NCBI GenBank assembly: GCA_039804165.1
Contig: JBDRZZ010000003.1
Coordinates: forward strand, 1-64,000
Direction of reading: 5' to 3'
DNA length: 64,000 bases
Origin: a candidate division WOR-3 bacterium
GTDB taxonomy: Bacteria > Hydrothermota > UBA3072
Below the pieces are notes generated by a model. It was given only the letters and a program-made list of their open reading frames with translations, was not told the origin of the DNA and made no database searches. Numbering within the stretch: position 1 is the stretch's first letter; each line of letters begins with the position of its first letter. Positions 1-64,000 of this stretch are shown here, piece by piece. The translations under genes were made by a program, and so were the position numbers.

Positions 1-75
1 GCATTTCTTTCATAAAGTCAATAATTATCTATTTTTCTTTAATACGATGAGAAAGAACTCAAACAAGAAGGATAA

Positions 76-258
76 AACACTTTAGAGATACTTATTGAGA
101 GAAACAAATCTCCTCAACTTGTCCACTGGTTTGTGGCGGATCTTGATAAACTCCTGGAGAAGAAAATGGATGTGACTCTTGATCTGGAATTAGACCTTGT
201 GAATGTTAAAATATCTCAAAGTGTCCACCACCTGCCTTGGAAGGTCTTTTCTATTTAA
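76..258 (+). pseudogene. possible decayed coding remnant at window edge
   Basis: This stretch stays open for 60 codons (TAA at 73-75 to TAA at 256-258) but has no start codon before an in-frame ATG around 166. Its third-position and base composition look richer in G and C than the flanking AT-rich spacer. The reading includes a plausible amphipathic segment (HWFVADLDKLLEKKMD). I do not recognise the family. It could be the 3' relic of a gene, or chance. The rest of 1-278 holds nothing else I can name. Confidence 0.2.
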
Positions 259-278
259 GCGAAAGAGATTTGTTTATC

Positions 279-1769
279 CTACTTTTTAAATCTTAAAGAA
301 AATAAAGATGCCTTTTCATTCATTATAATCTTCACATTATGATAATTCAAAATCAACTTTATAAGAGGAACCTCTAAACAATTTATTTCTGATTCCACTT
401 TAAGAGAATCATTAAAATGTATAATAGGAATATTTTTTAGGAGAGAAAAATCTTTTATTAATGCCTTGGCCCCTTTAAAATTTAAATATACATAATTCTT
501 TTCTTCTCTTACCTCAAGTCTTAATCTTTTCTCTTTTCTATTTTTCATCTCCAAAATAAGTAATTGAGCTAAACATTTCTCTAACCAATTATAATCACCA
601 TAAATTAATATCTTTTCTTTCTCTGGAATAAAATCAAAATAAGGAGAATCAATCTTTAAGATTATTCTTTCTAAAAGTGAAATAATATCTATTTCTTTAA
701 AGGGTTTCATGACTTTCCTTGTCCCTATCTCTGCAATATCTAAAAGCTTTTCCACAATTTCTTTCATTTCTACAGCTGACTGATAGATTACTTCAAGCAT
801 TTTCCTATGATTTTCTCCAAGAGGTTGGTCTTTCAAAATACTTGATAGACCTAAAATTGGTGTAAGGGGTGTCCTTAATGAGTGAGATAATCCGGAAATG
901 AAATTTGCATTAACTTCCTGCAAATACCTTAGTCTATTAAGCTCTATCTTCTCTGTAATATCAATAATATTTATAACTAAATATTTTTTCTCTACCCCAG
1001 AGGGAGTTATTTCTTTTGCGGTCGAGATCTCAAAATCATAATGAAAATCCTTATTATCCCTTCTAATAAGAGCCTCAAAACTCCCTTTTCCCTTAATCTT
1101 TTTAATATTATTAATGATCCGAGGATAAGGTAAAATCTCTTCAAGTTTCTTCCCTTTTACATCCTTAATTTTAAAGATTCTTTTTGCTTGTGGATTTACC
1201 TTCCTTATGAATCCTTCCTCATCTAAAATTATTAAGCCTCCTGGGAAAGAGTTTATAATAGAACCCAAAAAATCTTGCGTTTTTAAAAGTCGTTCTCCAA
1301 GAAGAGCTAATTTAAGTTCTGAAGAAACTTGTTCTGCAAATTTTTCAATTATTTTTTTGCTTTCTTCAGTATAAAAACCCCTCTTACTATTCACCATTTC
1401 TATTACTCCAATAATTTCTCCGTCAACAATAAGAGGTGTTGCAAGAAGAGATTCTGTAGTAAAGCCAGTTTGTTTATCAAACTTATTTGCATACCCTGAA
1501 TCTTTTGCTCTATTTACAATTAAAGTTCTCCCTTCTTTAGCCACTTTCCCTGCAATACCTTCTCCAATTTTAATTCTTTTCCCTTCCAAATCCTTCGAAG
1601 TAGGGCCATTGACAATCTTAAAAACAAGCTCATTATTTGTTCGATCCACAAGAAATAAAGTAGCAGCTTTACTATGAAGAACTTCCTGAGAGAGATCAAG
1701 AATCTTCTTCAAAAGCTCATCAAGAGATTCATTATTCTTCAGGAGGTCTAACTTCTTGTTTAATTGCAT
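279..1769 (-). CDS. GAF-PAS sensor histidine kinase with degenerate ATPase domain
   Basis: A cytoplasmic 496-residue sensor kinase. In order: a GAF domain (about 15-155), a PAS domain (about 165-275), and a HisKA dimerisation helix with an intact H-box (SHSLRTPL, His296). The C-terminal 120 residues sit where HATPase_c should be but lack the usual N-box Asn, a DxGxG G1 box and a GxGLGL G2 box; only a vague alignment (DYNWLEKCL, then VPLIKLIL) remains. It may therefore accept phosphate or sense rather than make ATP-dependent phosphate itself; that is inference. It overlaps the 3' end of the receiver gene by 38 bases, and follows a complete kinase in the same operon. The start is ATG at 1767-1769; no strong ribosome binding site is visible. 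Confidence 0.85.
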   Translation of the reverse strand: MQLNKKLDLLKNNESLDELLKKILDLSQEVLHSKAATLFLVDRTNNELVFKIVNGPTSKDLEGKRIKIGEGIAGKVAKEGRTLIVNRAKDSGYANKFDKQTGFTTESLLATPLIVDGEIIGVIEMVNSKRGFYTEESKKIIEKFAEQVSSELKLALLGERLLKTQDFLGSIINSFPGGLIILDEEGFIRKVNPQAKRIFKIKDVKGKKLEEILPYPRIINNIKKIKGKGSFEALIRRDNKDFHYDFEISTAKEITPSGVEKKYLVINIIDITEKIELNRLRYLQEVNANFISGLSHSLRTPLTPILGLSSILKDQPLGENHRKMLEVIYQSAVEMKEIVEKLLDIAEIGTRKVMKPFKEIDIISLLERIILKIDSPYFDFIPEKEKILIYGDYNWLEKCLAQLLILEMKNRKEKRLRLEVREEKNYVYLNFKGAKALIKDFSLLKNIPIIHFNDSLKVESEINCLEVPLIKLILNYHNVKIIMNEKASLFSLRFKK

Positions 1770-2133
1770 TTTTCTCTAAAAGTCTAACCACCTTACTCCA
1801 TAAAAGTTCAAGATCTGGAGGTTTTGTTATAAAATCAAAATCTATTTTCCCCTTAGCAATAAGTTCAACATCCTCTTTTAAATGTTCATAAGCTGAACAC
1901 ATAATCACAGGAAATTTATATCCAAGTTCTACAATTCTTTGAAGAATCTCCAATCCATGTTTTCCTCCCATTTTAATATCAAGAATAAGAAGATGATATT
2001 TGTTTTTGTTAATTTTCTTTAAAACTTCAAGCCCATTTTCTGCAGTGTCAACTTCAAATCCCTTCAGCTTAAAAAATTCCTTGAATAAATATAAAATGGA
2101 AGGAGCATCATCAGCCACCAAAACCTTAGGCAT
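1732..2133 (-). CDS. single-domain response regulator (CheY-like)
   Basis: A 133-residue stand-alone receiver domain with no output domain. Acidic pocket Asp8/Asp9, phospho-acceptor Asp52, Ser80 and Lys104 are all in place. The start is ATG at 2131-2133 (MPKVLVADD), because a perfect GGAGGTG lies just upstream; a longer reading starting 48 bases earlier lacks support. It overlaps the upstream membrane kinase by 8 bases and the downstream GAF-PAS kinase by 38 bases, so the three are translationally linked. Its likely role is phosphotransfer from the membrane kinase, perhaps onward in a relay like Spo0F. It has no DNA-binding part, so its output must act through a protein partner. Confidence 0.9.
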   Translation of the reverse strand: MPKVLVADDAPSILYLFKEFFKLKGFEVDTAENGLEVLKKINKNKYHLLILDIKMGGKHGLEILQRIVELGYKFPVIMCSAYEHLKEDVELIAKGKIDFDFITKPPDLELLWSKVVRLLEKNAIKQEVRPPEE

Positions 2134-3676
2134 TTTCACCTCCTTTCTTTGGTAGCTCAACAGTAAAGATAGAGCCCTCACCTACTTTACTGTCTACAAA
2201 AATCTTTCCTTTATGCGCTGAAACAATTCTTTGAACAATTGAAAGGCCAAGCCCTGTTCCATTTGGCTTTGTTGTTATAAAAGGTTCAAAAATTTCATCT
2301 TTCTTTTCCTCTGGAATACCTACTCCATTGTCTATCACTTTTGTAATAATACTTTTGCTATTTTCTCTCATTTCAACATTTATCTCACCACCTTCACTTA
2401 TTGCATCGCAAGCATTATTAATGAGATTCACAAAAACCCTTCTAAGTTTTTCTCTATCTGCTTCAATTTTATAATCTCCTTTTTCAAAAATAAGAGAAAT
2501 TTTTGCCTTTTTCCCCTTCACATTTTCTGACCTTTTCAAATCTTCTATAATTTCCTCTATAAAGGACAAAAAATCGAATGTTCTTTTCTCTAACACTTGA
2601 TCCCTTGAAAACTCAAGCATGTCCCCTATTAATCCATTTATTATATTAGAAGCTTTAAGAATTTCTTTTGCATATTCTCTGTCTTTTTCCTCCTTAGAAG
2701 AAATTGAAAGCAACTGGGCTAACCCACTAATACTCCCAAGAGGATTTCTTAAATCATGGGCTATTTGAAGAGTTAGTCTCCCAAGGCGATTTATCCTTTC
2801 AGATCTTTCCATCTCTTTCTCTAACCTCTTCCTATCTGTTATATCATTAAATACAACTATAGCTCCTTTACCTTTTCCAGAGGAATCTCTAAGAATCGTA
2901 AGATTAATCCCCCAATATTTACCATTTTCTACTTTTACTAAATGTTTATTTTCTAAAGAAATCTGCGCTTCTTTCACACATTCTTCAATAATGGAGAAGA
3001 CTTTCTTATCTTTTCTTATAAGCTCCTTTGCCTTAGGATTAATCAATCTTACTAACATTTTGTTATTATCATCCTCAAAAATAATAATGCCGGAATTAAT
3101 GGAACTGATAATCTCTTTATAGAAAACCTCTATCTCCTCTTTTTCTTTCTCTTCGCTTGTTTTTACCTCTTCAATTCTTTCTTTCATAATCTTATTCCAT
3201 AAACTACTTATAAAAGCTGTTAAAAGGAGAAACACTATCTTTAATAAAAACAAAGGATCCTGAAAATCAATCTGAGATCTTTCTTTAAGAAGCCATACAT
3301 AAACTCCTACGCTTACAATAGTAATTGGTATTGAATAAACAATTCCTGAGGAAATTGAAGCCATCATTATGGTAAGGAAATAAAAAATAAAATAATCTGA
3401 ACTAATACTTCCTGTATAATAAAAAACAATAGAAACAATAATAATATCAAAAAAGAACAAAAGGAAAAGAACCATTTGATTAATTAAAATATCGAGTCTC
3501 CATATTCTTAAAAAAAGATTGAACATAAAATAAGAAAAAGCTATTTTATAGATAAGACCTATTCTTTCAACCTCTTCCGTAGCATAAATCGCCATAAGAA
3601 TTATAGAAAGGAAAATAAGCCAACGAAAAACCAAAAATACATCTAAATCATTAGCCTTCCTAAACTTAATCTTCAT
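2126..3676 (-). CDS. membrane PAS sensor histidine kinase
   Basis: A 516-residue integral-membrane kinase, the first gene of a three-gene operon. About six hydrophobic helices fill residues 15-165 with hardly any extracytoplasmic loops, so it may sense within the membrane or the cell interior. A PAS domain follows (about 185-280), then HisKA with H-box AHDLRNPL (His307) and a complete HATPase_c: N-box INNACDAI, G1 DNGVGIP, G2 GTGLGLS. All catalytic parts are present, unlike the last kinase of the operon. A TATATT box sits 8 bases before the ATG (3674-3676) and there is no Shine-Dalgarno, consistent with a leaderless message. It is divergent from the sigma54 activator. Confidence 0.92.
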   Translation of the reverse strand: MKIKFRKANDLDVFLVFRWLIFLSIILMAIYATEEVERIGLIYKIAFSYFMFNLFLRIWRLDILINQMVLFLLFFFDIIIVSIVFYYTGSISSDYFIFYFLTIMMASISSGIVYSIPITIVSVGVYVWLLKERSQIDFQDPLFLLKIVFLLLTAFISSLWNKIMKERIEEVKTSEEKEKEEIEVFYKEIISSINSGIIIFEDDNNKMLVRLINPKAKELIRKDKKVFSIIEECVKEAQISLENKHLVKVENGKYWGINLTILRDSSGKGKGAIVVFNDITDRKRLEKEMERSERINRLGRLTLQIAHDLRNPLGSISGLAQLLSISSKEEKDREYAKEILKASNIINGLIGDMLEFSRDQVLEKRTFDFLSFIEEIIEDLKRSENVKGKKAKISLIFEKGDYKIEADREKLRRVFVNLINNACDAISEGGEINVEMRENSKSIITKVIDNGVGIPEEKKDEIFEPFITTKPNGTGLGLSIVQRIVSAHKGKIFVDSKVGEGSIFTVELPKKGGENA

Positions 3677-3684
3677 GTTAAAAT

Positions 3685-3712
3685 AATATAAAAATTCTGT
3701 TCCAAATTTTAA
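3685..3712 (-). promoter_or_regulatory. weak promoter for the kinase-receiver-kinase operon
   Basis: On the minus strand, TATATT (3685-3690) lies 8 bases upstream of the ATG at 3676. The candidate -35 (TTAAAA, 3707-3712, spacer 16) is poor. The position suggests a leaderless transcript. Confidence 0.3.
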
Positions 3713-3789
3713 CTATTTATCCTTCAAATATATATATACCATTCTCATAATTATTTAAAGCAATTCTAATAAACATATGTAGAATATAC

Positions 3790-3818
3790 TTGACAAACTT
3801 TAGATATTTTTATATAAT
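3790..3818 (+). promoter_or_regulatory. consensus sigma70 promoter of the sigma54 activator gene
   Basis: TTGACA at 3790-3795, a 17-base spacer and TATAAT at 3813-3818: a perfect match to the housekeeping consensus. Transcription should start near 3825, giving a leader of about 20 bases that contains GGAAGGAGG at about 3832-3840. Confidence 0.8.
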
Positions 3819-3844
3819 TATAAATATTTTAGGAAGGAGGTATT

Positions 3845-5218
3845 ATGTCTTATAAAGTCCTTGTAATAGATGACGACGAAAAATTCTTAGGGGTTTTGGC
3901 ACAAGGATTAAAAAAAGAAGATCTTGTTGTTTCCACTGCAACAACAGGGAAAGAGGGTATAGATCGGTTTAAAGAAATAGATTTTGACGTAGTCTTAGTG
4001 GACCTTGTTCTCCCCGATATGGATGGAATAGAAATATTAAAAATAATAAGGAACATTGATTCCAGCTTCCCTGTTATAATGATAACAGGGCATGCCTCCA
4101 TTGATCTTGCAGTAAAGGCTATGAGGATGGGGGCTTTTTACTTTATAGAAAAACCTGCTTCTACAAAAGCAATTTTAGAAATAATTAAAAGAGCAATAGA
4201 ACAAAAAGAATTGATAATAAGTTATCAATCTTTAAAAAAGACAGCAGAGGAAAAGTTTAGTTTCTCAGGGCTTATAGGAAAAAGCAAAGAAATGCAAGAA
4301 ATTTTTGAGTTAATAGAGAGAATAGCTTCTTCTGAAGCAACAGTTTTAATTCAAGGCGAATCAGGAACAGGTAAAGAATTAGTAGCAAAGGCTATTCATT
4401 TTAACTCTCCAAGAAAAGAGCATAGATTTGTCGCAATAAATTGTAGTGCTCTTCCAGAGTCTCTTCTTGAGAGTGAGTTATTCGGATACGAAAGAGGAGC
4501 TTTCACAGGAGCAGATAAGAAAAAGAAGGGTCTTTTTGAAATTGCTCATAAAGGAACAATCTTTTTAGATGAAATTGTAGAAACCTCACCCGCCTTTCAG
4601 TCAAAATTATTAAGAGTCTTAGAAGACAAAACTTTTTATCCTGTAGGTTCTACAGAAGAAAGAAAAGCTGATGTAAGAATTCTTGCTGCAACAAATAGAG
4701 TTATAGAAGAAGCTGTAGAAGAAGGAAAATTTAGAAAAGACTTATATTATCGCTTGAATGTTGTAAAAATTTCTATGCCTCCTTTACGAGAGAGGAAAAT
4801 TGATATTCCTTTGTTAACAAAAGAATTCTTAAGAAAATATTCAGAGAAAAACAGAAAACAAATAAAAGGAGTCTCTGATGAGGCGATGGAAGTCCTAATG
4901 AGATATTCCTGGCCAGGAAATGTTAGAGAGCTTGAAAATGCAATAGAAAGAGCAGTTATTCTTTGTCCAGGAGAAATTATCCTCCCTGAACATTTACCAG
5001 AGAAAACAAGTAAAAGCGAAGAATTAGAACCTTCCAATATCTTAAAATATGAAGAAGCAAAAGAAGTCTTTGAGAAAAAATATTTAAGGAATCTCCTAAA
5101 ATACACAGAAGGCGTTGTAACAGAAGCGGCAAAGATAGCAGGAATGACAAGACAAAATATATATCTAAAACTAAATAAATATAACATAAATCCAAAAGTT
5201 TATTACCCAAGGGAATAG
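3845..5218 (+). CDS. NtrC-family sigma54-dependent response regulator
   Basis: A 457-residue transcription activator. Receiver domain about 1-120 with Asp9/10/11 and acceptor Asp53. AAA+ domain about 140-310 with Walker A GESGTGKE, the GAFTGA loop that contacts sigma54, Walker B GTIFLDE and arginine-finger region. The C-terminal Fis-type helix-turn-helix lies at about 410-450. A strong Shine-Dalgarno (GGAAGGAGG) precedes the ATG. Partner kinases are probably those on either side. The target is unknown; no convincing sigma54 site (TGGCAC-N5-TTGC) was found in the window. The repeat protein that begins 9 bases downstream is likely co-transcribed. Confidence 0.95.
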   Translation: MSYKVLVIDDDEKFLGVLAQGLKKEDLVVSTATTGKEGIDRFKEIDFDVVLVDLVLPDMDGIEILKIIRNIDSSFPVIMITGHASIDLAVKAMRMGAFYFIEKPASTKAILEIIKRAIEQKELIISYQSLKKTAEEKFSFSGLIGKSKEMQEIFELIERIASSEATVLIQGESGTGKELVAKAIHFNSPRKEHRFVAINCSALPESLLESELFGYERGAFTGADKKKKGLFEIAHKGTIFLDEIVETSPAFQSKLLRVLEDKTFYPVGSTEERKADVRILAATNRVIEEAVEEGKFRKDLYYRLNVVKISMPPLRERKIDIPLLTKEFLRKYSEKNRKQIKGVSDEAMEVLMRYSWPGNVRELENAIERAVILCPGEIILPEHLPEKTSKSEELEPSNILKYEEAKEVFEKKYLRNLLKYTEGVVTEAAKIAGMTRQNIYLKLNKYNINPKVYYPRE

Positions 5219-5227
5219 AGATAATGA

Positions 5228-5746
5228 ATGGGAATAATTTTCTGTAGAGAATGCCAGAAAGAACTAAGTAAAGAATCCAGAATTTGTCCTTATTGTGGAG
5301 CTTCTCTTCCAAAATTAGAATGGAAAAGACAAGGTTTTGAATGGAAAACAGATAAAACGCTTTTTGGTTATCCTCTAATTCACATTGCTTTTGGAAGAGA
5401 TACACAAAACAAAATAAGAGTTGCAAAAGGGATAATAGCAATTGGGCAATTCGCTATAGGGTTAATTACTTTTGCTCAATTTGGGATAGGAATTCTATTT
5501 GGATTGGGGCAGTTTATTTTAAGCACTACAGCAATAGCCCAATTCGCAATTTCTATCCTTCTGGGTATTGGACAGCTCTCAATTGGATACATCTCAATTG
5601 GGCAATTTTCTTTAGGATTTTATGTTTTAGCTCAAAATGGGTTTGGAAAGTATATTTGGAGCCCTCAAATGAAAACAAAAGAAGCAATTATTTTTTTCAC
5701 TCAATTATATGGAAGACTGAGAGAGCTATTTCTTAAGAGCTTTTAA
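5228..5746 (+). CDS. zinc-ribbon protein with Gln-periodic hydrophobic repeats
   Basis: A 172-residue protein of unknown function. A CxxC-x10-CxxC zinc ribbon occupies residues 6-23. Residues 66-140 are a hydrophobic, Gly- and Ile-rich tract in which Gln recurs at 74, 84, 95, 105, 116, 126 and 136, i.e. every 10 or 11 residues, usually as (A/G)QF followed by hydrophobics and Gly. Such a regular tract could form stacked beta turns or closely packed membrane hairpins; which one cannot be decided by eye. The last 30 residues are basic and amphipathic. It lies 9 bases after the NtrC-type regulator with only a weak ribosome site, so it probably shares its transcript. It is not a family I can name with certainty. 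Confidence 0.75.
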   Translation: MGIIFCRECQKELSKESRICPYCGASLPKLEWKRQGFEWKTDKTLFGYPLIHIAFGRDTQNKIRVAKGIIAIGQFAIGLITFAQFGIGILFGLGQFILSTTAIAQFAISILLGIGQLSIGYISIGQFSLGFYVLAQNGFGKYIWSPQMKTKEAIIFFTQLYGRLRELFLKSF

Positions 5747-5759
5747 CCCTTTTTATGGT

Positions 5760-7094
5760 TTAACCAGAGTATTCCCTAAAAAATACTTTAACAACTGTTC
5801 CCTTCCCAACCTTGCTACTAAATTCAATATCTCCTCCCTGCATTTTTATTATTTTGGTAGCTTGATAAAGGCCAAGCCCTGCTCTTTCTTTTTTTGTTGT
5901 AAAAAAAGGCTCTCCAATTTTTGAAAGATTCTCCTCTGGAATACCAATCCCTGTATCTGAAATCTCCAAAACAGCTTCATCTTCTTTAAGGTAATATTTA
6001 AAAGAGAGTATTTTTTTTGAAGATTTTTCCATAGCTTCTATTGCATTGTCAATAATTTCTGTAAGAGCCACAACAATTAAAGGGGCATCTCCTTTCACTA
6101 AAAATTCTTTTTTCTCGCATTTACTCTTAAACTCCACTCCATTATTCCTACAAAACTCCCTAAAATTCTTCTCGCATTCTAAAACAACCTCAGTCAAATC
6201 CAAAACAAAAGAACCAATACCTTCATATCTTGAAAATTCCTTTAAAGTAGCAAGAAGCGATTCTATTTTATTTACTTCCCCAAGACACTTACTTAAATAT
6301 TCTTTCCTCTTAAAATCATCAAGTTCTTCATACATCTGTTCAAGGACTTGCAAAGAACATTTAATAGCATTAATTCCATTCCCTACAGAATGTCTTATAT
6401 AAGATATTAAAGAACCTATTGAATTAAACTTTTTAATTTCCGCAATATTTCTTTCAAGTTGTTTTACTTTCGTCACGTCTTCCATTACAAAAAGATATTC
6501 CCCTTCTCTTATCTTTACTCCTGTAACAAGAAATGTCTTCCCCCATTCATTCCTTATATACTGAATCTTCCCTTCTCTCTCCATCACAACTGGGAGAAAA
6601 CAATCTTCACAGATCTCTTCTTTCCTAAAAACGGCTTTATAGCATTTTTCGCCTATTAATTCTTTAGGATGACTCTTACTTAACTCAGCCACAGCACTAT
6701 TTAACTTCACCAAATTATAGTTATTATCCACCACATATAACATCTCCTTTACAGCATCTATGGTTTTATACCAGGAAGAGATAATTTCCCCAAAATCTTT
6801 ATCCAAAGAATAAACTTCTAATAAAAAAACTTTTTGAGAATTTTCTATTTGGAGAACTCTAATCCTAACTTTAACTCTCTTCTTTCCAATCTTCACTTCC
6901 TTCTCTATTTCTTCCTTAACATTCTCTAAGTCAAAAGGAGATAGAATATCCTTTAGAGAGTATCTTTTCTCCTTAAAATACTCATTAGCAAAAATAACTT
7001 CTCCAGTTTTGTTTAACATAGCGAAGGGAACTTCTAACTTATCTAATATTTTCTTTATCTCTTCTATTCTCAAATCAACCTTATTAGACCTCAT
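5760..7094 (-). CDS. soluble PAS-PAS sensor histidine kinase
   Basis: A 444-residue kinase with no membrane segments. A short PAS-like region lies at about 12-95; a second PAS at about 108-210 carries a Cys cluster (Cys151, Cys162, Cys165: CYKAVF then CEDC) that could bind a metal or be redox-active. The dimerisation region has His235 (IRHSVGNG), followed by a full HATPase_c with N-box IIDNAIEAM, G1 DTGIGIPEE and G2 AGLGLYQ. It is convergent with the repeat protein (13-base gap). A good promoter ends 7 bases before its ATG, so the message is probably leaderless. It is a plausible partner for the NtrC-type regulator. Confidence 0.9.
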   Translation of the reverse strand: MRSNKVDLRIEEIKKILDKLEVPFAMLNKTGEVIFANEYFKEKRYSLKDILSPFDLENVKEEIEKEVKIGKKRVKVRIRVLQIENSQKVFLLEVYSLDKDFGEIISSWYKTIDAVKEMLYVVDNNYNLVKLNSAVAELSKSHPKELIGEKCYKAVFRKEEICEDCFLPVVMEREGKIQYIRNEWGKTFLVTGVKIREGEYLFVMEDVTKVKQLERNIAEIKKFNSIGSLISYIRHSVGNGINAIKCSLQVLEQMYEELDDFKRKEYLSKCLGEVNKIESLLATLKEFSRYEGIGSFVLDLTEVVLECEKNFREFCRNNGVEFKSKCEKKEFLVKGDAPLIVVALTEIIDNAIEAMEKSSKKILSFKYYLKEDEAVLEISDTGIGIPEENLSKIGEPFFTTKKERAGLGLYQATKIIKMQGGDIEFSSKVGKGTVVKVFFREYSG

Positions 7095-7101
7095 ATTTTA
7101 T

Positions 7102-7130
7102 AGTATAGGACAATAAAATAAAAAAATCAA
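7102..7130 (-). promoter_or_regulatory. promoter of the PAS-PAS kinase, leaderless
   Basis: Minus strand: TTGATT at 7125-7130, spacer 17, TATACT at 7102-7107. The ATG begins at 7094, 7 bases beyond the -10, so transcription would start on or next to the start codon. Confidence 0.6.
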
Positions 7131-7178
7131 GACCAAAAATAGAAAATTGCAATAATTCTAAAGAAGTGAAACCCTTGC

Positions 7179-7206
7179 TTGACATTTTAGCAGAGATAAA
7201 TATTTT
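7179..7206 (+). promoter_or_regulatory. promoter of the flippase-like gene, leaderless
   Basis: TTGACA at 7179-7184, spacer 16, TATTTT at 7201-7206. The ATG at 7213 is 6 bases beyond the -10 and there is no Shine-Dalgarno. Confidence 0.55.
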
Positions 7207-7212
7207 AAATAA

Positions 7213-8169
7213 ATGAAAAAATTTGTTATAGAATTTATTAAACTTCTAATAGCTTTTGGGTTATTCTACTATCTCTTTAAGGCAAAGGTTCCTATAGGCG
7301 AAGTAGTTCAAAATATAAAAAACTTAAAGATCTTTTATCTTGTAATAACCTTTTTTCTTTTTTTTATTTTTTATCTTTCTTTTTCTTTAAGATGGAATTC
7401 TCTTCTTAGGGCCCAAGAAATATACATTTCCGAAGGAAGAAGTTATTTATATCTTCTTATTTCTTTTTTCTTCAATAATTTCTTACCGAGTGCTGTTGGA
7501 ATGGATTTAGTTCGTTCTGCTTATGCTGGAGGAAAAGAAAATTTTGAAAAAGCTTTCGGAGCTTCCATAATGGAAAGAATGCTCGGAATGATTGGGATAT
7601 TAGTAATAGGAGTCTTTGGTATATTTTCAGGGAAAATAAAATTTGTGAAGCTCGCTCTTCTTTATCTTGGTCTTATTTTTTTTACTATTTTTTTATATTA
7701 TCTTTTCGTTTCTATGAAAGTAGAGTGGTTAAAGAAGAAAATTCTTTCTATAAAAGTATTTAATCTTGGAAAATCCATAAAAGAATTTTATAGAGCTCTT
7801 AAGATATACAAAAATAAAAAAAAGACGATTTTAATTGGGACTATTTATTCGGTCATAGTTCAGATAATTATAACTCTAATAAATTACTTTATCGCAAAAG
7901 GGTTATCAGTTCAACTACCTTTTTCCGCTCTAATTGCTTATTTACCTTTGATTACTATAATCTCTCTTGTCCCTATAACTTTAAATGGCCTGGGTCTAAG
8001 AGAAGGCGCTTATGTTTTTTTTCTTTCCTCTTTTATTCGTAAAAGTGAAGCCTTTTCAATATCTCTTGTTTTCTTCGCCAGTTTTGTTTTAACAAGTTGT
8101 GTTGGGGGAATTGTATTTATTATTTTACCTCGGGAGAGCAAAAGGCTCACCATAAAAAGAGTAAAATGA
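7213..8169 (+). CDS. UPF0104 / LPG-synthase-type flippase-like membrane protein
   Basis: A 318-residue polytopic inner-membrane protein with about seven to eight hydrophobic helices. The family mark is the conserved segment FFNNFLPSAVGMDLVR (around residues 91-106), as in the membrane part of lysylphosphatidylglycerol synthases and the YbhN/UPF0104 proteins. The soluble aminoacyl-transferase domain of MprF is absent, so it is likely a lipid or isoprenoid-linked substrate transporter rather than a synthase; the substrate is unknown. Its stop overlaps the ATG of the ThiD-like gene (ATGA), indicating translational coupling. Confidence 0.8.
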   Translation: MKKFVIEFIKLLIAFGLFYYLFKAKVPIGEVVQNIKNLKIFYLVITFFLFFIFYLSFSLRWNSLLRAQEIYISEGRSYLYLLISFFFNNFLPSAVGMDLVRSAYAGGKENFEKAFGASIMERMLGMIGILVIGVFGIFSGKIKFVKLALLYLGLIFFTIFLYYLFVSMKVEWLKKKILSIKVFNLGKSIKEFYRALKIYKNKKKTILIGTIYSVIVQIIITLINYFIAKGLSVQLPFSALIAYLPLITIISLVPITLNGLGLREGAYVFFLSSFIRKSEAFSISLVFFASFVLTSCVGGIVFIILPRESKRLTIKRVK

Positions 8170-8861
8170 AAGCTTTAAGCATCGCAGGTTTTGATCCCAC
8201 TGGAGAAGCTGGCATTTTGAGAGACCTTTCAATTTTCAATTCTTTTGGGATAGCTTGTTTAGCGATTCCAACAGCTTTAACAGTCCAGAGTTCAAGAAAA
8301 GTTTTTAATGTATTCCCTATTTCAACAAAATATATAAAAGATTGTTTAAAAATTTTGGGAGAAATTGAAGGGATTAAAATTGGAATGCTTTATAATGAAA
8401 AGGTTGTAAACATAATTTCGGATTTCTTAAAAGAAAAAAAACCCAGGTTAATAGTTCTTGATCCTATTATTAATTCCTCTTCAGGATATCCTTTAATTTC
8501 AGGAAGAGGTATAAAAGAAATGAAGAAAAAAATTATTCCTAAAGTTACCTTCATAACTCCAAATCTTAAAGAAGCAGAATTATTAACTTCTGAAAAAGAC
8601 CCAGAGGTAATTGCAAAAAAAATACACTCTCTTGGAGCAAAATATGTAGTAATTACAGGAGTTAACGGAAGAGATGACCTGTTTTACGATGGGAAAAGAA
8701 TAAAAATGATAAAGGGCTCTAAAATGAGATTCTCTTTTCATGGTTCAGGGTGTTTCTATTCTTCTTTTCTTCTATCCCAATTAATTTTGGGGATTAAACC
8801 TTTTGAAGCAGCTAAAAAAGCTAAAAGGGCTATTGAGAACTATGCAAAAAGTCTCCTATAG
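8166..8861 (+). CDS. thiD: hydroxymethylpyrimidine/phosphomethylpyrimidine kinase (ThiD-like)
   Basis: A 231-residue ribokinase-fold kinase. It has the N-terminal AGFDPTGEAG (ThiD: AGSDPSGGAG), a central DPIIN segment, TPNLKEAE, and the anion-hole/catalytic HGSGC motif near residue 193. This matches ThiD, which phosphorylates HMP and HMP-phosphate for thiamine, but no other thi gene or TPP riboswitch is nearby, so a related pyridoxine-type kinase cannot be excluded. The start is the ATG at 8166-8168, overlapping the previous stop; a longer reading from 8097 lies wholly inside the flippase gene and lacks family similarity. Confidence 0.8.
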   Translation: MKALSIAGFDPTGEAGILRDLSIFNSFGIACLAIPTALTVQSSRKVFNVFPISTKYIKDCLKILGEIEGIKIGMLYNEKVVNIISDFLKEKKPRLIVLDPIINSSSGYPLISGRGIKEMKKKIIPKVTFITPNLKEAELLTSEKDPEVIAKKIHSLGAKYVVITGVNGRDDLFYDGKRIKMIKGSKMRFSFHGSGCFYSSFLLSQLILGIKPFEAAKKAKRAIENYAKSLL

Positions 8862-8875
8862 AAAGAATCTAACTC

Positions 8876-8903
8876 TTGACTTATAAAATTCGTTTAATAT
8901 ATT
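8876..8903 (+). promoter_or_regulatory. tRNA-Leu(CAA) promoter
   Basis: TTGACT at 8876-8881, spacer 16, TATATT at 8898-8903; the tRNA begins 11 bases further on. Confidence 0.6.
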
Positions 8904-8913
8904 TCAGAGAAGG

Positions 8914-8999
<86 letters not shown>

Positions 9000-9024
9000 G
9001 TTTTTAGAGAGAATTCTTATAGAT

Positions 9025-9540
9025 TCAAAATTTTATTACAGTTTCAACAGAATAATCTTTTAACTTCTCTCTTCCTTTAAGATCTGTTAATTCTATAAGG
9101 AAAAGGAAAGTGGCTATTTTTCCTCCAAGCCTTTCCACCAACCGAGCTCCAGCTAAAGCAGTTCCTCCTGTTGCAAGTAAATCATCACATATAATAACCC
9201 TATCCCCTTCTTTCACTGCGTCCTTATGAATCTCAATCTTATTCTCTCCATATTCAAGAGAATAAGATTCACATAAAGTAGAAGCAGGTAATTTTCCTGG
9301 TTTCCTTATAATATTAAGCGGAATTCCAAGTTTATAAGCTAAAGGAGCTGCAAATATAAAACCTCTGGATTCTATACCAAGAATAAGAGAAACTTCTTTA
9401 TCCTTTATCAAAGATGCCATTTTATCAATTGCTTCTTTGAAAGCTTCTTTGTTTTTAATAAGTGTTGTAATATCTCTAAAAAGGATTCCTTTCTTAGGAA
9501 AATCTGGGATAGATCTAATATAATTTTTTAATTTTTCCAT
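9025..9540 (-). CDS. apt: adenine phosphoribosyltransferase
   Basis: Converts adenine and PRPP to AMP in purine salvage, in the cytosol. The 171-residue length is standard. The N-terminal IPDFPKKGILFRDIT is the family signature, GIESRGFIFA forms part of the active site, and VIICDDLLATGGTA is the PRPP-binding loop. The stop of the upstream acyP gene abuts its start, so both are read from the acyP promoter. Confidence 0.96.
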   Translation of the reverse strand: MEKLKNYIRSIPDFPKKGILFRDITTLIKNKEAFKEAIDKMASLIKDKEVSLILGIESRGFIFAAPLAYKLGIPLNIIRKPGKLPASTLCESYSLEYGENKIEIHKDAVKEGDRVIICDDLLATGGTALAGARLVERLGGKIATFLFLIELTDLKGREKLKDYSVETVIKF

Positions 9541-9813
9541 TTAAAACCTCACTTCAAATCCTTCAAATTCCTTTTTATACTCCTCTTCTCTAACTTCTAC
9601 TTTTGTTACTGTAGCGTGTGAAGGGCCTACTTTTATATTCTCTAAGAATTCCTTAAGCCTCCAACTTTCTCCTTCTGCAACGATCTCTACCCTACCATCT
9701 GGTAAGTTTCTAACCCATCCTGAGATCCCTATCTCTCTTGCTTGCCTAATAGTAAAATATCTAAAACCAACCCCTTGAACAATTCCACTTACCCATATAT
9801 GTAATCTCTGCAT
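9541..9813 (-). CDS. acyP: acylphosphatase
   Basis: A 90-residue hydrolase of acyl phosphates. It shows the family motif [16 protein letters not shown] with the catalytic Arg in VGFRY, and [12 protein letters not shown] with the conserved Asn. The start is ATG at 9811-9813; a TATAAA box ends 7 bases before it and no ribosome site is present, so the message is probably leaderless. It is followed without a gap by apt. A related domain forms the N terminus of HypF elsewhere in the window, but this is the free enzyme. Confidence 0.95.
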
Positions 9814-9820
9814 ATTTTTA

Positions 9821-9848
9821 TTTATATTTATTAGTTATTATAAGTCAA
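9821..9848 (-). promoter_or_regulatory. acyP-apt promoter, leaderless
   Basis: Minus strand: TTGACT at 9843-9848, preceded by CCTC, spacer 16, TATAAA at 9821-9826. The start codon begins 8 bases after the -10. Confidence 0.6.
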
Positions 9849-9936
9849 GAGGAATGTTTCCTTGGGCAGATAACATCCTTAAGGCAGACAAACTTTATTT
9901 TGATCTATGGTTTAAAATAATTTAAAATCAAAAATA

Positions 9937-9967
9937 TTGACAAAAATAATATTTTATTTAATATAAA
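9937..9967 (+). promoter_or_regulatory. rpmB promoter
   Basis: TTGACA at 9937-9942 with a -10 among overlapping AT-rich candidates (TAATAT 9959-9964 or TATAAA 9962-9967). A short leader with AAAGGAG precedes the ATG at 9989. Nothing else is recognised in 9849-9936. Confidence 0.55.
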
Positions 9968-9988
9968 CCTAAAAAGGAGTGAAAGAGA

Positions 9989-10180
9989 ATGGGGAAAAGA
10001 TGTGCTATCTGTGGGAAAACCACAAGTTTTGGTAATTTAGTAAGTCATTCTAAACGGAAAACAAAAAGAAAAATTAAACCAAATTTACAAAAAATAAAAA
10101 TAGAGATAGATAAAGAGATTAAAAGAGTTTATGTATGCACAAAATGCCTTAAGGCTAATAAAGTTAAAAAGGTTGTTTAA
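9989..10180 (+). CDS. rpmB: 50S ribosomal protein L28
   Basis: A 63-residue ribosomal protein. The start MGKRCAICGK is the L28 signature, followed by SHSKRKTKRKIKPN. Two CxxC pairs (CAIC near the N terminus, CTKC near the C terminus) form a zinc-ribbon version of L28. The monocistronic gene has its own promoter and a Shine-Dalgarno (AAAGGAG). It is convergent with dnaN, with only 5 bases between the stops. Confidence 0.95.
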   Translation: MGKRCAICGKTTSFGNLVSHSKRKTKRKIKPNLQKIKIEIDKEIKRVYVCTKCLKANKVKKVV

Positions 10181-10185
10181 GATAT

Positions 10186-11262
10186 TTATTCTGTGGTTAT
10201 AGGCATAGATAAATAAAATATCTCTTTATCTTCTCCTTCAATACCAACAGGGTTATCTTCATCTTTAAAGTTTAAAAATGCCTTTTGAGATTTAATTTTT
10301 CTCAAAAAATTTATTAAATAATTAGAAGAAAGTGTTATTCTCATCTTATCACCTTTATATTCTCCTTTTATTTCTTCTTTACATTCTCCTATTTCAGAAA
10401 AACTTTCTATATATAAATCATCTCCTAAATCTAAATGAACACTCTTAAATCTATCATTAGAAAAAACAGAAACTCTTCTAAGGGAAGAAAGAAAAGATTC
10501 TTTATCCACAATTAAAATATTTTTTTTCTCTATAGAGATAACAGATTTATAATCAGGAAAATCAATCTTTATTAGATTAGAAACTAATGTAAATCTATCC
10601 CCCAAAAAATAAACTCTACTTTCATCTACTCCTATTTTCATTTCTTTAGAACTAAATAAAGGAAGTTGTTTTAAAATTTTAGGAGGAACAACTATCTTAA
10701 AAGGCTCTTCTCCAAGATCTATTTTTATATCTTTATATCCAAGACTAAAACTGTCTGTAGCTACAAATCTTAAATTCTTATTCTCATAATCCCATAACAT
10801 TCCACTATATCTTCTTTTAGCTGGGTCCTCCGGAACAATAAAGATAAGTTGATCAATAACTTCATTAATTTCATCCGGATTAACAGAATAAGTGTTTAGA
10901 CTCGCTATTTCTGGCTCAGAAGGGTAATCTTCTTCTGGTGTAATAGGAAGATAAGAATAACCTTTTTCGTATTCTATTTTAATCCTGTTTTCTTCTTTAT
11001 AAAATTTTATTTCACCTTCTATTTTTTCTACAATTGAAAATAATGTTCTTGCAGGAACAACAATAACACTACTCTCTTCTGTATAAGAATCCATTTTATA
11101 TATAACAGAAGTATCAAGGTCTGTAGCAAAAATATTTATTTTATTTTTTTCTACTTTTATTTTTACATTAGAGAGAATTGGAAATGTTGTATGAGTAGGA
11201 ATAATTTGAATTATAGCTTTGAACTCTCTAATAAAATCTTGAGCATTTATTGAGAACAACAT
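10186..11262 (-). CDS. dnaN: DNA polymerase III beta subunit (sliding clamp)
   Basis: A 358-residue clamp protein with three repeated folds; recognisable parts are the N-terminal FSINAQDFIREFKAI, the RTLFSIVEKI segment and the terminal LSMPITTE resembling the family ending PMR. It dimerises into the ring that tethers the replicative polymerase. It follows dnaA on the same strand, with a 164-base gap holding one perfect DnaA box. A strong Shine-Dalgarno (AAGGAGG) lies 5 bases before the ATG. The dnaA-dnaN order is the widely conserved one. Confidence 0.95.
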   Translation of the reverse strand: MLFSINAQDFIREFKAIIQIIPTHTTFPILSNVKIKVEKNKINIFATDLDTSVIYKMDSYTEESSVIVVPARTLFSIVEKIEGEIKFYKEENRIKIEYEKGYSYLPITPEEDYPSEPEIASLNTYSVNPDEINEVIDQLIFIVPEDPAKRRYSGMLWDYENKNLRFVATDSFSLGYKDIKIDLGEEPFKIVVPPKILKQLPLFSSKEMKIGVDESRVYFLGDRFTLVSNLIKIDFPDYKSVISIEKKNILIVDKESFLSSLRRVSVFSNDRFKSVHLDLGDDLYIESFSEIGECKEEIKGEYKGDKMRITLSSNYLINFLRKIKSQKAFLNFKDEDNPVGIEGEDKEIFYLSMPITTE

Positions 11263-11320
11263 TTTTCCTCCTTCTTACTACTTATAACTTATTTTTTATT
11301 TTAGTCATTGTTATATACCT

Positions 11321-11329
11321 TGTGGATAA
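11321..11329 (-). promoter_or_regulatory. DnaA box in the dnaA-dnaN gap
   Basis: TGTGGATAA on the plus strand is a perfect reverse complement of TTATCCACA. It lies upstream of dnaN and overlaps a TATATAAC stretch that could be part of a promoter, so DnaA may regulate dnaN here. Only one perfect box is seen in this gap, too few for a typical origin. Confidence 0.7.
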
Positions 11330-11426
11330 AGTGAATAAATATATCTCTCCCTTTCTTTATTTAATTTCCAATTTATATTTTTCCATATCTTTATGTAGAT
11401 AACTTGTTAATAATCTTGTTTTCTTT

Positions 11427-12752
11427 TTAAGTTTCCATTAATTTATTTTTTATTGTGGAAATGTTGTCTTTTATTTTATTATCTTTTTTAATTAAATAAT
11501 CTATTTTGTTAATAGAATGTAGAATTGTGGAATGATCTCTTTTTCCAAAATTATCTCCTATTTCTTTCAGTGATAAATTAGTTAGGTTTCTTGAGAGATA
11601 AATTGCAATTTGACGAGCAAACGCAACATTTTTAGATCTTTTATTCCCTTTTAATTCTTCTATATCTATATTATAAAATTCCGCTACAGAACTAATTATT
11701 TTTTCAAGCGTTACTTTTTTATCTTTTTCTTTGATAAAATCACGTAAAACTTTTTTGGCAAGATCTATTGTGATATCTGTTTTATATATGGAAGCATAAG
11801 CTAACAACTTTATTAAACAACCTTCCAATTCTCTAATATTAGTTTTTATATTTGATGCTATATAATTTATTACACTATCGTCAATTTGAATATTATTACT
11901 TTGTATTTTAGATCGTAGGATAGCTAAACGAGTTTCAAAATCTGGGGGTTGTAAATCTACCATTAATCCCCATTGGAATCGAGAGATCACTCTTTCCTCA
12001 AGACCCGAAATTTCCCTTGGAGGTCTATCAGAGGTTATGACAATCTGTTTTTTTGCTTCAAATAAAGCATTAAATGTATGGAAAAATTCTTCTTGTAATC
12101 TTTCTTTTCCTGCAAGAAAATGCACATCGTCAATCAATAGTAAATCTATTTCTCTATATTTTTGTTTAAATTGAACTGTAGAATATTCCTGAATTGATTT
12201 TATCATCTCATTGAGAAATTCTTCTGCTTGAGTATAAAGGATTTTAAGATTTGGATACCTTGAGTATACTCTGTTACCAGTTGCTTGAAGGAGATGAGTT
12301 TTTCCTAAACCGACGCCTCCATATATAAAGAGAGGATTGTATTCCCTACCAGGAGCATTTGAAACAGCTATTGCTGCTGCATATGCTAACCTATTGTTAT
12401 CTCCCACCACGAAGTTTTCGAAAGTGTATTTATCGTGCAAAAGAGGTTTTTGAATTCTAGGTTGAAGTTCCTCTTGAGGTTTTTCTTGGGGCATATTTTT
12501 ATTTACAAGGAAATGAATATTATAGGTCTTCCCTGTGACTTCTTTTATTATTGCATTTAAATCGTCCATAAAGTGCTCTTTTATCCAATTTTGGGTAAAA
12601 GTATTTGGTATATTAAAATAAACATCTTTATCGTATAAAGCTTCTAACTCCATATTAGCGAACCAAGCTTTAAAAGCCGATTCGTTCACTTCTTTCTGGA
12701 GTTTTTCTTTTATTTCTTTCCAATTAAATTCTTTTTGATTTCTTGGTTCCAT
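11427..12752 (-). CDS. dnaA: chromosomal replication initiator DnaA
   Basis: A 441-residue initiator. Domain I is at about 1-85 (FKAWFANMELEAL), the short linker at about 90-105, and the AAA+ domain runs from about 107, with Walker A GGVGLGKTHL, Walker B LLIDDVHFL and sensor II. Domain IV ends with the DNA-binding signature KRDHSTILHSINKI. It melts the origin by binding TTATCCACA-type boxes. The promoter overlaps an inverted repeat shared with the divergent DUF167 gene; no ribosome site is visible and the predicted leader is about 10 bases. Confidence 0.97.
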   Translation of the reverse strand: MEPRNQKEFNWKEIKEKLQKEVNESAFKAWFANMELEALYDKDVYFNIPNTFTQNWIKEHFMDDLNAIIKEVTGKTYNIHFLVNKNMPQEKPQEELQPRIQKPLLHDKYTFENFVVGDNNRLAYAAAIAVSNAPGREYNPLFIYGGVGLGKTHLLQATGNRVYSRYPNLKILYTQAEEFLNEMIKSIQEYSTVQFKQKYREIDLLLIDDVHFLAGKERLQEEFFHTFNALFEAKKQIVITSDRPPREISGLEERVISRFQWGLMVDLQPPDFETRLAILRSKIQSNNIQIDDSVINYIASNIKTNIRELEGCLIKLLAYASIYKTDITIDLAKKVLRDFIKEKDKKVTLEKIISSVAEFYNIDIEELKGNKRSKNVAFARQIAIYLSRNLTNLSLKEIGDNFGKRDHSTILHSINKIDYLIKKDNKIKDNISTIKNKLMET

Positions 12753-12768
12753 AGTGAATATATTAAGT

Positions 12769-12797
12769 ATTATTTGTAAAAAATTAGATTATGTCAA
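12769..12797 (-). promoter_or_regulatory. dnaA promoter
   Basis: Minus strand: TTGACA at 12792-12797, spacer 17, AATAAT at 12769-12774. The -35 lies inside one arm of the inverted repeat at 12790-12841. Confidence 0.5.
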
Positions 12798-12841
12798 GAG
12801 GGAAAATTAATTTTTTTGGAGTATTTTTTCCTCTTGACATA
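12790..12841. repeat. inverted repeat containing both divergent -35 boxes
   Basis: TATGTCAAGAGG (12790-12801) and its exact reverse complement CCTCTTGACATA (12830-12841) are separated by 28 AT-rich bases, and purine-rich tails extend the symmetry imperfectly inward. Each arm includes the TTGACA of one divergent promoter (dnaA left, DUF167 right). It may simply be two similar -35 regions, or a dyad operator. Confidence 0.7.
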
Positions 12842-12863
12842 AAAGAAAATAAAAAGATATTTT
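12834..12863 (+). promoter_or_regulatory. promoter of the DUF167 gene, leaderless
   Basis: TTGACA at 12834-12839; -10 GATATT (12856-12861, spacer 16) or TATTTT (12858-12863, spacer 18). The ATG at 12867 follows within 3 to 5 bases. Confidence 0.5.
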
Positions 12864-12866
12864 TTT

Positions 12867-13133
12867 ATGCCTCAGTTGAAGATAAAAGTAAGGCCATCTT
12901 CTTCCAAAAATAAAATTGTAAAAATGGCAGACGGAACTTTTAAGATATGGATTAAAAGTCCTCCTCGGAAGGGGAAAGCTAATATTGAGTTAGAAAAATA
13001 TATAAGGGATGTTACTGGTATCAGGGTTAAGATAGTGAATGGATTCTTCTCGGAAAATAAAACAATTGAATTTGACCTAGAGAAGGATAAATTTATAAAA
13101 ATTTTGGAGAAATTGATGAGGAATAACTCATAA
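12867..13133 (+). CDS. DUF167 / YggU family protein
   Basis: An 88-residue cytosolic protein of the conserved DUF167 (YggU/UPF0235) family. Family marks are the N-terminal KIKVRPSSSKNKIV, the central PPRKGKANIEL and the closing hydrophobic helix. No biochemical function is established. It is divergent from dnaA and is followed after 16 bases by the ThyA-family gene, whose own GGAGGAG suggests that the two share a message. Confidence 0.88.
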   Translation: MPQLKIKVRPSSSKNKIVKMADGTFKIWIKSPPRKGKANIELEKYIRDVTGIRVKIVNGFFSENKTIEFDLEKDKFIKILEKLMRNNS

Positions 13134-13149
13134 GGAGGAGAAAAAACTT

Positions 13150-13992
13150 ATGAAAGGGATACCTGTGCTTTCTGTAGAAGGTGATTGTATACCAAGAGCT
13201 TGGGAAAATTCTCTTATTTCTTTATATAAGAATGGGAAAGATATAAAAACTGAATATGATAAGCCTGGGGATCCTCCAAGTAAAGATGCGACAATGGTTA
13301 TAACAATCTTAGAACCTCTAAAAGAGCCTATGTTACATAAAGATTTCCCTGCAGGTGTTGAGTTTTTACAAGAGTATGTGATGGAAGTTTGTGAAGGGAT
13401 TAAAGACCATCTTGTTCGGAATCCCGAGGATCCTGAGGATACGAGATGGGAATATACATATCATAAGAGATTATTTGGTTATGAAGTTCCTTCTATAAAA
13501 CCTTTTGATCAAGTTGAGATTATTTGCCAAAAGTTGGCTAATAAGCCTTATACAAGGAGAGCCCAAGCAATTACGTGGAAGGTTTGGGAGGATAATGAGT
13601 GTTATGATCCTCCCTGCTTGCAAAGTATATGGTGTAGAATTACAGAAGAAGAAGGCAAATTTTTTCTAAATATGAATGTAAGATTTCGTTCAAATGATGC
13701 TTATAAAGCTGCTTTTATGAATATTTTTGCCCTTGTGGAGCTGCAAAGACGGATTGCAAATAGGATTTCGGAGCTTTCTGGTAAAGAGATAAATTTGGGT
13801 AGGTATTGCCATATTGCTGATAGCTATCACCTTTATGGAGCGTATTTTAAAGAATTTGAGGCCCGTTTCTTAGGAGCTCTTACAAAGAGAAGTTTTGAAG
13901 AAAGAACAATGAGATATGAAGATTTTAGAGAAATGATGGAAAGTGCTAGGCCGTTAATATTGGAGAAAATAAAAAATATAGAAAGTAAATAA
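13150..13992 (+). CDS. thymidylate synthase family protein (ThyA / dCMP hydroxymethylase superfamily)
   Basis: A 280-residue enzyme of the ThyA fold. The catalytic Cys is seen in DPPCLQSIW; the phosphate-binding RSND triad corresponds to RSxD of ThyA, the Asn in FMNIFALVELQ sits where the dUMP-selective Asn occurs, and HIADSYHLY matches the HxY element near the C terminus. Outside these motifs it departs from bacterial ThyA and resembles the archaeal-type enzymes. It most likely makes dTMP from dUMP, but hydroxymethylation of dCMP or dUMP is possible. A clear Shine-Dalgarno (AAGGAGGAG) precedes the ATG. It is convergent with archease, with a 6-base gap. Confidence 0.75.
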   Translation: MKGIPVLSVEGDCIPRAWENSLISLYKNGKDIKTEYDKPGDPPSKDATMVITILEPLKEPMLHKDFPAGVEFLQEYVMEVCEGIKDHLVRNPEDPEDTRWEYTYHKRLFGYEVPSIKPFDQVEIICQKLANKPYTRRAQAITWKVWEDNECYDPPCLQSIWCRITEEEGKFFLNMNVRFRSNDAYKAAFMNIFALVELQRRIANRISELSGKEINLGRYCHIADSYHLYGAYFKEFEARFLGALTKRSFEERTMRYEDFREMMESARPLILEKIKNIESK

Positions 13993-13998
13993 AATTTA

Positions 13999-14421
13999 TT
14001 AAATATCAAAAATAATTGTTGCCTCGTATCTATTTTTTATTTTTTTTATTTCAAGTTGATGATAAGTAACAGCTTTTATCTCTGTTCCGCTTTCTATTTG
14101 AGAAGGAGAAATGTTTTCTCCCTTTAATTTAATTTTATAAGTGTGTTTTTTTATATTTACCGAACACTCTGTTGATAAAAAAAGCTCGCTTTCAAAAAGA
14201 AAAATGATTTCTTGCAAAATAGAAACAAGAGCTGTTCTTCTATTTTTTTCCTTAATTGTTAAATTTTTTTCTATAATAGGATTAACTTTTATTTTTCCAG
14301 AAAGTAGTTCACTGGTTGCAAGGATAGCGTTTTTAAAGAGGATAGGTAAGGAGTTTCCCTTAACTTTTATTCCAAGATCTGCTGTATGTTCTATTACTTC
14401 GTAATTTTTGTTAGAGAGCAT
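13999..14421 (-). CDS. archease (RtcB RNA ligase cofactor)
   Basis: A 140-residue protein of the archease family, which promotes guanylylation and turnover of the RNA ligase RtcB. It has YEVIEHTADLGIKVKG at the N terminus with the metal-binding Asp, a middle VSILQEIIFLFES, and the terminal KAVTYHQLEI and TIIFDI strand with the last acidic residue. No rtcB occurs in the window. It overlaps the DUF218 gene by 8 bases, the last gene of the pyn run. Confidence 0.9.
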   Translation of the reverse strand: MLSNKNYEVIEHTADLGIKVKGNSLPILFKNAILATSELLSGKIKVNPIIEKNLTIKEKNRRTALVSILQEIIFLFESELFLSTECSVNIKKHTYKIKLKGENISPSQIESGTEIKAVTYHQLEIKKIKNRYEATIIFDI

Positions 14422-14818
14422 GCTTTATAAGCCTTGAAATTTCATACCATAATTTTTTTATTTTAAAGTAGAAAGGGACTTCAACTCCAATAACTTCAAA
14501 AGGAATTTTTTTAAAAACCTTTCTTGCAAGGAACTTTGTCCGGAATTCATGACTTTTATCCGTTACTATCCAAACTTTCTCTGCGTCTCCGATTAAATTT
14601 TTTGAATTTAGAAGATTATCTAGAGTTGTCTCGGACTTATTTTCATAAATTGCATTTAATTTAGAATACTTTTTCATCCATTCCACTTCTTGTTTTGTCC
14701 CAGAAAATATAATCCTTAAATTATTAAATTTCTTTACCTTTGATTCTACAAATTTTACTCTTTTTTCCGTAATTTCTTTTTCCTTGGAACCAAGGACTAT
14801 AATAGCTCTTTTACTCAT
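14411..14818 (-). CDS. DUF218 / YdcF-like family protein
   Basis: A short (135 residue) DUF218 protein. Seen: AIIVLGSK at the N terminus, IIFSGTKQEVEWMKKY, then YENKSETTLDNLL and VWIVTDKSHEFRTKF, all in the order found in the ElyC/SanA/YdcF group. No membrane anchor is present. The family is implicated in envelope functions in some bacteria, but the reaction is unknown. The ATG at 14816-14818 forms a TAATG overlap with the stop of pyn; an ATG two codons earlier is also possible. Confidence 0.75.
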   Translation of the reverse strand: MSKRAIIVLGSKEKEITEKRVKFVESKVKKFNNLRIIFSGTKQEVEWMKKYSKLNAIYENKSETTLDNLLNSKNLIGDAEKVWIVTDKSHEFRTKFLARKVFKKIPFEVIGVEVPFYFKIKKLWYEISRLIKHAL

Positions 14819-16074
14819 TACCATTTATCTAATATTCTACTTTTCCTTTCTTTCGTTTTATTTCCAATTAAATAAGCTGCCTGAATCTCTTCTTCAATTT
14901 TGGAAGAAAATCTTGAGGTAAAAATTAGAGCAAGAGGTTCGCCCTTTTTTACTCTTTCCCCTTCTACTTTTAAAAGTCTTATTCCCGCTTTAGGATCCAC
15001 CTTATCTTCTTTTTTTTCTCTTCCGCTGCCAGCAAGTAAAGCCGCAATACCAATTTTATAAGCATCAACTTTTTCAATAAATCCTTCTTTTTTTGCTATA
15101 ACTACAATTGGTTTATCGTAGGTAATAAGAGAAGATAAATCCCCTCCATGAAGAGAAACCATTTCCTTAAACCTTTTAAAAACAATCCCACTTTTAAGGG
15201 TCCCTAAGACATCTTTTTTTATTCCTCCAATTTTACACATCTCTTCTGTAAGAGAAATTGTAATTTCTACTGTATCAGGGAAATCTTCCAGGTTACCCTT
15301 TAATATTTCCACTGCCTCTATTACTTCTATAGAATTCCCAATATTTCTCCCAATTGGAGAGGATTGATCAGTGAAAACGATCTTCATTTTTGTACCTAAT
15401 TCTTCACCAACTTTTTTCATCACTTCTCCTAATCTTTTTGCTGAGGAAAAATCTTTCATAAAAGCTCCTTCCCCTACCTTAAGATCTATTACAAGTCCAT
15501 CAAGATCTTCTGCTAATTTTTTTGAAAGGATGCTGGAGGTGATAAGAGGGATTGATTCAACTGTTTCTGTAGAATCTCTTAAAGCGTATAATTCTTTGTC
15601 TGCAGGTGCAATCTCTTCGGTCTGAGAGATAATGGAACAACCGATTTTTTTTAATACTGCCTTAAATTCTTCAAGGCTAAGAGAAGTTCTGTATCCTGGG
15701 ATTGATTCCATTTTATCAGAAGTTCCACCTGTATGTCCAAGACCTCTTCCAGTAATCATAGGAACAATTATTCCAAGTTCTGCAGCAAGAGGAGCTAAAA
15801 TTAAGCTTATTTTGTCTCCAACTCCACCAGTAGAATGTTTGTCAATCTTTGGTCCTTTGATGTCGGATAAATCAAGTTTTTTCCCAGAGTTTAACATGAA
15901 ATATGTAAGATTCTTTGTTTCTTCTAAGTCCATACCTTTATAATAGATCGCCATTAAAAGTGCACTTACCTGATATAAAGGAAGGGTCTTTTCTGTAACC
16001 CCTTTTATAAATCTTTCTATTTCAGATTTGCTTAACTTAAGCCCATCCCTTTTTTTTCTTATTATTTCTCTCAT
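14818..16074 (-). CDS. pdp: pyrimidine-nucleoside phosphorylase (thymidine phosphorylase family)
   Basis: A 418-residue enzyme that splits thymidine and uridine with phosphate to base and (deoxy)ribose-1-phosphate. It has the family signature around DIKGPKIDKHSTGGVGDKISL, phosphate-binding and pyrimidine-binding GRGLGHTGGTSDKMES, and the C-terminal beta domain (GSGREKKEDKVDPKAGI). The length fits PyNP. The ATG at 16072-16074 is immediately after the cyclophilin stop without its own ribosome site, so translation is coupled. It works with the ThyA-like enzyme in pyrimidine deoxynucleotide balance (inference from proximity). Confidence 0.93.
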   Translation of the reverse strand: MREIIRKKRDGLKLSKSEIERFIKGVTEKTLPLYQVSALLMAIYYKGMDLEETKNLTYFMLNSGKKLDLSDIKGPKIDKHSTGGVGDKISLILAPLAAELGIIVPMITGRGLGHTGGTSDKMESIPGYRTSLSLEEFKAVLKKIGCSIISQTEEIAPADKELYALRDSTETVESIPLITSSILSKKLAEDLDGLVIDLKVGEGAFMKDFSSAKRLGEVMKKVGEELGTKMKIVFTDQSSPIGRNIGNSIEVIEAVEILKGNLEDFPDTVEITISLTEEMCKIGGIKKDVLGTLKSGIVFKRFKEMVSLHGGDLSSLITYDKPIVVIAKKEGFIEKVDAYKIGIAALLAGSGREKKEDKVDPKAGIRLLKVEGERVKKGEPLALIFTSRFSSKIEEEIQAAYLIGNKTKERKSRILDKW

Positions 16075-16075
16075 T

Positions 16076-16672
16076 TTAATTTTTTTCTTCTTTTTCTACC
16101 TCCTCTTTTTCCTTCATATAAACCTTTCGCATTATCACATCCTCAATAGGGCGATCCCTTTTATCACACTTAACCTTAGCGATTTTTTCTACAACATCCA
16201 TTCCTTTTATAACTTGACCAATAATTGTATATTTCCCGTCTAGATATTTTAGGGTGTCTAAACATATGTAAAATTGGGAACCATTCTGGTCATCTCTGGC
16301 TTTTGCAAGAGCTACGGTTCCGGGTAAGTGTTTTAGGTTTTTGGATATTTCATCTTTAACATAATATCCAGGGCCTCCATATCCATCGTTAGAAGGGTCT
16401 TTATCTTTTGTATTGGGATCACCTCCTTGAATTACAAACTTAGGAATTACTCTGTGGAAAGTCGTTCCATTATAAAAATTATTTTTTACCAGTTTGATTA
16501 TATTCTCTACATTTATAGGAGCTTCTTCTTTAAATAAACCGAATTGTATTTCTCCAAAGTCTGTCTGAATAACAACGATAAATTCAGATTTCTTTGCTTT
16601 TTCTGCCTGGTTTATGCCGTAAAGTGAGGAGCTAAATAAAAGCAAAGTTCCAATTAGAGGAAAATTTTTCAT
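16076..16672 (-). CDS. secreted cyclophilin-type peptidyl-prolyl isomerase
   Basis: A 198-residue protein with an N-terminal signal peptide (KNFPLIGTLLLFSSSLYG) and a cyclophilin domain at about 28-185. Catalytic Arg in TFHRVIPKFVIQGGDP, then GSQFYICL and LDGKYTIIGQV are canonical. It should fold proteins in the periplasm. The start is ATG at 16670-16672, set by AGGAGG 5 bases upstream; a longer reading begins in the spacer. The C terminus is strongly acidic and basic (KEKEEVEKEEKN). It is followed directly by pdp. Confidence 0.93.
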   Translation of the reverse strand: MKNFPLIGTLLLFSSSLYGINQAEKAKKSEFIVVIQTDFGEIQFGLFKEEAPINVENIIKLVKNNFYNGTTFHRVIPKFVIQGGDPNTKDKDPSNDGYGGPGYYVKDEISKNLKHLPGTVALAKARDDQNGSQFYICLDTLKYLDGKYTIIGQVIKGMDVVEKIAKVKCDKRDRPIEDVIMRKVYMKEKEEVEKEEKN

Positions 16673-16697
16673 CAAGACCTCCTTTCTTTTCTTTTTA

Positions 16698-16726
16698 ATG
16701 AGTAAATAACTTATAATCTTTGTCAA
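16698..16726 (-). promoter_or_regulatory. possible promoter of cyclophilin-pdp
   Basis: Minus strand: a perfect TTGACA at 16721-16726, but no good -10 at 16 to 18 bases (ACTCAT/TACTCA near 16698-16704). It lies between the LPP20 stop and the cyclophilin Shine-Dalgarno. Confidence 0.35.
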
Positions 16727-16729
16727 GTT

Positions 16730-17740
16730 CTATTCAGAAGTATTTATTAAGAAACCAGTAAAAGTTTTGTAAAAATTGGTATTAAGTTCCTCTTTTACCC
16801 TATTTAGTGCTCTTCTTATTGCTCCCTCTCTTATAATATGCCCTTCTCTCCCACTAACTATGAAGGTGTTCATTATATTACCCGTTGAAGAGTCTCTCAC
16901 ATCTATTGTTAATTCCCATAAAATAAATTCTCCTTCTCTTGGGAAATCAAGATCTTTTATTTCAAGTTTTCCTTTAATTATTATATCAGGATTTACTTCT
17001 CCAACACTAAAACCTGTTTGATTCAAAATTTCTTTTAAAAAAGAATAAAGCTCCTCTTTTTTGCCCCCAGATGTTTCTATTTTTGCCACTAAAGCATTTT
17101 TTAAAATTTCTAGTTCTATCTGAAGCTCTTCTTTTGAAATCGGTAAAATAGGGGTATTTTCAAGGGAAAGAACTCTATGTATGGAACGAAGAGCTTCCCC
17201 AATTTTTATTAATTCTACACATCTTTTAAAATAGATAAGTTTCGTAATTTTATTTTTGGTGTTTTTTGCTTCTCTATAAACTCTTATTATAGCCTCATCA
17301 TTTTTTTCTATTTCTTTACGGTAAAGAACCTCGGTTTCAGCTTTATCTATTATAGAAAGAACGTAAAAAGTTGTTGTTTCTTCATCAAAATAAGTCTTGG
17401 GTGTTCTTACATTTATTAACTTGTTTTCACTTTTAAGAACACTCCTATTTACTAGATTAACTGAATGTTCCCAATCTATTTCTTTTTCCTTCTTTTTCTC
17501 GGTATATATCTCAAGAATCTTTCTATTTAGGTTTACCTCTACAGAGAAAATACTTGAGAGGGAAGTTATTGCTCTTTCTTTTGCTTCTTCTAAAGAACTC
17601 CCACTTCCCACAGCAGCAAGATAAAAACTTTCTGGATATAAAATGTGAGGATTTTCAATCCATTCTGGAAGTTCTTTTATTTTTGGCTTAGAGACGCATC
17701 CTAAGAAGAACAAAAAAAATATAAAATAAAAATTTTTCAT
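16730..17740 (-). CDS. LPP20-family lipoprotein
   Basis: A 336-residue predicted lipoprotein: signal peptide KNFYFIFFLFFLG followed by lipobox Cys15. The LPP20-like domain covers about 22-130 (PEWIENPHIL..., AVGSGSSLEEAKERAITSL, then sheet-forming segments); an alpha-helical middle and a second mixed domain follow. It overlaps the COG3014 gene by 4 bases. Together with COG3014 and LpoB-like genes it forms a three-lipoprotein operon known from many diderms, thought to act on penicillin-binding proteins in the outer membrane; the activity of this member is inferred only. Confidence 0.8.
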   Translation of the reverse strand: MKNFYFIFFLFFLGCVSKPKIKELPEWIENPHILYPESFYLAAVGSGSSLEEAKERAITSLSSIFSVEVNLNRKILEIYTEKKKEKEIDWEHSVNLVNRSVLKSENKLINVRTPKTYFDEETTTFYVLSIIDKAETEVLYRKEIEKNDEAIIRVYREAKNTKNKITKLIYFKRCVELIKIGEALRSIHRVLSLENTPILPISKEELQIELEILKNALVAKIETSGGKKEELYSFLKEILNQTGFSVGEVNPDIIIKGKLEIKDLDFPREGEFILWELTIDVRDSSTGNIMNTFIVSGREGHIIREGAIRRALNRVKEELNTNFYKTFTGFLINTSE

Positions 17741-19113
17741 CTATAACACACCCCTTCAATCAAATTTAACTCATTTTTATTTATAAAAACAGTATATTTT
17801 TCTGAATCCACAATTCTATTATGTGCATCTATATATTCAAAGATTACCTCATGTTTTCCTGGGGTAAGTTCTATTTTCCATGCATAAGCAGCTCCCGGCA
17901 TTGTTCTCCAACATCTTAAGTCGGCGGTTTCTGAGATGTCTATTGTCGTATCCACAATCAATTTCAAAAATCCTGAGAGAACTTTTCTATCTTCTTTCTC
18001 TTCCGAGATTTCTTTTTTAGCTTTAGCATCTATTAAAGCCTTTAAGAGCGATCTTATTGCAGATCTAAGATAAATGATAGGCTTTTTTATCTCGAAGATT
18101 TTTTCCGCAATATCAAGAAAATCTTCGATTAATTCCATTTCTCCTTGAGATTCACCATCTATAAAAATTCTTACAGCTTTAATTCTTGTCTCTCTCCTCT
18201 TTATTTTTGGAACGGCAAATTTTATATGGATTTCGCTTTCTCCCTCATAAGGGAAAGAAGTAATTTCTGAATTTCTTTTCCCGGGAAGAACAATTTTACC
18301 AAGGTGAAGATAAGGATTGAGATCAAGCAAAAGGGTTTCTTGTTCTTTAATAGGGCCTTTCCCTACAAAACAAAGGAAATAAACAGGGATTTTCTCTTCT
18401 TCATTTTTAGTGACCTTTTCTAAAAATGGGATTAATCTTCCTTTAGAAGCTTCAATAATTTTTCTTTTGTCAATTTCAACATCGTCCCACTTACCCATCC
18501 AAAGATATCCAAGCATAGACAGATAACTTCCAATAATAGAATGTCTAAGATCTACTTCTCCTTTATAGAATCTTATTTTTATCTTGCCTTCCTCAAATTC
18601 CTCATTCTCTCCTAATTTTTCTCCCAATTCTCTATACTTATCTTCTATTTTATTTAATTTTAGATTTACCCTTCTTATCTCTACTAATGCCTCATCTAAC
18701 TTTTTTAGGTGAAGATAATTTAGACACTTCATCACATTCACAAAAATGTCTTCATAATCTTCCCCAGGATAATCAAGAATATTATCATTAAGTAAAAACG
18801 AAAGCGCCATTTTTGATATAGATTTTGTAAAATTCTCCTCTATTGCAACTTCTGCTTTATCTAAATATTTGTTGCTTTCCCAATATCTCTTTGCAAAATG
18901 GAGAGCTGTGCCAATATCAAGATAGAATAAAACTTTGTCTTTTTCTTTATATTCTCCTTTTTCTTTAGCTTCTTCAATTTTTTTTACCGCTTCATTATAA
19001 AAACGGGTGGTAAAGTCATCCTCAATCCCTTTGTAATGCTTAAGTTGGGTTTTAAGAGTAGCGCAGGAAGAAAAGAATAAAATAAGAATACTAAACCAAA
19101 TGGTAAAAACCAT
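17737..19113 (-). CDS. COG3014-family lipoprotein
   Basis: A 458-residue lipoprotein with a signal peptide (VFTIWFSILILFFSS) and lipobox Cys17. Residues about 25-230 look like tandem helical repeats (TPR-like: YLDIGTALHFAKRYWESNKYLDKAE). The C-terminal part has beta-rich segments, including a PEGA-like strand near residues 410-450. This order is typical of COG3014 proteins. It sits between the LpoB-like and LPP20 genes and likely works in a complex with them. No enzymatic motif is seen. Confidence 0.78.
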   Translation of the reverse strand: MVFTIWFSILILFFSSCATLKTQLKHYKGIEDDFTTRFYNEAVKKIEEAKEKGEYKEKDKVLFYLDIGTALHFAKRYWESNKYLDKAEVAIEENFTKSISKMALSFLLNDNILDYPGEDYEDIFVNVMKCLNYLHLKKLDEALVEIRRVNLKLNKIEDKYRELGEKLGENEEFEEGKIKIRFYKGEVDLRHSIIGSYLSMLGYLWMGKWDDVEIDKRKIIEASKGRLIPFLEKVTKNEEEKIPVYFLCFVGKGPIKEQETLLLDLNPYLHLGKIVLPGKRNSEITSFPYEGESEIHIKFAVPKIKRRETRIKAVRIFIDGESQGEMELIEDFLDIAEKIFEIKKPIIYLRSAIRSLLKALIDAKAKKEISEEKEDRKVLSGFLKLIVDTTIDISETADLRCWRTMPGAAYAWKIELTPGKHEVIFEYIDAHNRIVDSEKYTVFINKNELNLIEGVCYR

Positions 19114-19127
19114 TTAAAAAATATCAA

Positions 19128-19718
19128 TCACCACTTGTAACCACGCTGTTCGATGAACTTCTTTATTTTTTTATTCCCAATCCATACCTTGATGTTCTTC
19201 TCTACATCAATTAACTCAAGATCCACAGAATACAAAATAGCTTTTTTCCCTTCAAGTAAATCTTCTACACTTTTTACTGAGCCAATGAGAAAGAAGTCTG
19301 CTCCAACTTCTTCAGCAAGTCTTTTTGCGGTTTCCATTGAAGCATACATCTGTTGGTCCATCCTTTCTTCTCTTATTTCCTCTCTTTCTCTTTTAGAGGC
19401 TACAAATTTCACTCTCCCGGAATTAATTAGCTCTCTTTCTATGTCTTTTATAAATAGATCCACGTCTATATGCTCTGTACTCATATTTCTAATTGTCCCT
19501 ACAATAACAACTGGTTCTCTTTCTTTTTCTTGCTCAAAATCAATAAGCCAAGGTCTAGATAACATATCGGATATCATTTCTTCTGCCACCAATCTTGAAT
19601 CCGTGTCATTCCATCTTCCCGAAAGATCCGTAACTTCTTCTGGGGAAATTCTTTTTACTGTTCTTGTTGGGCTACAAAAAATTATTAAAAACAAGAAAAA
19701 TAAAGAAATTTTTCTCAT
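19128..19718 (-). CDS. LpoB-like penicillin-binding protein activator lipoprotein
   Basis: A 196-residue lipoprotein (signal MRKISLFFLFLIIF, lipobox Cys17) with the LpoB/CsgG-type domain: PEEVTDLSGRWNDTDSRLVAEEM, then IVGTIRNMSTEHID, the helix FIKDIERELINSGRV and LAEEVGADFFLIGSV. LpoB stimulates the glycan polymerase activity of PBP1b in enterobacteria. The start at 19716-19718 is set by AAGGAGG 6 bases upstream; a longer reading lies inside the promoter. First gene of the trio, read from a near-perfect promoter. Confidence 0.85.
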   Translation of the reverse strand: MRKISLFFLFLIIFCSPTRTVKRISPEEVTDLSGRWNDTDSRLVAEEMISDMLSRPWLIDFEQEKEREPVVIVGTIRNMSTEHIDVDLFIKDIERELINSGRVKFVASKREREEIREERMDQQMYASMETAKRLAEEVGADFFLIGSVKSVEDLLEGKKAILYSVDLELIDVEKNIKVWIGNKKIKKFIEQRGYKW

Positions 19719-19737
19719 TTCTTCCTCCTTTTTGTTT

Positions 19738-19766
19738 ATTATAACAAAATATTTTTTGAAAGTCAA
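19738..19766 (-). promoter_or_regulatory. promoter of the lipoprotein trio
   Basis: Minus strand: TTGACT at 19761-19766, spacer 17, TATAAT at 19738-19743. Near-perfect consensus, with a short leader carrying AAGGAGG. Confidence 0.75.
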
Positions 19767-19776
19767 GTAATTCCTA

Positions 19777-19804
19777 TTGCTTTTGTCTTTTATATTCATA
19801 TAAT
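19777..19804 (+). promoter_or_regulatory. nth promoter, leaderless
   Basis: Weak -35 TTGCTT at 19777-19782, spacer 16, perfect TATAAT at 19799-19804; the ATG at 19811 follows after 6 bases with no Shine-Dalgarno. Confidence 0.5.
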
Positions 19805-19810
19805 CAACCT

Positions 19811-20455
19811 ATGGATACAAAAACTTTAGTAAAAATGCTAAGGATTCTAAAAAAAGAATATAAGAAATGGAATTCTCCTATTGTGACAGAAATAGCAGAG
19901 AAAAATAAAGATCCATTCAAGGTGCTCATTTCAACCTTCTTAAGCTCGAGAACTAAAGATTCTATTACAAGAGAGGCTTCAAGGAGATTGTTTGAAAGAG
20001 CTGGGACTCCTTATTCTATGAGTAAACTGAAAGTTTCAGAAATAGAAAAATTAATTTATCCTGTGGCTTTTTATCGCACGAAAGCCAAAAGGATTCCATA
20101 TATTGTTAAGATCCTCTTGGAGAAGTATAAAGGGAAAGTTCCAGATTCTATAGAAGAATTACTAAAACTTCCAGGGGTAGGAAGAAAAACAGCAAATCTT
20201 GTAATAACTCTTGGTTTTGGGAAACCAGGAATTTGCGTAGATACTCACGTTCATCGCATTTCAAATAGATTTGGATATATTAAGACTAAAACACCCAAGG
20301 AGACAGAATTCGCCTTGCGAGAGAAATTACCAAAGGAGTGGTGGATAATTTATAACGATCTCCTCGTAACTCTTGGCCAAAATATATGCTTCCCAAGAAA
20401 ACCCCTATGCAATAGCTGCTCCCTAAATAAACTATGTGAGAAGCAAACACTATAA
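19811..20455 (+). CDS. nth: endonuclease III
   Basis: A 214-residue base-excision repair glycosylase/AP lyase for oxidised pyrimidines. The helix-hairpin-helix [12 protein letters not shown] with the catalytic Lys, Asp in [12 protein letters not shown], and the four-Cys [4Fe-4S] motif C-x6-C-x2-C-x5-C at the C terminus are all present. Hand counts of bases in the coding strand at 19921-20100 give about equal G and C, unlike the strongly G-rich gene that follows the next gap. Confidence 0.95.
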
Positions 20456-20685
20456 ACACCTTTTCCACAAAAATAAAGAACTTAAAAGAAGCTAACTATT
20501 TAAAAATAAAGATCTTAACCATAAATTATTGTGGATAAATGGGATAATTTAAGTCATTTGTAATCAATATCTTAATTTTGTTTTTATGAATTTTCTACAG
20601 GTTTTCCACATTTTCTTTTTGTTTTTTGTTTTGGGTGTGTTTTAGAGGTTGACAAATAGAGGTTTTCTTGTAATATATTAAAACT
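20456..20685. other. candidate replication origin (AT-rich gap with DnaA-box-like sequences)
   Basis: The gap holds TTTTCCACA (20461-20469), a perfect reverse DnaA box TGTGGATAA (20530-20538), and a tandem TTTTCTACA (20591-20599) plus TTTTCCACA (20602-20610), among AT-rich DNA suited to unwinding. Genes on the left (9-19.7 kb) are mostly minus and those on the right (20.7-37.8 kb) all plus, i.e. read away from it. By hand, coding-strand G:C is about 35:30 in nth (19921-20100) and about 32:11 in the next gene (20701-20820), fitting a skew shift here. dnaA-dnaN is 8 kb away. Confidence 0.5.
20649..20676 (+). promoter_or_regulatory. promoter of the DUF177-rpmF-fab operon, leaderless
   Basis: TTGACA at 20649-20654, spacer 16, TAATAT at 20671-20676. 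The ATG at 20686 is 9 bases beyond the -10 and has no ribosome site. Confidence 0.6.
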
Positions 20686-21177
20686 ATGGATATTCAAATA
20701 AACGTTGGTTCTCTCCCTAGGGGTGGGATCAAGTTAGGTATGAATATTGAAAAAGAAAGGTTTTTTATTGAGGAGCTTATTAGTAATGTGGGAATAAGCC
20801 TTGAAATAATGAAAATCGGAAATTCTTATGAGGTTAAAGGGCTTATGAAATATGGTCTTTCTCTTACGTGCTCAAGATGTTTGAGAGAGTTTTCTCGGTT
20901 TGAGGAGCAGAACTTTTTATTAGAATTTAAAGAAAAGACGGAAAGTATTTTAGAGCGAGAGTTAAGAAATGAGCTTGATGAAGTAGAGAGAGAACTTCTT
21001 GTAGTTAACAATTTCATAAACTTAGGGCCTTTTGTTCATGATGAGATTATCCTCTCAATTCCAATGAAACCGCTTTGTAAAGAGGATTGTTTAGGATTAT
21101 GTCCTATCTGTGGCGTAGATCTCAATTTTGAGAGATGTATTCATTATAAAGAAAAACATGACTATTTCTTGATTTAA
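20686..21177 (+). CDS. yceD: DUF177 (YceD) family protein
   Basis: A 163-residue protein of the YceD/DUF177 family, which almost always precedes rpmF. Family marks are the Cys pair in LTCSRCLREFSRFEEQNF and the C-terminal CKEDCLGLCPICGVDLN with four Cys (probable zinc site). In E. coli and plants the family is linked to 23S rRNA accumulation. It is the first gene of a long operon continuing through rpmF and the fatty-acid genes. It is probably leaderless. Confidence 0.9.
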   Translation: MDIQINVGSLPRGGIKLGMNIEKERFFIEELISNVGISLEIMKIGNSYEVKGLMKYGLSLTCSRCLREFSRFEEQNFLLEFKEKTESILERELRNELDEVERELLVVNNFINLGPFVHDEIILSIPMKPLCKEDCLGLCPICGVDLNFERCIHYKEKHDYFLI

Positions 21178-21194
21178 AAAACCTGGAGGTTATT

Positions 21195-21380
21195 ATGCCT
21201 GTTCCTAAGAAAAGATCTTCACGAACTCGGGGAAGAAAGAGGAGAACCCACTGGAAAGTAGAAGAATTGAATTTAGTGGAATGCTCTCACTGTCATTCTC
21301 TTACAAGACCCCACCGAGTTTGTCCTAATTGTGGATATTACAAAGGGCGTTTAGTCTTAAAGGGTGCTGAAGAAGCTTAA
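21195..21380 (+). CDS. rpmF: 50S ribosomal protein L32
   Basis: A 61-residue ribosomal protein: MPVPKKRSSRTRGRKRRTHW is the L32 signature, followed by a zinc ribbon (CSHC ... CPNC). Shine-Dalgarno TGGAGG lies before the ATG. The stop overlaps the ATG of plsX by one base (TAATG). Confidence 0.96.
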   Translation: MPVPKKRSSRTRGRKRRTHWKVEELNLVECSHCHSLTRPHRVCPNCGYYKGRLVLKGAEEA

Positions 21381-22357
21381 TGAGAATCGCAATTGATGCT
21401 ATGGGGGGGGATTATGCACCCCGTAAAATTATAGAAGGTGCGATTCTTGCTTATGAAGAGTTAGGGGATTTAATAGAAGTCCAGCTTGTGGGGAATAAAG
21501 AAATAATAAAAAAGTTTTCAATTCCTTCTTCTTTCTCAGTAATTCATACCTCTCAGGTTGTAGAGCCTGGGGAACTTCCAATGGAAGCATACAGAAAGAA
21601 GAAGGATTCTTCTTTGGCAAAAGCGGTAGAGCTTCAGAAGGAAGGCAAGGCTGATATCACTCTTTCTGCTGGTAATACAGGTGCAGGGGTTGCTTTTTCA
21701 ATTCTCTCTCTTGGGCGTCTTAAAGGTTTAGATAGGCCTGCCTTGGCTACTTTCTTCCCTACTAAAAAAGGGAAGGTTCTTGTTCTGGATGTTGGAGCAA
21801 ATTCTATGGTAGATCCAGAAAATCTTAGGGATTTTGGAATTATGGGTTCTATATATCTTGAGAAGGTCTATAATTTAAAGAGCCCTAAGATAGGACTTCT
21901 ATCAATGGGGAAAGAGGAAACAAAAGGAGGGAGGAGAATTCAGGAAGCAAATGAATTACTTTCCGAAGCTAATATAAATTTCATTGGTAATGTTGAAGGT
22001 TATGATATTTTAGAGGGGGAAATAGACGTTGTGGTTTGCGATGGTTTTACTGGAAATGCAATATTAAAATTTGGAGAATCCCTTGTTGATTTTATTGTTT
22101 CTGAGATAAAAAAAGCCTCTGCCAAGAATTTGATTGCCTGTTTAGGTGGAATTATGCTTCGCCCTACATTCAAGAAGTTAATGAAAAAGGTAAATTACGA
22201 GGAATATGGAGGGGCAATTTTATTGGGAATTAATGGAATAACCATCATATGTCATGGAAGATCTAACGAAAAAGCGATTAAAAATGCAATAATTAAGGGA
22301 TACAAGTTTTACGACTTAAAGATCAATTCTTTAATTCAAGAAAGCTTAGGGCGATGA
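21380..22357 (+). CDS. plsX: phosphate acyltransferase PlsX
   Basis: Makes acyl-phosphate from acyl-ACP for membrane phospholipid synthesis. At 325 residues it has the standard length. N-terminal IAIDAMGGDYAP, STGNTGA-like LSAGNTGAG, VLDVGANSMVDPENL and DGFTGNAILKFGE are the family signatures. Overlaps rpmF by one base and fabD by four (ATGA). The usual fabH between plsX and fabD is missing here. Confidence 0.96.
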   Translation: MRIAIDAMGGDYAPRKIIEGAILAYEELGDLIEVQLVGNKEIIKKFSIPSSFSVIHTSQVVEPGELPMEAYRKKKDSSLAKAVELQKEGKADITLSAGNTGAGVAFSILSLGRLKGLDRPALATFFPTKKGKVLVLDVGANSMVDPENLRDFGIMGSIYLEKVYNLKSPKIGLLSMGKEETKGGRRIQEANELLSEANINFIGNVEGYDILEGEIDVVVCDGFTGNAILKFGESLVDFIVSEIKKASAKNLIACLGGIMLRPTFKKLMKKVNYEEYGGAILLGINGITIICHGRSNEKAIKNAIIKGYKFYDLKINSLIQESLGR

Positions 22358-23256
22358 AAACAGCTTTGGTTTTTCCTGGCCAGGGAATCCAGAGAGTTGG
22401 AATGGGATCAGATTTATATATAGAGTTTCCTTATGCAAGAGAACTTTATGACGAAGCTGATAAGTTATTGGGTTTCTCTTTAAAAAAAATCTCTTTTGAA
22501 GGTCCTAAAGAAGAGTTAGATGATACAAAAAATGCTCAGGTTGCAATTCTTTTGAATTCTTATGTTATCTTTTGCCTTATAAAAGACAAGCTTGAATATT
22601 CCTGCACCGCAGGACATAGTCTTGGTGAGTATACAGCTCATCTTGTTGCAGGGACTTTTGATTTTCCTACAGCCCTCCATCTTGTTCGCTTTAGAGGAGA
22701 ATTAATGAGATCCGCAAAGACTGGGACAATGAGTGCAGTGATTGGATTGGAAGCTAGGGAAATAGAGAATGTTATTAAAGAAGTCCCAGGGATCGTAAGA
22801 ACAGCAAATTTTAACACCCCTTTTCAAACAGTTATTACAGGAGAGATTGAAGCTGTTAGAGAAGCCGAGAAAAGGTTAAAAGAGAAAGGAGCAAAAGTTA
22901 TTCCTCTTAATGTAAGAGGAGCTTTTCATTCACCTTTAATGAAAGAAATTTCTCTCCCTTTTAAGAAAGTCCTTTCTCGAACAGAAATAAGAAGACCCTC
23001 TGTTCCAGTTTATTCTAACGTAACAGCTAATAAGGTCACAGAACCAGAGGAAATATTAGAGACTCTTGGAGACCAAATAGAGAAACCTGTTCTCTGGGTT
23101 AACACTCTTCTTAATATGCAAAAAGATGGGGTTGAGCGATTTATAGAGATTGGATGTAAGAGTGTCCTAGCTAAAATGATAAGAGAAACTCTTGACAAAG
23201 TTGAAATAATGAGTATTTCTTCTCCAGAAGAAATAAGGAGGTTTATTGAACAATAA
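22354..23256 (+). CDS. fabD: malonyl-CoA:ACP transacylase
   Basis: A 300-residue enzyme that loads malonyl groups onto ACP. PGQGIQRVGMG at the N terminus, nucleophile Ser in AGHSLGEYTA, and His in the RGAFHSPLM motif are all visible. Translationally coupled to plsX upstream and overlapping fabG by 11 bases. Confidence 0.96.
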   Translation: MKTALVFPGQGIQRVGMGSDLYIEFPYARELYDEADKLLGFSLKKISFEGPKEELDDTKNAQVAILLNSYVIFCLIKDKLEYSCTAGHSLGEYTAHLVAGTFDFPTALHLVRFRGELMRSAKTGTMSAVIGLEAREIENVIKEVPGIVRTANFNTPFQTVITGEIEAVREAEKRLKEKGAKVIPLNVRGAFHSPLMKEISLPFKKVLSRTEIRRPSVPVYSNVTANKVTEPEEILETLGDQIEKPVLWVNTLLNMQKDGVERFIEIGCKSVLAKMIRETLDKVEIMSISSPEEIRRFIEQ

Positions 23257-23980
23257 AGAGAAAATAGCATTGATTACAGGAGGAAGTTTCGGAATTGGGC
23301 AAGCGATAGCTTTGAAGCTTGCTTCTTTAGGGATAAGTTGCGTGATATTTGATATTCAAGAAAATCCCTCCACTATAGAAGAAATAGAAAAGTATAAGTG
23401 TAAAGCAATTTTTAAGAAAATAGATATCTCTGATTTTGAAGCTGTAAATTCTGCAGTTTCTGAAATAAATACTTCCTTTGGAGTGATTAATATTCTTATT
23501 AATAATGCAGGCATAACTCGTGATAACTTACTTATTAGAATGAAAGAAAGTGATTGGGATGATGTTTTGAGGGTTAATTTAAAGGGTGTTTTCAACTGTA
23601 CAAAAGCAGTCCTAAGAGGAATGATGAATTTAAGATGGGGTAGGATTATTTCAATTTCTTCGGTTATAGGTATTATGGGTAATGCTGGTCAGGCTAATTA
23701 TGCTGCTTCGAAAGCTGGGATAATTGGTTTTACAAAATCAATTGCTCGAGAGGTTGGCTCAAGAAATATAACTGTGAATGCAATAGCACCAGGATTCATA
23801 AAAACGGAAATGACAAATAGACTCCCCGAAGAGATAAAAAAAGATTATCTTTCCCGAATACCTCTTGGGAGATTTGGTGAGGTTTGGGATGTAAGTAATT
23901 TGGTTTCTTTCCTTGTAAGCGAGGAAGCTTCTTACATTACAGGGCAAGTAATTCAGGTCGATGGAGGACTTCTAACTTAA
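23246..23980 (+). CDS. fabG: 3-oxoacyl-ACP reductase (TTG start)
   Basis: A 244-residue short-chain dehydrogenase that reduces beta-ketoacyl-ACP with NADPH. TGGSFGIG cofactor loop, NNAG, and the catalytic Ser-Tyr-Lys (SSVIG and YAASK) are present, with the family ending GQVIQVDGGLLT. No ATG is available before the cofactor loop; the start is TTG at 23246-23248, 4 bases after GGAGG (23237-23241), within the end of fabD. Confidence 0.93.
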   Translation: MNNKEKIALITGGSFGIGQAIALKLASLGISCVIFDIQENPSTIEEIEKYKCKAIFKKIDISDFEAVNSAVSEINTSFGVINILINNAGITRDNLLIRMKESDWDDVLRVNLKGVFNCTKAVLRGMMNLRWGRIISISSVIGIMGNAGQANYAASKAGIIGFTKSIAREVGSRNITVNAIAPGFIKTEMTNRLPEEIKKDYLSRIPLGRFGEVWDVSNLVSFLVSEEASYITGQVIQVDGGLLT

Positions 23981-24002
23981 ATTTTAAAGAAAGGAGGATT
24001 TT

Positions 24003-24248
24003 ATGAATTTAGAAGAAAAAGTAAAAAAGATAATAGTAGAACAGTTAGGAGTTGATGAATCTGAAGTAACGCCTGATGCACGTTTTATAGATGACTTAGG
24101 TGCAGATTCCCTTGATACTGTAGAATTGGTTCTTTCTTTTGAGGAAGCTTTTAATATAAGTATTCCTGATGAAGATGCTGAAAAATTGGAGACGGTAGGG
24201 AAAGCAATTGAGTATTTGAAAGCTCATATTGGCGAAGGAAAAGAGTAA
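24003..24248 (+). CDS. acpP: acyl carrier protein
   Basis: An acidic 81-residue carrier. The phosphopantetheine attachment Ser36 is in [10 protein letters not shown]. Shine-Dalgarno AAAGGAGG precedes the ATG. Placed between fabG and fabF as usual. Confidence 0.97.
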
Positions 24249-24255
24249 AGAATAA

Positions 24256-25497
24256 ATGCATCGTGTTGCTGTAACAGGGTTAGGGGTTATCTCCCCTGTG
24301 GGGATTGGAATACAAAAATTTTGGGACTCCCTTAAGGAGGGAAGAAGTGGTATTTCAAGGATCACTAAGTTTGATCCCTCTCCTTTTAAATGTCAAATTG
24401 CAGGGGAAGTGAAAGATTTCAACCCCGAAGGAAAGTTGGATCCAAAAGAAATTAGAAGGTTTGATCTTTTTACTCAATATGCTCTATATACTGCGATTGA
24501 AGCGATTGAAAATAGTGGTTTGGTTCTTGAGGATTTAGATAAAAATAGGGTTGGAGTTATTTATGGCTCTGGTATTGGGGGAGAAAATATATGGGAGGAA
24601 GAGCATAAGAAGTTAATAGAGAAAGGTCCAGATAGAATAAGCCCTTTCTTTATCCCTGCTTTAATAATAAATATGGCAGCTGGGTTGATTGCAATGAAAT
24701 TTGGTTTTAAAGGTGTGAATTATGGGGTTGTTTCTGCTTGTGCATCTTCTGGGCATGCAATTGGAGAGGCTTTTAGAAAGGTTCGCTCTGGAGAGATGGA
24801 TGTAGTGATCACAGGGGGAAGTGAAGCCCCGATTGGTCCTCTTGCTTTGGCGGGTTTTTCTGCAGCAAGGAGTCTTTCTACAAGAAATGATGACCCCGAA
24901 AGAGCCTCAAGACCATTTGATAAGAATAGAGATGGTTTTGTTATGTCTGAAGGAGCAGGAACTTTAGTTCTTGAGAATTTTGAACATGCGAAGAAAAGGG
25001 GTGCCTCTATATATGCAGAAATTGTAGGCTATGGGGCTACTGATGATGCTTTCCATATTACTGCTCCTGATGAGACTGGAGGTCCTCAAGCAATGGCTAT
25101 GGAGAGGGCTCTTGAGGATGGAGGAATTAGAAAAGAAGAGATTGATTATATAAATGCTCATGGGACTTCAACTTTGTTAAATGATAAAACAGAAACGAAA
25201 GCTATAAAAAGAGTTTTTGGAGAAAGGGCTTATGAAATAAAAATTTCTTCCACTAAATCGATGGTAGGGCACTTACTTGGAGCAGCTTCAGCCATAGAAG
25301 CAATTGCTACCATTCTTAGTTTAAAGGAAGGGATTATCACCCCTACAATTAATTATGAATTTCCTGATGAGGAGTGTGATCTTGATTACACTCCAAATAA
25401 AGCTTTTAAAAAAGAGATTAAATATGCCCTTTCTAATTCTTTTGGTTTTGGAGGGCATAATGTAACGCTTGCTTTTAAGAAAGTTGAGGAGTCATAA
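24256..25497 (+). CDS. fabF: 3-oxoacyl-ACP synthase II
   Basis: A 413-residue condensing enzyme. Active-site Cys in [10 protein letters not shown], His in [11 protein letters not shown] and His in [13 protein letters not shown] form the KAS II triad. No fabH or fabB is nearby, so FabF may carry most elongation encoded here. The stop abuts the start of etfB, whose GGAG lies inside the end of fabF. Confidence 0.96.
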
Positions 25498-26286
25498 ATG
25501 AGAATAATCGTTTGCATTAAGCAGGTTCCAGATCCAGAACAGGCAAAAATGGACGAGAAAACTGGAACAGTTGTCCGCGAAGGCGTGGAACTTATGGTAA
25601 ATCCTTTTGATCTATATGCTGTGGAGGAAGGGTTAAGGATAAAAGAAAAAATGGGAGGGGAAGTTATTGCAATTTCAATGGGACCTCCTCAGGCTGAAGA
25701 AGCATTAAGAGAAGTGATAGGAATGGGAGTTGATGAGGGGATCTTGTTAACCTCCCCTCTTTTTGCAGGGGCTGATACTTGGGCGACTTCTTATACTCTT
25801 GCGAAAGCTTGTGAAAAAATAGGGAATTTTGATCTCATAATTTGTGGGAAGCAAGCAATTGATGGAGATACAGCTCAAGTTGGGCCAGGGATTGCAGCTC
25901 AACTGAAAATTCCACAAATAACTTTTGTAAGAAAAATAAACGAGATTTCAAAGGAGAGAATTAGAGCAGAGAGACTAGTTGAGGGGGGGTATGAGATTGT
26001 TTCTTCCTCTTTGCCTATTTTAATTACTGTAGTAAAAGAAATAAACGAGCCGAGATTACCCACTTTAAGAGGGAGAATAAAAGCAAAAAATGCTGTAATT
26101 AAGAGATGGACTCCTGAAGATATTGGAGCAGAAGAAGAAAAGATAGGGACAAAAGGTTCTCCTACTAAGGTGGTTGAAATTTTTACCCCTCTACTTTCGA
26201 AAGGTGGAAAGATTTTTTATTCTAACCAGATAGAAGAAGCAGTTTCTGAAATAATAAAGAAACAAAAGGAAATGGGACTAATTTAA
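25498..26286 (+). CDS. etfB: electron transfer flavoprotein beta subunit
   Basis: A 262-residue EtfB. IIVCIKQVPDPEQ at the N terminus, NPFDLYAVEEGLRIKE, the CGKQAIDGDTAQVGPGIA signature and the LPTLRGRIKAK segment match the family. It forms a heterodimer with the ferredoxin-fused EtfA one base downstream, carrying FAD and possibly a second FAD. No acyl-CoA dehydrogenase partner is in the window. Confidence 0.95.
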   Translation: MRIIVCIKQVPDPEQAKMDEKTGTVVREGVELMVNPFDLYAVEEGLRIKEKMGGEVIAISMGPPQAEEALREVIGMGVDEGILLTSPLFAGADTWATSYTLAKACEKIGNFDLIICGKQAIDGDTAQVGPGIAAQLKIPQITFVRKINEISKERIRAERLVEGGYEIVSSSLPILITVVKEINEPRLPTLRGRIKAKNAVIKRWTPEDIGAEEEKIGTKGSPTKVVEIFTPLLSKGGKIFYSNQIEEAVSEIIKKQKEMGLI

Positions 26287-26287
26287 G

Positions 26288-27517
26288 ATGGGGATAAAAA
26301 TTACTAAAGAGAAATGCACTGGTTGTGGAATTTGTTTTAAGGTTTGTAAATATGGTGCTGTTAGGATTATAGAAGACCCTCATTTATTAGAAAACGGGAA
26401 AGAAGTTAAAAAACTTGGAATAATTGAGCTTGAGAAATGTACTCTCTGTGGAGAATGCGTAAAACCTTGCCCTACCAGTGCGATCCAAATAGAACGTGAA
26501 GCTTCTGAATTTAAAGAAAAAGAAGAATATCGCGATGTTATGATTTTTGCAGAGCAGAGAAGAGATCAACTTGAAAGTGCTGCTTTTGAATTATTAGGGA
26601 AAGGGAGAGAGCTTGCAGATAAGCTTGGAGTAAAACTTTATGCACTTCTTGTTGGGGAAAATCCATTTAACAAACCTCAAGAACTAATAAGAGGAGGTGC
26701 AGATGTAGTAATTGTTGTATCTCATCCCTCTCTGTTTCATTTTTTGGCAGAGTCTTACACAAATGTTTTAGTGGATGTTATTGAGAAATATAAACCTTCT
26801 ATATTTCTTGCCCCTTCAACAACCCAAGGGAGATCTCTTCTTTCAAGAGTTGCCTCCATTATTCACACAGGGTTAACAGCGGATTGTACTGGGCTTGATG
26901 TTGATTCGGAAGGGAATTTAATTCAAACTCGTCCCGCCTTTGGTGGTTCTATTATGGCGAGGATTTTAACTCCTGAAAAAAGACCTCAAATGGCTACGGT
27001 TCGACCTAAAGTGTTTAAACCTCTTTCTCCTGATCCCGAAAGGAAAGGAGAAATTATTGAAGAAAAAATTTCTGAAGAAAAATTAAAAAGTCCTACCATG
27101 TTTGAAGAATGGATTGAAGATACTACTTCTAATATTTCGGTAGAAGATGCCGATATAATTATTTCTGGGGGTAGAGGTCTTGGATGCAAGGAGAATTTTA
27201 AGCTACTCTTTGAACTTGCAGATCTTTTAGGAGGAGCAGTTGGGGCTTCGAGACCAACAGTGGATGAGGGTTGGATACCATACTCTCATCAGGTTGGACA
27301 AACAGGGAAAACAGTTGGCCCTAAAATGTACATTGCTGTGGGGATTAGTGGAGCAATTCAACATCTTGAAGGGATGCGGGGCTCAGACTTTATTGTGGCG
27401 ATAAACAAAGACCCGGAGGCTCCTATTTTTAAAATCGCAGATATTGGGATTGTAGGAGACCTTTTTGAAGTTCTCCCTGTTTTCAAAGAAAAGCTTAAAG
27501 AGGCTTTAAGTGGCTGA
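26288..27517 (+). CDS. etfA: electron transfer flavoprotein alpha subunit with N-terminal 2[4Fe-4S] domain
   Basis: A 409-residue EtfA that begins with a bacterial-type ferredoxin domain (about 1-65): [11 protein letters not shown] and [11 protein letters not shown]. The EtfA N-terminal domain follows (about 80-260) and then the FAD-binding domain with [44 protein letters not shown] and NKDPEAPIF. Ferredoxin-fused EtfA is common in anaerobes and in some bifurcating Etf complexes. It ends overlapping gyrA by 8 bases. Confidence 0.95.
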
Positions 27518-29917
27518 AAGAATTAAAGAGAGTTCCATTATAGAAGAGTTAGAAAAATCATATCTTGACTATTCAATGAGTGTTATTGTAGGGAGAGCCC
27601 TCCCTGATGTGAGAGATGGGTTAAAACCTGTCCATAGGAGAATTTTATACGCAATGAGAAACCTTGGTCTCTCTTCTACTTCTCCTTTTAAAAAATCAGC
27701 TACAGTGGTTGGAGAAGTTCTTGGGAAATATCATCCTCATGGAGATATGGCTGTGTATGACGCTCTTGTCCGAATGGCCCAGGATTTTTCTCTTCGTTAT
27801 CCTCTAATTGATGGGCAAGGTAATTTTGGTTCCATTGATGGAGATAATGCTGCAGCTTATCGTTATACAGAAGCTAGACTCTCGAAAATAGCAGAACTGA
27901 TGCTTGAAGATATTGATAAAAACACTGTGGACTTTGTTCCAAATTTTGATGCTTCTCTTTTAGAGCCTACTGTTCTCCCTTCGGCTTTCCCAAATTTATT
28001 AGTGAATGGTTCTAGTGGAATAGCTGTTGGGATGGCTACAAATATTCCTCCTCATAATTTAGGAGAAGTTTGTGATGGAGTTATTGCCCTTATTGAGAAT
28101 CCTGAACTTGAAGTAGCAGATTTAATGAAATGGATCAAAGGGCCTGATTTCCCTACAAGGGGTGTAATAGTTGGGGAGGAAGGGCTAAAGAAAGCTTATA
28201 AAACAGGTGAAGGGAAGATTTTGGTTCAGGCAAAGTTTCATGTTGAATTAGAATCTCACGGAAGGGAAAAAATAATAATAACAGAAATTCCTTACCAAAT
28301 AAATAAGGAAACTTTACTAGAGCAAATTGCTGAAGCTGTTAACAAGGGAAAAATTGATGGAATTGCAGGATTGCGAGATGAGTCAGACCAGAATGGGATT
28401 AGAGTTGTTTTACTCTTAAAGAAAAACGCTGATTCTAAGACCGTTTTAAGGAGGCTTTTAAAATACTCTGATTTAAGAAAAACTTTTGGGATAATTCTAC
28501 TTGCAATAGTTAACGGTGTTCCTAAGAAGTTAAGCTTGAAACAAATGATTCAACTTTATATAGAGCATAGGAGAACTGTTGTTAGAAGGAGATGTGAATT
28601 TGATCTTGATAAGGCAGAAAAGAGAGCGCACATTCTTGAGGGTCTTTTAAAGGCTCTTGATAAAATAGATGAAATTATTGAAACGATAAAGAAATCCAAG
28701 GATAGAGAAAAGGCAAAAGAAAATTTAATGAGAATGTTTGAGTTTAGTGGAGAGCAGGCGGAAGCCATCTTAGATATGAGACTTGCCCGCTTAACTTCTC
28801 TTGAAAGAGATAAACTATTAGAAGAATATGAAGAAAAAATAAAATTAATTGAAAAACTAAAGAGTATTTTGGCTTCTCCTAAAAGATTAGATTTAGAGAT
28901 AATTGAAGAACTCAAAAAAGTAAAAGAAGAATTTGGAGATCCAAGGAGGACTGAGATAATAGGAGCTGCAGAGGAGCATTCTGAAAGAGATTTTGTAAAA
29001 GAAGAAGATGTTGTAATTACTTTTACACATAAAGGTTTTGTAAAAAGGATGCCTTTATACACCTATAGGCAGCAAGGAAGGGGAGGGGTTGGAATAATAG
29101 GGGCATCTGTAGGAGATTCAGATTATGTGACTTCTATTTTGGTTGAGTCAACCCATGCTGAGTTGCTACTTTTCACTAATGTAGGGAGATGTTATCCTCT
29201 AAAAGCGTATGAAATTCCTGAAGCAGCGCGGCTCTCACGAGGTGTTTCTCTTGCGAGGATGTTAAATCTTGAACCTACTGAGATACCAATGGCTGTTGTA
29301 AGTCTTAAGGATGCAGGAGAAGGAGAGAATGTAGTTCTTGTTACAAAAAATGGAGTTATAAAGAAAGTGAAGCTATCTGAGTTTGCTAATGCTCACTCAG
29401 GAGGAATAATAGCCCAAAGATTAAGAGAAGGGGATGAGTTATTAACCGCAGAAAGAGTAAGAGAGGGTAACAAGATTTTACTCGCTTCAAGTGATGGGCA
29501 AGTAATCAAGTTTGATGAAAGCCTAATAAGAGAAATGGGAAGAGTGGCTCAAGGGGTAACTGGGATGAGTATTAAGGAGGGAGAAAGCGTTGTTTCTTGT
29601 GTTATAGCTACTAAGGAGACAAAATATCTTTTCTTTGTTTCGGATGATGGATATGGTAAGAGAGTGGATATTTCAGAGTTTAGAGAAACTAATAGAGGTG
29701 GTAAAGGAGTTATGGGTATAAAATTAACAAAAGGGAGGAAGTTACAAAGGATGGTGGGTTTAAAAGGAGAAGAAGATTTAATCATTGTAACTGAAACAGG
29801 CAAAATTATAAGAGTTCAATCTAAAGAGATTAGCAAGCAACGTCGCGGAAGTAGGGGAGTTAAGGTTGTCTCTATTAAAGGGGAAGATCGGGTAACAGAC
29901 GTTGCATTAGTTTCAGA

Positions 29918-29921
<4 letters not shown>
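27510..29921 (+). CDS. gyrA: DNA gyrase subunit A (GTG start)
   Basis: An 803-residue type IIA topoisomerase subunit. The winged-helix part has [37 protein letters not shown] and the catalytic Tyr in RYTEARL. The tail is a six-bladed propeller with repeated RGG motifs; QGRGGVG at about residue 515 resembles the GyrA box (QRRGG[KR]G) rather than matching it. The position of E. coli Ser83 is Met. gyrB is not in the window. The start is GTG at 27510, within the end of etfA. ParC is a weaker alternative. Confidence 0.92.
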
Positions 29922-31877
<1,956 letters not shown>

Positions 31878-31896
31878 CGTAAGAAAAAATAAGCTC

Positions 31897-31924
31897 TTGA
31901 CGTTTTAAAAAATTTTTATATATT
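31897..31924 (+). promoter_or_regulatory. promoter of the polyamine operon
   Basis: TTGACG at 31897-31902 (preceded by GCTC), spacer 16, TATATT at 31919-31924. The ATG at 31936 is 11 bases beyond the -10 and has no Shine-Dalgarno, so the leader is at most a few bases. Confidence 0.55.
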
Positions 31925-31935
31925 AAAAATTCAAG

Positions 31936-32979
31936 ATGAAAAAGAAAGATTACTTGAGCAAAAAGGTAGAGCACATAGATATAAAGGAATTTAATACAAT
32001 TCCTATTATTGAGCAATTTGAGAAGATGGCTTTTCAAGCAAGGAATCTGGCAAGAGCTGCTAAGATTTACGACAAAATGCTTTTGGACGAGGATTGCACA
32101 ATAATATTGTGCCTTGCTGGTTCTCTTTTCAGCGCCGGACTCCGCAAGGTTGTTTATGATATGATAGAGAATAACATGGTTGATCTTATAGTGTCAAGTG
32201 GTGCAATTATAGTAGATCAGGATTTCTTTGAAGCGCTTGGTTTTAGACACTATCAAGGCACACCTAGGGTAGATGATGAGGAATTGTTAAAATTAATGAT
32301 TGACAGAATATATGATACATATATAGATGAAGAGGAACTTAGAGTTTGTGATATGACAATAGCTAAGATAGCTGATGCCTTAGAACCTCTTCCTTATTCT
32401 TCAAGAGAGTTTATTAAATTTATGGGACAGTATTTAGAGGAAAGGAACATAGGGCAAGATTCTGTTGTTAGAATAGCTTATCAAAAAGCTCTACCAATTT
32501 TTGTCCCCGCTTTTTCTGACTCAAGTGCTGGTTTTGGGCTTGTCTATCACCAATGGAAAAGAGGGAATAAACCAAAGGTTTCTATTGATTCTGCAAAAGA
32601 TTTCTTAGAACTCACAAAGATAAAAGTGCATTCTAAGGATACAGGACTACTTATGATTGGTGGAGGTGTGCCGAAGAACTTTGCCCAAGATGTTACTGTT
32701 GCTAGTGACATTCTTGGGGAAAAAGTCAATATGCATAAATATGCGATTCAAATCACAGTGGCTGATGAGAGAGATGGAGGGCTTTCAGGTTCAACTCTAA
32801 AAGAGGCCCATTCTTGGGGAAAGGTGGATGACGATTTTGAACAAATGGTTTTTTCTGAAGCTACAATTGCTTTCCCTTTATTGGTAAGTTATGCTTATCA
32901 TAAAGGGAGTTGGGAAAATAGAAAAGAGAAAAGACTAAATAATTTACTTGACAAAAAGGAGGGGAAGGTAAAAAAATGA
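31936..32979 (+). CDS. deoxyhypusine synthase-like protein (probable homospermidine/polyamine synthase)
   Basis: A 347-residue DHS-family NAD enzyme. It has the N-terminal [24 protein letters not shown], and the active-site Lys in KEAHSWGKV, matching the EAVSWGK catalytic Lys of human DHS. Bacteria lack eIF5A, so bacterial members usually transfer the aminobutyl group between polyamines, giving homospermidine from putrescine. The next two genes produce putrescine from arginine, which supports that role (inference). The stop overlaps the next ATG (ATGA). Confidence 0.88.
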
Positions 32980-33524
32980 CGCCAAAGGAGGTGTTTTATA
33001 CTAAAGGGGTAGGTGTTCATAAAGATAAACTTGCATCTTTTGAGTTAGCTTTGAGAAACGCAGGAATAGAAAAATGTAATTTAGTAAATGTTTCCAGTAT
33101 TTTACCACCCAACTGTAGAAGATTGTCAAGAGAAGAGGGACTCAAAAAATTAAAACCCGGAGAAATAACTTTTGTTGTTATGGCAAGAAATGCTACAAAT
33201 GAGCCAAACAGACTAATTTCTTCCGCTATTGGAGTTGCGATACCAAAAGATAAAAATAATTATGGATACCTAGCAGAACATCACGCTTTTGGAGAGACAG
33301 CGAAGAAGAGTGGTGAATATGCAGAGGATCTTGCTGCTTCAATGCTTGCTTCAACTCTTGGTATTCCTTTTGATCCTGATCAGGCTTGGGACGAAAGAAA
33401 ACAAGTTTATAAGGCAAGTGGGCATATTTTCAAAACTTGGAATATCTGCCAATCTGCTGAAGGGAATAAAGATGGGCTTTGGACCACAGTTCTTGCTGCT
33501 GCGGTCTTCATTGTAGATGATTAA
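32976..33524 (+). CDS. pdaD: pyruvoyl-dependent arginine decarboxylase
   Basis: A 182-residue proenzyme that self-cleaves to form a pyruvoyl cofactor and decarboxylates arginine to agmatine. The cleavage site is the Ser-Ser in [16 protein letters not shown] and the HHAFGET segment are conserved in this group. It starts at ATGA overlapping the DHS-like stop, after a strong AAAGGAGGGG, and overlaps agmatinase by 8 bases. Confidence 0.94.
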
Positions 33525-34377
33525 AACAGTTCTATATAACTTTGGCGGTCTAAAAGAAAGATACTTGGATTACGAGAAAGCAAAAATTGTTGTCTTACCA
33601 GTCCCTTTTGATAAGACGAGTTCTTGGGTGAAAGGGTCTGATAAAGGCCCAAAAGCAATAATTGAAGCCTCTATGAATATGGAACTTTATGATATAGAGA
33701 CTGATTCAGAAGTTTATAAACAGGGAATATTTACCGCAGAGGAAATCATTACTTTAGACTCTCAGGAGATGATAAATAGTGTATATAATAAGGTGAAAGA
33801 ACTTTTGAAGGATAAAAAATTTGTAGTAGTTCTTGGGGGAGAGCATACAGTGGCTCTCCCTTCAATAAAAGCGCACAATGAAGTCTATGAAAATCTTACG
33901 ATTCTTTATTTGGATGCACATTCTGACGCAAGAGAATCGTATCTTGGTAATAAGTATAGTCATGCGTGTGTAATAGCAAGAATAAAAGAGATAACAGATA
34001 AGTTTGTTTTGGTAGGGGTAAGAAGTATGAGTTCCTCCGAAATAGATAAAGTAAATAAAGATAAAATTTTTTTTGCAGAGGATATCCACAACACTACTAA
34101 CTGGATGAAAGAAGTAATTGGAAAGCTTACAAGAAATGTTTATATTTCTATAGACTTGGATGTTTTTGATCCTTCTGTCTTGCCTTCTACAGGAACACCA
34201 GAACCTGGAGGATTAGACTGGTATACTGTGATGAAGTTTTTAAAAGAGGTATGTGGGAATAAAAATATTGTGGGTTTTGATGTGGTTGAACTTTGTCCTA
34301 ATCAAAATAAAGCTTCTGATTTCGTTGCAGCAAAGTTAATATATAAACTTCTGAGCTATAAGTTCTGTAAAGTTTAA
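33517..34377 (+). CDS. speB: agmatinase
   Basis: A 286-residue manganese ureohydrolase converting agmatine to putrescine and urea. Metal ligands: His in GGEHTVAL, Asp residues in [10 protein letters not shown], and [10 protein letters not shown]. This makes the operon a complete arginine-to-putrescine-to-larger-polyamine route. Last gene of the operon. Confidence 0.94.
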
Positions 34378-34455
34378 GGAAGTCTTACTTCTAAAAAGCT
34401 GATTCTTAATTTCTTATTAAAGGGTTTTAAGAAATTCTTTAAGAGCTCCTTTCTC

Positions 34456-34484
34456 TTGACAGTTTAAAATTGGATGGATATATT
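34456..34484 (+). promoter_or_regulatory. tRNA-Leu(CAG) promoter
   Basis: TTGACA at 34456-34461 (preceded by CTC), spacer 17, TATATT at 34479-34484, 22 bases before the tRNA. No other promoter is seen before hypF. Confidence 0.7.
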
Positions 34485-34506
34485 TTTCAATAAAGATAAT
34501 TTTTTT

Positions 34507-34589
34507 GCGGAAGTGGCGGAACTGGTAGACGCGCTGGATTCAGGGTCCAGTGGTTTTTTACCGTAGGGGTTCGAATCCCCTCTTCCGCA
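34507..34589 (+). tRNA. tRNA-Leu, anticodon CAG
   Basis: The acceptor arm GCGGAAG (34507-34513) pairs with CTTCCGC (34582-34588), followed by discriminator A. The anticodon stem CTGGA/TCCAG with loop TTCAGGG gives CAG (codon CUG). The long variable arm and TTCGAAT T-loop are those of a class II tRNA. CCA is not encoded. hypF begins 23 bases downstream. Confidence 0.96.
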
Positions 34590-34612
34590 TTTTAAATTGA
34601 TTTCTCGCAAAA

Positions 34613-36901
34613 ATGAAAAAGATTAGGAGAAAAATAGAAATTAGAGGTATTGTCCAAGGGGTTGGCTTTCGCCCTGCTGTATATAGGCTTGCAAAAAAGC
34701 ATAATATAAAAGGGATTATTTTTAATAATACTAAAGGAGTTGTGTTAGATTTGGAAGCTTCCTCAGAAGAGCTTAATGCTTTCTTGAAAGATCTTAGAAG
34801 AAATCCTCCTCCTCTTTCAAGAATAGATAGCGTTAGCTTTGAAGAACTTCCATTAAAAAAATACTTAGACTTTGAAATAATAGAGAGTAAAGAAGAGGAA
34901 GAAAAAATCACTTTGGTTTCCCCTGATATTGCTATTTGTAATGATTGCGAAAGAGAAATTCTTGATCCCAAGGATAGAAGGTATTTATATCCTTTTATAA
35001 ATTGCACAAACTGTGGACCTCGTTTTACAATAACAAAAAGTCTTCCCTATGATAGAAAAAATACAACCATGAATAAATTCAAAATGTGTGAAAGATGTGA
35101 AGAGGAATACAATGACCCTGAGGATAGAAGATTTCACGCTCAACCAAATGCCTGTGGGGATTGTGGACCCTCTCTTAAGCTTCTTATGTCTAATGGAGAA
35201 GAAATAAAAGAAGACCCTATCTCTAAAACAATAGAACTTTTGAGAGAAGGTAAAATTGTGGCAATTAAAGGGCTTGGAGGATTTCATCTTGCATGTAATG
35301 CTAAAGATAAAAAAGCGATTAAGATTTTGAGGGAGAGAAAAAGAAGACCATATAAACCTTTTGCTCTAATGGCAAAAGATATCTGCATTATAGAAAAATT
35401 TGCTTTTGTTTCTAATATAGAAAAAGAGCTATTAGAGAGTCCTGAGGCTCCTATTGTTCTCCTTAAAAAGAAAGAAAACTCTTTATTGCCAGAAGAAATA
35501 GCTCCCTTAAATAATTTTCTTGGTTTTATGCTCCCCTACACTCCTTTGCATTTTATTCTTTTTCAAAAGTCTCCTCTTATGGAAGTTCTTGTAATGACCT
35601 CAGGTAATAAGGAAGATGAACCAATAGCTTTTGATAACGAGGAAGCAATTAAAAGGCTTAGAGATATTGCAGATTATTTTCTTATCCATAATAGGGATAT
35701 ATGGATTCAGGTAGATGATTCAATTTGTAAGGTGATTGAGAAGGAACCTCTTATAATACGACGCTCAAGAGGTTATGCTCCAGCTCCTATTAAAAGCCCT
35801 TTTGAAAGCAAAAAAAGAATTATTGGTTTTGGAGCACATAAGCATAATACCTTTTCTATTTCAAGAGGAGATGAAATTTTTATAAGTCATTATGTAGGAG
35901 AGACAGATAATGTTGAAACAATAAAAGCATTTGAAAGAGGTATTAATCATTTTATTGATTTTTTTGATCTTCAACCGGATGTGGCAGTTGTGGATCTTCA
36001 TCCTAATTATGAAGCTACAAAATTTGGTAGAAAATGGGCAGAAGAAAACAAAAAACCCATAATAGAGGTTCAACATCACCACGCTCATATTGCTTCTTGC
36101 CTTTTAGATAATAAAGTCCAAGAAAAAGTAATTGGAATTGCTTGGGATGGGACAGGATATGGAACAGATGGAAAAATTTGGGGGGGAGAATTTTTGATAG
36201 CAGATTTTACTTCTTATGAAAGGAGAGCTCATTTGAAATATATCCCTCTTCCGGGTGGAGAATTTGCAATAAAAGAACCTTGGAGGATGGGAGTTACTTA
36301 TTTATATAAAACTTTTGGTGATGATTTCTTCAATTTAAATATAGAATTTGTAAAAAAGCTTGATAGAGAAAAGTGCAGATTTATAAAAAAGATGATCGAT
36401 AGAAAATTAAATACCCCTGAGACTTCTTCTATTGGAAGATTGTTTGACGCTGTTTCGGCAATAATAGGGATAAGAGATTTTATCACTTATCAAGGGCAGG
36501 CAGCAATTGAGCTTGAGATGATTGCTAATGAGGAAGAGGAAAACGAATATGCAATCAATATAGAAAAAGAAGGGAATTTTTATATAATAGATCCATTGCC
36601 CATTATAAGGGGGATTGTAGAAGACATTATTAGAAAAATATCCCCAAATTTAATTTCTTCAAGATTCCATCAAAGTTTAGTAAAAATGATTTTGAAGGTT
36701 TCTATTTTACTTAGAGAAGAAACTGGCATAAATAAAGTATGTCTTTCTGGTGGAGTTTTTCAAAACACGGTCTTAAGAGGAAGAGTAACTAAAGAATTAA
36801 AGAGAGAAGGATTTGAAGTTTTTAATCACCGGGAAATACCCCCAAATGACGGCGGAATTTCTTCAGGGCAGGCAATAATTGGGATGAAACTTTTTTCTTG
36901 A
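34613..36901 (+). CDS. hypF: [NiFe] hydrogenase maturation carbamoyltransferase HypF
   Basis: A 762-residue enzyme that makes the cyanide ligand precursor for the NiFe site. In order: acylphosphatase domain (about 1-90, [10 protein letters not shown]), two zinc fingers (CNDCERE...CTNCGP and CERCEEE...CGDCGP, about 108-185), YrdC-like domain (about 200-390), Kae1-like domain with HHHAHIASCLL and WDGTGYGTDG. All parts are complete. No other hyp or hydrogenase gene is here. It has no own promoter or ribosome site and may be read through from the tRNA. Confidence 0.96.
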   Translation: MKKIRRKIEIRGIVQGVGFRPAVYRLAKKHNIKGIIFNNTKGVVLDLEASSEELNAFLKDLRRNPPPLSRIDSVSFEELPLKKYLDFEIIESKEEEEKITLVSPDIAICNDCEREILDPKDRRYLYPFINCTNCGPRFTITKSLPYDRKNTTMNKFKMCERCEEEYNDPEDRRFHAQPNACGDCGPSLKLLMSNGEEIKEDPISKTIELLREGKIVAIKGLGGFHLACNAKDKKAIKILRERKRRPYKPFALMAKDICIIEKFAFVSNIEKELLESPEAPIVLLKKKENSLLPEEIAPLNNFLGFMLPYTPLHFILFQKSPLMEVLVMTSGNKEDEPIAFDNEEAIKRLRDIADYFLIHNRDIWIQVDDSICKVIEKEPLIIRRSRGYAPAPIKSPFESKKRIIGFGAHKHNTFSISRGDEIFISHYVGETDNVETIKAFERGINHFIDFFDLQPDVAVVDLHPNYEATKFGRKWAEENKKPIIEVQHHHAHIASCLLDNKVQEKVIGIAWDGTGYGTDGKIWGGEFLIADFTSYERRAHLKYIPLPGGEFAIKEPWRMGVTYLYKTFGDDFFNLNIEFVKKLDREKCRFIKKMIDRKLNTPETSSIGRLFDAVSAIIGIRDFITYQGQAAIELEMIANEEEENEYAINIEKEGNFYIIDPLPIIRGIVEDIIRKISPNLISSRFHQSLVKMILKVSILLREETGINKVCLSGGVFQNTVLRGRVTKELKREGFEVFNHREIPPNDGGISSGQAIIGMKLFS

Positions 36902-36913
36902 AAATTTTTATAT

Positions 36914-37768
36914 ATGTTTGAGAATGAAACTAATATTGATTTAAAAATTTTATACGCGACAGATTTACATGGGGATGAAAGGAAATATAACAACTTAAGA
37001 GAAATTGCCCTTCGAGAAGATGTGGATGTAATAGTTAATGGAGGGGATCTTTATCCCGGTGTATCAAAAGAGAAGCAAAAAGAGTTTATTAATAGATTTT
37101 TAAGAAGTTATATTGGATTCTTAAACAGAAAGAATATCTATTATCTTGCTCTTCCAGGGAATTATGATTTAAAATCTTTAGATTATTTATTTGATAAGAT
37201 ATGTGATGAATTTAACTTTGCTTTGAATATTAATTCTAAGAAAATAAAAATTAAAGGATACGATTTTATAGGGATGAACCTTGTATCTGACTATCCCTTT
37301 AGGCTTAAAGATAGATGCAGAATGGATACGAAGTCGTTTGAGTTTCCCCCTCAACATGGTGGAGCCATTTTTTCTACAGAAGAAGATTTTAGAGAAATGA
37401 GTTCGGAAGATTGGTTTAGATATGCTAAAGAGATTCCTTCTTTAGAAGAAGAGTTGGAGAACTTACCTAAAGGAGATGATCCTCTTAAGACAATTTATGT
37501 GATTCATATGCCCCCAGCAAACCTCGGATTAGATGTTTGTCATAACAATCTAAAGGTAGGTTCTATTGCAATATATGAGTTTTTAAAGAAAAAACAACCT
37601 ATTCTTAGCTTACATGGTCATATTCATGAGTCTCCAGAGATTTCTGGGATATGGAAAGCTAAACTTGGAAGAACTACTTGCATTCAACCCGGACAAGGGA
37701 AGAAATTGATTTATGTGGTAATTACTTTTGGGGGTCTTGGGTTAGAGATTAGGAAAGAAGAAGTCTGA
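36914..37768 (+). CDS. metallophosphoesterase
   Basis: A 284-residue calcineurin-like phosphoesterase. Metal-binding motifs in order: ATDLHGD (DxH), NGGDLYPG (GDxxx), LPGNYDL (GNxD), HMPPANL and HGHIHESPE. The substrate is unknown. It starts 12 bases after hypF, with no Shine-Dalgarno. It is convergent with addB (4 bases between stops). Confidence 0.88.
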   Translation: MFENETNIDLKILYATDLHGDERKYNNLREIALREDVDVIVNGGDLYPGVSKEKQKEFINRFLRSYIGFLNRKNIYYLALPGNYDLKSLDYLFDKICDEFNFALNINSKKIKIKGYDFIGMNLVSDYPFRLKDRCRMDTKSFEFPPQHGGAIFSTEEDFREMSSEDWFRYAKEIPSLEEELENLPKGDDPLKTIYVIHMPPANLGLDVCHNNLKVGSIAIYEFLKKKQPILSLHGHIHESPEISGIWKAKLGRTTCIQPGQGKKLIYVVITFGGLGLEIRKEEV

Positions 37769-37772
37769 TTAA

Positions 37773-40613
37773 TTAAGAGCCTTCACTACAAATTAATTTA
37801 TATGGGCAAAAGTTACAGTGTTCTTGAGGAACTGGATAAAATGGAATCTTAGGGTTTGTAATTTCACAAAGAGTTATTTGTAAGGCTTTGAGATAAAAAT
37901 TCATATCTTCTGAGAAAAAGAGAATTTCTTCTCTTGGTTTTCTTATGTTTAATATTTTGGCTTGAATTTTTTCGATTGGAATTTTGCTAAATTTTGAATA
38001 AAGATAAACATAAATTGGTAACTGAAAACTTTCTATATTTTTTCTAATATCTTTCATATTTTCAATTAGTTCATTCTCTTTAAGTCGCTTTATTTTCTTT
38101 GATTCTCCTGTTTTGTAATCTATTATGTATAATCTATCCTCTATTTCTTCAACTCTGTCAATTCTCCCTTCTAATCTAAAAGTTTCTCCTTTTAGATTTA
38201 AATTCCCTTTTATCTTTTTTTCTAATTCTCTTATATATATATTAGAGAGAGTAGAACGTTCTATTTCGTATTCTAAGAATTTCTTTAAAGTGCTTTTTAT
38301 AATATCGCCCAAGAGGATTTGTCCTCCTCCTTCCTTAAAAGTTCCTTTTATCTTTTGCTCTAAATTAGTTATGAAATCTTTTGCATTAAGAGAAAGCTTT
38401 TGCCCGAGAAATTTTGTATAATACTCTCTTAAAAAGCTATGAATGAACTTTCCAATAACATTTTTTTCTATCTCTTCTTCCACTTCAAGAGCTTCCTCAA
38501 GTTCAAGAATAAATCTATAATAAAACTGAAGAGGACATCTAAGATAAACATCAACATTTGTAGGAGAGTATTCTATATTCTTTAGCTTTTTTAAAATTTT
38601 CTCATTCTTCTCAATGTTTCTAATTTTTTTGGTTTCTAAAGGGTGTAACTTAAAGATTCTGTTAAAATGATTTATTGTTTTTTTCTCTTTTTCTTTCTCC
38701 CAAACGAGTTTTTCTATAAATCTTGATTTAATATTTCTATCTACATCTCTAAGTTTTCCTTCTTTATAAATTAGGTGAACCTCTTTGCCCCAGGCAATTA
38801 ATCTAAAAAAATTATGAGCATAAATGGATTCACTTTCTCTATAATCGGGTAGCCCCACAATTTTTCTAAATCCAGGGGGAAGGATTGGATCATATTTGTT
38901 TACTTCTGGTAAAATACCCTCATTCACATCAAGAATTATTATTTGATCAAAATTAAGGTTTCTTGTTTCAAGCATTCCCATAATCTGAACTCCCTTAAGA
39001 GGCTCTCCTTTAAATGGAATCTTTAAAGGAAGGAGATAATTTTCAAAAAATGTGGTAGCATCATAACTATTTTTGAAATTAATCTCGGAGAATATGGAAT
39101 TTTTTATTTCGTTGAGCTTCTCATATAGAGTTCCTATATACTGGTCATTAAGAGGATGTTTCTTTATACTCGATCTAATGTAAAGAAAAGAGATTAGATT
39201 GAGTAAATTTATGGAAATTTCTTTCACAGAATAAATGTTAGAGAATGCTTCAATTGAAAGAAAATGTATTTTTTCAAGATCAGCCATAGTTTCTTTTATT
39301 TTGCTTTCGTCATCTAAATATTTTTTAACCTCTTCAAAGACAATCAAATTTTTTATTTCTTCTAGAGTAAAGAAATTTTTTAATTTTTCTCTATTTTCTA
39401 TAGTCAATTTATTCTTGAGATAGTTGATTAGAACACTAAGAACCTCCTCTCCATTTTTACTTATGATTGTTTTAATCCATGGATGTTGAATTAAATTAAG
39501 ATAGTCCTTAATATAATAAAGATTTTCCCCTTTTTCTTTCTTTTTTGTCTTTTGCAATGAGAAAACAATTTTCAGAAGAGCAAAGAGAGCCGTTCTTTTT
39601 AAAGGGTATCCCATCGTAATATTGAATATGGAAGAGGAAGGTTGAACTAATTCAGAGATAAGAGGAATAAGAGAATTAGAATTTGGAAGAACTATTGCTA
39701 CATTTTTATCTTTTCCCTTGAAGTTAGAAAAAATCTCACAAGCTGCCATAACTTCTGTGTGAGTGTCGAAACATTTATGGAAAAATATCTCGGGTTCTTT
39801 TTTCCTTTCGTTTTTTAATTCTATTGGATTGATTCCCCAAGCTTTTATCCACTTAGAGTGAAAATAGGAAGGAGAAGAAATTGGTATTTCTTCTTTTATT
39901 TCTTCCGATTGAATTATTATATCTGCCTTATTCTGTAAAAATAGAAATTTCATCATTTCTTCTTCAGATTTTGTTATAGCATAAAATCCTGCGAATATAA
40001 CTTTTTTAAAAGGAATTAATTCGGATAGAGTCTCAATATTTTCCGAAACCCAGCGAAAGACTTCTCCTCTAAAAGTTAAGTTATTGTTTCTTAAAAGCTT
40101 ATAAAAATTACTTTTAATAATTTTAAAGTATTTCCAAAATTCCTTTGCCCAATCCAAAAAGCTCTCTTCATAAGTCGCTAATGGTTTTATTTCCTTTTCT
40201 GAAACCTTCTGGATTTCCATTTCTTCTAAGGCATTAAGTAAACTTCTCCCCCAATAGATATAATTGCTTATAGACCTTGTCATTTTAATAAGAGGATTTC
40301 TTTCTTCTATGCTGCTTTCTATAATTGCTTTATATAAAAGATAGATAAGATCAAATTCCCCAGGGATCTTTTCTTCCCTTTTAAGGCTGAAAAGATATTG
40401 CATCCATTCTTCTATTGAAAAACGAGTAGGAGGAAGGAATGCTTTCTTTATTTTTCTTTTTAAATAATCGAGAAGAAAATGGGAAGGTCTTATACCTGGG
40501 AATACTACACATAAAGAGGAGAGATCATTATTATTTTCTTCATATAGATAATCTCCCAAACATTTAATGAAATTTTCATAGAATGGAATTATTAGAAACT
40601 TACCCAAATTCAA
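37773..40613 (-). CDS. addB: AddB-like helicase-nuclease subunit with Fe-S staple
   Basis: A 946-residue subunit of the AddAB double-strand-break repair nuclease. The N-terminal region shows a degenerate helicase fold without a good Walker A (VVFPGIRPSHFLLDYL). The C-terminal RecB-type nuclease has GRIDRVEE and IDYKTGE. Four Cys that hold an iron-sulfur cluster can be seen: one in RCPLQFYY and three in CNFCPYKLIC. It overlaps addA by 14 bases. It diverges strongly from characterised AddB in the middle. Confidence 0.85.
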   Translation of the reverse strand: MNLGKFLIIPFYENFIKCLGDYLYEENNNDLSSLCVVFPGIRPSHFLLDYLKRKIKKAFLPPTRFSIEEWMQYLFSLKREEKIPGEFDLIYLLYKAIIESSIEERNPLIKMTRSISNYIYWGRSLLNALEEMEIQKVSEKEIKPLATYEESFLDWAKEFWKYFKIIKSNFYKLLRNNNLTFRGEVFRWVSENIETLSELIPFKKVIFAGFYAITKSEEEMMKFLFLQNKADIIIQSEEIKEEIPISSPSYFHSKWIKAWGINPIELKNERKKEPEIFFHKCFDTHTEVMAACEIFSNFKGKDKNVAIVLPNSNSLIPLISELVQPSSSIFNITMGYPLKRTALFALLKIVFSLQKTKKKEKGENLYYIKDYLNLIQHPWIKTIISKNGEEVLSVLINYLKNKLTIENREKLKNFFTLEEIKNLIVFEEVKKYLDDESKIKETMADLEKIHFLSIEAFSNIYSVKEISINLLNLISFLYIRSSIKKHPLNDQYIGTLYEKLNEIKNSIFSEINFKNSYDATTFFENYLLPLKIPFKGEPLKGVQIMGMLETRNLNFDQIIILDVNEGILPEVNKYDPILPPGFRKIVGLPDYRESESIYAHNFFRLIAWGKEVHLIYKEGKLRDVDRNIKSRFIEKLVWEKEKEKKTINHFNRIFKLHPLETKKIRNIEKNEKILKKLKNIEYSPTNVDVYLRCPLQFYYRFILELEEALEVEEEIEKNVIGKFIHSFLREYYTKFLGQKLSLNAKDFITNLEQKIKGTFKEGGGQILLGDIIKSTLKKFLEYEIERSTLSNIYIRELEKKIKGNLNLKGETFRLEGRIDRVEEIEDRLYIIDYKTGESKKIKRLKENELIENMKDIRKNIESFQLPIYVYLYSKFSKIPIEKIQAKILNIRKPREEILFFSEDMNFYLKALQITLCEITNPKIPFYPVPQEHCNFCPYKLICSEGS

Positions 40614-43600
40614 GAATCTCCTTAGAGTTAATATTAATTATGTAGGTTTTTAATTCTTTTCCTGGGAAAAAATTAAATAGAGCTCTTTTGTATTTATTTA
40701 ATTGTTTCTCCCATTCAGGATAAGTCTCTTCTTCTCCGGTCTTAAAGTCAATAATATCAACTTCCTTTTCTTTAACTATAACCCTATCGAGTCTATATAA
40801 TTCTCCTTCTTGGGAAATTACTTCTTTTTCTCTCCATACTTTAAGTCCTGGTAAAAACCATTTTTTTATTTCCTCTTTCTCAAATAAATTTTTTATAATG
40901 GATTTTAATTCTTTTTTGAGAAAAAAATTTTCTTCTTTTATATTGAATTCATTTAGAGACCGATTAATTATGAAGTCAATTTCTTTTAAGTCATTTAAGT
41001 CCACTATGTAAAAAAGAATTTTATGAATAAGTTCTCCTTTCTTTATTGCTTTTTTCTTTTCCTCGTCTAATAGATAATGAATATCTTTCTTCTTTAAGAT
41101 TAATCTATGAGCGAAGTGCTCCACACTTTCTTTGGCTCTTAACTCCATTTTTAACTCTAAGTCCTTAAAAATTGATTCTCTTTCTTCTTTCAAAGAAATT
41201 TTTCTTTCAGCTTCTCCCTTTTTGTATAAATCTTCGGTTAAATACCCTTCCAAAGCTTCTTTCCAGAGGGAAGAATAACCTCTTGGGGTTTCACTTAAAA
41301 AGACATATAGTTCATCTTTTGCTCTAGAGAGTCCTACATAAAGATTATTAATTTCCTCAAAGACCCAATTTTCTTTTTTTTCTTTAATTTTTCTTTTGAT
41401 TCTTTCTTTTAATTCTTTATTATATTCAGGAAAGATCTCGTTTTTGATTCTAATAATTCGTTTAATTCCTTTATATTCTATAACAACTTCATTCTTATCT
41501 TTATTTTGGGGAATTGAAGTAAAGGGTAGAATCACAATTGGGAACTCAAGCCCTTTTGCAGAATGAATTGTCATTATTTTTATGGCTTCTGTAGCTTCTG
41601 GTAATAGAATAGAGGGAGGAAAGGCTGAGTTATTTGCTCTATCCCATTCTTTAAAGAATCCTTCTATGGATGTTATGGATTTCTCTTCAAGTTGGTGAAT
41701 AAACTCAAGAAAGGCTTCAAGGAAAATTATTTCCTTTGGGCAATAAAGAGGAATTTCAAAAATGCGGATTATATCAGTTACAAGGTCATAGATTGGTAAG
41801 AATCCAACGCTTCTAAAAAGAACATCAATATATTCTGACCATATTTTTGGGAAAGCCTTTCTAAATTGAATATAGTAAGGGACTCCAATAGGAATTTCTT
41901 CTACAAATTGGATTATATTTTTCTCTTCTAAGTTTGTTTTTTTAGAGAAAAAGGGACTTAAAAGAAATCCGAGGAAAGAAGAATTATTAAGAGGGTGATT
42001 AAGGAAGCTAAGAACGGATAATAATCCTTTGATAACTGGATTACTAATAAGATAAAGAGTTTCGTTAGAGATGACAGGATAACCTTTCCCACACAACCAT
42101 TCTGTAATTTTCTTTCCATCCGCGTTTTTCCTTACCAAAATTGTAATATCACCTTCTTTATATCCTCTTTTTAAAATATCTTCTATTGTTTTTTCTAATT
42201 CTTGATTTAATGAAGAGAAAATACTTTCTATATTTTTTTCTTTAGAATAAACTCTTTTAATTAATACAAATCCTTTGGGAAGTTTTCCTTTCTTTTCTTT
42301 GGGGAAAGATTGCCTTACGGCCTCTAAATAAAACTTTCTTTTTTCTCCCATATCTTCTTTGATTTTCTCTGGAAGACTTGAAAAAACCTCTCCTAAGAAC
42401 TCAACTATTACAGGGGCACTTCTATAGTTTTTATCAATATATTGGGAATCTTTCTCTTTTTCACCTACCGGTCTAAATGCCCCTAAGGCTTCATCAAAAA
42501 GCTTTACATCTCCGCCTCTCCACTGATAGATGGCTTGTTTTGGATCCCCTACATAGAAAAAAGAACCTCCCTCTGAAAGAGCGTTTTCTATTAAAGGGAG
42601 AAGATTTTGCCATTGATCTTTACTTGTGTCTTGGAATTCATCAATGAGATAATGAAGAAAATTTTCTCCAATTCTATAGAAAATAAAAGGGACACTAAGA
42701 TCCTTAAAAAGAACTTTTAGCTCTTTATTTATGTCCTCAATAAATCTCACTCTTTGCCTTTCTTTAATATCTTCCAAGAATTCCTTGTATGCTTTATAGA
42801 CTTCAGCCTGATAGCTATAATCTCTCATTAGTCTTAATTCATAAAACTTAAAGGCAGATCTTCTTATCTCTAAAAGAAGAGAATAAAGTTCATAAGACTC
42901 CTCTTTGAGTTTAAAATCCTTCCTTAAATAAGAGCTTTCAAGTAAGGAATCAATCTCTCTATTATTTGTGACTTTTTCCAGAATTTTTAAAAATTTTTGA
43001 TTTATGGTTTTAGAGGAGAGAGGATGTTTAAGGATCTCTTCCGCAAGTTTTATTACTTTTTTAAAATAAATAATTATCCTTTCATCAAGTTTGGAAAGAT
43101 GTCCCTTTTCCTCTTTAAAAGATATATCTTCAATTCTCTCGTAGTTTTCAATTTTATCCATTCCTTCCCTAATAATTTTATGAAAATCCCAATTAATTTT
43201 CCCCCCAAATTCGATTCTGTTTATAATGAAATTAGTCAATATAGCCCTTAAAGCTTCATTTTCCTCTATTGAATGAATAAGGTAAGACACTGCAAGATCC
43301 TTATAATGATCAGAATCCATTAAAAGTTCTCCTTCTGGGTTTATCCCAAGTTCAACAGAGAAAGCTTTAACTAAGCTATTAATAAAAGAGTCAATAGTTC
43401 TAACATGAAAATCGCTGTAGTTATTAAGGATATAGTCTACTAAAACAGAAGAGTGCTTATTACCTAATAAAGCTTCTTCTTTAAGGAGGTTTAAAATTCT
43501 TTCTTTCATCTCTGTGGCTGCCTTATTAGTAAATGTTATGGCGAGGGTTCTTTTTAGATTTTCTTTTTGTTCGTTCAGCAAATTTTTATACCTTAAGGAA

Positions 43601-43665
43601 AGGAGATAGGTTTTGCCTCCACCAGCCGAAGAGAGAATACGTATTAATTGTGTTCTTTTATCCAT
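40600..43665 (-). CDS. addA: AddA-like UvrD-family helicase-nuclease
   Basis: A 1021-residue SF1 helicase with nuclease tail. Walker A SSAGGGKTYLL, AITFTNKAATEMKERI, Walker B LIDEFQDTSKDQW, QWRGGDVKLFDEA, NYRSAPVIV, MTIHSAKGLEFPIVIL and GLSRAKDELYV are canonical. The RecB-type nuclease near the C terminus has RLDRVIV and DIIDFKTGE. It unwinds and resects broken ends with AddB. It starts at ATG 43663-43665, without a good ribosome site. Confidence 0.93.
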   Translation of the reverse strand: MDKRTQLIRILSSAGGGKTYLLSLRYKNLLNEQKENLKRTLAITFTNKAATEMKERILNLLKEEALLGNKHSSVLVDYILNNYSDFHVRTIDSFINSLVKAFSVELGINPEGELLMDSDHYKDLAVSYLIHSIEENEALRAILTNFIINRIEFGGKINWDFHKIIREGMDKIENYERIEDISFKEEKGHLSKLDERIIIYFKKVIKLAEEILKHPLSSKTINQKFLKILEKVTNNREIDSLLESSYLRKDFKLKEESYELYSLLLEIRRSAFKFYELRLMRDYSYQAEVYKAYKEFLEDIKERQRVRFIEDINKELKVLFKDLSVPFIFYRIGENFLHYLIDEFQDTSKDQWQNLLPLIENALSEGGSFFYVGDPKQAIYQWRGGDVKLFDEALGAFRPVGEKEKDSQYIDKNYRSAPVIVEFLGEVFSSLPEKIKEDMGEKRKFYLEAVRQSFPKEKKGKLPKGFVLIKRVYSKEKNIESIFSSLNQELEKTIEDILKRGYKEGDITILVRKNADGKKITEWLCGKGYPVISNETLYLISNPVIKGLLSVLSFLNHPLNNSSFLGFLLSPFFSKKTNLEEKNIIQFVEEIPIGVPYYIQFRKAFPKIWSEYIDVLFRSVGFLPIYDLVTDIIRIFEIPLYCPKEIIFLEAFLEFIHQLEEKSITSIEGFFKEWDRANNSAFPPSILLPEATEAIKIMTIHSAKGLEFPIVILPFTSIPQNKDKNEVVIEYKGIKRIIRIKNEIFPEYNKELKERIKRKIKEKKENWVFEEINNLYVGLSRAKDELYVFLSETPRGYSSLWKEALEGYLTEDLYKKGEAERKISLKEERESIFKDLELKMELRAKESVEHFAHRLILKKKDIHYLLDEEKKKAIKKGELIHKILFYIVDLNDLKEIDFIINRSLNEFNIKEENFFLKKELKSIIKNLFEKEEIKKWFLPGLKVWREKEVISQEGELYRLDRVIVKEKEVDIIDFKTGEEETYPEWEKQLNKYKRALFNFFPGKELKTYIININSKEILEFG

Positions 43666-43723
43666 TTTTAAGACAAAAATTAAAAAATTATTTTTATAAA
43701 AATTCTATTCTTGAACCTTTTTA

Positions 43724-43751
43724 ATTATAAGGTTATAGAAAATTTTGTCAA
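43724..43751 (-). promoter_or_regulatory. addAB promoter
   Basis: Minus strand: TTGACA at 43746-43751, spacer 16, TATAAT at 43724-43729. The predicted leader is about 50 bases. Confidence 0.65.
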
Positions 43752-43786
43752 TGCATTAGAAACTTATTTTTTTATAGAAAAAGTTC

Positions 43787-43815
43787 TTGACAGAAAGACT
43801 TTTTTAACATAAAAT
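43787..43815 (+). promoter_or_regulatory. promoter of the lipoprotein-ROK pair
   Basis: TTGACA at 43787-43792, spacer 17, TAAAAT at 43810-43815; leader with AAGGGGGTG before the ATG at 43845. Confidence 0.65.
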
Positions 43816-43844
43816 TTATTCATAACCAAAAAGGGGGTGTAAAA

Positions 43845-44702
43845 ATGCGTAAAAGGCGAGGATTATTTTTTATTATTCAAATTGTCTTAGCAACGCTTTT
43901 TCTCTCTCTAAGTTTTTCCTGCCAAAAGAAAATCGAGGAAAAAAAGAGTATAGAAGATTTACTTATAAAGCAACCAAAACTTAAATTTGATGAGAAGGTC
44001 CCTCAGAGATATAAAATAACCTCAACTTTATATAATAGGGATATGGAAGGGAATATAGTAAGCACAATCCAGCTTTCAGGAAAATTCACTCGCTACGTGG
44101 AAAAGGGAGAGGTTCTATGTAGATGGGAAGACGTAAAAATGGTTTCTTCAAAGGAAACATCAAGCGAGTTTCCCGAAGGCAAAAGCCTGGATTATTTAGA
44201 AGACTTTTTATATCCCCTATCTGGCAAAATATTAAACGAGGATTTCTATAAAGATTTTCCAGAAGAAGAAAAAACTTATGTTAAAACCCTAATTTGGGAT
44301 GCTCCTTGGATTGAAGTTGCTTATGTAAGCATTGATAATGCTGAATACAATAAGCCTTTCTTCTCCAGTGACTTAGAGAATAAGAAAATTGATATTCAAA
44401 ATTTTGCGTTGTTAAAGATTAAAAATCTAAAAGGGAGCTGGAGTGGTGTCGCGAAGAAGAATGGAGAGGTTTGTGCCTTAATAGAGTTTAAAGCTCTCTC
44501 GAACCCAATAGAGACAAAATTAGAGGGTTTGAGTGTTAAGGGGAGAACCTGCTCTTGGGGAAGTTTTTGGGTTTCTTTAGAAGATCACGAGGTTGAATAT
44601 GCTCAAGTGAATGAAGATGTGATAATGGAAATGACTTTGCCGAATTTCCCAAAGCAAATATTGAATATGCAAAGAGAGGTTGAATTTCAGAAGATTAGAT
44701 AG
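43845..44702 (+). CDS. predicted lipoprotein of unknown function
   Basis: A 285-residue protein: basic start MRKRRG, a hydrophobic helix and lipobox LSFSC (Cys26), then a charged linker KKIEEKK. The rest looks beta-rich with regular alternating strands; Cys pairs may form disulfides. No family recognised. A gap of 5 bases separates it from the ROK kinase gene, so the two are probably co-transcribed. Confidence 0.7.
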   Translation: MRKRRGLFFIIQIVLATLFLSLSFSCQKKIEEKKSIEDLLIKQPKLKFDEKVPQRYKITSTLYNRDMEGNIVSTIQLSGKFTRYVEKGEVLCRWEDVKMVSSKETSSEFPEGKSLDYLEDFLYPLSGKILNEDFYKDFPEEEKTYVKTLIWDAPWIEVAYVSIDNAEYNKPFFSSDLENKKIDIQNFALLKIKNLKGSWSGVAKKNGEVCALIEFKALSNPIETKLEGLSVKGRTCSWGSFWVSLEDHEVEYAQVNEDVIMEMTLPNFPKQILNMQREVEFQKIR

Positions 44703-44707
44703 AAGAG

Positions 44708-45601
44708 ATGGTTCTTTATGGTGGAATAGAAGGAGGGGGGACTAAATTTGTTTGTGCGGTAGGGACAGGGCCAGAAGATTTAAGAGACGAGATTCGGTTT
44801 TCTACAAAAGATCCGAAGGAGACGATTAATAAAATAATAGAATATTTTAAAAAACAAAATGAAAAACAACGGTTAACTGCAATAGGTATTGGTTCTTTTG
44901 GGCCTCTTGATTTGAATCCTAATTCTCCCACTTATGGTTATATAACTACTGCTCCAAAAGCTGAATGGCAGAATGTAGATATTTATGGTAAGATTAAAGA
45001 AGTATTTAAGATTCCAGTAGGGTTAGACACAGATGTTAATGTTGCCGCTCTTGGAGAGTATGAATGGGGGGCAGCAAAAGGGCTTTCTGACTTTATCTAT
45101 CTCACGATCGGAACAGGGATTGGAGGAGGAGGAATGAGTCAAGGGAATCTTCTTCATGGTTTGTTGCATCCCGAGATGGGACACATCTATATTCCGCACA
45201 ATCATAAGAAAGATCCATACAAAGGAATGTGTCCTTTTCATAAAGATTGTCTTGAAGGATTAGCTTCAGGACCTGCTATAAAAGATCGATGGGGAAAGCC
45301 TGGGGAAGAGTTAGAAGAATCCCATCCGGCATGGGAATTAGAAGCCACATATATTTCCTATGCTATAGTTAATTATATTTGTGTTTTGTCACCTCAGCGA
45401 GTTATTCTTGGAGGAGGGGTTATGAAAAAAAGAAATCTCTTAAAATTAATTCAAAAAAAGGTTAAGGATCTTCTCAATAACTATATTAGAGTTCCAGAAA
45501 TCACAAAAAAAATTGAAAAATATATTGTTCTTTCAGAACTTGGGGATCGAGCTGGGGTTTTAGGAGCTATTGCCCTTGCAAAAAGGAAAGAAAAAGAATA
45601 A
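44708..45601 (+). CDS. ROK-family fructokinase-like sugar kinase
   Basis: A 297-residue ROK kinase. Nucleotide-binding GGIEGGGTKFVCAVG, catalytic Asp in LDTDVNVAALGE, GTGIGGG and the zinc-binding HPEMGHIYIPH followed by CPFHKDCLEGL. These point to the fructokinase group (YdhR/GmuE-type) rather than glucokinase. It ends 6 bases before the 44-bp palindrome containing parS. Confidence 0.88.
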   Translation: MVLYGGIEGGGTKFVCAVGTGPEDLRDEIRFSTKDPKETINKIIEYFKKQNEKQRLTAIGIGSFGPLDLNPNSPTYGYITTAPKAEWQNVDIYGKIKEVFKIPVGLDTDVNVAALGEYEWGAAKGLSDFIYLTIGTGIGGGGMSQGNLLHGLLHPEMGHIYIPHNHKKDPYKGMCPFHKDCLEGLASGPAIKDRWGKPGEELEESHPAWELEATYISYAIVNYICVLSPQRVILGGGVMKKRNLLKLIQKKVKDLLNNYIRVPEITKKIEKYIVLSELGDRAGVLGAIALAKRKEKE

Positions 45602-45606
45602 CCTCT

Positions 45607-45650
45607 TCCTTTCTTCTTAATGTTTCACGTGAAACATTAAGAAGAAAGGA
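45607..45650. promoter_or_regulatory. parS: parS site inside a perfect 44-bp palindrome
   Basis: The centre TGTTTCACGTGAAACA (45621-45636) is a perfect ParB-binding parS. Symmetry continues without mismatch over the whole 45607-45650, which is unusually long. It lies between the convergent ROK kinase and rsmG genes and includes the rsmG stop codon (45637-45639), so it may also work as a bidirectional terminator hairpin. Confidence 0.9.
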
Positions 45651-46203
45651 TAGATACAATGTTTTCTTTAACCCTTAACTCGTTTTCGCAGATAAGCTTA
45701 TTTCCTTTATATTTCCCGTAATAAATTATCTTCCTTCCTATATTTTTTGGGACTCTCTCCGGATTTACTCCACGAACTAAAACCCAATCGTATGATTCTT
45801 CAAGTTCTTCTTTTTCTTTTACAAATTTTTTTATCACTTTTATATCTATTTTCAATATGGAAGCAATGTATTCAAGAAAGACGACTCTCTTTTGTTTGGC
45901 TTCTAAAAAATGGAAGATAGTCTCTGGTAGAAAAATCTTTAATGGGATCCCTACAATCCCTCCGCCTGCTCCAAAATCAAGAATTTTTTCTCCTTTTCTC
46001 AACATCTTGTAAGGAATTAGAGAGGGTAGAATTAATTTTTTTAATATTTCTTCTTTTTTAAGTTTTTTTGAAACAAGGTTTATTTTTTCGTTCCATTTAA
46101 TTAGTTCTTCGAGATAGAAAAGAAGCAAGTTAATTTTTTCTTTATCTGGTTTAATTCCAAGTTCCTTAACACTCTTTTCGATATAATGTTTCACGTGAAA
46201 CAT
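45637..46203 (-). CDS. rsmG: 16S rRNA (guanine527-N7) methyltransferase RsmG (GidB)
   Basis: A 188-residue SAM-dependent methyltransferase. The SAM-binding ILDFGAGGGIVGIPL is clear, and KINLVSKK precedes it as in the family. The first six codons (MFHVKH) are a parS sequence, and the 3' end enters a second parS palindrome. No parA/parB follows, unlike the usual rsmG-parAB neighbourhood. Last gene of the rpsU-cvpA-mutS2-DUF5683-rsmG run. Confidence 0.93.
   Translation of the reverse strand: MFHVKHYIEKSVKELGIKPDKEKINLLLFYLEELIKWNEKINLVSKKLKKEEILKKLILPSLIPYKMLRKGEKILDFGAGGGIVGIPLKIFLPETIFHFLEAKQKRVVFLEYIASILKIDIKVIKKFVKEKEELEESYDWVLVRGVNPERVPKNIGRKIIYYGKYKGNKLICENELRVKENIVSILSS
46187..46202. promoter_or_regulatory. 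parS: parS site encoding the RsmG N terminus
   Basis: A perfect TGTTTCACGTGAAACA overlapping the rsmG start codon (46201-46203), 566 bases from the first site. Read as codons it gives MFHVKH, so protein and partition signal share the DNA. Confidence 0.9.
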
Positions 46204-46208
46204 TAGGT

Positions 46209-46598
46209 TTAAAATTTAAGACAAATTTGAGCCTTAAGAGTTCCAGAGCAATTTAAAGAAAAACTGCTTTCAAAATTATAAAGTTGAGCATCTATGTAGG
46301 CATCTAAAATTCCGATTGTCCAAACAAGAGCAATCCACCAAGTGAGTTGTGTTCTCTCTTCTAAGAGTTTTTGTCTTTTTTGTTCTAATTCTATGGTTTT
46401 GTTTATTTCTTTCTCTATTTTGTTTAACTCTATTTGGGTGTTTATTTCTCTATATAAAAAATAGGTTTGAGCTCCTCCTATTATTAGCCCTTTAAAATAT
46501 CTTTCTGTATAAAATTGTCCTCCCCCAGGGATTAAAGTGGTGAGTAACATTGCTGTTTTTGTAGATTTTGAGATCAAAAATATTATATAAGCCATCAT
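46209..46598 (-). CDS. DUF5683-like membrane protein
   Basis: A 129-residue protein with a hydrophobic helix around LIPGGGQFYTERYFKG (the typical DUF5683 motif), a coiled-coil-like stretch of Glu/Lys (about 55-82), a Trp-rich membrane helix and a Cys-containing tail. Function unknown; members often accompany envelope proteins. It overlaps mutS2 by 4 bases. Confidence 0.65.
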   Translation of the reverse strand: MMAYIIFLISKSTKTAMLLTTLIPGGGQFYTERYFKGLIIGGAQTYFLYREINTQIELNKIEKEINKTIELEQKRQKLLEERTQLTWWIALVWTIGILDAYIDAQLYNFESSFSLNCSGTLKAQICLKF

Positions 46599-48709
46599 TT
46601 AAGATGAACTATTGTGACACCTTCTCCTCCTTCATAGTGAGGAGGAGTGCTTATACTTTTTACTCTTTTGTCTTTCTTGAGTTTTTTGTGAAGCATATTT
46701 CGCAATATCCAGCTTCCTTTTCCATGGAGGATTCTAACAGAAGGGTAATCTGCAAGAATCGCTTTGTCAAGGAATTTATCGGTTGCTTTCCATGCTTCTT
46801 CTTGGGTCATTCCGCGTACAGAAATTTCAAGGGGAACATTCATATCGATATCATAGCTAATTTTAGAGAATTTAGATAAGGTTTTTATTTTCTTCTCTTC
46901 TTTTTCTTCTTTTGAAATTAAAGATGCAAAACTTTTTTTGTATTTCTTTATTGCTTCCTTGGAAGCTCTTGTTTCTTTTATTTCTTTTATTGTCTTTTCT
47001 ATAGTAGCTCTTGCGGAACTTACAATTTCGTCCGCTTTTTCTTTGGCTTCTCTTATAATTCTTTCCTTTTCTTCTTCAGCGAGTTTAATTTTAGTTTCGT
47101 ATTCTTTTTTTAAATTAAATAGCTCTTGTTTTAATTTAAGAATTTCTTCTTCCTGGTTTTTTAGATTAGTGGTTCTAATAGATAAATCTTCTATTAGGTT
47201 TTCAATCTTAAGAATATCTGTATTCATAAACTTCTTTGCCTCTGCAATAATTTCATTAGGAAGACCAAAATTTCTTGCTATCTCTATTGCTTTAGATCCG
47301 CCTGAAATTCCTATCCGCAGACGATATGTGGGCCCGTTTTTGTATTCCATCGCACCGTTTAGCATCCCTTTTTCTCTTTCTGCATAAAATTTTAAAGGAC
47401 TCAAGTGGGTGGTAGCAAAAACAAGGCTCCCTTTGGATTTTAACTTATTAAGAATGGCAATAGAAATAGCGCTCCCTTCCACAGGATCTGTATTGCCCCC
47501 AAGTTCGTCTAAAAGGATTAAAGTATTTTCATCTGCTTTCTCTAAGATTCTACTTAGTCTCACAATATAAGAAGAGAAAGAAGACAAATTCTCTTCTATA
47601 GATTGTTCATCTTCTATAATCCCAAGAACTTCTGTAAAAGATCCAAATTTCGTGCCTTCTTTTGCAGGGATAGGTATTCCTGCTAATGAAGATAAGACAT
47701 TAATACCAATAGTTTTAAGAAGAACGGTTTTTCCTCCGGCATTAGGACCGCTAATAAGAAGAATCTTTTCTTTCTCTCCAAATTCCAAATTAAGAGGTTC
47801 TACTTTTTTCTTTTCTCTCAATAAAAGAGGATGATAAGTATCCTTAAGTTTTAGTTTTTTTTCTTCTGTAAATTCCGGGATTATACATTTAAAATCTTTA
47901 GCGTACTTAATCCTTGCTATAAGAGCGTCTATTTCTCCTAATATTTTTAAATTTTTATAAATAGAAGGGAATTCCGCTTTTGTTTTGTCTGTAAGCATTT
48001 TTAAAATTCTTTTATTTTCTATTTCTATTTCATTTTCTATCTCTGCAATCCTATTATTTAAATTAATTATTTCCTTTGGTTCTACAAAAGCTGTATTTTG
48101 TGTTCTGGAGAAGTCTATAATCATCCCTTCTATTTCATTTCTTCTTTCGTACTTAATAGGAATGACCATTCTATTTAATCTTTTTGTTACAATTTTATCT
48201 TGTAAGATTTCCTTTTTTTCTTTAAATATTTGATTTATTTTTTCTTCGATCTTATTTTCCAGAGCCTTTTTTTCATTATAAAGAGATTCTAATAATGGAG
48301 TAGAAGAAGGTTTAATGGTTCCATCTTCTTCTATAAAATTAGAAATTTCTTTTTTAAGATATGGGAGGGGGATAAGCTGTTTTCTTAACTCTTCTAAAAC
48401 TTTATTTTCTTCAAGGATTTCTTTTGTCTTCTCAGAAAGTTCTAACAAATTCTTATAATAAAGGAGCTCTTCTCCTGGTAATATGTTTTCTCTTATTTCA
48501 ATTTCTTCTTTTTTTAATAATTGAAGGCTTGGGAGAAGATGGATAATTTCATTACATTCTTTAAGCCACTTAAAAGTGGTTTCTCTTTTTTCTTTAGAAA
48601 TATAAGGATTTAAATTCAAGATTATTATTTTCCCTATTTTGGATTCCGCGTAATTAGAGATTATTTCTAAGAGTTTCTCGAAACCTATCACACTCGAGAG
48701 GTTTTTCAT
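46595..48709 (-). CDS. mutS2: endonuclease MutS2
   Basis: A 704-residue MutS2 that binds branched DNA or collided ribosomes rather than mismatches. The ATPase core has Walker A GPNAGGKTVLLKT and Walker B LILLDELGGNTDP; the coiled-coil section runs at about 510-610, and a C-terminal Smr domain (LEISVRGMTQEEAW, HGKGSWILRNMLH) ends the protein. It is shorter than the roughly 785-residue B. subtilis protein, with a compact core. The order cvpA-mutS2 is conserved in many bacteria. Confidence 0.94.
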   Translation of the reverse strand: MKNLSSVIGFEKLLEIISNYAESKIGKIIILNLNPYISKEKRETTFKWLKECNEIIHLLPSLQLLKKEEIEIRENILPGEELLYYKNLLELSEKTKEILEENKVLEELRKQLIPLPYLKKEISNFIEEDGTIKPSSTPLLESLYNEKKALENKIEEKINQIFKEKKEILQDKIVTKRLNRMVIPIKYERRNEIEGMIIDFSRTQNTAFVEPKEIINLNNRIAEIENEIEIENKRILKMLTDKTKAEFPSIYKNLKILGEIDALIARIKYAKDFKCIIPEFTEEKKLKLKDTYHPLLLREKKKVEPLNLEFGEKEKILLISGPNAGGKTVLLKTIGINVLSSLAGIPIPAKEGTKFGSFTEVLGIIEDEQSIEENLSSFSSYIVRLSRILEKADENTLILLDELGGNTDPVEGSAISIAILNKLKSKGSLVFATTHLSPLKFYAEREKGMLNGAMEYKNGPTYRLRIGISGGSKAIEIARNFGLPNEIIAEAKKFMNTDILKIENLIEDLSIRTTNLKNQEEEILKLKQELFNLKKEYETKIKLAEEEKERIIREAKEKADEIVSSARATIEKTIKEIKETRASKEAIKKYKKSFASLISKEEKEEKKIKTLSKFSKISYDIDMNVPLEISVRGMTQEEAWKATDKFLDKAILADYPSVRILHGKGSWILRNMLHKKLKKDKRVKSISTPPHYEGGEGVTIVHLK

Positions 48710-48716
48710 TTTATGA

Positions 48717-49199
48717 TTAAATTCCCTTTTCTTTTGGATAGGGTTCTACTTTGTAATTAAAATTATCGATTTTCTCCTTTAGGAAATTTTTTAAAGGGAT
48801 TTTTACTATAAGAGAAAGTCTGTAGAAGAGACTGTCGGAAAGTTTACTTTCTGCCTTAAAAGGAATAAAACTTAGCATTAAAAATATTGTTATTACAACT
48901 AGTCCACCTTTTAAAGCCCCAGTGAAAATTCCTAAAATTTTATCAAAGATAAGAAGGGGTGTTTTACGGATAATCTTTGATAATAAGGAAAAAGAGAAAA
49001 TTATTGTAAAAAAATACAAAAGAAAACTAATAATATATTTTCCTGTTCCTATTCTTAAATTCAGAGGGAAATAAAAAGCAAGAAAAAAAGAAATTATTAG
49101 TCCCCCTATTTCTGAGATTTCAACAATAAACCCCTTTGTTGCTCCCCATAGAGAAAAAATAAAAATAATAATTAAAGAGAATAAATCAAATAAATTCAT
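48717..49199 (-). CDS. CvpA family membrane protein
   Basis: A 160-residue protein with four hydrophobic helices; FSLWGATKGFIVEISEIGGLI near the N terminus is the CvpA signature. The family is associated with colicin V export and envelope integrity. It lies 7 bases before mutS2 and 57 bases after rpsU. Confidence 0.82.
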   Translation of the reverse strand: MNLFDLFSLIIIFIFSLWGATKGFIVEISEIGGLIISFFLAFYFPLNLRIGTGKYIISFLLYFFTIIFSFSLLSKIIRKTPLLIFDKILGIFTGALKGGLVVITIFLMLSFIPFKAESKLSDSLFYRLSLIVKIPLKNFLKEKIDNFNYKVEPYPKEKGI

Positions 49200-49256
49200 T
49201 TTATTCTCTTAATTTAGATTTTTACTATAAAAATTATTTTAAATAGGAGTTATTCT

Positions 49257-49457
49257 TTAAATGAGTAACTCCCTTTTTCTATTATTAAATTTATTTCTTT
49301 CTCTGCGTTTTCTTTGTCTTTTTTCGCTTGGTTTTTCATAGCGTTGATGTTTTTTTATTTCGCTTCTTATTCTTTCTTTTTCGCAAAGGCGTTTAAAGCG
49401 TTTAAACGCTCTTTCAAAAGATTCTCCTTCTCTCACTACCACGCCTAATCCTGGCAA
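49257..49457 (-). CDS. rpsU: 30S ribosomal protein S21 (TTG start)
   Basis: A 66-residue ribosomal protein: [23 protein letters not shown] is the S21 signature, followed by the basic tail [16 protein letters not shown]. The start is taken as TTG at 49455-49457, 8 bases after AGGAGG (49466-49471); a GTG at 49466 would overlap that ribosome site and cannot be served by it. Confidence 0.92.
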
Positions 49458-49506
49458 AAAAATCACCTCCTTTTGTTTATGCTTTTGGCAATTTTTAATT
49501 TATTAA

Positions 49507-49534
49507 AATATAACAGATAATTTAAATAAGTCAA
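49507..49534 (-). promoter_or_regulatory. rpsU operon promoter
   Basis: Minus strand: TTGACT at 49529-49534 (preceded by CTC), spacer 16, TATATT at 49507-49512. The leader carries AAAGGAGG. Confidence 0.65.
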
Positions 49535-49622
49535 GAGTTTTGGGGAAAGAGATTTTGGAAGCTATAAAATGAATGTAGGTGTTTTTTGATGTGATTAAAA
49601 GAGAATGGAGATAATTCCTATA

Positions 49623-49655
49623 TTGACTTTTATTTATATTTTTATATTTTATAAA
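49623..49655 (+). promoter_or_regulatory. possible promoter of the M42 peptidase gene
   Basis: TTGACT at 49623-49628 with several AT-rich -10 candidates (TTTTAT 49647-49652, spacer 18; TATAAA 49650-49655, spacer 21). The ATG at 49661 comes within a few bases and no ribosome site is present. Confidence 0.4.
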
Positions 49656-49660
49656 AATAG

Positions 49661-50728
49661 ATGATGGATAAAGAACTTAAGGATTTTTTTTATGAGCTTC
49701 TTGAAGCTCCAAGCCCTTCTGGGTTTGAAGAACCTGCCCAGAAGGTTTACAGGGAATTTGTGAAGAGGTATTGTGATGAGGTAAAAACTGATGTTCATGG
49801 GAATGTAATTGCCTTTCGAAAGGGTAAAGGAAATTTGAAAATGATGGTCTGTGGTCATGCGGATGAAATTGGTTTTATGGTTAATTTTATTGATAATGAT
49901 GGTTTTATTTATTTCAGACCTATAGGAGGGGTGGATCCTTCCCTTTTACCAGGGCTTAAGGTGGATATTTACACAAACAAAGGGAAGGTTAGAGGAGTTA
50001 TTGGGAGAAAAGCAATCCATATGATGGAAAAAGAGGAAAAAGATAAAACCCCTGATTGGAAGGATCTATGGATAGATATTGGAGCAAAAGATAAGAAAGA
50101 AGCGGAAAGCATTGTATCTATAGGAGATCCTATAACTTTCCAATTAGGTGTAGAGGAATTGTTAAACGATCTTGTTCTTACAAAAGCTACGGACAATAAA
50201 GCAGGAGTTTTTGCTGCTGGAGCTCTTCTTAAATATCTCCAGGGGGTCGATATTTCTGTTAATCTTTTTTGTGTGTCTTCAGTCCAAGAAGAACTTGGAT
50301 TAAGAGGAGCGAAAACGAGTGCTTTCGGTATTAGCCCTAATGTGGGGCTTGCTTTTGATGTTACAACTGCAACAGACCATCCAACAACAGAGAAGAAAAA
50401 ATACGGAGAAATTTGCCTTAATAAGGGACCTGTTATTTCAAGAGGTGCGAACATTAATCCTGTTGTTTTCAAAATGTTGGTTGAAACCGCAAAGGAGAAT
50501 AATATTGCCTATCAAATTGAGGCTGCTCCAAGAGCTACTGGAACTGATGCAAACGTGATTCAACTTACAAGAAGTGGTGTTGCCACAGGTCTTATTAGTT
50601 TCCCGAATCGTTATATGCATACTCCTATTGAAATTGTTTCTTTCCGAGATATTGAAAATGCAATTAGGCTTGCAGGAGAATTTGTAAAAAAATTAAATGA
50701 TGAGATAGACTTTACTCCAGGTAGTTAA
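49661..50728 (+). CDS. M42-family metallo-aminopeptidase
   Basis: A 355-residue dinuclear metallopeptidase of the glutamyl aminopeptidase/TET type. Metal ligands are seen in order: His in CGHADEIGFMV, Asp in ATDNKAG, catalytic Glu-Glu in VQEELGLRGA, Asp in DVTTATDHP and His in RYMHTPIE. It trims peptides in the cytosol as a large assembly. The start may be the first or second ATG (49661 or 49664). It overlaps the convergent flavodiiron gene by 4 bases. Confidence 0.92.
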   Translation: MMDKELKDFFYELLEAPSPSGFEEPAQKVYREFVKRYCDEVKTDVHGNVIAFRKGKGNLKMMVCGHADEIGFMVNFIDNDGFIYFRPIGGVDPSLLPGLKVDIYTNKGKVRGVIGRKAIHMMEKEEKDKTPDWKDLWIDIGAKDKKEAESIVSIGDPITFQLGVEELLNDLVLTKATDNKAGVFAAGALLKYLQGVDISVNLFCVSSVQEELGLRGAKTSAFGISPNVGLAFDVTTATDHPTTEKKKYGEICLNKGPVISRGANINPVVFKMLVETAKENNIAYQIEAAPRATGTDANVIQLTRSGVATGLISFPNRYMHTPIEIVSFRDIENAIRLAGEFVKKLNDEIDFTPGS

Positions 50729-51927
50729 CTTTCTTTCTTAATTAGTTCTCCAAACTTCCTTCCAAGTTCTTTCCCTTCTTTAAGTTCTTTTTCTTTTGGT
50801 TTCCCTCTAAACTCTAAAAAATCTATTATTTGCCAGTTTAGGGGTTCAATTATTCTTTCTAGTTCCTTTAGAGCTCCTCCACTCCATCCGTAACTTCCGA
50901 ACATTCCAACCTTCTTGTTTTTGATATTCTTTAAAGATGCTAATTTAAGAATGTTAATCATTGGGGGGAAAAGTCCTCCCTCATATGTTGGAGTTCCTAT
51001 CATTACTCCTTTTTGAGTCCATAAATAAGGTAGGATATAGCTTGGATGAGTGTGGGAAACATCAAATATTTTACAGGGGACCCCGCTTTCAATTATTCCT
51101 TGGGCAACTCCGTTCATCATAATCTCTGTATTACCATACATAGAGCCGTAAATGAGAGTTATGCCAGGCTTTCCTCCACTTTCTGAGAATTCTGCAAGTT
51201 CTTTATATAAATTTACTATTTCCTCTGGGTTTTTCCTCCATATTCTTCCATGAGAAGGAGCAATAATTTCAATAGGGATTCCTTTTAGTTTTTCTATTGC
51301 CTTAAGAACCATCTTGCTGAATTTAGCTACAATATTTGCATAATATCTAATAGCTTCTTCTTTATAAAAACTTAAATCTTCACATTCATCGTCGAAAATG
51401 CTTCCGTTAAGAGTTCCATAACTTCCAAAAGCATCACAAGAGAAGAGAATCTTAGTAGATATTTCATAAGTCATAATTGTTTCTGGCCAATGGATCATAG
51501 GGGTAGAAAAAAATTTTAGAGTTTTCCCCCCTAAAGGAATTTCATCTCCTTCTTTCACTAATTCTACTTTATCCATTATCCCGTAAAAATCTTTTAGCAT
51601 TTCTTTTGTCTTTTCGGAACCTAAAATTACACTCTTAGGAGAGATTCGTCTCAGTAAATTTATGCTTCCAGTGTGGTCTGGTTCAAGATGATTTATTACT
51701 ATATAATCAATTTCTCTCAGATCCACAATTCTTTCAATGTTACTAAAAAATTCTTCTTCTTTTAATGATTTTGTTAGATCTATTATAACTTTCTTATCGT
51801 CTTTTATTAAATAACTGTTATAAGATACTCCTTCACGTTTTATTGGCCAGAGCCCTTCAAAAAGATCTGTGGTTCTGTCTTCCACACCTATCCAATATAT
51901 TCCTGGCTTTATTTCAATGGGTAGCAT
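50725..51927 (-). CDS. flavodiiron protein (A-type flavoprotein, oxygen/NO reductase)
   Basis: A 400-residue anaerobe-type oxygen or NO scavenger. The N-terminal beta-lactamase-like domain holds the di-iron ligands HLEPDHTGS, PMIHWPET, CDAFGSYG and PSHGRIW. The C-terminal flavodoxin domain (about 250-395) begins IYGSMYGNTEIM and ends with the FMN segment FGSYGWSGGALKEL. No rubredoxin gene is adjacent. It overlaps the upstream nicotinamidase by 14 bases. Confidence 0.95.
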   Translation of the reverse strand: MLPIEIKPGIYWIGVEDRTTDLFEGLWPIKREGVSYNSYLIKDDKKVIIDLTKSLKEEEFFSNIERIVDLREIDYIVINHLEPDHTGSINLLRRISPKSVILGSEKTKEMLKDFYGIMDKVELVKEGDEIPLGGKTLKFFSTPMIHWPETIMTYEISTKILFSCDAFGSYGTLNGSIFDDECEDLSFYKEEAIRYYANIVAKFSKMVLKAIEKLKGIPIEIIAPSHGRIWRKNPEEIVNLYKELAEFSESGGKPGITLIYGSMYGNTEIMMNGVAQGIIESGVPCKIFDVSHTHPSYILPYLWTQKGVMIGTPTYEGGLFPPMINILKLASLKNIKNKKVGMFGSYGWSGGALKELERIIEPLNWQIIDFLEFRGKPKEKELKEGKELGRKFGELIKKES

Positions 51928-52579
51928 TTTTACCTCCTAAGTTCTTTGATTCAATTATTTTTATTCCTTTTTCTTTCATTATATTTAGACATTTTTTTAC
52001 ATTTCCTAAGGGAGAATTAATTCCTTTTGTAGCATCAATTATTACGTATGTTGTAAAACCAAGCTCTTTTGCGTCCATTGCAGAGTAGAAGACACAGTAA
52101 TCAAGAGCAAGACCACATAGGTAAACTTCTTCTATATTGATAGCTCTTAAATAACCTTCAAGACCTGTTATGGTTTTTTTATCATTTTCTCTAAAGGCAG
52201 AATATGAATCAATTTTTGGATTATTCCCTTTTCTTATGATTAAATTAAAATTAGTTGTTATAAGGTCCGGATGGAATTCTGCCCCTTTTGTCCCAGAAAC
52301 ACAATGAATAGGCCAAAGAACTTGAGAGATACCTTTATAATTAATAACTTCATATTCTTTTTTCCCTGGATGATTATAGGCGAAGGAAATGTGATTTTTT
52401 GGATGCCAATCTTGAGTGGCTATCACTCTTTTAAACCTTTTGCTTAACTCATTTATTTTAGGTATTATTTTATCTCCTTCTGGAACCGCTAAGGCCCCGC
52501 CGGGGCAAAAGTCATTCTGAATATCAATTATAATTAAAGCTTTTCTTTCTCTTCCTTGCAAAAAAATTCTTCTATCCAT
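51914..52579 (-). CDS. pncA: nicotinamidase-type cysteine hydrolase
   Basis: A 221-residue isochorismatase-fold amidase. Catalytic Asp in IIDIQNDFCPGGAL, metal ligands in TQDWHPKNHISFA, Lys in IRKGNNPKIDSYSAF and nucleophile Cys in LALDYCVFY match nicotinamidases, which convert nicotinamide to nicotinate for NAD salvage. The ATG lies 46 bases inside the preceding gene; a TTG six codons later is an alternative start. Confidence 0.9.
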   Translation of the reverse strand: MDRRIFLQGRERKALIIIDIQNDFCPGGALAVPEGDKIIPKINELSKRFKRVIATQDWHPKNHISFAYNHPGKKEYEVINYKGISQVLWPIHCVSGTKGAEFHPDLITTNFNLIIRKGNNPKIDSYSAFRENDKKTITGLEGYLRAINIEEVYLCGLALDYCVFYSAMDAKELGFTTYVIIDATKGINSPLGNVKKCLNIMKEKGIKIIESKNLGGKNATH

Positions 52580-52959
52580 TCTTTTATTTTATCTCTCACT
52601 TCTCTAAATTTTTTCATTCTTTCCTCACCAGGGGGAAAAGAAAGAGGGTCTTCGAACTCTTTATGAAAGGAAATTCCCTTTGTAGGGAAGAAGGGACAAT
52701 TCTTAGAATTTCCACCACATAAAGTTATCACATATTCAAAATCTTCCCCGATAAAATTCTTGATATCTTTAGAATAATGGGTAGAGATATCAATTCCTAT
52801 CTCCTTCATTACTTCTATTGCTTCTGGACTGACTATTGTAGGAGAGGTTCCTGCACTAAAAACTTCGTATTTTTCACCACACAAATTCCTTAAAAGCCCT
52901 TCTGCTATTTGGGAACGCGCTGAATTATGAGTGCATAGAAACAATATTTTTTTCTTCAT
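52534..52959 (-). CDS. arsC: arsenate reductase / LMW protein phosphatase-like ArsC
   Basis: A 141-residue protein of the thioredoxin-dependent ArsC group. CX5R loop CTHNSAR at the N terminus, and two further Cys in LCGGNSKNCP that can form the disulfide relay of arsenate reductases. The Asp in FEDPLSFP completes the active site. No other ars genes are nearby. It overlaps pncA. Confidence 0.85.
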   Translation of the reverse strand: MKKKILFLCTHNSARSQIAEGLLRNLCGEKYEVFSAGTSPTIVSPEAIEVMKEIGIDISTHYSKDIKNFIGEDFEYVITLCGGNSKNCPFFPTKGISFHKEFEDPLSFPPGEERMKKFREVRDKIKEWIEEFFCKEEKEKL

Positions 52960-52961
52960 TA

Positions 52962-53414
52962 TTACTCTAAGACTATAAGTTCGCTAATTCTTGCATTTTC
53001 CTTTATTTCTATTCCGTTCTCTCCAACGTAAAGAGTAACTCTTATTGGTCCTGTCTTTTCAATTATCATCATTGAGTGGAAGGCACCACTCATTATGATT
53101 CTCTCTGAAGGTTGAATTAGAACTAATTCCGCATCAGGTAAGATTTCTTTTATTTCTTCATTAAATTCAATTAAATATTCTCCTTTTGGAAGATCCCACC
53201 ATCCATATTTATCTTCTTCTTTTCTTTTAACAGGTTTAATCTCCTCCAATTCACTTTCCTTATATTCGCTTCCTCCAAAGTCTACCATTCCTTTGCTGCG
53301 AAAACGGAAGACTTTCCCGACAGTGAGATAAACTCCATAATCTTCAACCTGTTTTCTCTCGTGAAGAATATTATATAATATTCCAAGGATATCGACACCT
53401 TTTTCTTTTCTCAT
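52962..53414 (-). CDS. dCTP deaminase / dUTPase-fold protein
   Basis: A 150-residue protein with a beta-rich layout like the trimeric dUTPase/dCTP deaminase family: YGVYLTVGKVFRF, WDLPKGEYLIEFNEEI, and the late segment TLYVGENGIEIKENARISELIVLE. The clear catalytic motifs of canonical dUTPases are hard to find, so the activity is uncertain. The start at 53412-53414 is supported by AAGGAG; an earlier ATG lies within the next gene. Lies 2 bases upstream of arsC. Confidence 0.55.
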   Translation of the reverse strand: MRKEKGVDILGILYNILHERKQVEDYGVYLTVGKVFRFRSKGMVDFGGSEYKESELEEIKPVKRKEEDKYGWWDLPKGEYLIEFNEEIKEILPDAELVLIQPSERIIMSGAFHSMMIIEKTGPIRVTLYVGENGIEIKENARISELIVLE

Positions 53415-53427
53415 ATTTTCTCCTTCT

Positions 53428-53910
53428 TTAGAGTTTGTAACCAATCTTTCTTAATAACTTTTTTCTTTCTTCTATCTCTTCTTTTCCCTCAATCCCAAGG
53501 GGTTTTTCTCCGTCAAGGACTCCAAGAATTCCTCTTTGTGTTCCTTCCTCGCAAACAACAACTTTAAGAGGGTTAGCTGTTGCTGCATAGATGGAAAGAA
53601 CTTCGTCTACAGATTTAAGAGCTTTCATTATATTTATAGGGAAAGCATTACCTAAGATTAAGACAAAAGAATGTCCAGCTCCAATTGCTGTAGCATTTCT
53701 TATTGCAGCGTTTTCTAAAACTTCATCTGTTCCCGTATGCCTAATTAGTCTTGGCCCTGAAGCTTCTGAGAAAGCAAGTCCAAATTTAATCATAGGGAAA
53801 GCTGATACAAGAGCTTCATGAATATCTTCTACAGTTTTTATAAAATGAGCCTGCCCTATTATCACGTTTGTATTCTCAGGTGTCTCAATATCTACTATTT
53901 TTATTTCCAT
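53428..53910 (-). CDS. adenosine-specific kinase (DUF355)
   Basis: A 160-residue protein of the DUF355 family, whose characterised member from Pyrobaculum is reported as an adenosine-specific kinase. Seen: VIIGQAHFIKTVEDIHEAL, AFSEASGPRLIRHTGTD, AIGAGHSFVLIL and TANPLKVVVCEEGTQRGILGVLDG. All conserved blocks are present. It sits 2 bases after the ComEA-like gene. Confidence 0.88.
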   Translation of the reverse strand: MEIKIVDIETPENTNVIIGQAHFIKTVEDIHEALVSAFPMIKFGLAFSEASGPRLIRHTGTDEVLENAAIRNATAIGAGHSFVLILGNAFPINIMKALKSVDEVLSIYAATANPLKVVVCEEGTQRGILGVLDGEKPLGIEGKEEIEERKKLLRKIGYKL

Positions 53911-53912
53911 TT

Positions 53913-54254
53913 CTACCTCCTATCTGAGTGATATTTTGAGATTTCTTTCTCTACACAAATTTTATCTTTTATTTTTTGAAACTTGACTTCTCCAAATCCT
54001 TTAACTTTCATAATTTCTTCTTTTGTTTTAAACCCTCCATTTTTCTCTCTGTATTCTACAATCCTTTTCGCTAATACTTTTCCTACAAAAGGGAGTAAAG
54101 TCAATTCTTCTTCTGTTGCAGTATTAATATTTATAGGGAAAGGATTATACACACACTCCTTTTCTCTAACAGGGTATAGGAACTTTCCTAAGCTTCCGAG
54201 AAGAAGCACAGAAATGAAGAAGATTAAGACTCTTCTTTCAGAGGTGGTTAACAT
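53913..54254 (-). CDS. ComEA-like helix-hairpin-helix protein
   Basis: A 113-residue protein with one N-terminal membrane helix (VLIFFISVLLLGSLGKFL) and a double HhH domain beginning ININTATEEELTLLPFVGK. It binds DNA without sequence preference; in competent bacteria ComEA takes up DNA, but no comEC or type IV pilus genes are in the window. It overlaps the following barrel candidate by 17 bases. Confidence 0.85.
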   Translation of the reverse strand: MLTTSERRVLIFFISVLLLGSLGKFLYPVREKECVYNPFPININTATEEELTLLPFVGKVLAKRIVEYREKNGGFKTKEEIMKVKGFGEVKFQKIKDKICVEKEISKYHSDRR

Positions 54255-55281
54255 ATCTTATCCCAATATAGCATATAGGATCTTGGAAAGGAACTTCTTT
54301 TGCCCATGATAAATTTTTAATAGAAATAAAAGGAGAAAATTTAGCCCTGAGCCACAAAGAGATTCCTCCCCTAATGTATTTTTTTGGGGTTAGATAACCT
54401 GTTAAGGAGAATTGAGAGCCTAAAAGCCATAAATTAGTGGTAGCATAAAGCTCTCCGAAACCCGTAAAGTAACCTTTATTCTGGTAGAAACATTTAATTC
54501 CAAGGTCTTCTCTATTGAATTCTATATTTGCAAAATAGGATTCTCCTTCTTTCCATTTTAAAGTTTTCTCTTCTTCTATATAAGAATCTACATAAGAATA
54601 TTTTCTTCCTCCTATAATCTTAAGGTCAAGCATATTTATTTCTACTCCATAGAAACTTTTAACATGGGTGAGAAATCCTTCTAAAGGGAAGTATACCATA
54701 GGGAAACGTTCTCTAAATTTACCGCCTTTAATTTCTCCATATTCCGTTACAAAATTTATACACATTGTTTCCTTTCCTAACTCTCCTCTTAAAAAACCGA
54801 ATTGTAAAGATACACCATAATCTATACGCTCTCTGTAAGAAACCCAACCTCCTAAGTAAAAAGGTCCTGTTACTTGGTAAAATCTAAAACCTCCATCTGT
54901 AGAAGTGGAGTCTTGAAAGCTCATATTCTCTAACCATAAAAGGAGAAAACTTCTATCATCTCCAAACCATTTCCATCCATTGGTTTTTGAGCTTCTTATC
55001 TTATTCCATTCTATATAATTGCTTTTGAATGTAAATGAGAGAGTTTTAATAAAGGCTTCAATAGAATAATGGGGGGCAAAATCTCGTTCTTTTTGAATCT
55101 CGAAGATTAAATCCCTATATTTAAAATTTCCAATATAATAATCCAAGTCTCTATCTATGCCCATATTAACCCATATTTGTTCAATTTCTCTAAACCAATC
55201 AATTTTTGGTTTAATTTCGGGTTTTGGAAGAATGGGGGAGAAGGTATCTTCTTCTACAAAAAGCAAAAATATAATCAGCAT
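54238..55281 (-). CDS. predicted beta-rich envelope protein
   Basis: A 347-residue protein of no recognised family. A short hydrophobic start (LIIFLLFV) may act as an export signal. The body has many alternating aromatic/polar strands (FYLGGWVSYRERIDYGVSLQFGF-like) and ends with an aromatic/hydrophobic strand, suggesting an outer-membrane barrel or a related beta fold. AAAGGA precedes the ATG. It overlaps mtnA by 7 bases. Confidence 0.55.
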   Translation of the reverse strand: MLIIFLLFVEEDTFSPILPKPEIKPKIDWFREIEQIWVNMGIDRDLDYYIGNFKYRDLIFEIQKERDFAPHYSIEAFIKTLSFTFKSNYIEWNKIRSSKTNGWKWFGDDRSFLLLWLENMSFQDSTSTDGGFRFYQVTGPFYLGGWVSYRERIDYGVSLQFGFLRGELGKETMCINFVTEYGEIKGGKFRERFPMVYFPLEGFLTHVKSFYGVEINMLDLKIIGGRKYSYVDSYIEEEKTLKWKEGESYFANIEFNREDLGIKCFYQNKGYFTGFGELYATTNLWLLGSQFSLTGYLTPKKYIRGGISLWLRAKFSPFISIKNLSWAKEVPFQDPICYIGIRYVNHL

Positions 55282-56285
55282 AAAATCCTTTTAATATTCT
55301 TTTTAAATGGAGGGGGAATGATTCCTTTATCTGTAACGATCCCACTTATTAGTTTTCCGGGTGTAACATCAAAAGCTGGGTTTCTAACTTTTATGTTATG
55401 AGGAGCCACTCTTAAGCCCATAATTTCTGTTACTTCTTTTTCTGGCCTTTCTTCTATGGGAATTCTTTCTCCAGTTACAAGATCTATGTCAAAGGTGGTT
55501 TTTGGAGCTACAACATAAAAAGGAACATTGTTTTCTTTCGCAGATATAGCCAGAGAATAGGTGCCTATTTTATTTGCAACATCTCCGTTTTTTGCAATTC
55601 TATCGGCTCCCACAAATACCCCTTTAATATTTTCTGTTTTTAATATATGTCCAATTGCTCCATCTACAATGAGAATAACCTCAATTCCGTTTTTTTGAAG
55701 TTCCCAGGCAGTGAGTCTTGCTCCTTGAAGATAAGGTCTTGTTTCTGGAACAAAAACGGTGAATTTCTTTCCTTGCTCTTTTGCCTTATAAAATACAGCG
55801 AGAGCGGTTCCAATTCCTCCTGTAGCAAGAGCTCCAGCATTACAAATTGTCATATATAAGGCTTTGTCTTCTATTAACGGAGCTCCATTTTCTCCCAATA
55901 GTTCTGTTAGTTTTTTATCTTCCTCGTGAATTGCAATTGCCTCCTTAACAAAAGAGGAAGCTTCTATTCTTTCGCTTTTTTCGAGGAGATCTTTCATCCT
56001 TTTTACAGCGTAAAAAAGGTTATAGGCTGTGGGTCTTGCACTCTCTATAAGAGCAATCTTTTTCTGAAGTGTTTCTTTATTTTTTGTCTTTAAAGCGGCA
56101 AGAGCAATTCCATACGCAGCAGCCACTCCAATAGCAGGAGCTCCTCTTATTATCATTTCCTTAATCGCTTTATACATTTCTTCGGCTGTTCTAATCTTTA
56201 AATATTCTTCTTTTAGCGGTATTTTTCTTTGGTCGATTAACTCTACATGGTCTTTGCACCACTTGATAGTGTTAGCCCATTTCAT
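55275..56285 (-). CDS. mtnA: S-methyl-5-thioribose-1-phosphate isomerase
   Basis: A 336-residue isomerase of methionine salvage. It has RGAPAIGVAAAYG, the catalytic Cys in TICNAGALATGG and catalytic Asp in GADRIAKNGDVANKIGTY. The family includes eIF2B-like proteins, but these motifs fit MtnA. Other salvage genes (mtnP, mtnK) are not in the window. Confidence 0.94.
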   Translation of the reverse strand: MKWANTIKWCKDHVELIDQRKIPLKEEYLKIRTAEEMYKAIKEMIIRGAPAIGVAAAYGIALAALKTKNKETLQKKIALIESARPTAYNLFYAVKRMKDLLEKSERIEASSFVKEAIAIHEEDKKLTELLGENGAPLIEDKALYMTICNAGALATGGIGTALAVFYKAKEQGKKFTVFVPETRPYLQGARLTAWELQKNGIEVILIVDGAIGHILKTENIKGVFVGADRIAKNGDVANKIGTYSLAISAKENNVPFYVVAPKTTFDIDLVTGERIPIEERPEKEVTEIMGLRVAPHNIKVRNPAFDVTPGKLISGIVTDKGIIPPPFKKNIKRILC

Positions 56286-56303
56286 AAATTTTTCTCCCTT
56301 ATT

Positions 56304-56870
56304 TTATATAAAAACTTCAATTTCTCTTAAGAGATTTAAGCTAACTTCTATTGGGAATCCTACAACGTTTGAAAAACTACCTTCTATTACATCTATGAAA
56401 GATAGATTTTCTTCTTCAATTCCATAAGAACCTGCTTTTTCAAAGTTTGTATTTTTTCTAAGATAATAAGAAATCTGAAAGTCGTTCAGTTTATGGAATT
56501 TTACCCTTGTCACTTCGTAATCCTCTAAAATTGTTTCTCCTTTTAAAGCGGCAACCCCAGTATAGACTTCGTGCCAGGTTCCGGAGAGAGTTTTTAACAT
56601 TTTTCTCGCTTCTATTTTATCCTTGGGTTTCCCCATGATTTTTCCTTCAATAAATACAATAGTATCAAATCCTAAGATGACTTCTTCTTTTCTCGATTTT
56701 CTATTTTGATAAGCCCATTTGGCTTTTCTAACTGCATTATAAACAGCAGTTTCTAAAGGAGAATTTAATATTACTTCTTCTACCTTAGGAGAAACAAACT
56801 CTCCTTTTAATCCAATCTGCGTGAAAATTTCTCTCCTTCTTGGAGAGGATGAAGCTAAAATTATTTTCAT
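56304..56870 (-). CDS. maf: Maf-family nucleotide pyrophosphatase
   Basis: A 188-residue house-cleaning pyrophosphatase for modified or canonical (d)NTPs. N-terminal ILASSSPRRREIF, catalytic Asp in GFDTIVF and the LSGTWHEVYTGV block fit Maf. The start is ATG at 56868-56870, because the promoter's -10 ends 6 bases before it; the longer reading starting at 56891 lies within the promoter. Predicted leaderless. Confidence 0.93.
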   Translation of the reverse strand: MKIILASSSPRRREIFTQIGLKGEFVSPKVEEVILNSPLETAVYNAVRKAKWAYQNRKSRKEEVILGFDTIVFIEGKIMGKPKDKIEARKMLKTLSGTWHEVYTGVAALKGETILEDYEVTRVKFHKLNDFQISYYLRKNTNFEKAGSYGIEEENLSFIDVIEGSFSNVVGFPIEVSLNLLREIEVFI

Positions 56871-56876
56871 AATTTT

Positions 56877-56904
56877 ATGATAAAATATCAATCTTTTTTG
56901 TCAA
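56877..56904 (-). promoter_or_regulatory. maf promoter, leaderless
   Basis: Minus strand: TTGACA at 56899-56904, spacer 16, TATCAT at 56877-56882; the start codon begins 7 bases after the -10. Confidence 0.6.
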
Positions 56905-56934
56905 GGACTGATAGAATTAAATATTCTAAAAAAC

Positions 56935-57876
56935 CTAAAAAGAGACCTCGTTTGGAGTTAAAAGATAAGTATAACAATTTTGGAATTTTTCTTTTTCTCT
57001 AAGGTGTGTCTGGATGTATTGACCACAGTTGCTTCCTATCTTATTTTCTTCAAGTTCTCCAATGCTTTCTATCACTTCGTAACCTCCTTTTTGAAGTTTG
57101 TGGATCAACTCTTTTGCTTTGTCCATAAAGGAGAAAATTTTGTTCTTTACCGCTTTATAAGTTGGATTTACTGGTGTAATTTTAAGTAGAAATTTCCTTG
57201 GATCAAAATACTTTAAAAGGATTGAAGGTTCAATTGAAGCACAAGAAGCTAGAGCGAAATTTAGAGTGATTTTTCTTCTTCCCTCCTCATAAAAAATTTC
57301 TCCATATTCTGCTATCTTTTCAAAATCCCATTTGGGGAAAGGTATCAATTTATCTCTCAATTTCTTATTAGTGGTGTGAATTGAAAATTGAAGCTGAAAG
57401 TCCTTTCCTCGGTAAACACTTTTTCTTAGATCTAAAAGTTTTTCGAAAAAGCCACCAGAGTTGGAAGGCGCAATTGTTGAAATACAAGGTATGAGTCCAG
57501 GAGCGTTATAACGAGAAGGAAGTTCTTTTAGGACTTCGATTACAGCTGGATTAAGAGCAGGTTCGCCAACTCTTGCAAACTGAACCTTGAATTTTTTCGC
57601 CTCTATATTCCTATCTGGGAATCTTTTTTCCACAAGAAAATCTATTTGGGAAAAAATTTCATCTTTAGTAAGTTTGCCTTTATAGTCAAAACCTCCATCG
57701 CAGAAAACACAACCACAAGGGCACCCCAAAAGAGATGAGACAATCAAAACCCATTTTTCCTTTCGTGAAAGAGGTGGTTGAAGGGATTCAACAAATTCTA
57801 CAAAAGAACCTTCTCTCACCATACCAATATACACAATTGCAATTTCTTCTTTCCCTGTTTTTGCCAAAACTTTCAT
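56935..57876 (-). CDS. RlmN/Cfr-like radical SAM protein
   Basis: A 313-residue radical SAM enzyme. The cluster motif Cx3Cx2C lies in LGCPCGCVFCDGG (about residues 52-59), VGEPALNP matches the GGEP strand, FSIHTT the later SAM contacts, and SNCGQYIQTH near the C terminus matches the ACGQL Cys that carries the transferred methyl in RlmN. The N-terminal helical domain of RlmN is reduced. It may methylate RNA or a small molecule. It overlaps the next flavoprotein by 4 bases. Confidence 0.8.
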   Translation of the reverse strand: MKVLAKTGKEEIAIVYIGMVREGSFVEFVESLQPPLSRKEKWVLIVSSLLGCPCGCVFCDGGFDYKGKLTKDEIFSQIDFLVEKRFPDRNIEAKKFKVQFARVGEPALNPAVIEVLKELPSRYNAPGLIPCISTIAPSNSGGFFEKLLDLRKSVYRGKDFQLQFSIHTTNKKLRDKLIPFPKWDFEKIAEYGEIFYEEGRRKITLNFALASCASIEPSILLKYFDPRKFLLKITPVNPTYKAVKNKIFSFMDKAKELIHKLQKGGYEVIESIGELEENKIGSNCGQYIQTHLREKEKFQNCYTYLLTPNEVSF

Positions 57877-58739
57877 TTTTCTTCTCCTTGTATTTTTCTA
57901 AATATTTTCATTGCTGTTTTTATCCCATCTCCTATTGCTATCCCTATCTGTCTAAATGGACCATTTCTCACATCTCCCACAAGATATATTTTATTATTTT
58001 CTATCTTTTCTTTCAAAAAATCAAGGCAAGGTTTTCTCCCAATTGCAAATAAAAGATAGTTTGCTTCAATATTTATTTTCCCCTCTTTACTCTTGCACTC
58101 AAGTTTAATAAGATGATTAGAAGAAGGAATAATTTTTTTAATTTTAATGTTTTTTTTATAATTTATTCTTTTTGATTTTTGGATTTTTTTAAAAAGAGTA
58201 GGAAGGCATTTTTCTTTTTCTTTTCTATTCAAAATTAAAACTTCATTGTAGGTTTTTAAGCTAAGGGCATAATCAAAAGCTACATCGCCAGCCCCAACAA
58301 TTACAACTTTTTTGTTTCTCACTGAACGGATAGGAGATACCTCGTAGAAAATTTTATCTTTTAATTCTGGAGGGATAGGGCAGTCTTTAAACTCCTTTGG
58401 TTTTGTTCCTGAGGCTATTACCAAGAATTTTGAATGAAAAGAGTGTTTTTTTGTAGTAATTTTAAAAAATTCACCTTCCAAGATTAAATCAAATACTTCC
58501 TCAAATATAACCTTAATTTTATATTTTTTAATCTGGTCTTTCAAGAGCTCTGCAAATTTATTTCCAGAAATACCTTTAGGAAATCCGGGATAATTCTCAA
58601 TATAATTCGCGTTTACTAGTAACCCACCAAGTTTTCCTTTTTCTAAGATAACTGGTTTTATTCCACATCTTGCTAATTGAACTCCACAAGCGATCCCAGA
58701 AGGTCCCCCACCAATTATTATTACATCTTCAACTTTCAT
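57873..58739 (-). CDS. thioredoxin-reductase-like FAD/NAD(P) oxidoreductase lacking CxxC
   Basis: A 288-residue flavoprotein of the TrxR fold: FAD-binding IIGGGPSGIACGVQLARCG, ASGTKPKEF, NAD(P)-binding VVIVGAGDVAFDYALSL, and FAIGRKPC and VGDVRNGPFRQIGIAIGDG. The redox CxxC that TrxR has just before the NAD(P) motif is absent (FYEVSPIRSVRNKK), so it is probably a ferredoxin- or quinone-type reductase. The start is the ATG at 58737-58739, overlapping the hydrolase gene by 11 bases. Confidence 0.85.
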   Translation of the reverse strand: MKVEDVIIIGGGPSGIACGVQLARCGIKPVILEKGKLGGLLVNANYIENYPGFPKGISGNKFAELLKDQIKKYKIKVIFEEVFDLILEGEFFKITTKKHSFHSKFLVIASGTKPKEFKDCPIPPELKDKIFYEVSPIRSVRNKKVVIVGAGDVAFDYALSLKTYNEVLILNRKEKEKCLPTLFKKIQKSKRINYKKNIKIKKIIPSSNHLIKLECKSKEGKINIEANYLLFAIGRKPCLDFLKEKIENNKIYLVGDVRNGPFRQIGIAIGDGIKTAMKIFRKIQGEEK

Positions 58740-59397
58740 ACCCAAGTAAAGAAGAAATTTCTTCAAGGAGAACCGGAACTGCAAAACCATAGGAGAGATT
58801 TTTAAGAGTTGCAAGATGGAAATCCTCATTGTAAGTGGCTGTTCCATCAATTGTGAAGAAAACTTCAAAGCCTCTAACGAATGCACTCCTTGCAGTTGTC
58901 TCACAGCAGATATTGGTCAAAACCCCAACGATGACGAGCTGATATACTCTTTTCTCTTTCAAAATTTTTTCTAATTCCGTATTATAAAAGGCATCATATT
59001 GGTTCTTTTTTACAATGATTCCCTCTGGGCACAATAAATCTTTATATATTCTACTTAGAGAGGACCCTTCCCAGATTAAATCTGACCACCATTTAGTAAG
59101 TAATCCCGCGTCTCTTTTTGTGTTTGAGTGAAGAGTAAAGATTATAGGGAATCCTTTTTGGGAATAAAGAGATATAATTTTTTTCACTCCAGGTAGGATT
59201 GCATCACTGGCTGGAATATAGGCAAAAGAAGCTGGATTGAGAAAATATTCCTGCATATCTATAATTAGGAGAGCTGAATGGTGTGGTATAAGTTTTATTT
59301 TAGTATGGGCTTTTAAATTTTTTATCTTTTCAAACATTTCGGTTGATTTCTTTTTGATGTTTTCTATAGTAAAATATTTTTCTTTCAAGATTGGCAC
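58729..59397 (-). CDS. isochorismatase-fold cysteine hydrolase (GTG start)
   Basis: A 222-residue hydrolase. Catalytic Asp in LLIIDMQEYF, Lys in VVKKNQYDAFY and Cys in LTNICCETTARSA mark the family; the metal ligands of nicotinamidases are not clear, so isochorismatase-type or another amidase is possible. The start is GTG at 59395-59397, 7 bases beyond a TATATT box, hence probably leaderless. First gene of an overlapping trio with the flavoprotein and radical SAM genes. Confidence 0.82.
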   Translation of the reverse strand: MPILKEKYFTIENIKKKSTEMFEKIKNLKAHTKIKLIPHHSALLIIDMQEYFLNPASFAYIPASDAILPGVKKIISLYSQKGFPIIFTLHSNTKRDAGLLTKWWSDLIWEGSSLSRIYKDLLCPEGIIVKKNQYDAFYNTELEKILKEKRVYQLVIVGVLTNICCETTARSAFVRGFEVFFTIDGTATYNEDFHLATLKNLSYGFAVPVLLEEISSLLGYES

Positions 59398-59404
59398 GAG
59401 GAAA

Positions 59405-59432
59405 AATATAATATATTTCCTATTTCTGTCAA
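59405..59432 (-). promoter_or_regulatory. promoter of the hydrolase-flavoprotein-radical SAM trio
   Basis: Minus strand: TTGACA at 59427-59432, spacer 16, TATATT at 59405-59410; start codon 8 bases past the -10. Confidence 0.6.
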
Positions 59433-59533
59433 TAAGATTTGGATTTTGGCTTAAGCAATAAATGGCTTGACAGGTTTTTTTATTGAAATATTTTACTGGA
59501 TACAGAAATAAGACTTCGGTGAAGTTATACCCC

Positions 59534-59560
59534 TTGACACTTCATTATAAATGTTATAGG
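59534..59560 (+). promoter_or_regulatory. promoter of xseB-ispA operon
   Basis: TTGACA at 59534-59539 with TATAGG at 59555-59560 (spacer 15). The ATG at 59578 has no ribosome site and would have a leader of about 10 bases. Confidence 0.45.
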
Positions 59561-59577
59561 TTTATTTATTGAAAATT

Positions 59578-59817
59578 ATGAAGTTTGAAGAGTCTTTAAA
59601 TCGACTTGAGGAGATTGTAAAAAAACTTGAAGGAGGAGAAGTTCCTCTTGAAGAATCAATATCTCTTTTTGAAGAAGGGACAAAACTTTTGGGAGAGCTA
59701 AAGGACTATCTTGCTCAAGCGGAAATTAAAATAGAGAGATTAATAAAAGATAGTGAAGGCAAATTTAAAACTGATGAATATAGAGAATTATCTGAAGAGT
59801 TGGAAAGAGAAAGTTGA
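59578..59817 (+). CDS. xseB: exodeoxyribonuclease VII small subunit
   Basis: A 79-residue helical protein: FEESLNRLEEIVKKLEGGEVPLEESI is the XseB signature. It pairs with XseA (not in the window) to degrade single-stranded DNA. The start is taken as the ATG at 59578; an in-frame TTG at 59569 is possible. It overlaps the ispA start by 44 bases. Confidence 0.92.
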   Translation: MKFEESLNRLEEIVKKLEGGEVPLEESISLFEEGTKLLGELKDYLAQAEIKIERLIKDSEGKFKTDEYRELSEELERES

Positions 59818-60649
59818 TCGTAAGATAGAGGAACATCTTCCAAAAGAAGAGGATCCCCCTTCTATTTTAAGTAAGGCTATGAGATATACTGTTCTTGCAG
59901 GGGGAAAGAGGATAAGGTCTATTCTTATGATTACTACATATTCTCTTGCAGGAGGGAAGAATATTGAGGAAATTATGCCGGTTTCTTCCGCTATTGAATT
60001 TATCCATTCATATTCCTTAATTCATGATGACCTTCCTTCTATGGATAATGATGATTATAGAAGAGGGCAACTCAGCTCTCACAAGAAATTCGGAGAAGAT
60101 ATTGCGATTCTCGCAGGAGATGCTCTTTTCTCTCATGCTTTTTATATAATATCTCATAGTGATATAAAGCCAAACTTAAAAGAGGAAATTCTTAAGGTTC
60201 TTACTAAAGCTATTGGGAATAAAGGTATTATAGGGGGGCAAGTGGAAGATATTTTATCAGATTCTGCTAATAAAAATCCAAAATTGTTGAGGTATATTCA
60301 CTCTCATAAGACAGCCTCTTTCTTTTCTGCGGTATGTGAAATTGGAGCGATTCTTGCAGAAGCAGATGAAGAGAAAATTCTGGGAGCAAGAAAGGGTGGG
60401 CTTTTAATGGGTATGGCCTTTCAAATAATGGATGATGTTTTAGATGTAGAAGGGAAGAAAGAAGAATTGGGAAAAGAGGTTGGGAAGGATAAGAATAAGA
60501 TTACTTATCCTTCTATTTATGGAGTTGAATTTTCGAAAAAGATAGCAAAAAGATATAGCGAACTTGCTTTAAAGAGTTTAAATGTTATTAAAGAAGAAGA
60601 CGAAACATTTAGAGAGATATTGAATTTTTTGCTTGAAAGGAAAAGTTAA
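59774..60649 (+). CDS. ispA: farnesyl/geranylgeranyl diphosphate synthase
   Basis: A 291-residue polyprenyl synthase. The first aspartate-rich motif is DDLPSMDND, the second DDVLD; GKRIRSIL lies before them. The DDx4D spacing is the bacterial farnesyl type. The start is the ATG at 59774 inside xseB; a GTG at 59753 would add seven residues. Confidence 0.93.
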   Translation: MNIENYLKSWKEKVDRKIEEHLPKEEDPPSILSKAMRYTVLAGGKRIRSILMITTYSLAGGKNIEEIMPVSSAIEFIHSYSLIHDDLPSMDNDDYRRGQLSSHKKFGEDIAILAGDALFSHAFYIISHSDIKPNLKEEILKVLTKAIGNKGIIGGQVEDILSDSANKNPKLLRYIHSHKTASFFSAVCEIGAILAEADEEKILGARKGGLLMGMAFQIMDDVLDVEGKKEELGKEVGKDKNKITYPSIYGVEFSKKIAKRYSELALKSLNVIKEEDETFREILNFLLERKS

Positions 60650-60650
60650 G

Positions 60651-61091
60651 ATGGATTATAATCGTCTTTTACGCCTTTTTTTTCTCCCTTATCTTAGTGG
60701 CCTAATTTGTCAAGGAGTGAAAATTTTTAACCACTGGATTATGGGGAAGAAGTTTGATATTAATCTAAAAAGTTTTTTAGAACTTGGAGGAATGCCGAGC
60801 GCTCACTCTGCCTCTACCATAACTTTAAGTACTTTAATTGCAATATATTATGGAGTAAACTCTCCTCTTTTTATAATCTCTTTTTTTCTTTCTTCGTTCA
60901 TAATAGGAGAGGCATATGTTGTAAGAGGTGTAATAGGTAAACATAGAGAGTTAATAAATAAGTTGATTGAAATAAGTTTAAAAGAAGAATTGGGGAGAGA
61001 AGCTACACACAGAATAGGGCATACACCCTTAGAAGTAATAATGGGAGTGATTTTGGGATTTTTCTTTGCTTTTGCTTTTGCAGGTATATAA
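60651..61091 (+). CDS. divergent PAP2-family membrane protein
   Basis: A 146-residue protein with four hydrophobic helices and the divergent PAP2 (DUF212) motif GGMPSAHSAS, followed by RVIGHTPLEVIMG-like (ATHRIGHTPLEVIMG). The family resembles lipid phosphatases but may lack the full acid-phosphatase triad. Between isoprenoid genes it may act on isoprenyl phosphates (inference). Overlaps dxs by one base. Confidence 0.82.
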   Translation: MDYNRLLRLFFLPYLSGLICQGVKIFNHWIMGKKFDINLKSFLELGGMPSAHSASTITLSTLIAIYYGVNSPLFIISFFLSSFIIGEAYVVRGVIGKHRELINKLIEISLKEELGREATHRIGHTPLEVIMGVILGFFFAFAFAGI

Positions 61092-62953
61092 TGTTACTTG
61101 AGAAGGTTAATTCTCCAGAGGATTTAAAGAATTTATCAATAAAAGAATTAAAGATTCTAGCTTCTGAAATGAGAGAGAAGATAATAGAAGTAGTCTCTAA
61201 AAATGGGGGGCATCTTGCACCAAATTTGGGTGTTGTGGAGCTTACGATTGCACTCCTTAAGGTTTTTGATCCACCAAAAGATAAAATAATTTGGGATGTA
61301 TCCCACCAAGCTTATGGTTATAAGTTATTAACAGGTAGGAGAGAAGCTTTTGACACTCTTAGGAAATTTGGAGGGCTTAGTGGTTTTTTAAGAAGAGATG
61401 AGTCAGTTTATGACGCTTTTGGAGCTGGGCATGCAAGCACTTCTTTGTCCGCAGCTCTTGGGTTTGCAATTGCAAGGGATAAGAAAGGAGAAAATTACCA
61501 GGTTGTTGCTGTTATTGGAGATGGTGCTTTAACAGGAGGGATTGCTTTAGAAGGGCTAAATCAAATTGGATATTTAAAAAGAGATATGATAGTGATTTTG
61601 AATGACAACGAAATGTCTATAGCTAAGAATGTAGGGGGGTTAAGAGAATACTTGACCCGTTTGCAGTCTGCAGAGATTTATAATAAGATAATGGAAGATG
61701 CTTGGAGTCTCCTTGAAAAGCTTCCTCCAGGTTTAAGCGAAAGGGCAACTAGGGCTGCTGAAAAATTAAGTATAGGACTTAAAAATTTAATTGTCCCAAA
61801 TGTAATTTTTGAGGAATTAGGTCTTTCCTATTATGGGCCTATTGATGGCCATAATATAAAAGAACTAATTACAATTCTTTCTAAGCTAAAGAAGATAAAG
61901 AAAGCAAAGCTTCTTCATATTATTACAGAAAAAGGGAGAGGTTACAAACCTGCTCAAGAAAATCCATCTCTTTTTCACGGAGTAGGGCCTTTTGATAAAA
62001 GAACAGGGAAAATTATAAAGAGAAAGGGGCCAAAAGATTATTCAGAAGTTTTTGGAGAAGCAATAGTTGAGGAAGCCGAAAAGAATAAAGATATAATCGC
62101 AATAACAGCAGCTATGGCTGAGGGAACAGGTCTTTCACTTTTTAAAGAGAAATTCCCGGAAAGATTTTTTGATGTTGGTATTGCCGAACAACACGCAGTC
62201 ACTTTTGCTGCAGGTCTTGCTTGTGAAGGTTTGAGGCCTGTTTGTGCAATATATTCTACTTTTCTTCAAAGAGCCTTTGATCAGATTCTTCATGATGTTG
62301 CATTACAACGATTGCCAGTAATTTTTTGTATAGATAGAGGTGGTTTTTCTCCTGGAGATGGGGCTACACACCATGGAGTTTTTGATCTTTCCTATCTTAG
62401 GATGATACCAAACATTGTGATAATGGCTCCAAGAGATGAGGTTGAGTTAAAGAGGATGTTAAAAACAGCTCTTCTTAACAAAGAGTGTCCTACAGCAATT
62501 CGTTACCCCAAAGGAAAGTCTATAGGGGTAAAGGAACCTTATGAGCTTCTCCCTATTTCAATTCCAGAAGCAGAAATTCTTCGTAAAGGAAAGGATGTTC
62601 TTATTTTAACAATAGGTCCAATTATATATTCAATTCTTAAGGTAACTGAGAAAATCTCTAACATTAATCCAACTGTAGTGGATGCTAGATTTGTGAAGCC
62701 TTTGGATGAGGAAAAGATTTTAGAACTTGCGGAAAAGAGTAAGAAAATTATAACAGTGGAAGAGAATTCTGTTGTAGGAGGTTTTGGGAGTGCTATCTTA
62801 GAACTTCTTAATAGGGAATCAATGAAAAAAGAAGTTTTAAGAATAGGTATTCCTGACTATTTTGTAGAACATGGAGAAGAAGAAAAACTTTTAGAATCAA
62901 TTGGGATGGATAAAAATAGCTTAATAGAAAGAATTAAGAGTTTTGTGAAATGA
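61091..62953 (+). CDS. dxs: 1-deoxy-D-xylulose-5-phosphate synthase
   Basis: A 620-residue thiamine-diphosphate transketolase-like enzyme, the first step of the MEP isoprenoid pathway. GHASTSLSAALGFA, GDGALTGGIALEGLN and DNEMSIAKNVG bind ThDP and metal; DVGIAEQHAVTFAAGLA and DRGGFSPGDGATHHG belong to the pyrimidine domain. Co-located with ispA. Overlaps lpxC by 4 bases (ATGA). Confidence 0.97.
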   Translation: MLLEKVNSPEDLKNLSIKELKILASEMREKIIEVVSKNGGHLAPNLGVVELTIALLKVFDPPKDKIIWDVSHQAYGYKLLTGRREAFDTLRKFGGLSGFLRRDESVYDAFGAGHASTSLSAALGFAIARDKKGENYQVVAVIGDGALTGGIALEGLNQIGYLKRDMIVILNDNEMSIAKNVGGLREYLTRLQSAEIYNKIMEDAWSLLEKLPPGLSERATRAAEKLSIGLKNLIVPNVIFEELGLSYYGPIDGHNIKELITILSKLKKIKKAKLLHIITEKGRGYKPAQENPSLFHGVGPFDKRTGKIIKRKGPKDYSEVFGEAIVEEAEKNKDIIAITAAMAEGTGLSLFKEKFPERFFDVGIAEQHAVTFAAGLACEGLRPVCAIYSTFLQRAFDQILHDVALQRLPVIFCIDRGGFSPGDGATHHGVFDLSYLRMIPNIVIMAPRDEVELKRMLKTALLNKECPTAIRYPKGKSIGVKEPYELLPISIPEAEILRKGKDVLILTIGPIIYSILKVTEKISNINPTVVDARFVKPLDEEKILELAEKSKKIITVEENSVVGGFGSAILELLNRESMKKEVLRIGIPDYFVEHGEEEKLLESIGMDKNSLIERIKSFVK

Positions 62954-63762
62954 AGGAAAGAACAATAAAAGAGAAGATTATCCTTTCTGGAAGGGGCATT
63001 CATTCAGGGAATAAGGCAAAAATAACCCTTTATCCTAAAGAGGAAGGAGGAATTATTTTTGTTAAAGACCAGGAAGAAATTCCTGCAATTTTTTCCTTAG
63101 TAAAATCTCAAGAAAGAGAAATTGTTCTTTCAAAAAATGGTGTAAGTGTAAGAGGTGTAGAACATCTTATGAGTGCTCTTTATGCTTGTGGGGTTGATCA
63201 TGTTAGAGTAGAAATAGAAGGGGAAGAAATACCTGCTTTTGATGGAAGCGCTTATCCTTTTATTTCTGCGATTGAGAAAGTTGGGTTAAAGGAGCTAAAG
63301 AAAGAAAAGAGGAAAAGATTTATTAATAAAAAAATTTTTGTAGAAAATAAAGGTTCCTTTGCTTTTTGTCTTCCTGCAAAGAAACTTAAAGTCCATTATA
63401 TTATTTCTTATAATCATCCTTTGCTTTTTTATCAAGAATATATTTTTGATGGGAAAACTGATTTTAAAAAGAATATAGGAAGATCCAGAACCTATGGATT
63501 TCTTTCTTGGAAAGAAGAATTAAATAAGAGAGGATTTGCATTAGGAGCTTCAGAGAAAAATACCCTTATTTATACAGAAAGTGGTTTATTAAATAAACCT
63601 CGTTTTAAAGATGAAGCAGTTAGGCATAAGATTCTTGATTTAATGGGTGAACTTTATCTACTTAACCCTATCCCTATTGGTTATTATTTTGTTTTTAGAG
63701 GAGGTCATTTATTACATTTTCAATTACTTAAAGAAATAGAAAGGAGCAAAAATGGTCTTTAG
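62950..63762 (+). CDS. lpxC: UDP-3-O-acyl-N-acetylglucosamine deacetylase
   Basis: A 270-residue zinc deacetylase, the committed step of lipid A synthesis. Zinc ligands His in GVEHLMSAL and His/Asp in [11 protein letters not shown], plus the late His in GGHLLHFQ, are present. It is evidence for an LPS-type outer membrane. Followed by fabZ, overlapping by 11 bases in another frame, so LpxC and FabZ are separate proteins here, not fused. Confidence 0.96.
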
Positions 63763-64000
63763 TATTGAAAAAATACTTGAAATTATGCCTCATCGATATC
63801 CTTTTCTCTTGATTGATAAAGTAGAAATTGTGGGAGAAAATGAGGTCATTGGAATAAAAAATGTTACTTACAATGAACCCTTTTTTAGAGGACATTTCCC
63901 TATGGACCCGATAATGCCAGCAGTCCTCATTGTTGAGTCTATGGTTCAAGCAGGTGGATTTTTGCTTTTAAATAAGCTTTCGGATCCTAAAAAAGCAAAT
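63752..64000 (+). CDS. fabZ: 3-hydroxyacyl-ACP dehydratase FabZ (cut by window end)
   Basis: The first 83 residues are visible. [16 protein letters not shown], catalytic His in [13 protein letters not shown] and catalytic Glu in VESMVQAGG are canonical. The usual PGV between them reads PAV here. The start is ATG at 63752, after AAAGGAGC. It is within the end of lpxC. The 3' part lies beyond the window. Confidence 0.95.

Follow-up and report, generated by a model that had tools for sequence, protein, structure and literature searches.

In ParABS systems, ParB loads as a clamp at parS sites, spreads, and serves both ParA-driven origin separation and the loading of SMC. Among the closest described systems, Thermus thermophilus HB27 possesses a single chromosomal parS, located within gidB (also known as rsmG), with gidB immediately upstream of parA; gel-shift binding was shown there (PMC4409726). 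In M. bovis BCG and M. smegmatis, where the gene order is jag-gidB-parA-parB, a perfect TGTTTCACGTGAAACA lies beside gidB and overlaps expression signals; parS is in the gidB promoter, another parS is within parA, and parAB are adjacent (PMC2346475). The same 16-bp consensus, as cited in PMC2346475 and PMC4409726, occurs in B. subtilis at ten pseudopalindromic origin-proximal sites clustered near oriC. The locus analyzed here, from a candidate division WOR-3 bacterium, shares the consensus with the last two of these and the association with gidB with the first two. It differs from T. thermophilus in that parAB lie elsewhere and two sites are present, one of them over the start codon; from the mycobacteria in the placement of the sites and in the separation of parAB from gidB; and from B. 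subtilis in having two sites, both at rsmG.

Two exact copies of the 16-mer TGTTTCACGTGAAACA were found in the window (the whole stretch of 64,000 nucleotides analyzed), at positions 45621 to 45636 and 46187 to 46202, 566 bp apart and one at each end of rsmG, as a preliminary description of the sequence had stated. With up to three mismatches to parS allowed, these two exact sites were the only matches in the window, where shuffled sequences predict 0.14. Across the 1.955-Mb genome, perfect parS sites again number two, both at rsmG, and the runner-up has two mismatches. A recurrent three-mismatch sequence, GGTTTCATGGGAAACA, was considered as a parS and rejected; one inspected copy sits in sequence resembling a dispersed repeat. 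At least nine copies of GGTTTCATGGGAAACA are present in this genome (including those at position 91 of contigs C2 and C25 and position 88 of contig C47), and it also occurs near position 1501 of locus L006. Several copies stand ∼90 bp from a contig end, and GGTTTCATGGGAAACA seems to belong to a dispersed repeat at which the assembly breaks.

The gene framed by the two sites (positions 45637 to 46203, minus strand) encodes RsmG, a 16S rRNA G527 methyltransferase of 188 aa, whose GidB domain matches PF02527 with an E value of 2.3e-28 (99.2 bits against a cut-off of 27). The protein misses the equivalog cut-off of NCBIfam TIGR00138 (87.2 versus 99.5 bits) and, judged by position and domain, is a divergent yet single-copy orthologue. 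The overlap of the 5′ site (46187 to 46202) with the start codon, claimed in the preliminary description, is seen directly in the codons: the gene opens ATG TTT CAC GTG AAA CAT (MFHVKH), and its bases 2 to 17, namely, the TG of ATG and the next 14, are parS. The four codons between the preceding in-frame stop and this ATG hold no ATG, GTG, or TTG in this genome; the ATG inside parS is therefore the sole plausible start. At the other end, the 3′ site (45621 to 45636) adjoins the rsmG stop codon (45637 to 45639).

Directly upstream of rsmG are a gene for a DUF5683 membrane protein (PF18935; 46209 to 46598, minus strand) and mutS2 (MutS_V and Smr domains; 46595 to 48709, minus strand). These two genes overlap by 4 bp, a 5-bp gap separates them from rsmG, and the three probably form one operon with mutS2 upstream and rsmG as the third gene. 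A ROK family kinase gene (PF00480; 44708 to 45601, plus strand) converges on rsmG. In the relatives represented by L016, L017, L018, and L019, the stop of the upstream DUF5683 gene shares bases with the rsmG ATG (TAATG or TGATG), and parS therefore directly follows the end of a second gene there too. Elsewhere in the window, at 43724 to 43815 between divergent genes, two back-to-back near-perfect sigma-70 promoters (12/12 and 11/12 matches) outscore the other promoter-like matches in the region.

The start-codon site might serve mainly as an operator through which ParB controls rsmG and thereby links modification of 16S rRNA to origin status. Its coverage of the start codon agrees with such a role, as does M. 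bovis BCG, in which the −10 box of a gidB promoter shares bases with a parS and repression by ParB has been proposed (PMC2346475). On the other side, rsmG is third in the apparent mutS2 operon, which places the site inside a transcript, and the position of parS relative to rsmG varies between families, so start-linked regulation is not what is conserved. We consider a primarily operator function unlikely; bound ParB may influence rsmG locally, but this is not the reading that the comparative data favor.

The genome encodes ParA, ParB, and SMC, a full ParABS set, which supports the identification of the sites as parS. As the preliminary description had noted, parAB are not next to rsmG: parA and parB adjoin each other on contig C1, at ∼101 to 103 kb, and reckoned from the contig ends they are at least ∼148 kb from rsmG (the assembly comprises 49 contigs, and distances between contigs are lower bounds). 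The follow-up search for parAB and for additional parS sites that it had suggested thus yielded a ParB homologue encoded beside ParA and no further perfect parS in the genome. Both sites are on contig C3 together with dnaN and dnaA (10186 to 12752, minus strand), the likely replication-origin region, at a separation of ∼33 kb; the GC-skew profile tracks gene strand too closely to locate oriC. The smc gene is present farther along the same contig.

The encoded ParB contains ParB_N, HTH_ParB, and ParB_C domains. Four HTH positions (173, 179, 184, and 201) distinguish ParB from Noc (PMC7383237). The protein here carries R173, K179, S184, and G201; by comparison with PMC7383237, R173 and G201 are of the parS type, and positions 179 and 184 are variable among ParBs. 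A Noc-like nucleoid-occlusion factor could in principle bind the sites in place of ParB, and this ParB does score 217 bits against the Noc model TIGR04285, but that is under the model's cut-off of 315, and the HTH_ParB profile matches a single locus in the genome. Noc combines Q173, K179, K184, and R201 with an NBS site, whereas residues 173 and 201 here are R and G and the site is parS. Binding by a Noc-like factor is thus highly improbable, and we rejected it on the specificity residues. Counting against the reading of the sites as a ParB-loaded centromere, the CTP motif of this ParB is GHRRFEA, which departs from GERRxRA while keeping the double Arg. The motif pattern had no match in the ParBs of genome G007 and families f10, f13, and f20.

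A different site is found in two families of the phylum. In f5 (L164, L169, L170, and L171) and f20 (L178, L179, and L180), a symmetric variant, TGTTCCACGTGGAACA, is located at the rsmG 3′ end and, in most of those genomes, beside parB; the f5 and f20 genomes listed contain no match to the parS consensus at up to one mismatch. At HTH positions 179 and 184, the ParBs of f5 carry different residues (I/M, E), and it is possible that site and ParB are changing together in these families.

To compare the sites among relatives, 147 genomes of the WOR-3/Stahlbacteria phylum were searched, including 6 of the same family and 10 of the same class. An exact parS is present at the rsmG start in 9/10 class genomes, all six family genomes among them; neither rsmG nor parS was detected in the tenth, which is 75% complete. 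Eight of these nine read MFHVKH without variation, and their RsmG proteins are 31 to 61% identical. In pairwise comparisons of the eight, synonymous codons agree in 140/140 cases within parS versus 877/2112 in the rest of rsmG. In the ninth, G001, these 16 bases are translated in a frame shifted by one, as MSVSRETL, with SVSRETL in place of MFHVKH, and in family f6 VSRET likewise replaces MFHVKH while the DNA is kept. Where the site has drifted to TGTTTCACATGAAACA, in G033, the peptide has followed and reads VSHET. The same near-parS TGTTTCACATGAAACA (one mismatch) also occurs in the middle of rsmG in G001 (L012), where it encodes FHMKH in a conserved region.

Among the RsmGs of the phylum that were inspected, FHVK and VSRET termini are confined to gene ends that carry parS; ends without parS show neither peptide. 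The alignment of RsmG from relatives, proposed in the preliminary description, therefore shows the termini tracking parS, and a mutated site under an unchanged RsmG start was seen in none of the class relatives. According to these alignments, it is the DNA rather than the peptide that is conserved at the rsmG start. The invariance of MFHVKH in eight class genomes would also be expected if it were a functional RsmG peptide and the parS palindrome incidental. That explanation has next to no probability and was rejected: the synonymous positions are invariant too, unlike those in the rest of the gene, the re-phased relatives (G001 and f6) exchange the peptide and retain the DNA, and both peptides are missing from inspected RsmGs that lack the site.

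At the other end of the gene, parS begins 0 to 3 nt past the rsmG stop in 6/6 family genomes (exact in five, with one mismatch in G004). Family members use either TAA or TGA as the stop codon and differ in their final residues; parS thus does not dictate the C terminus in this family. The initial idea that a partition signal constrains the termini of RsmG thus holds for the N terminus, where parS writes MFHVKH, and fails for the C terminus, which the 3′ site merely abuts. In sister families, parS shifts to the rsmG 3′ end, to the stop codon, or upstream, and the association with rsmG persists. RsmG of family f13 ends in VSRET, written by parS, and parS is read as CFT-stop in G021. The order rsmG, parS, parB is found in f13 and f19, with parB within ∼2 kb, and rsmG is beside parB in most members of f5 and f20, with TGTTCCACGTGGAACA placed at the stop codon or behind it. 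In the present genome, the 3′ site is probably a remnant of an rsmG-parS-parAB junction from which parAB moved away, the direction of change being read from an unrooted comparison of gene orders.

Other layouts occur within the phylum. In G085 and in f22, f25, f26, and further families, parS lies apart from rsmG as well as from parB; G085, a single-contig genome, has the three at separations of 100 to 290 kb. Therefore, the link between site and gene has been broken in more than one way.

The 3′ parS is surrounded by a perfect 44-bp palindrome (45607 to 45650) that includes the rsmG stop codon, in agreement with the preliminary description. No other perfect inverted repeat in the window (spacer of 0 to 12) has arms exceeding 13 bp, and the chance of 14 further symmetric positions, given the parS 16-mer, is ∼1.7e-8. 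The palindrome is private to this genome, being absent from all five family relatives, the same genus included. The relatives' sites have 18 to 22 bp of perfect symmetry, and flank positions 9 to 22 of their 3′ sites are mostly asymmetric. One arm consists of the rsmG codons for a conserved SIL-type C terminus, and the intergenic arm is its exact mirror. Because the noncoding arm exactly mirrors the conserved rsmG arm, the symmetry suggests a template-switch copy of the rsmG 3′ end; template-switch mutations at quasipalindromes are among the events described in PMC7202029 and PMC3820800.

The preliminary description had raised the possibility that the palindrome acts as a bidirectional terminator for rsmG and the convergent ROK kinase gene as well as a ParB site. 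It does lie between convergent genes, its hairpin, folded together with its flanks, reaches ∼−30 kcal/mol on each strand, and its outer edge coincides on the rsmG strand with part of a weak terminator-like site. However, no T-run directly follows the stem on either strand (the tails are TAGATACAA and AGAGGTTATTC), the palindrome is confined to one genome, and the mirrored SIL-encoding arm fits a one-off template-switch copy. A selected bidirectional terminator is not supported by these data and seems doubtful to us; some terminator role of the folded palindrome is possible.

To estimate how widely parS is embedded in rsmG, 84,980 species genomes were scanned with a strict pattern consisting of an ATG-parS followed by WN..xNL codons at the rsmG spacing. 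The pattern matched 51 stretches, of which 46 are rsmG; the remainder (L089, L101, L116, L125, and L131) were dropped. Among the 46, 24 start with FHVK in frame, 19 read VSRET only, and 3 have parS just upstream; both frames are used in 13/24 of the FHVK genes, as in Asaia (MFHVKHSPTTLANVSRETL). FHVK starts were found in Acetobacteraceae/Rhodospirillales, Bacteroidota, Balneolales, Latescibacteria, KSB1, and Stahlbacteria. Of 200 genomes from the order to which Asaia belongs, 26 have an exact parS at this place in rsmG, with none for a reversed control pattern. The rsmG genes of Acetobacteraceae, Rhodospirillales, and Balneolales resemble the present one in starting with MFHVKH written by parS and differ in often having a second parS in the other open frame (NVSRET). 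Many of the alphaproteobacterial matches also have ParA within 1.8 kb downstream, unlike the locus here. In three Balneolales (L097, L112, and L120), a second exact parS encodes VSRE right after the core motif WNxxINLxSR, and parS is thus built into the body of RsmG as well.

The expectation that a protein constrained in this way would be unusual is, accordingly, at most partly right, as at least six named groups carry parS in the N-terminal part of rsmG. A literature search for the parS reading-frame pattern in rsmG, for MFHVKH, and for parS with rsmG and ParB found no such report; the novelty of the pattern is provisional because the main parS survey (Livny 2007) was outside the search.

Taken together, the two sites are best explained, with a probability of roughly 0.87, as the chromosome's only consensus parS centromere, loaded by ParB, displaced from parAB, and built into rsmG. 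The ParB whose gene neighbors parA elsewhere on the chromosome would recognize both rsmG sites, load there as a CTP-dependent clamp, and spread across rsmG and its origin-proximal surroundings, and ParA and SMC would use the loaded ParB for the separation of sister origins. From an ancestral order rsmG-parS-parA-parB, parAB would have left, with one parS remaining behind at the 3′ end of rsmG and a second becoming fixed across the start codon. On this view, MFHVKH would be a by-product of selection on the DNA for ParB binding. The observation that parAB are unlinked to the sites is a counterpoint to this centromere reading.

The core of this system, an origin-proximal parS, is ordinary, and its recurrent embedding in rsmG is curious, real, and well conserved. 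The frames observed comprise FHVK or VSRET near the N terminus and VSRET or CFT-stop at the C terminus. On balance, we favor the broader view that the ends of rsmG are a recurrent and largely unremarked harbor of parS in several phyla, in all three frames and often twice per gene, and that the ParB site dictates the protein termini even after parAB have left. The locus provides a clean natural case in which a chromosome-segregation signal overwrites the ends of a housekeeping protein, and it offers a comparative test for ParB sites in which the DNA is frozen and the reading frame is free. Annotators should not assume that a conserved N-terminal MFHVKH or VSRET in RsmG reflects a function of the protein. 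The findings also suggest that rsmG, and not parAB, can anchor parS in the origin region.
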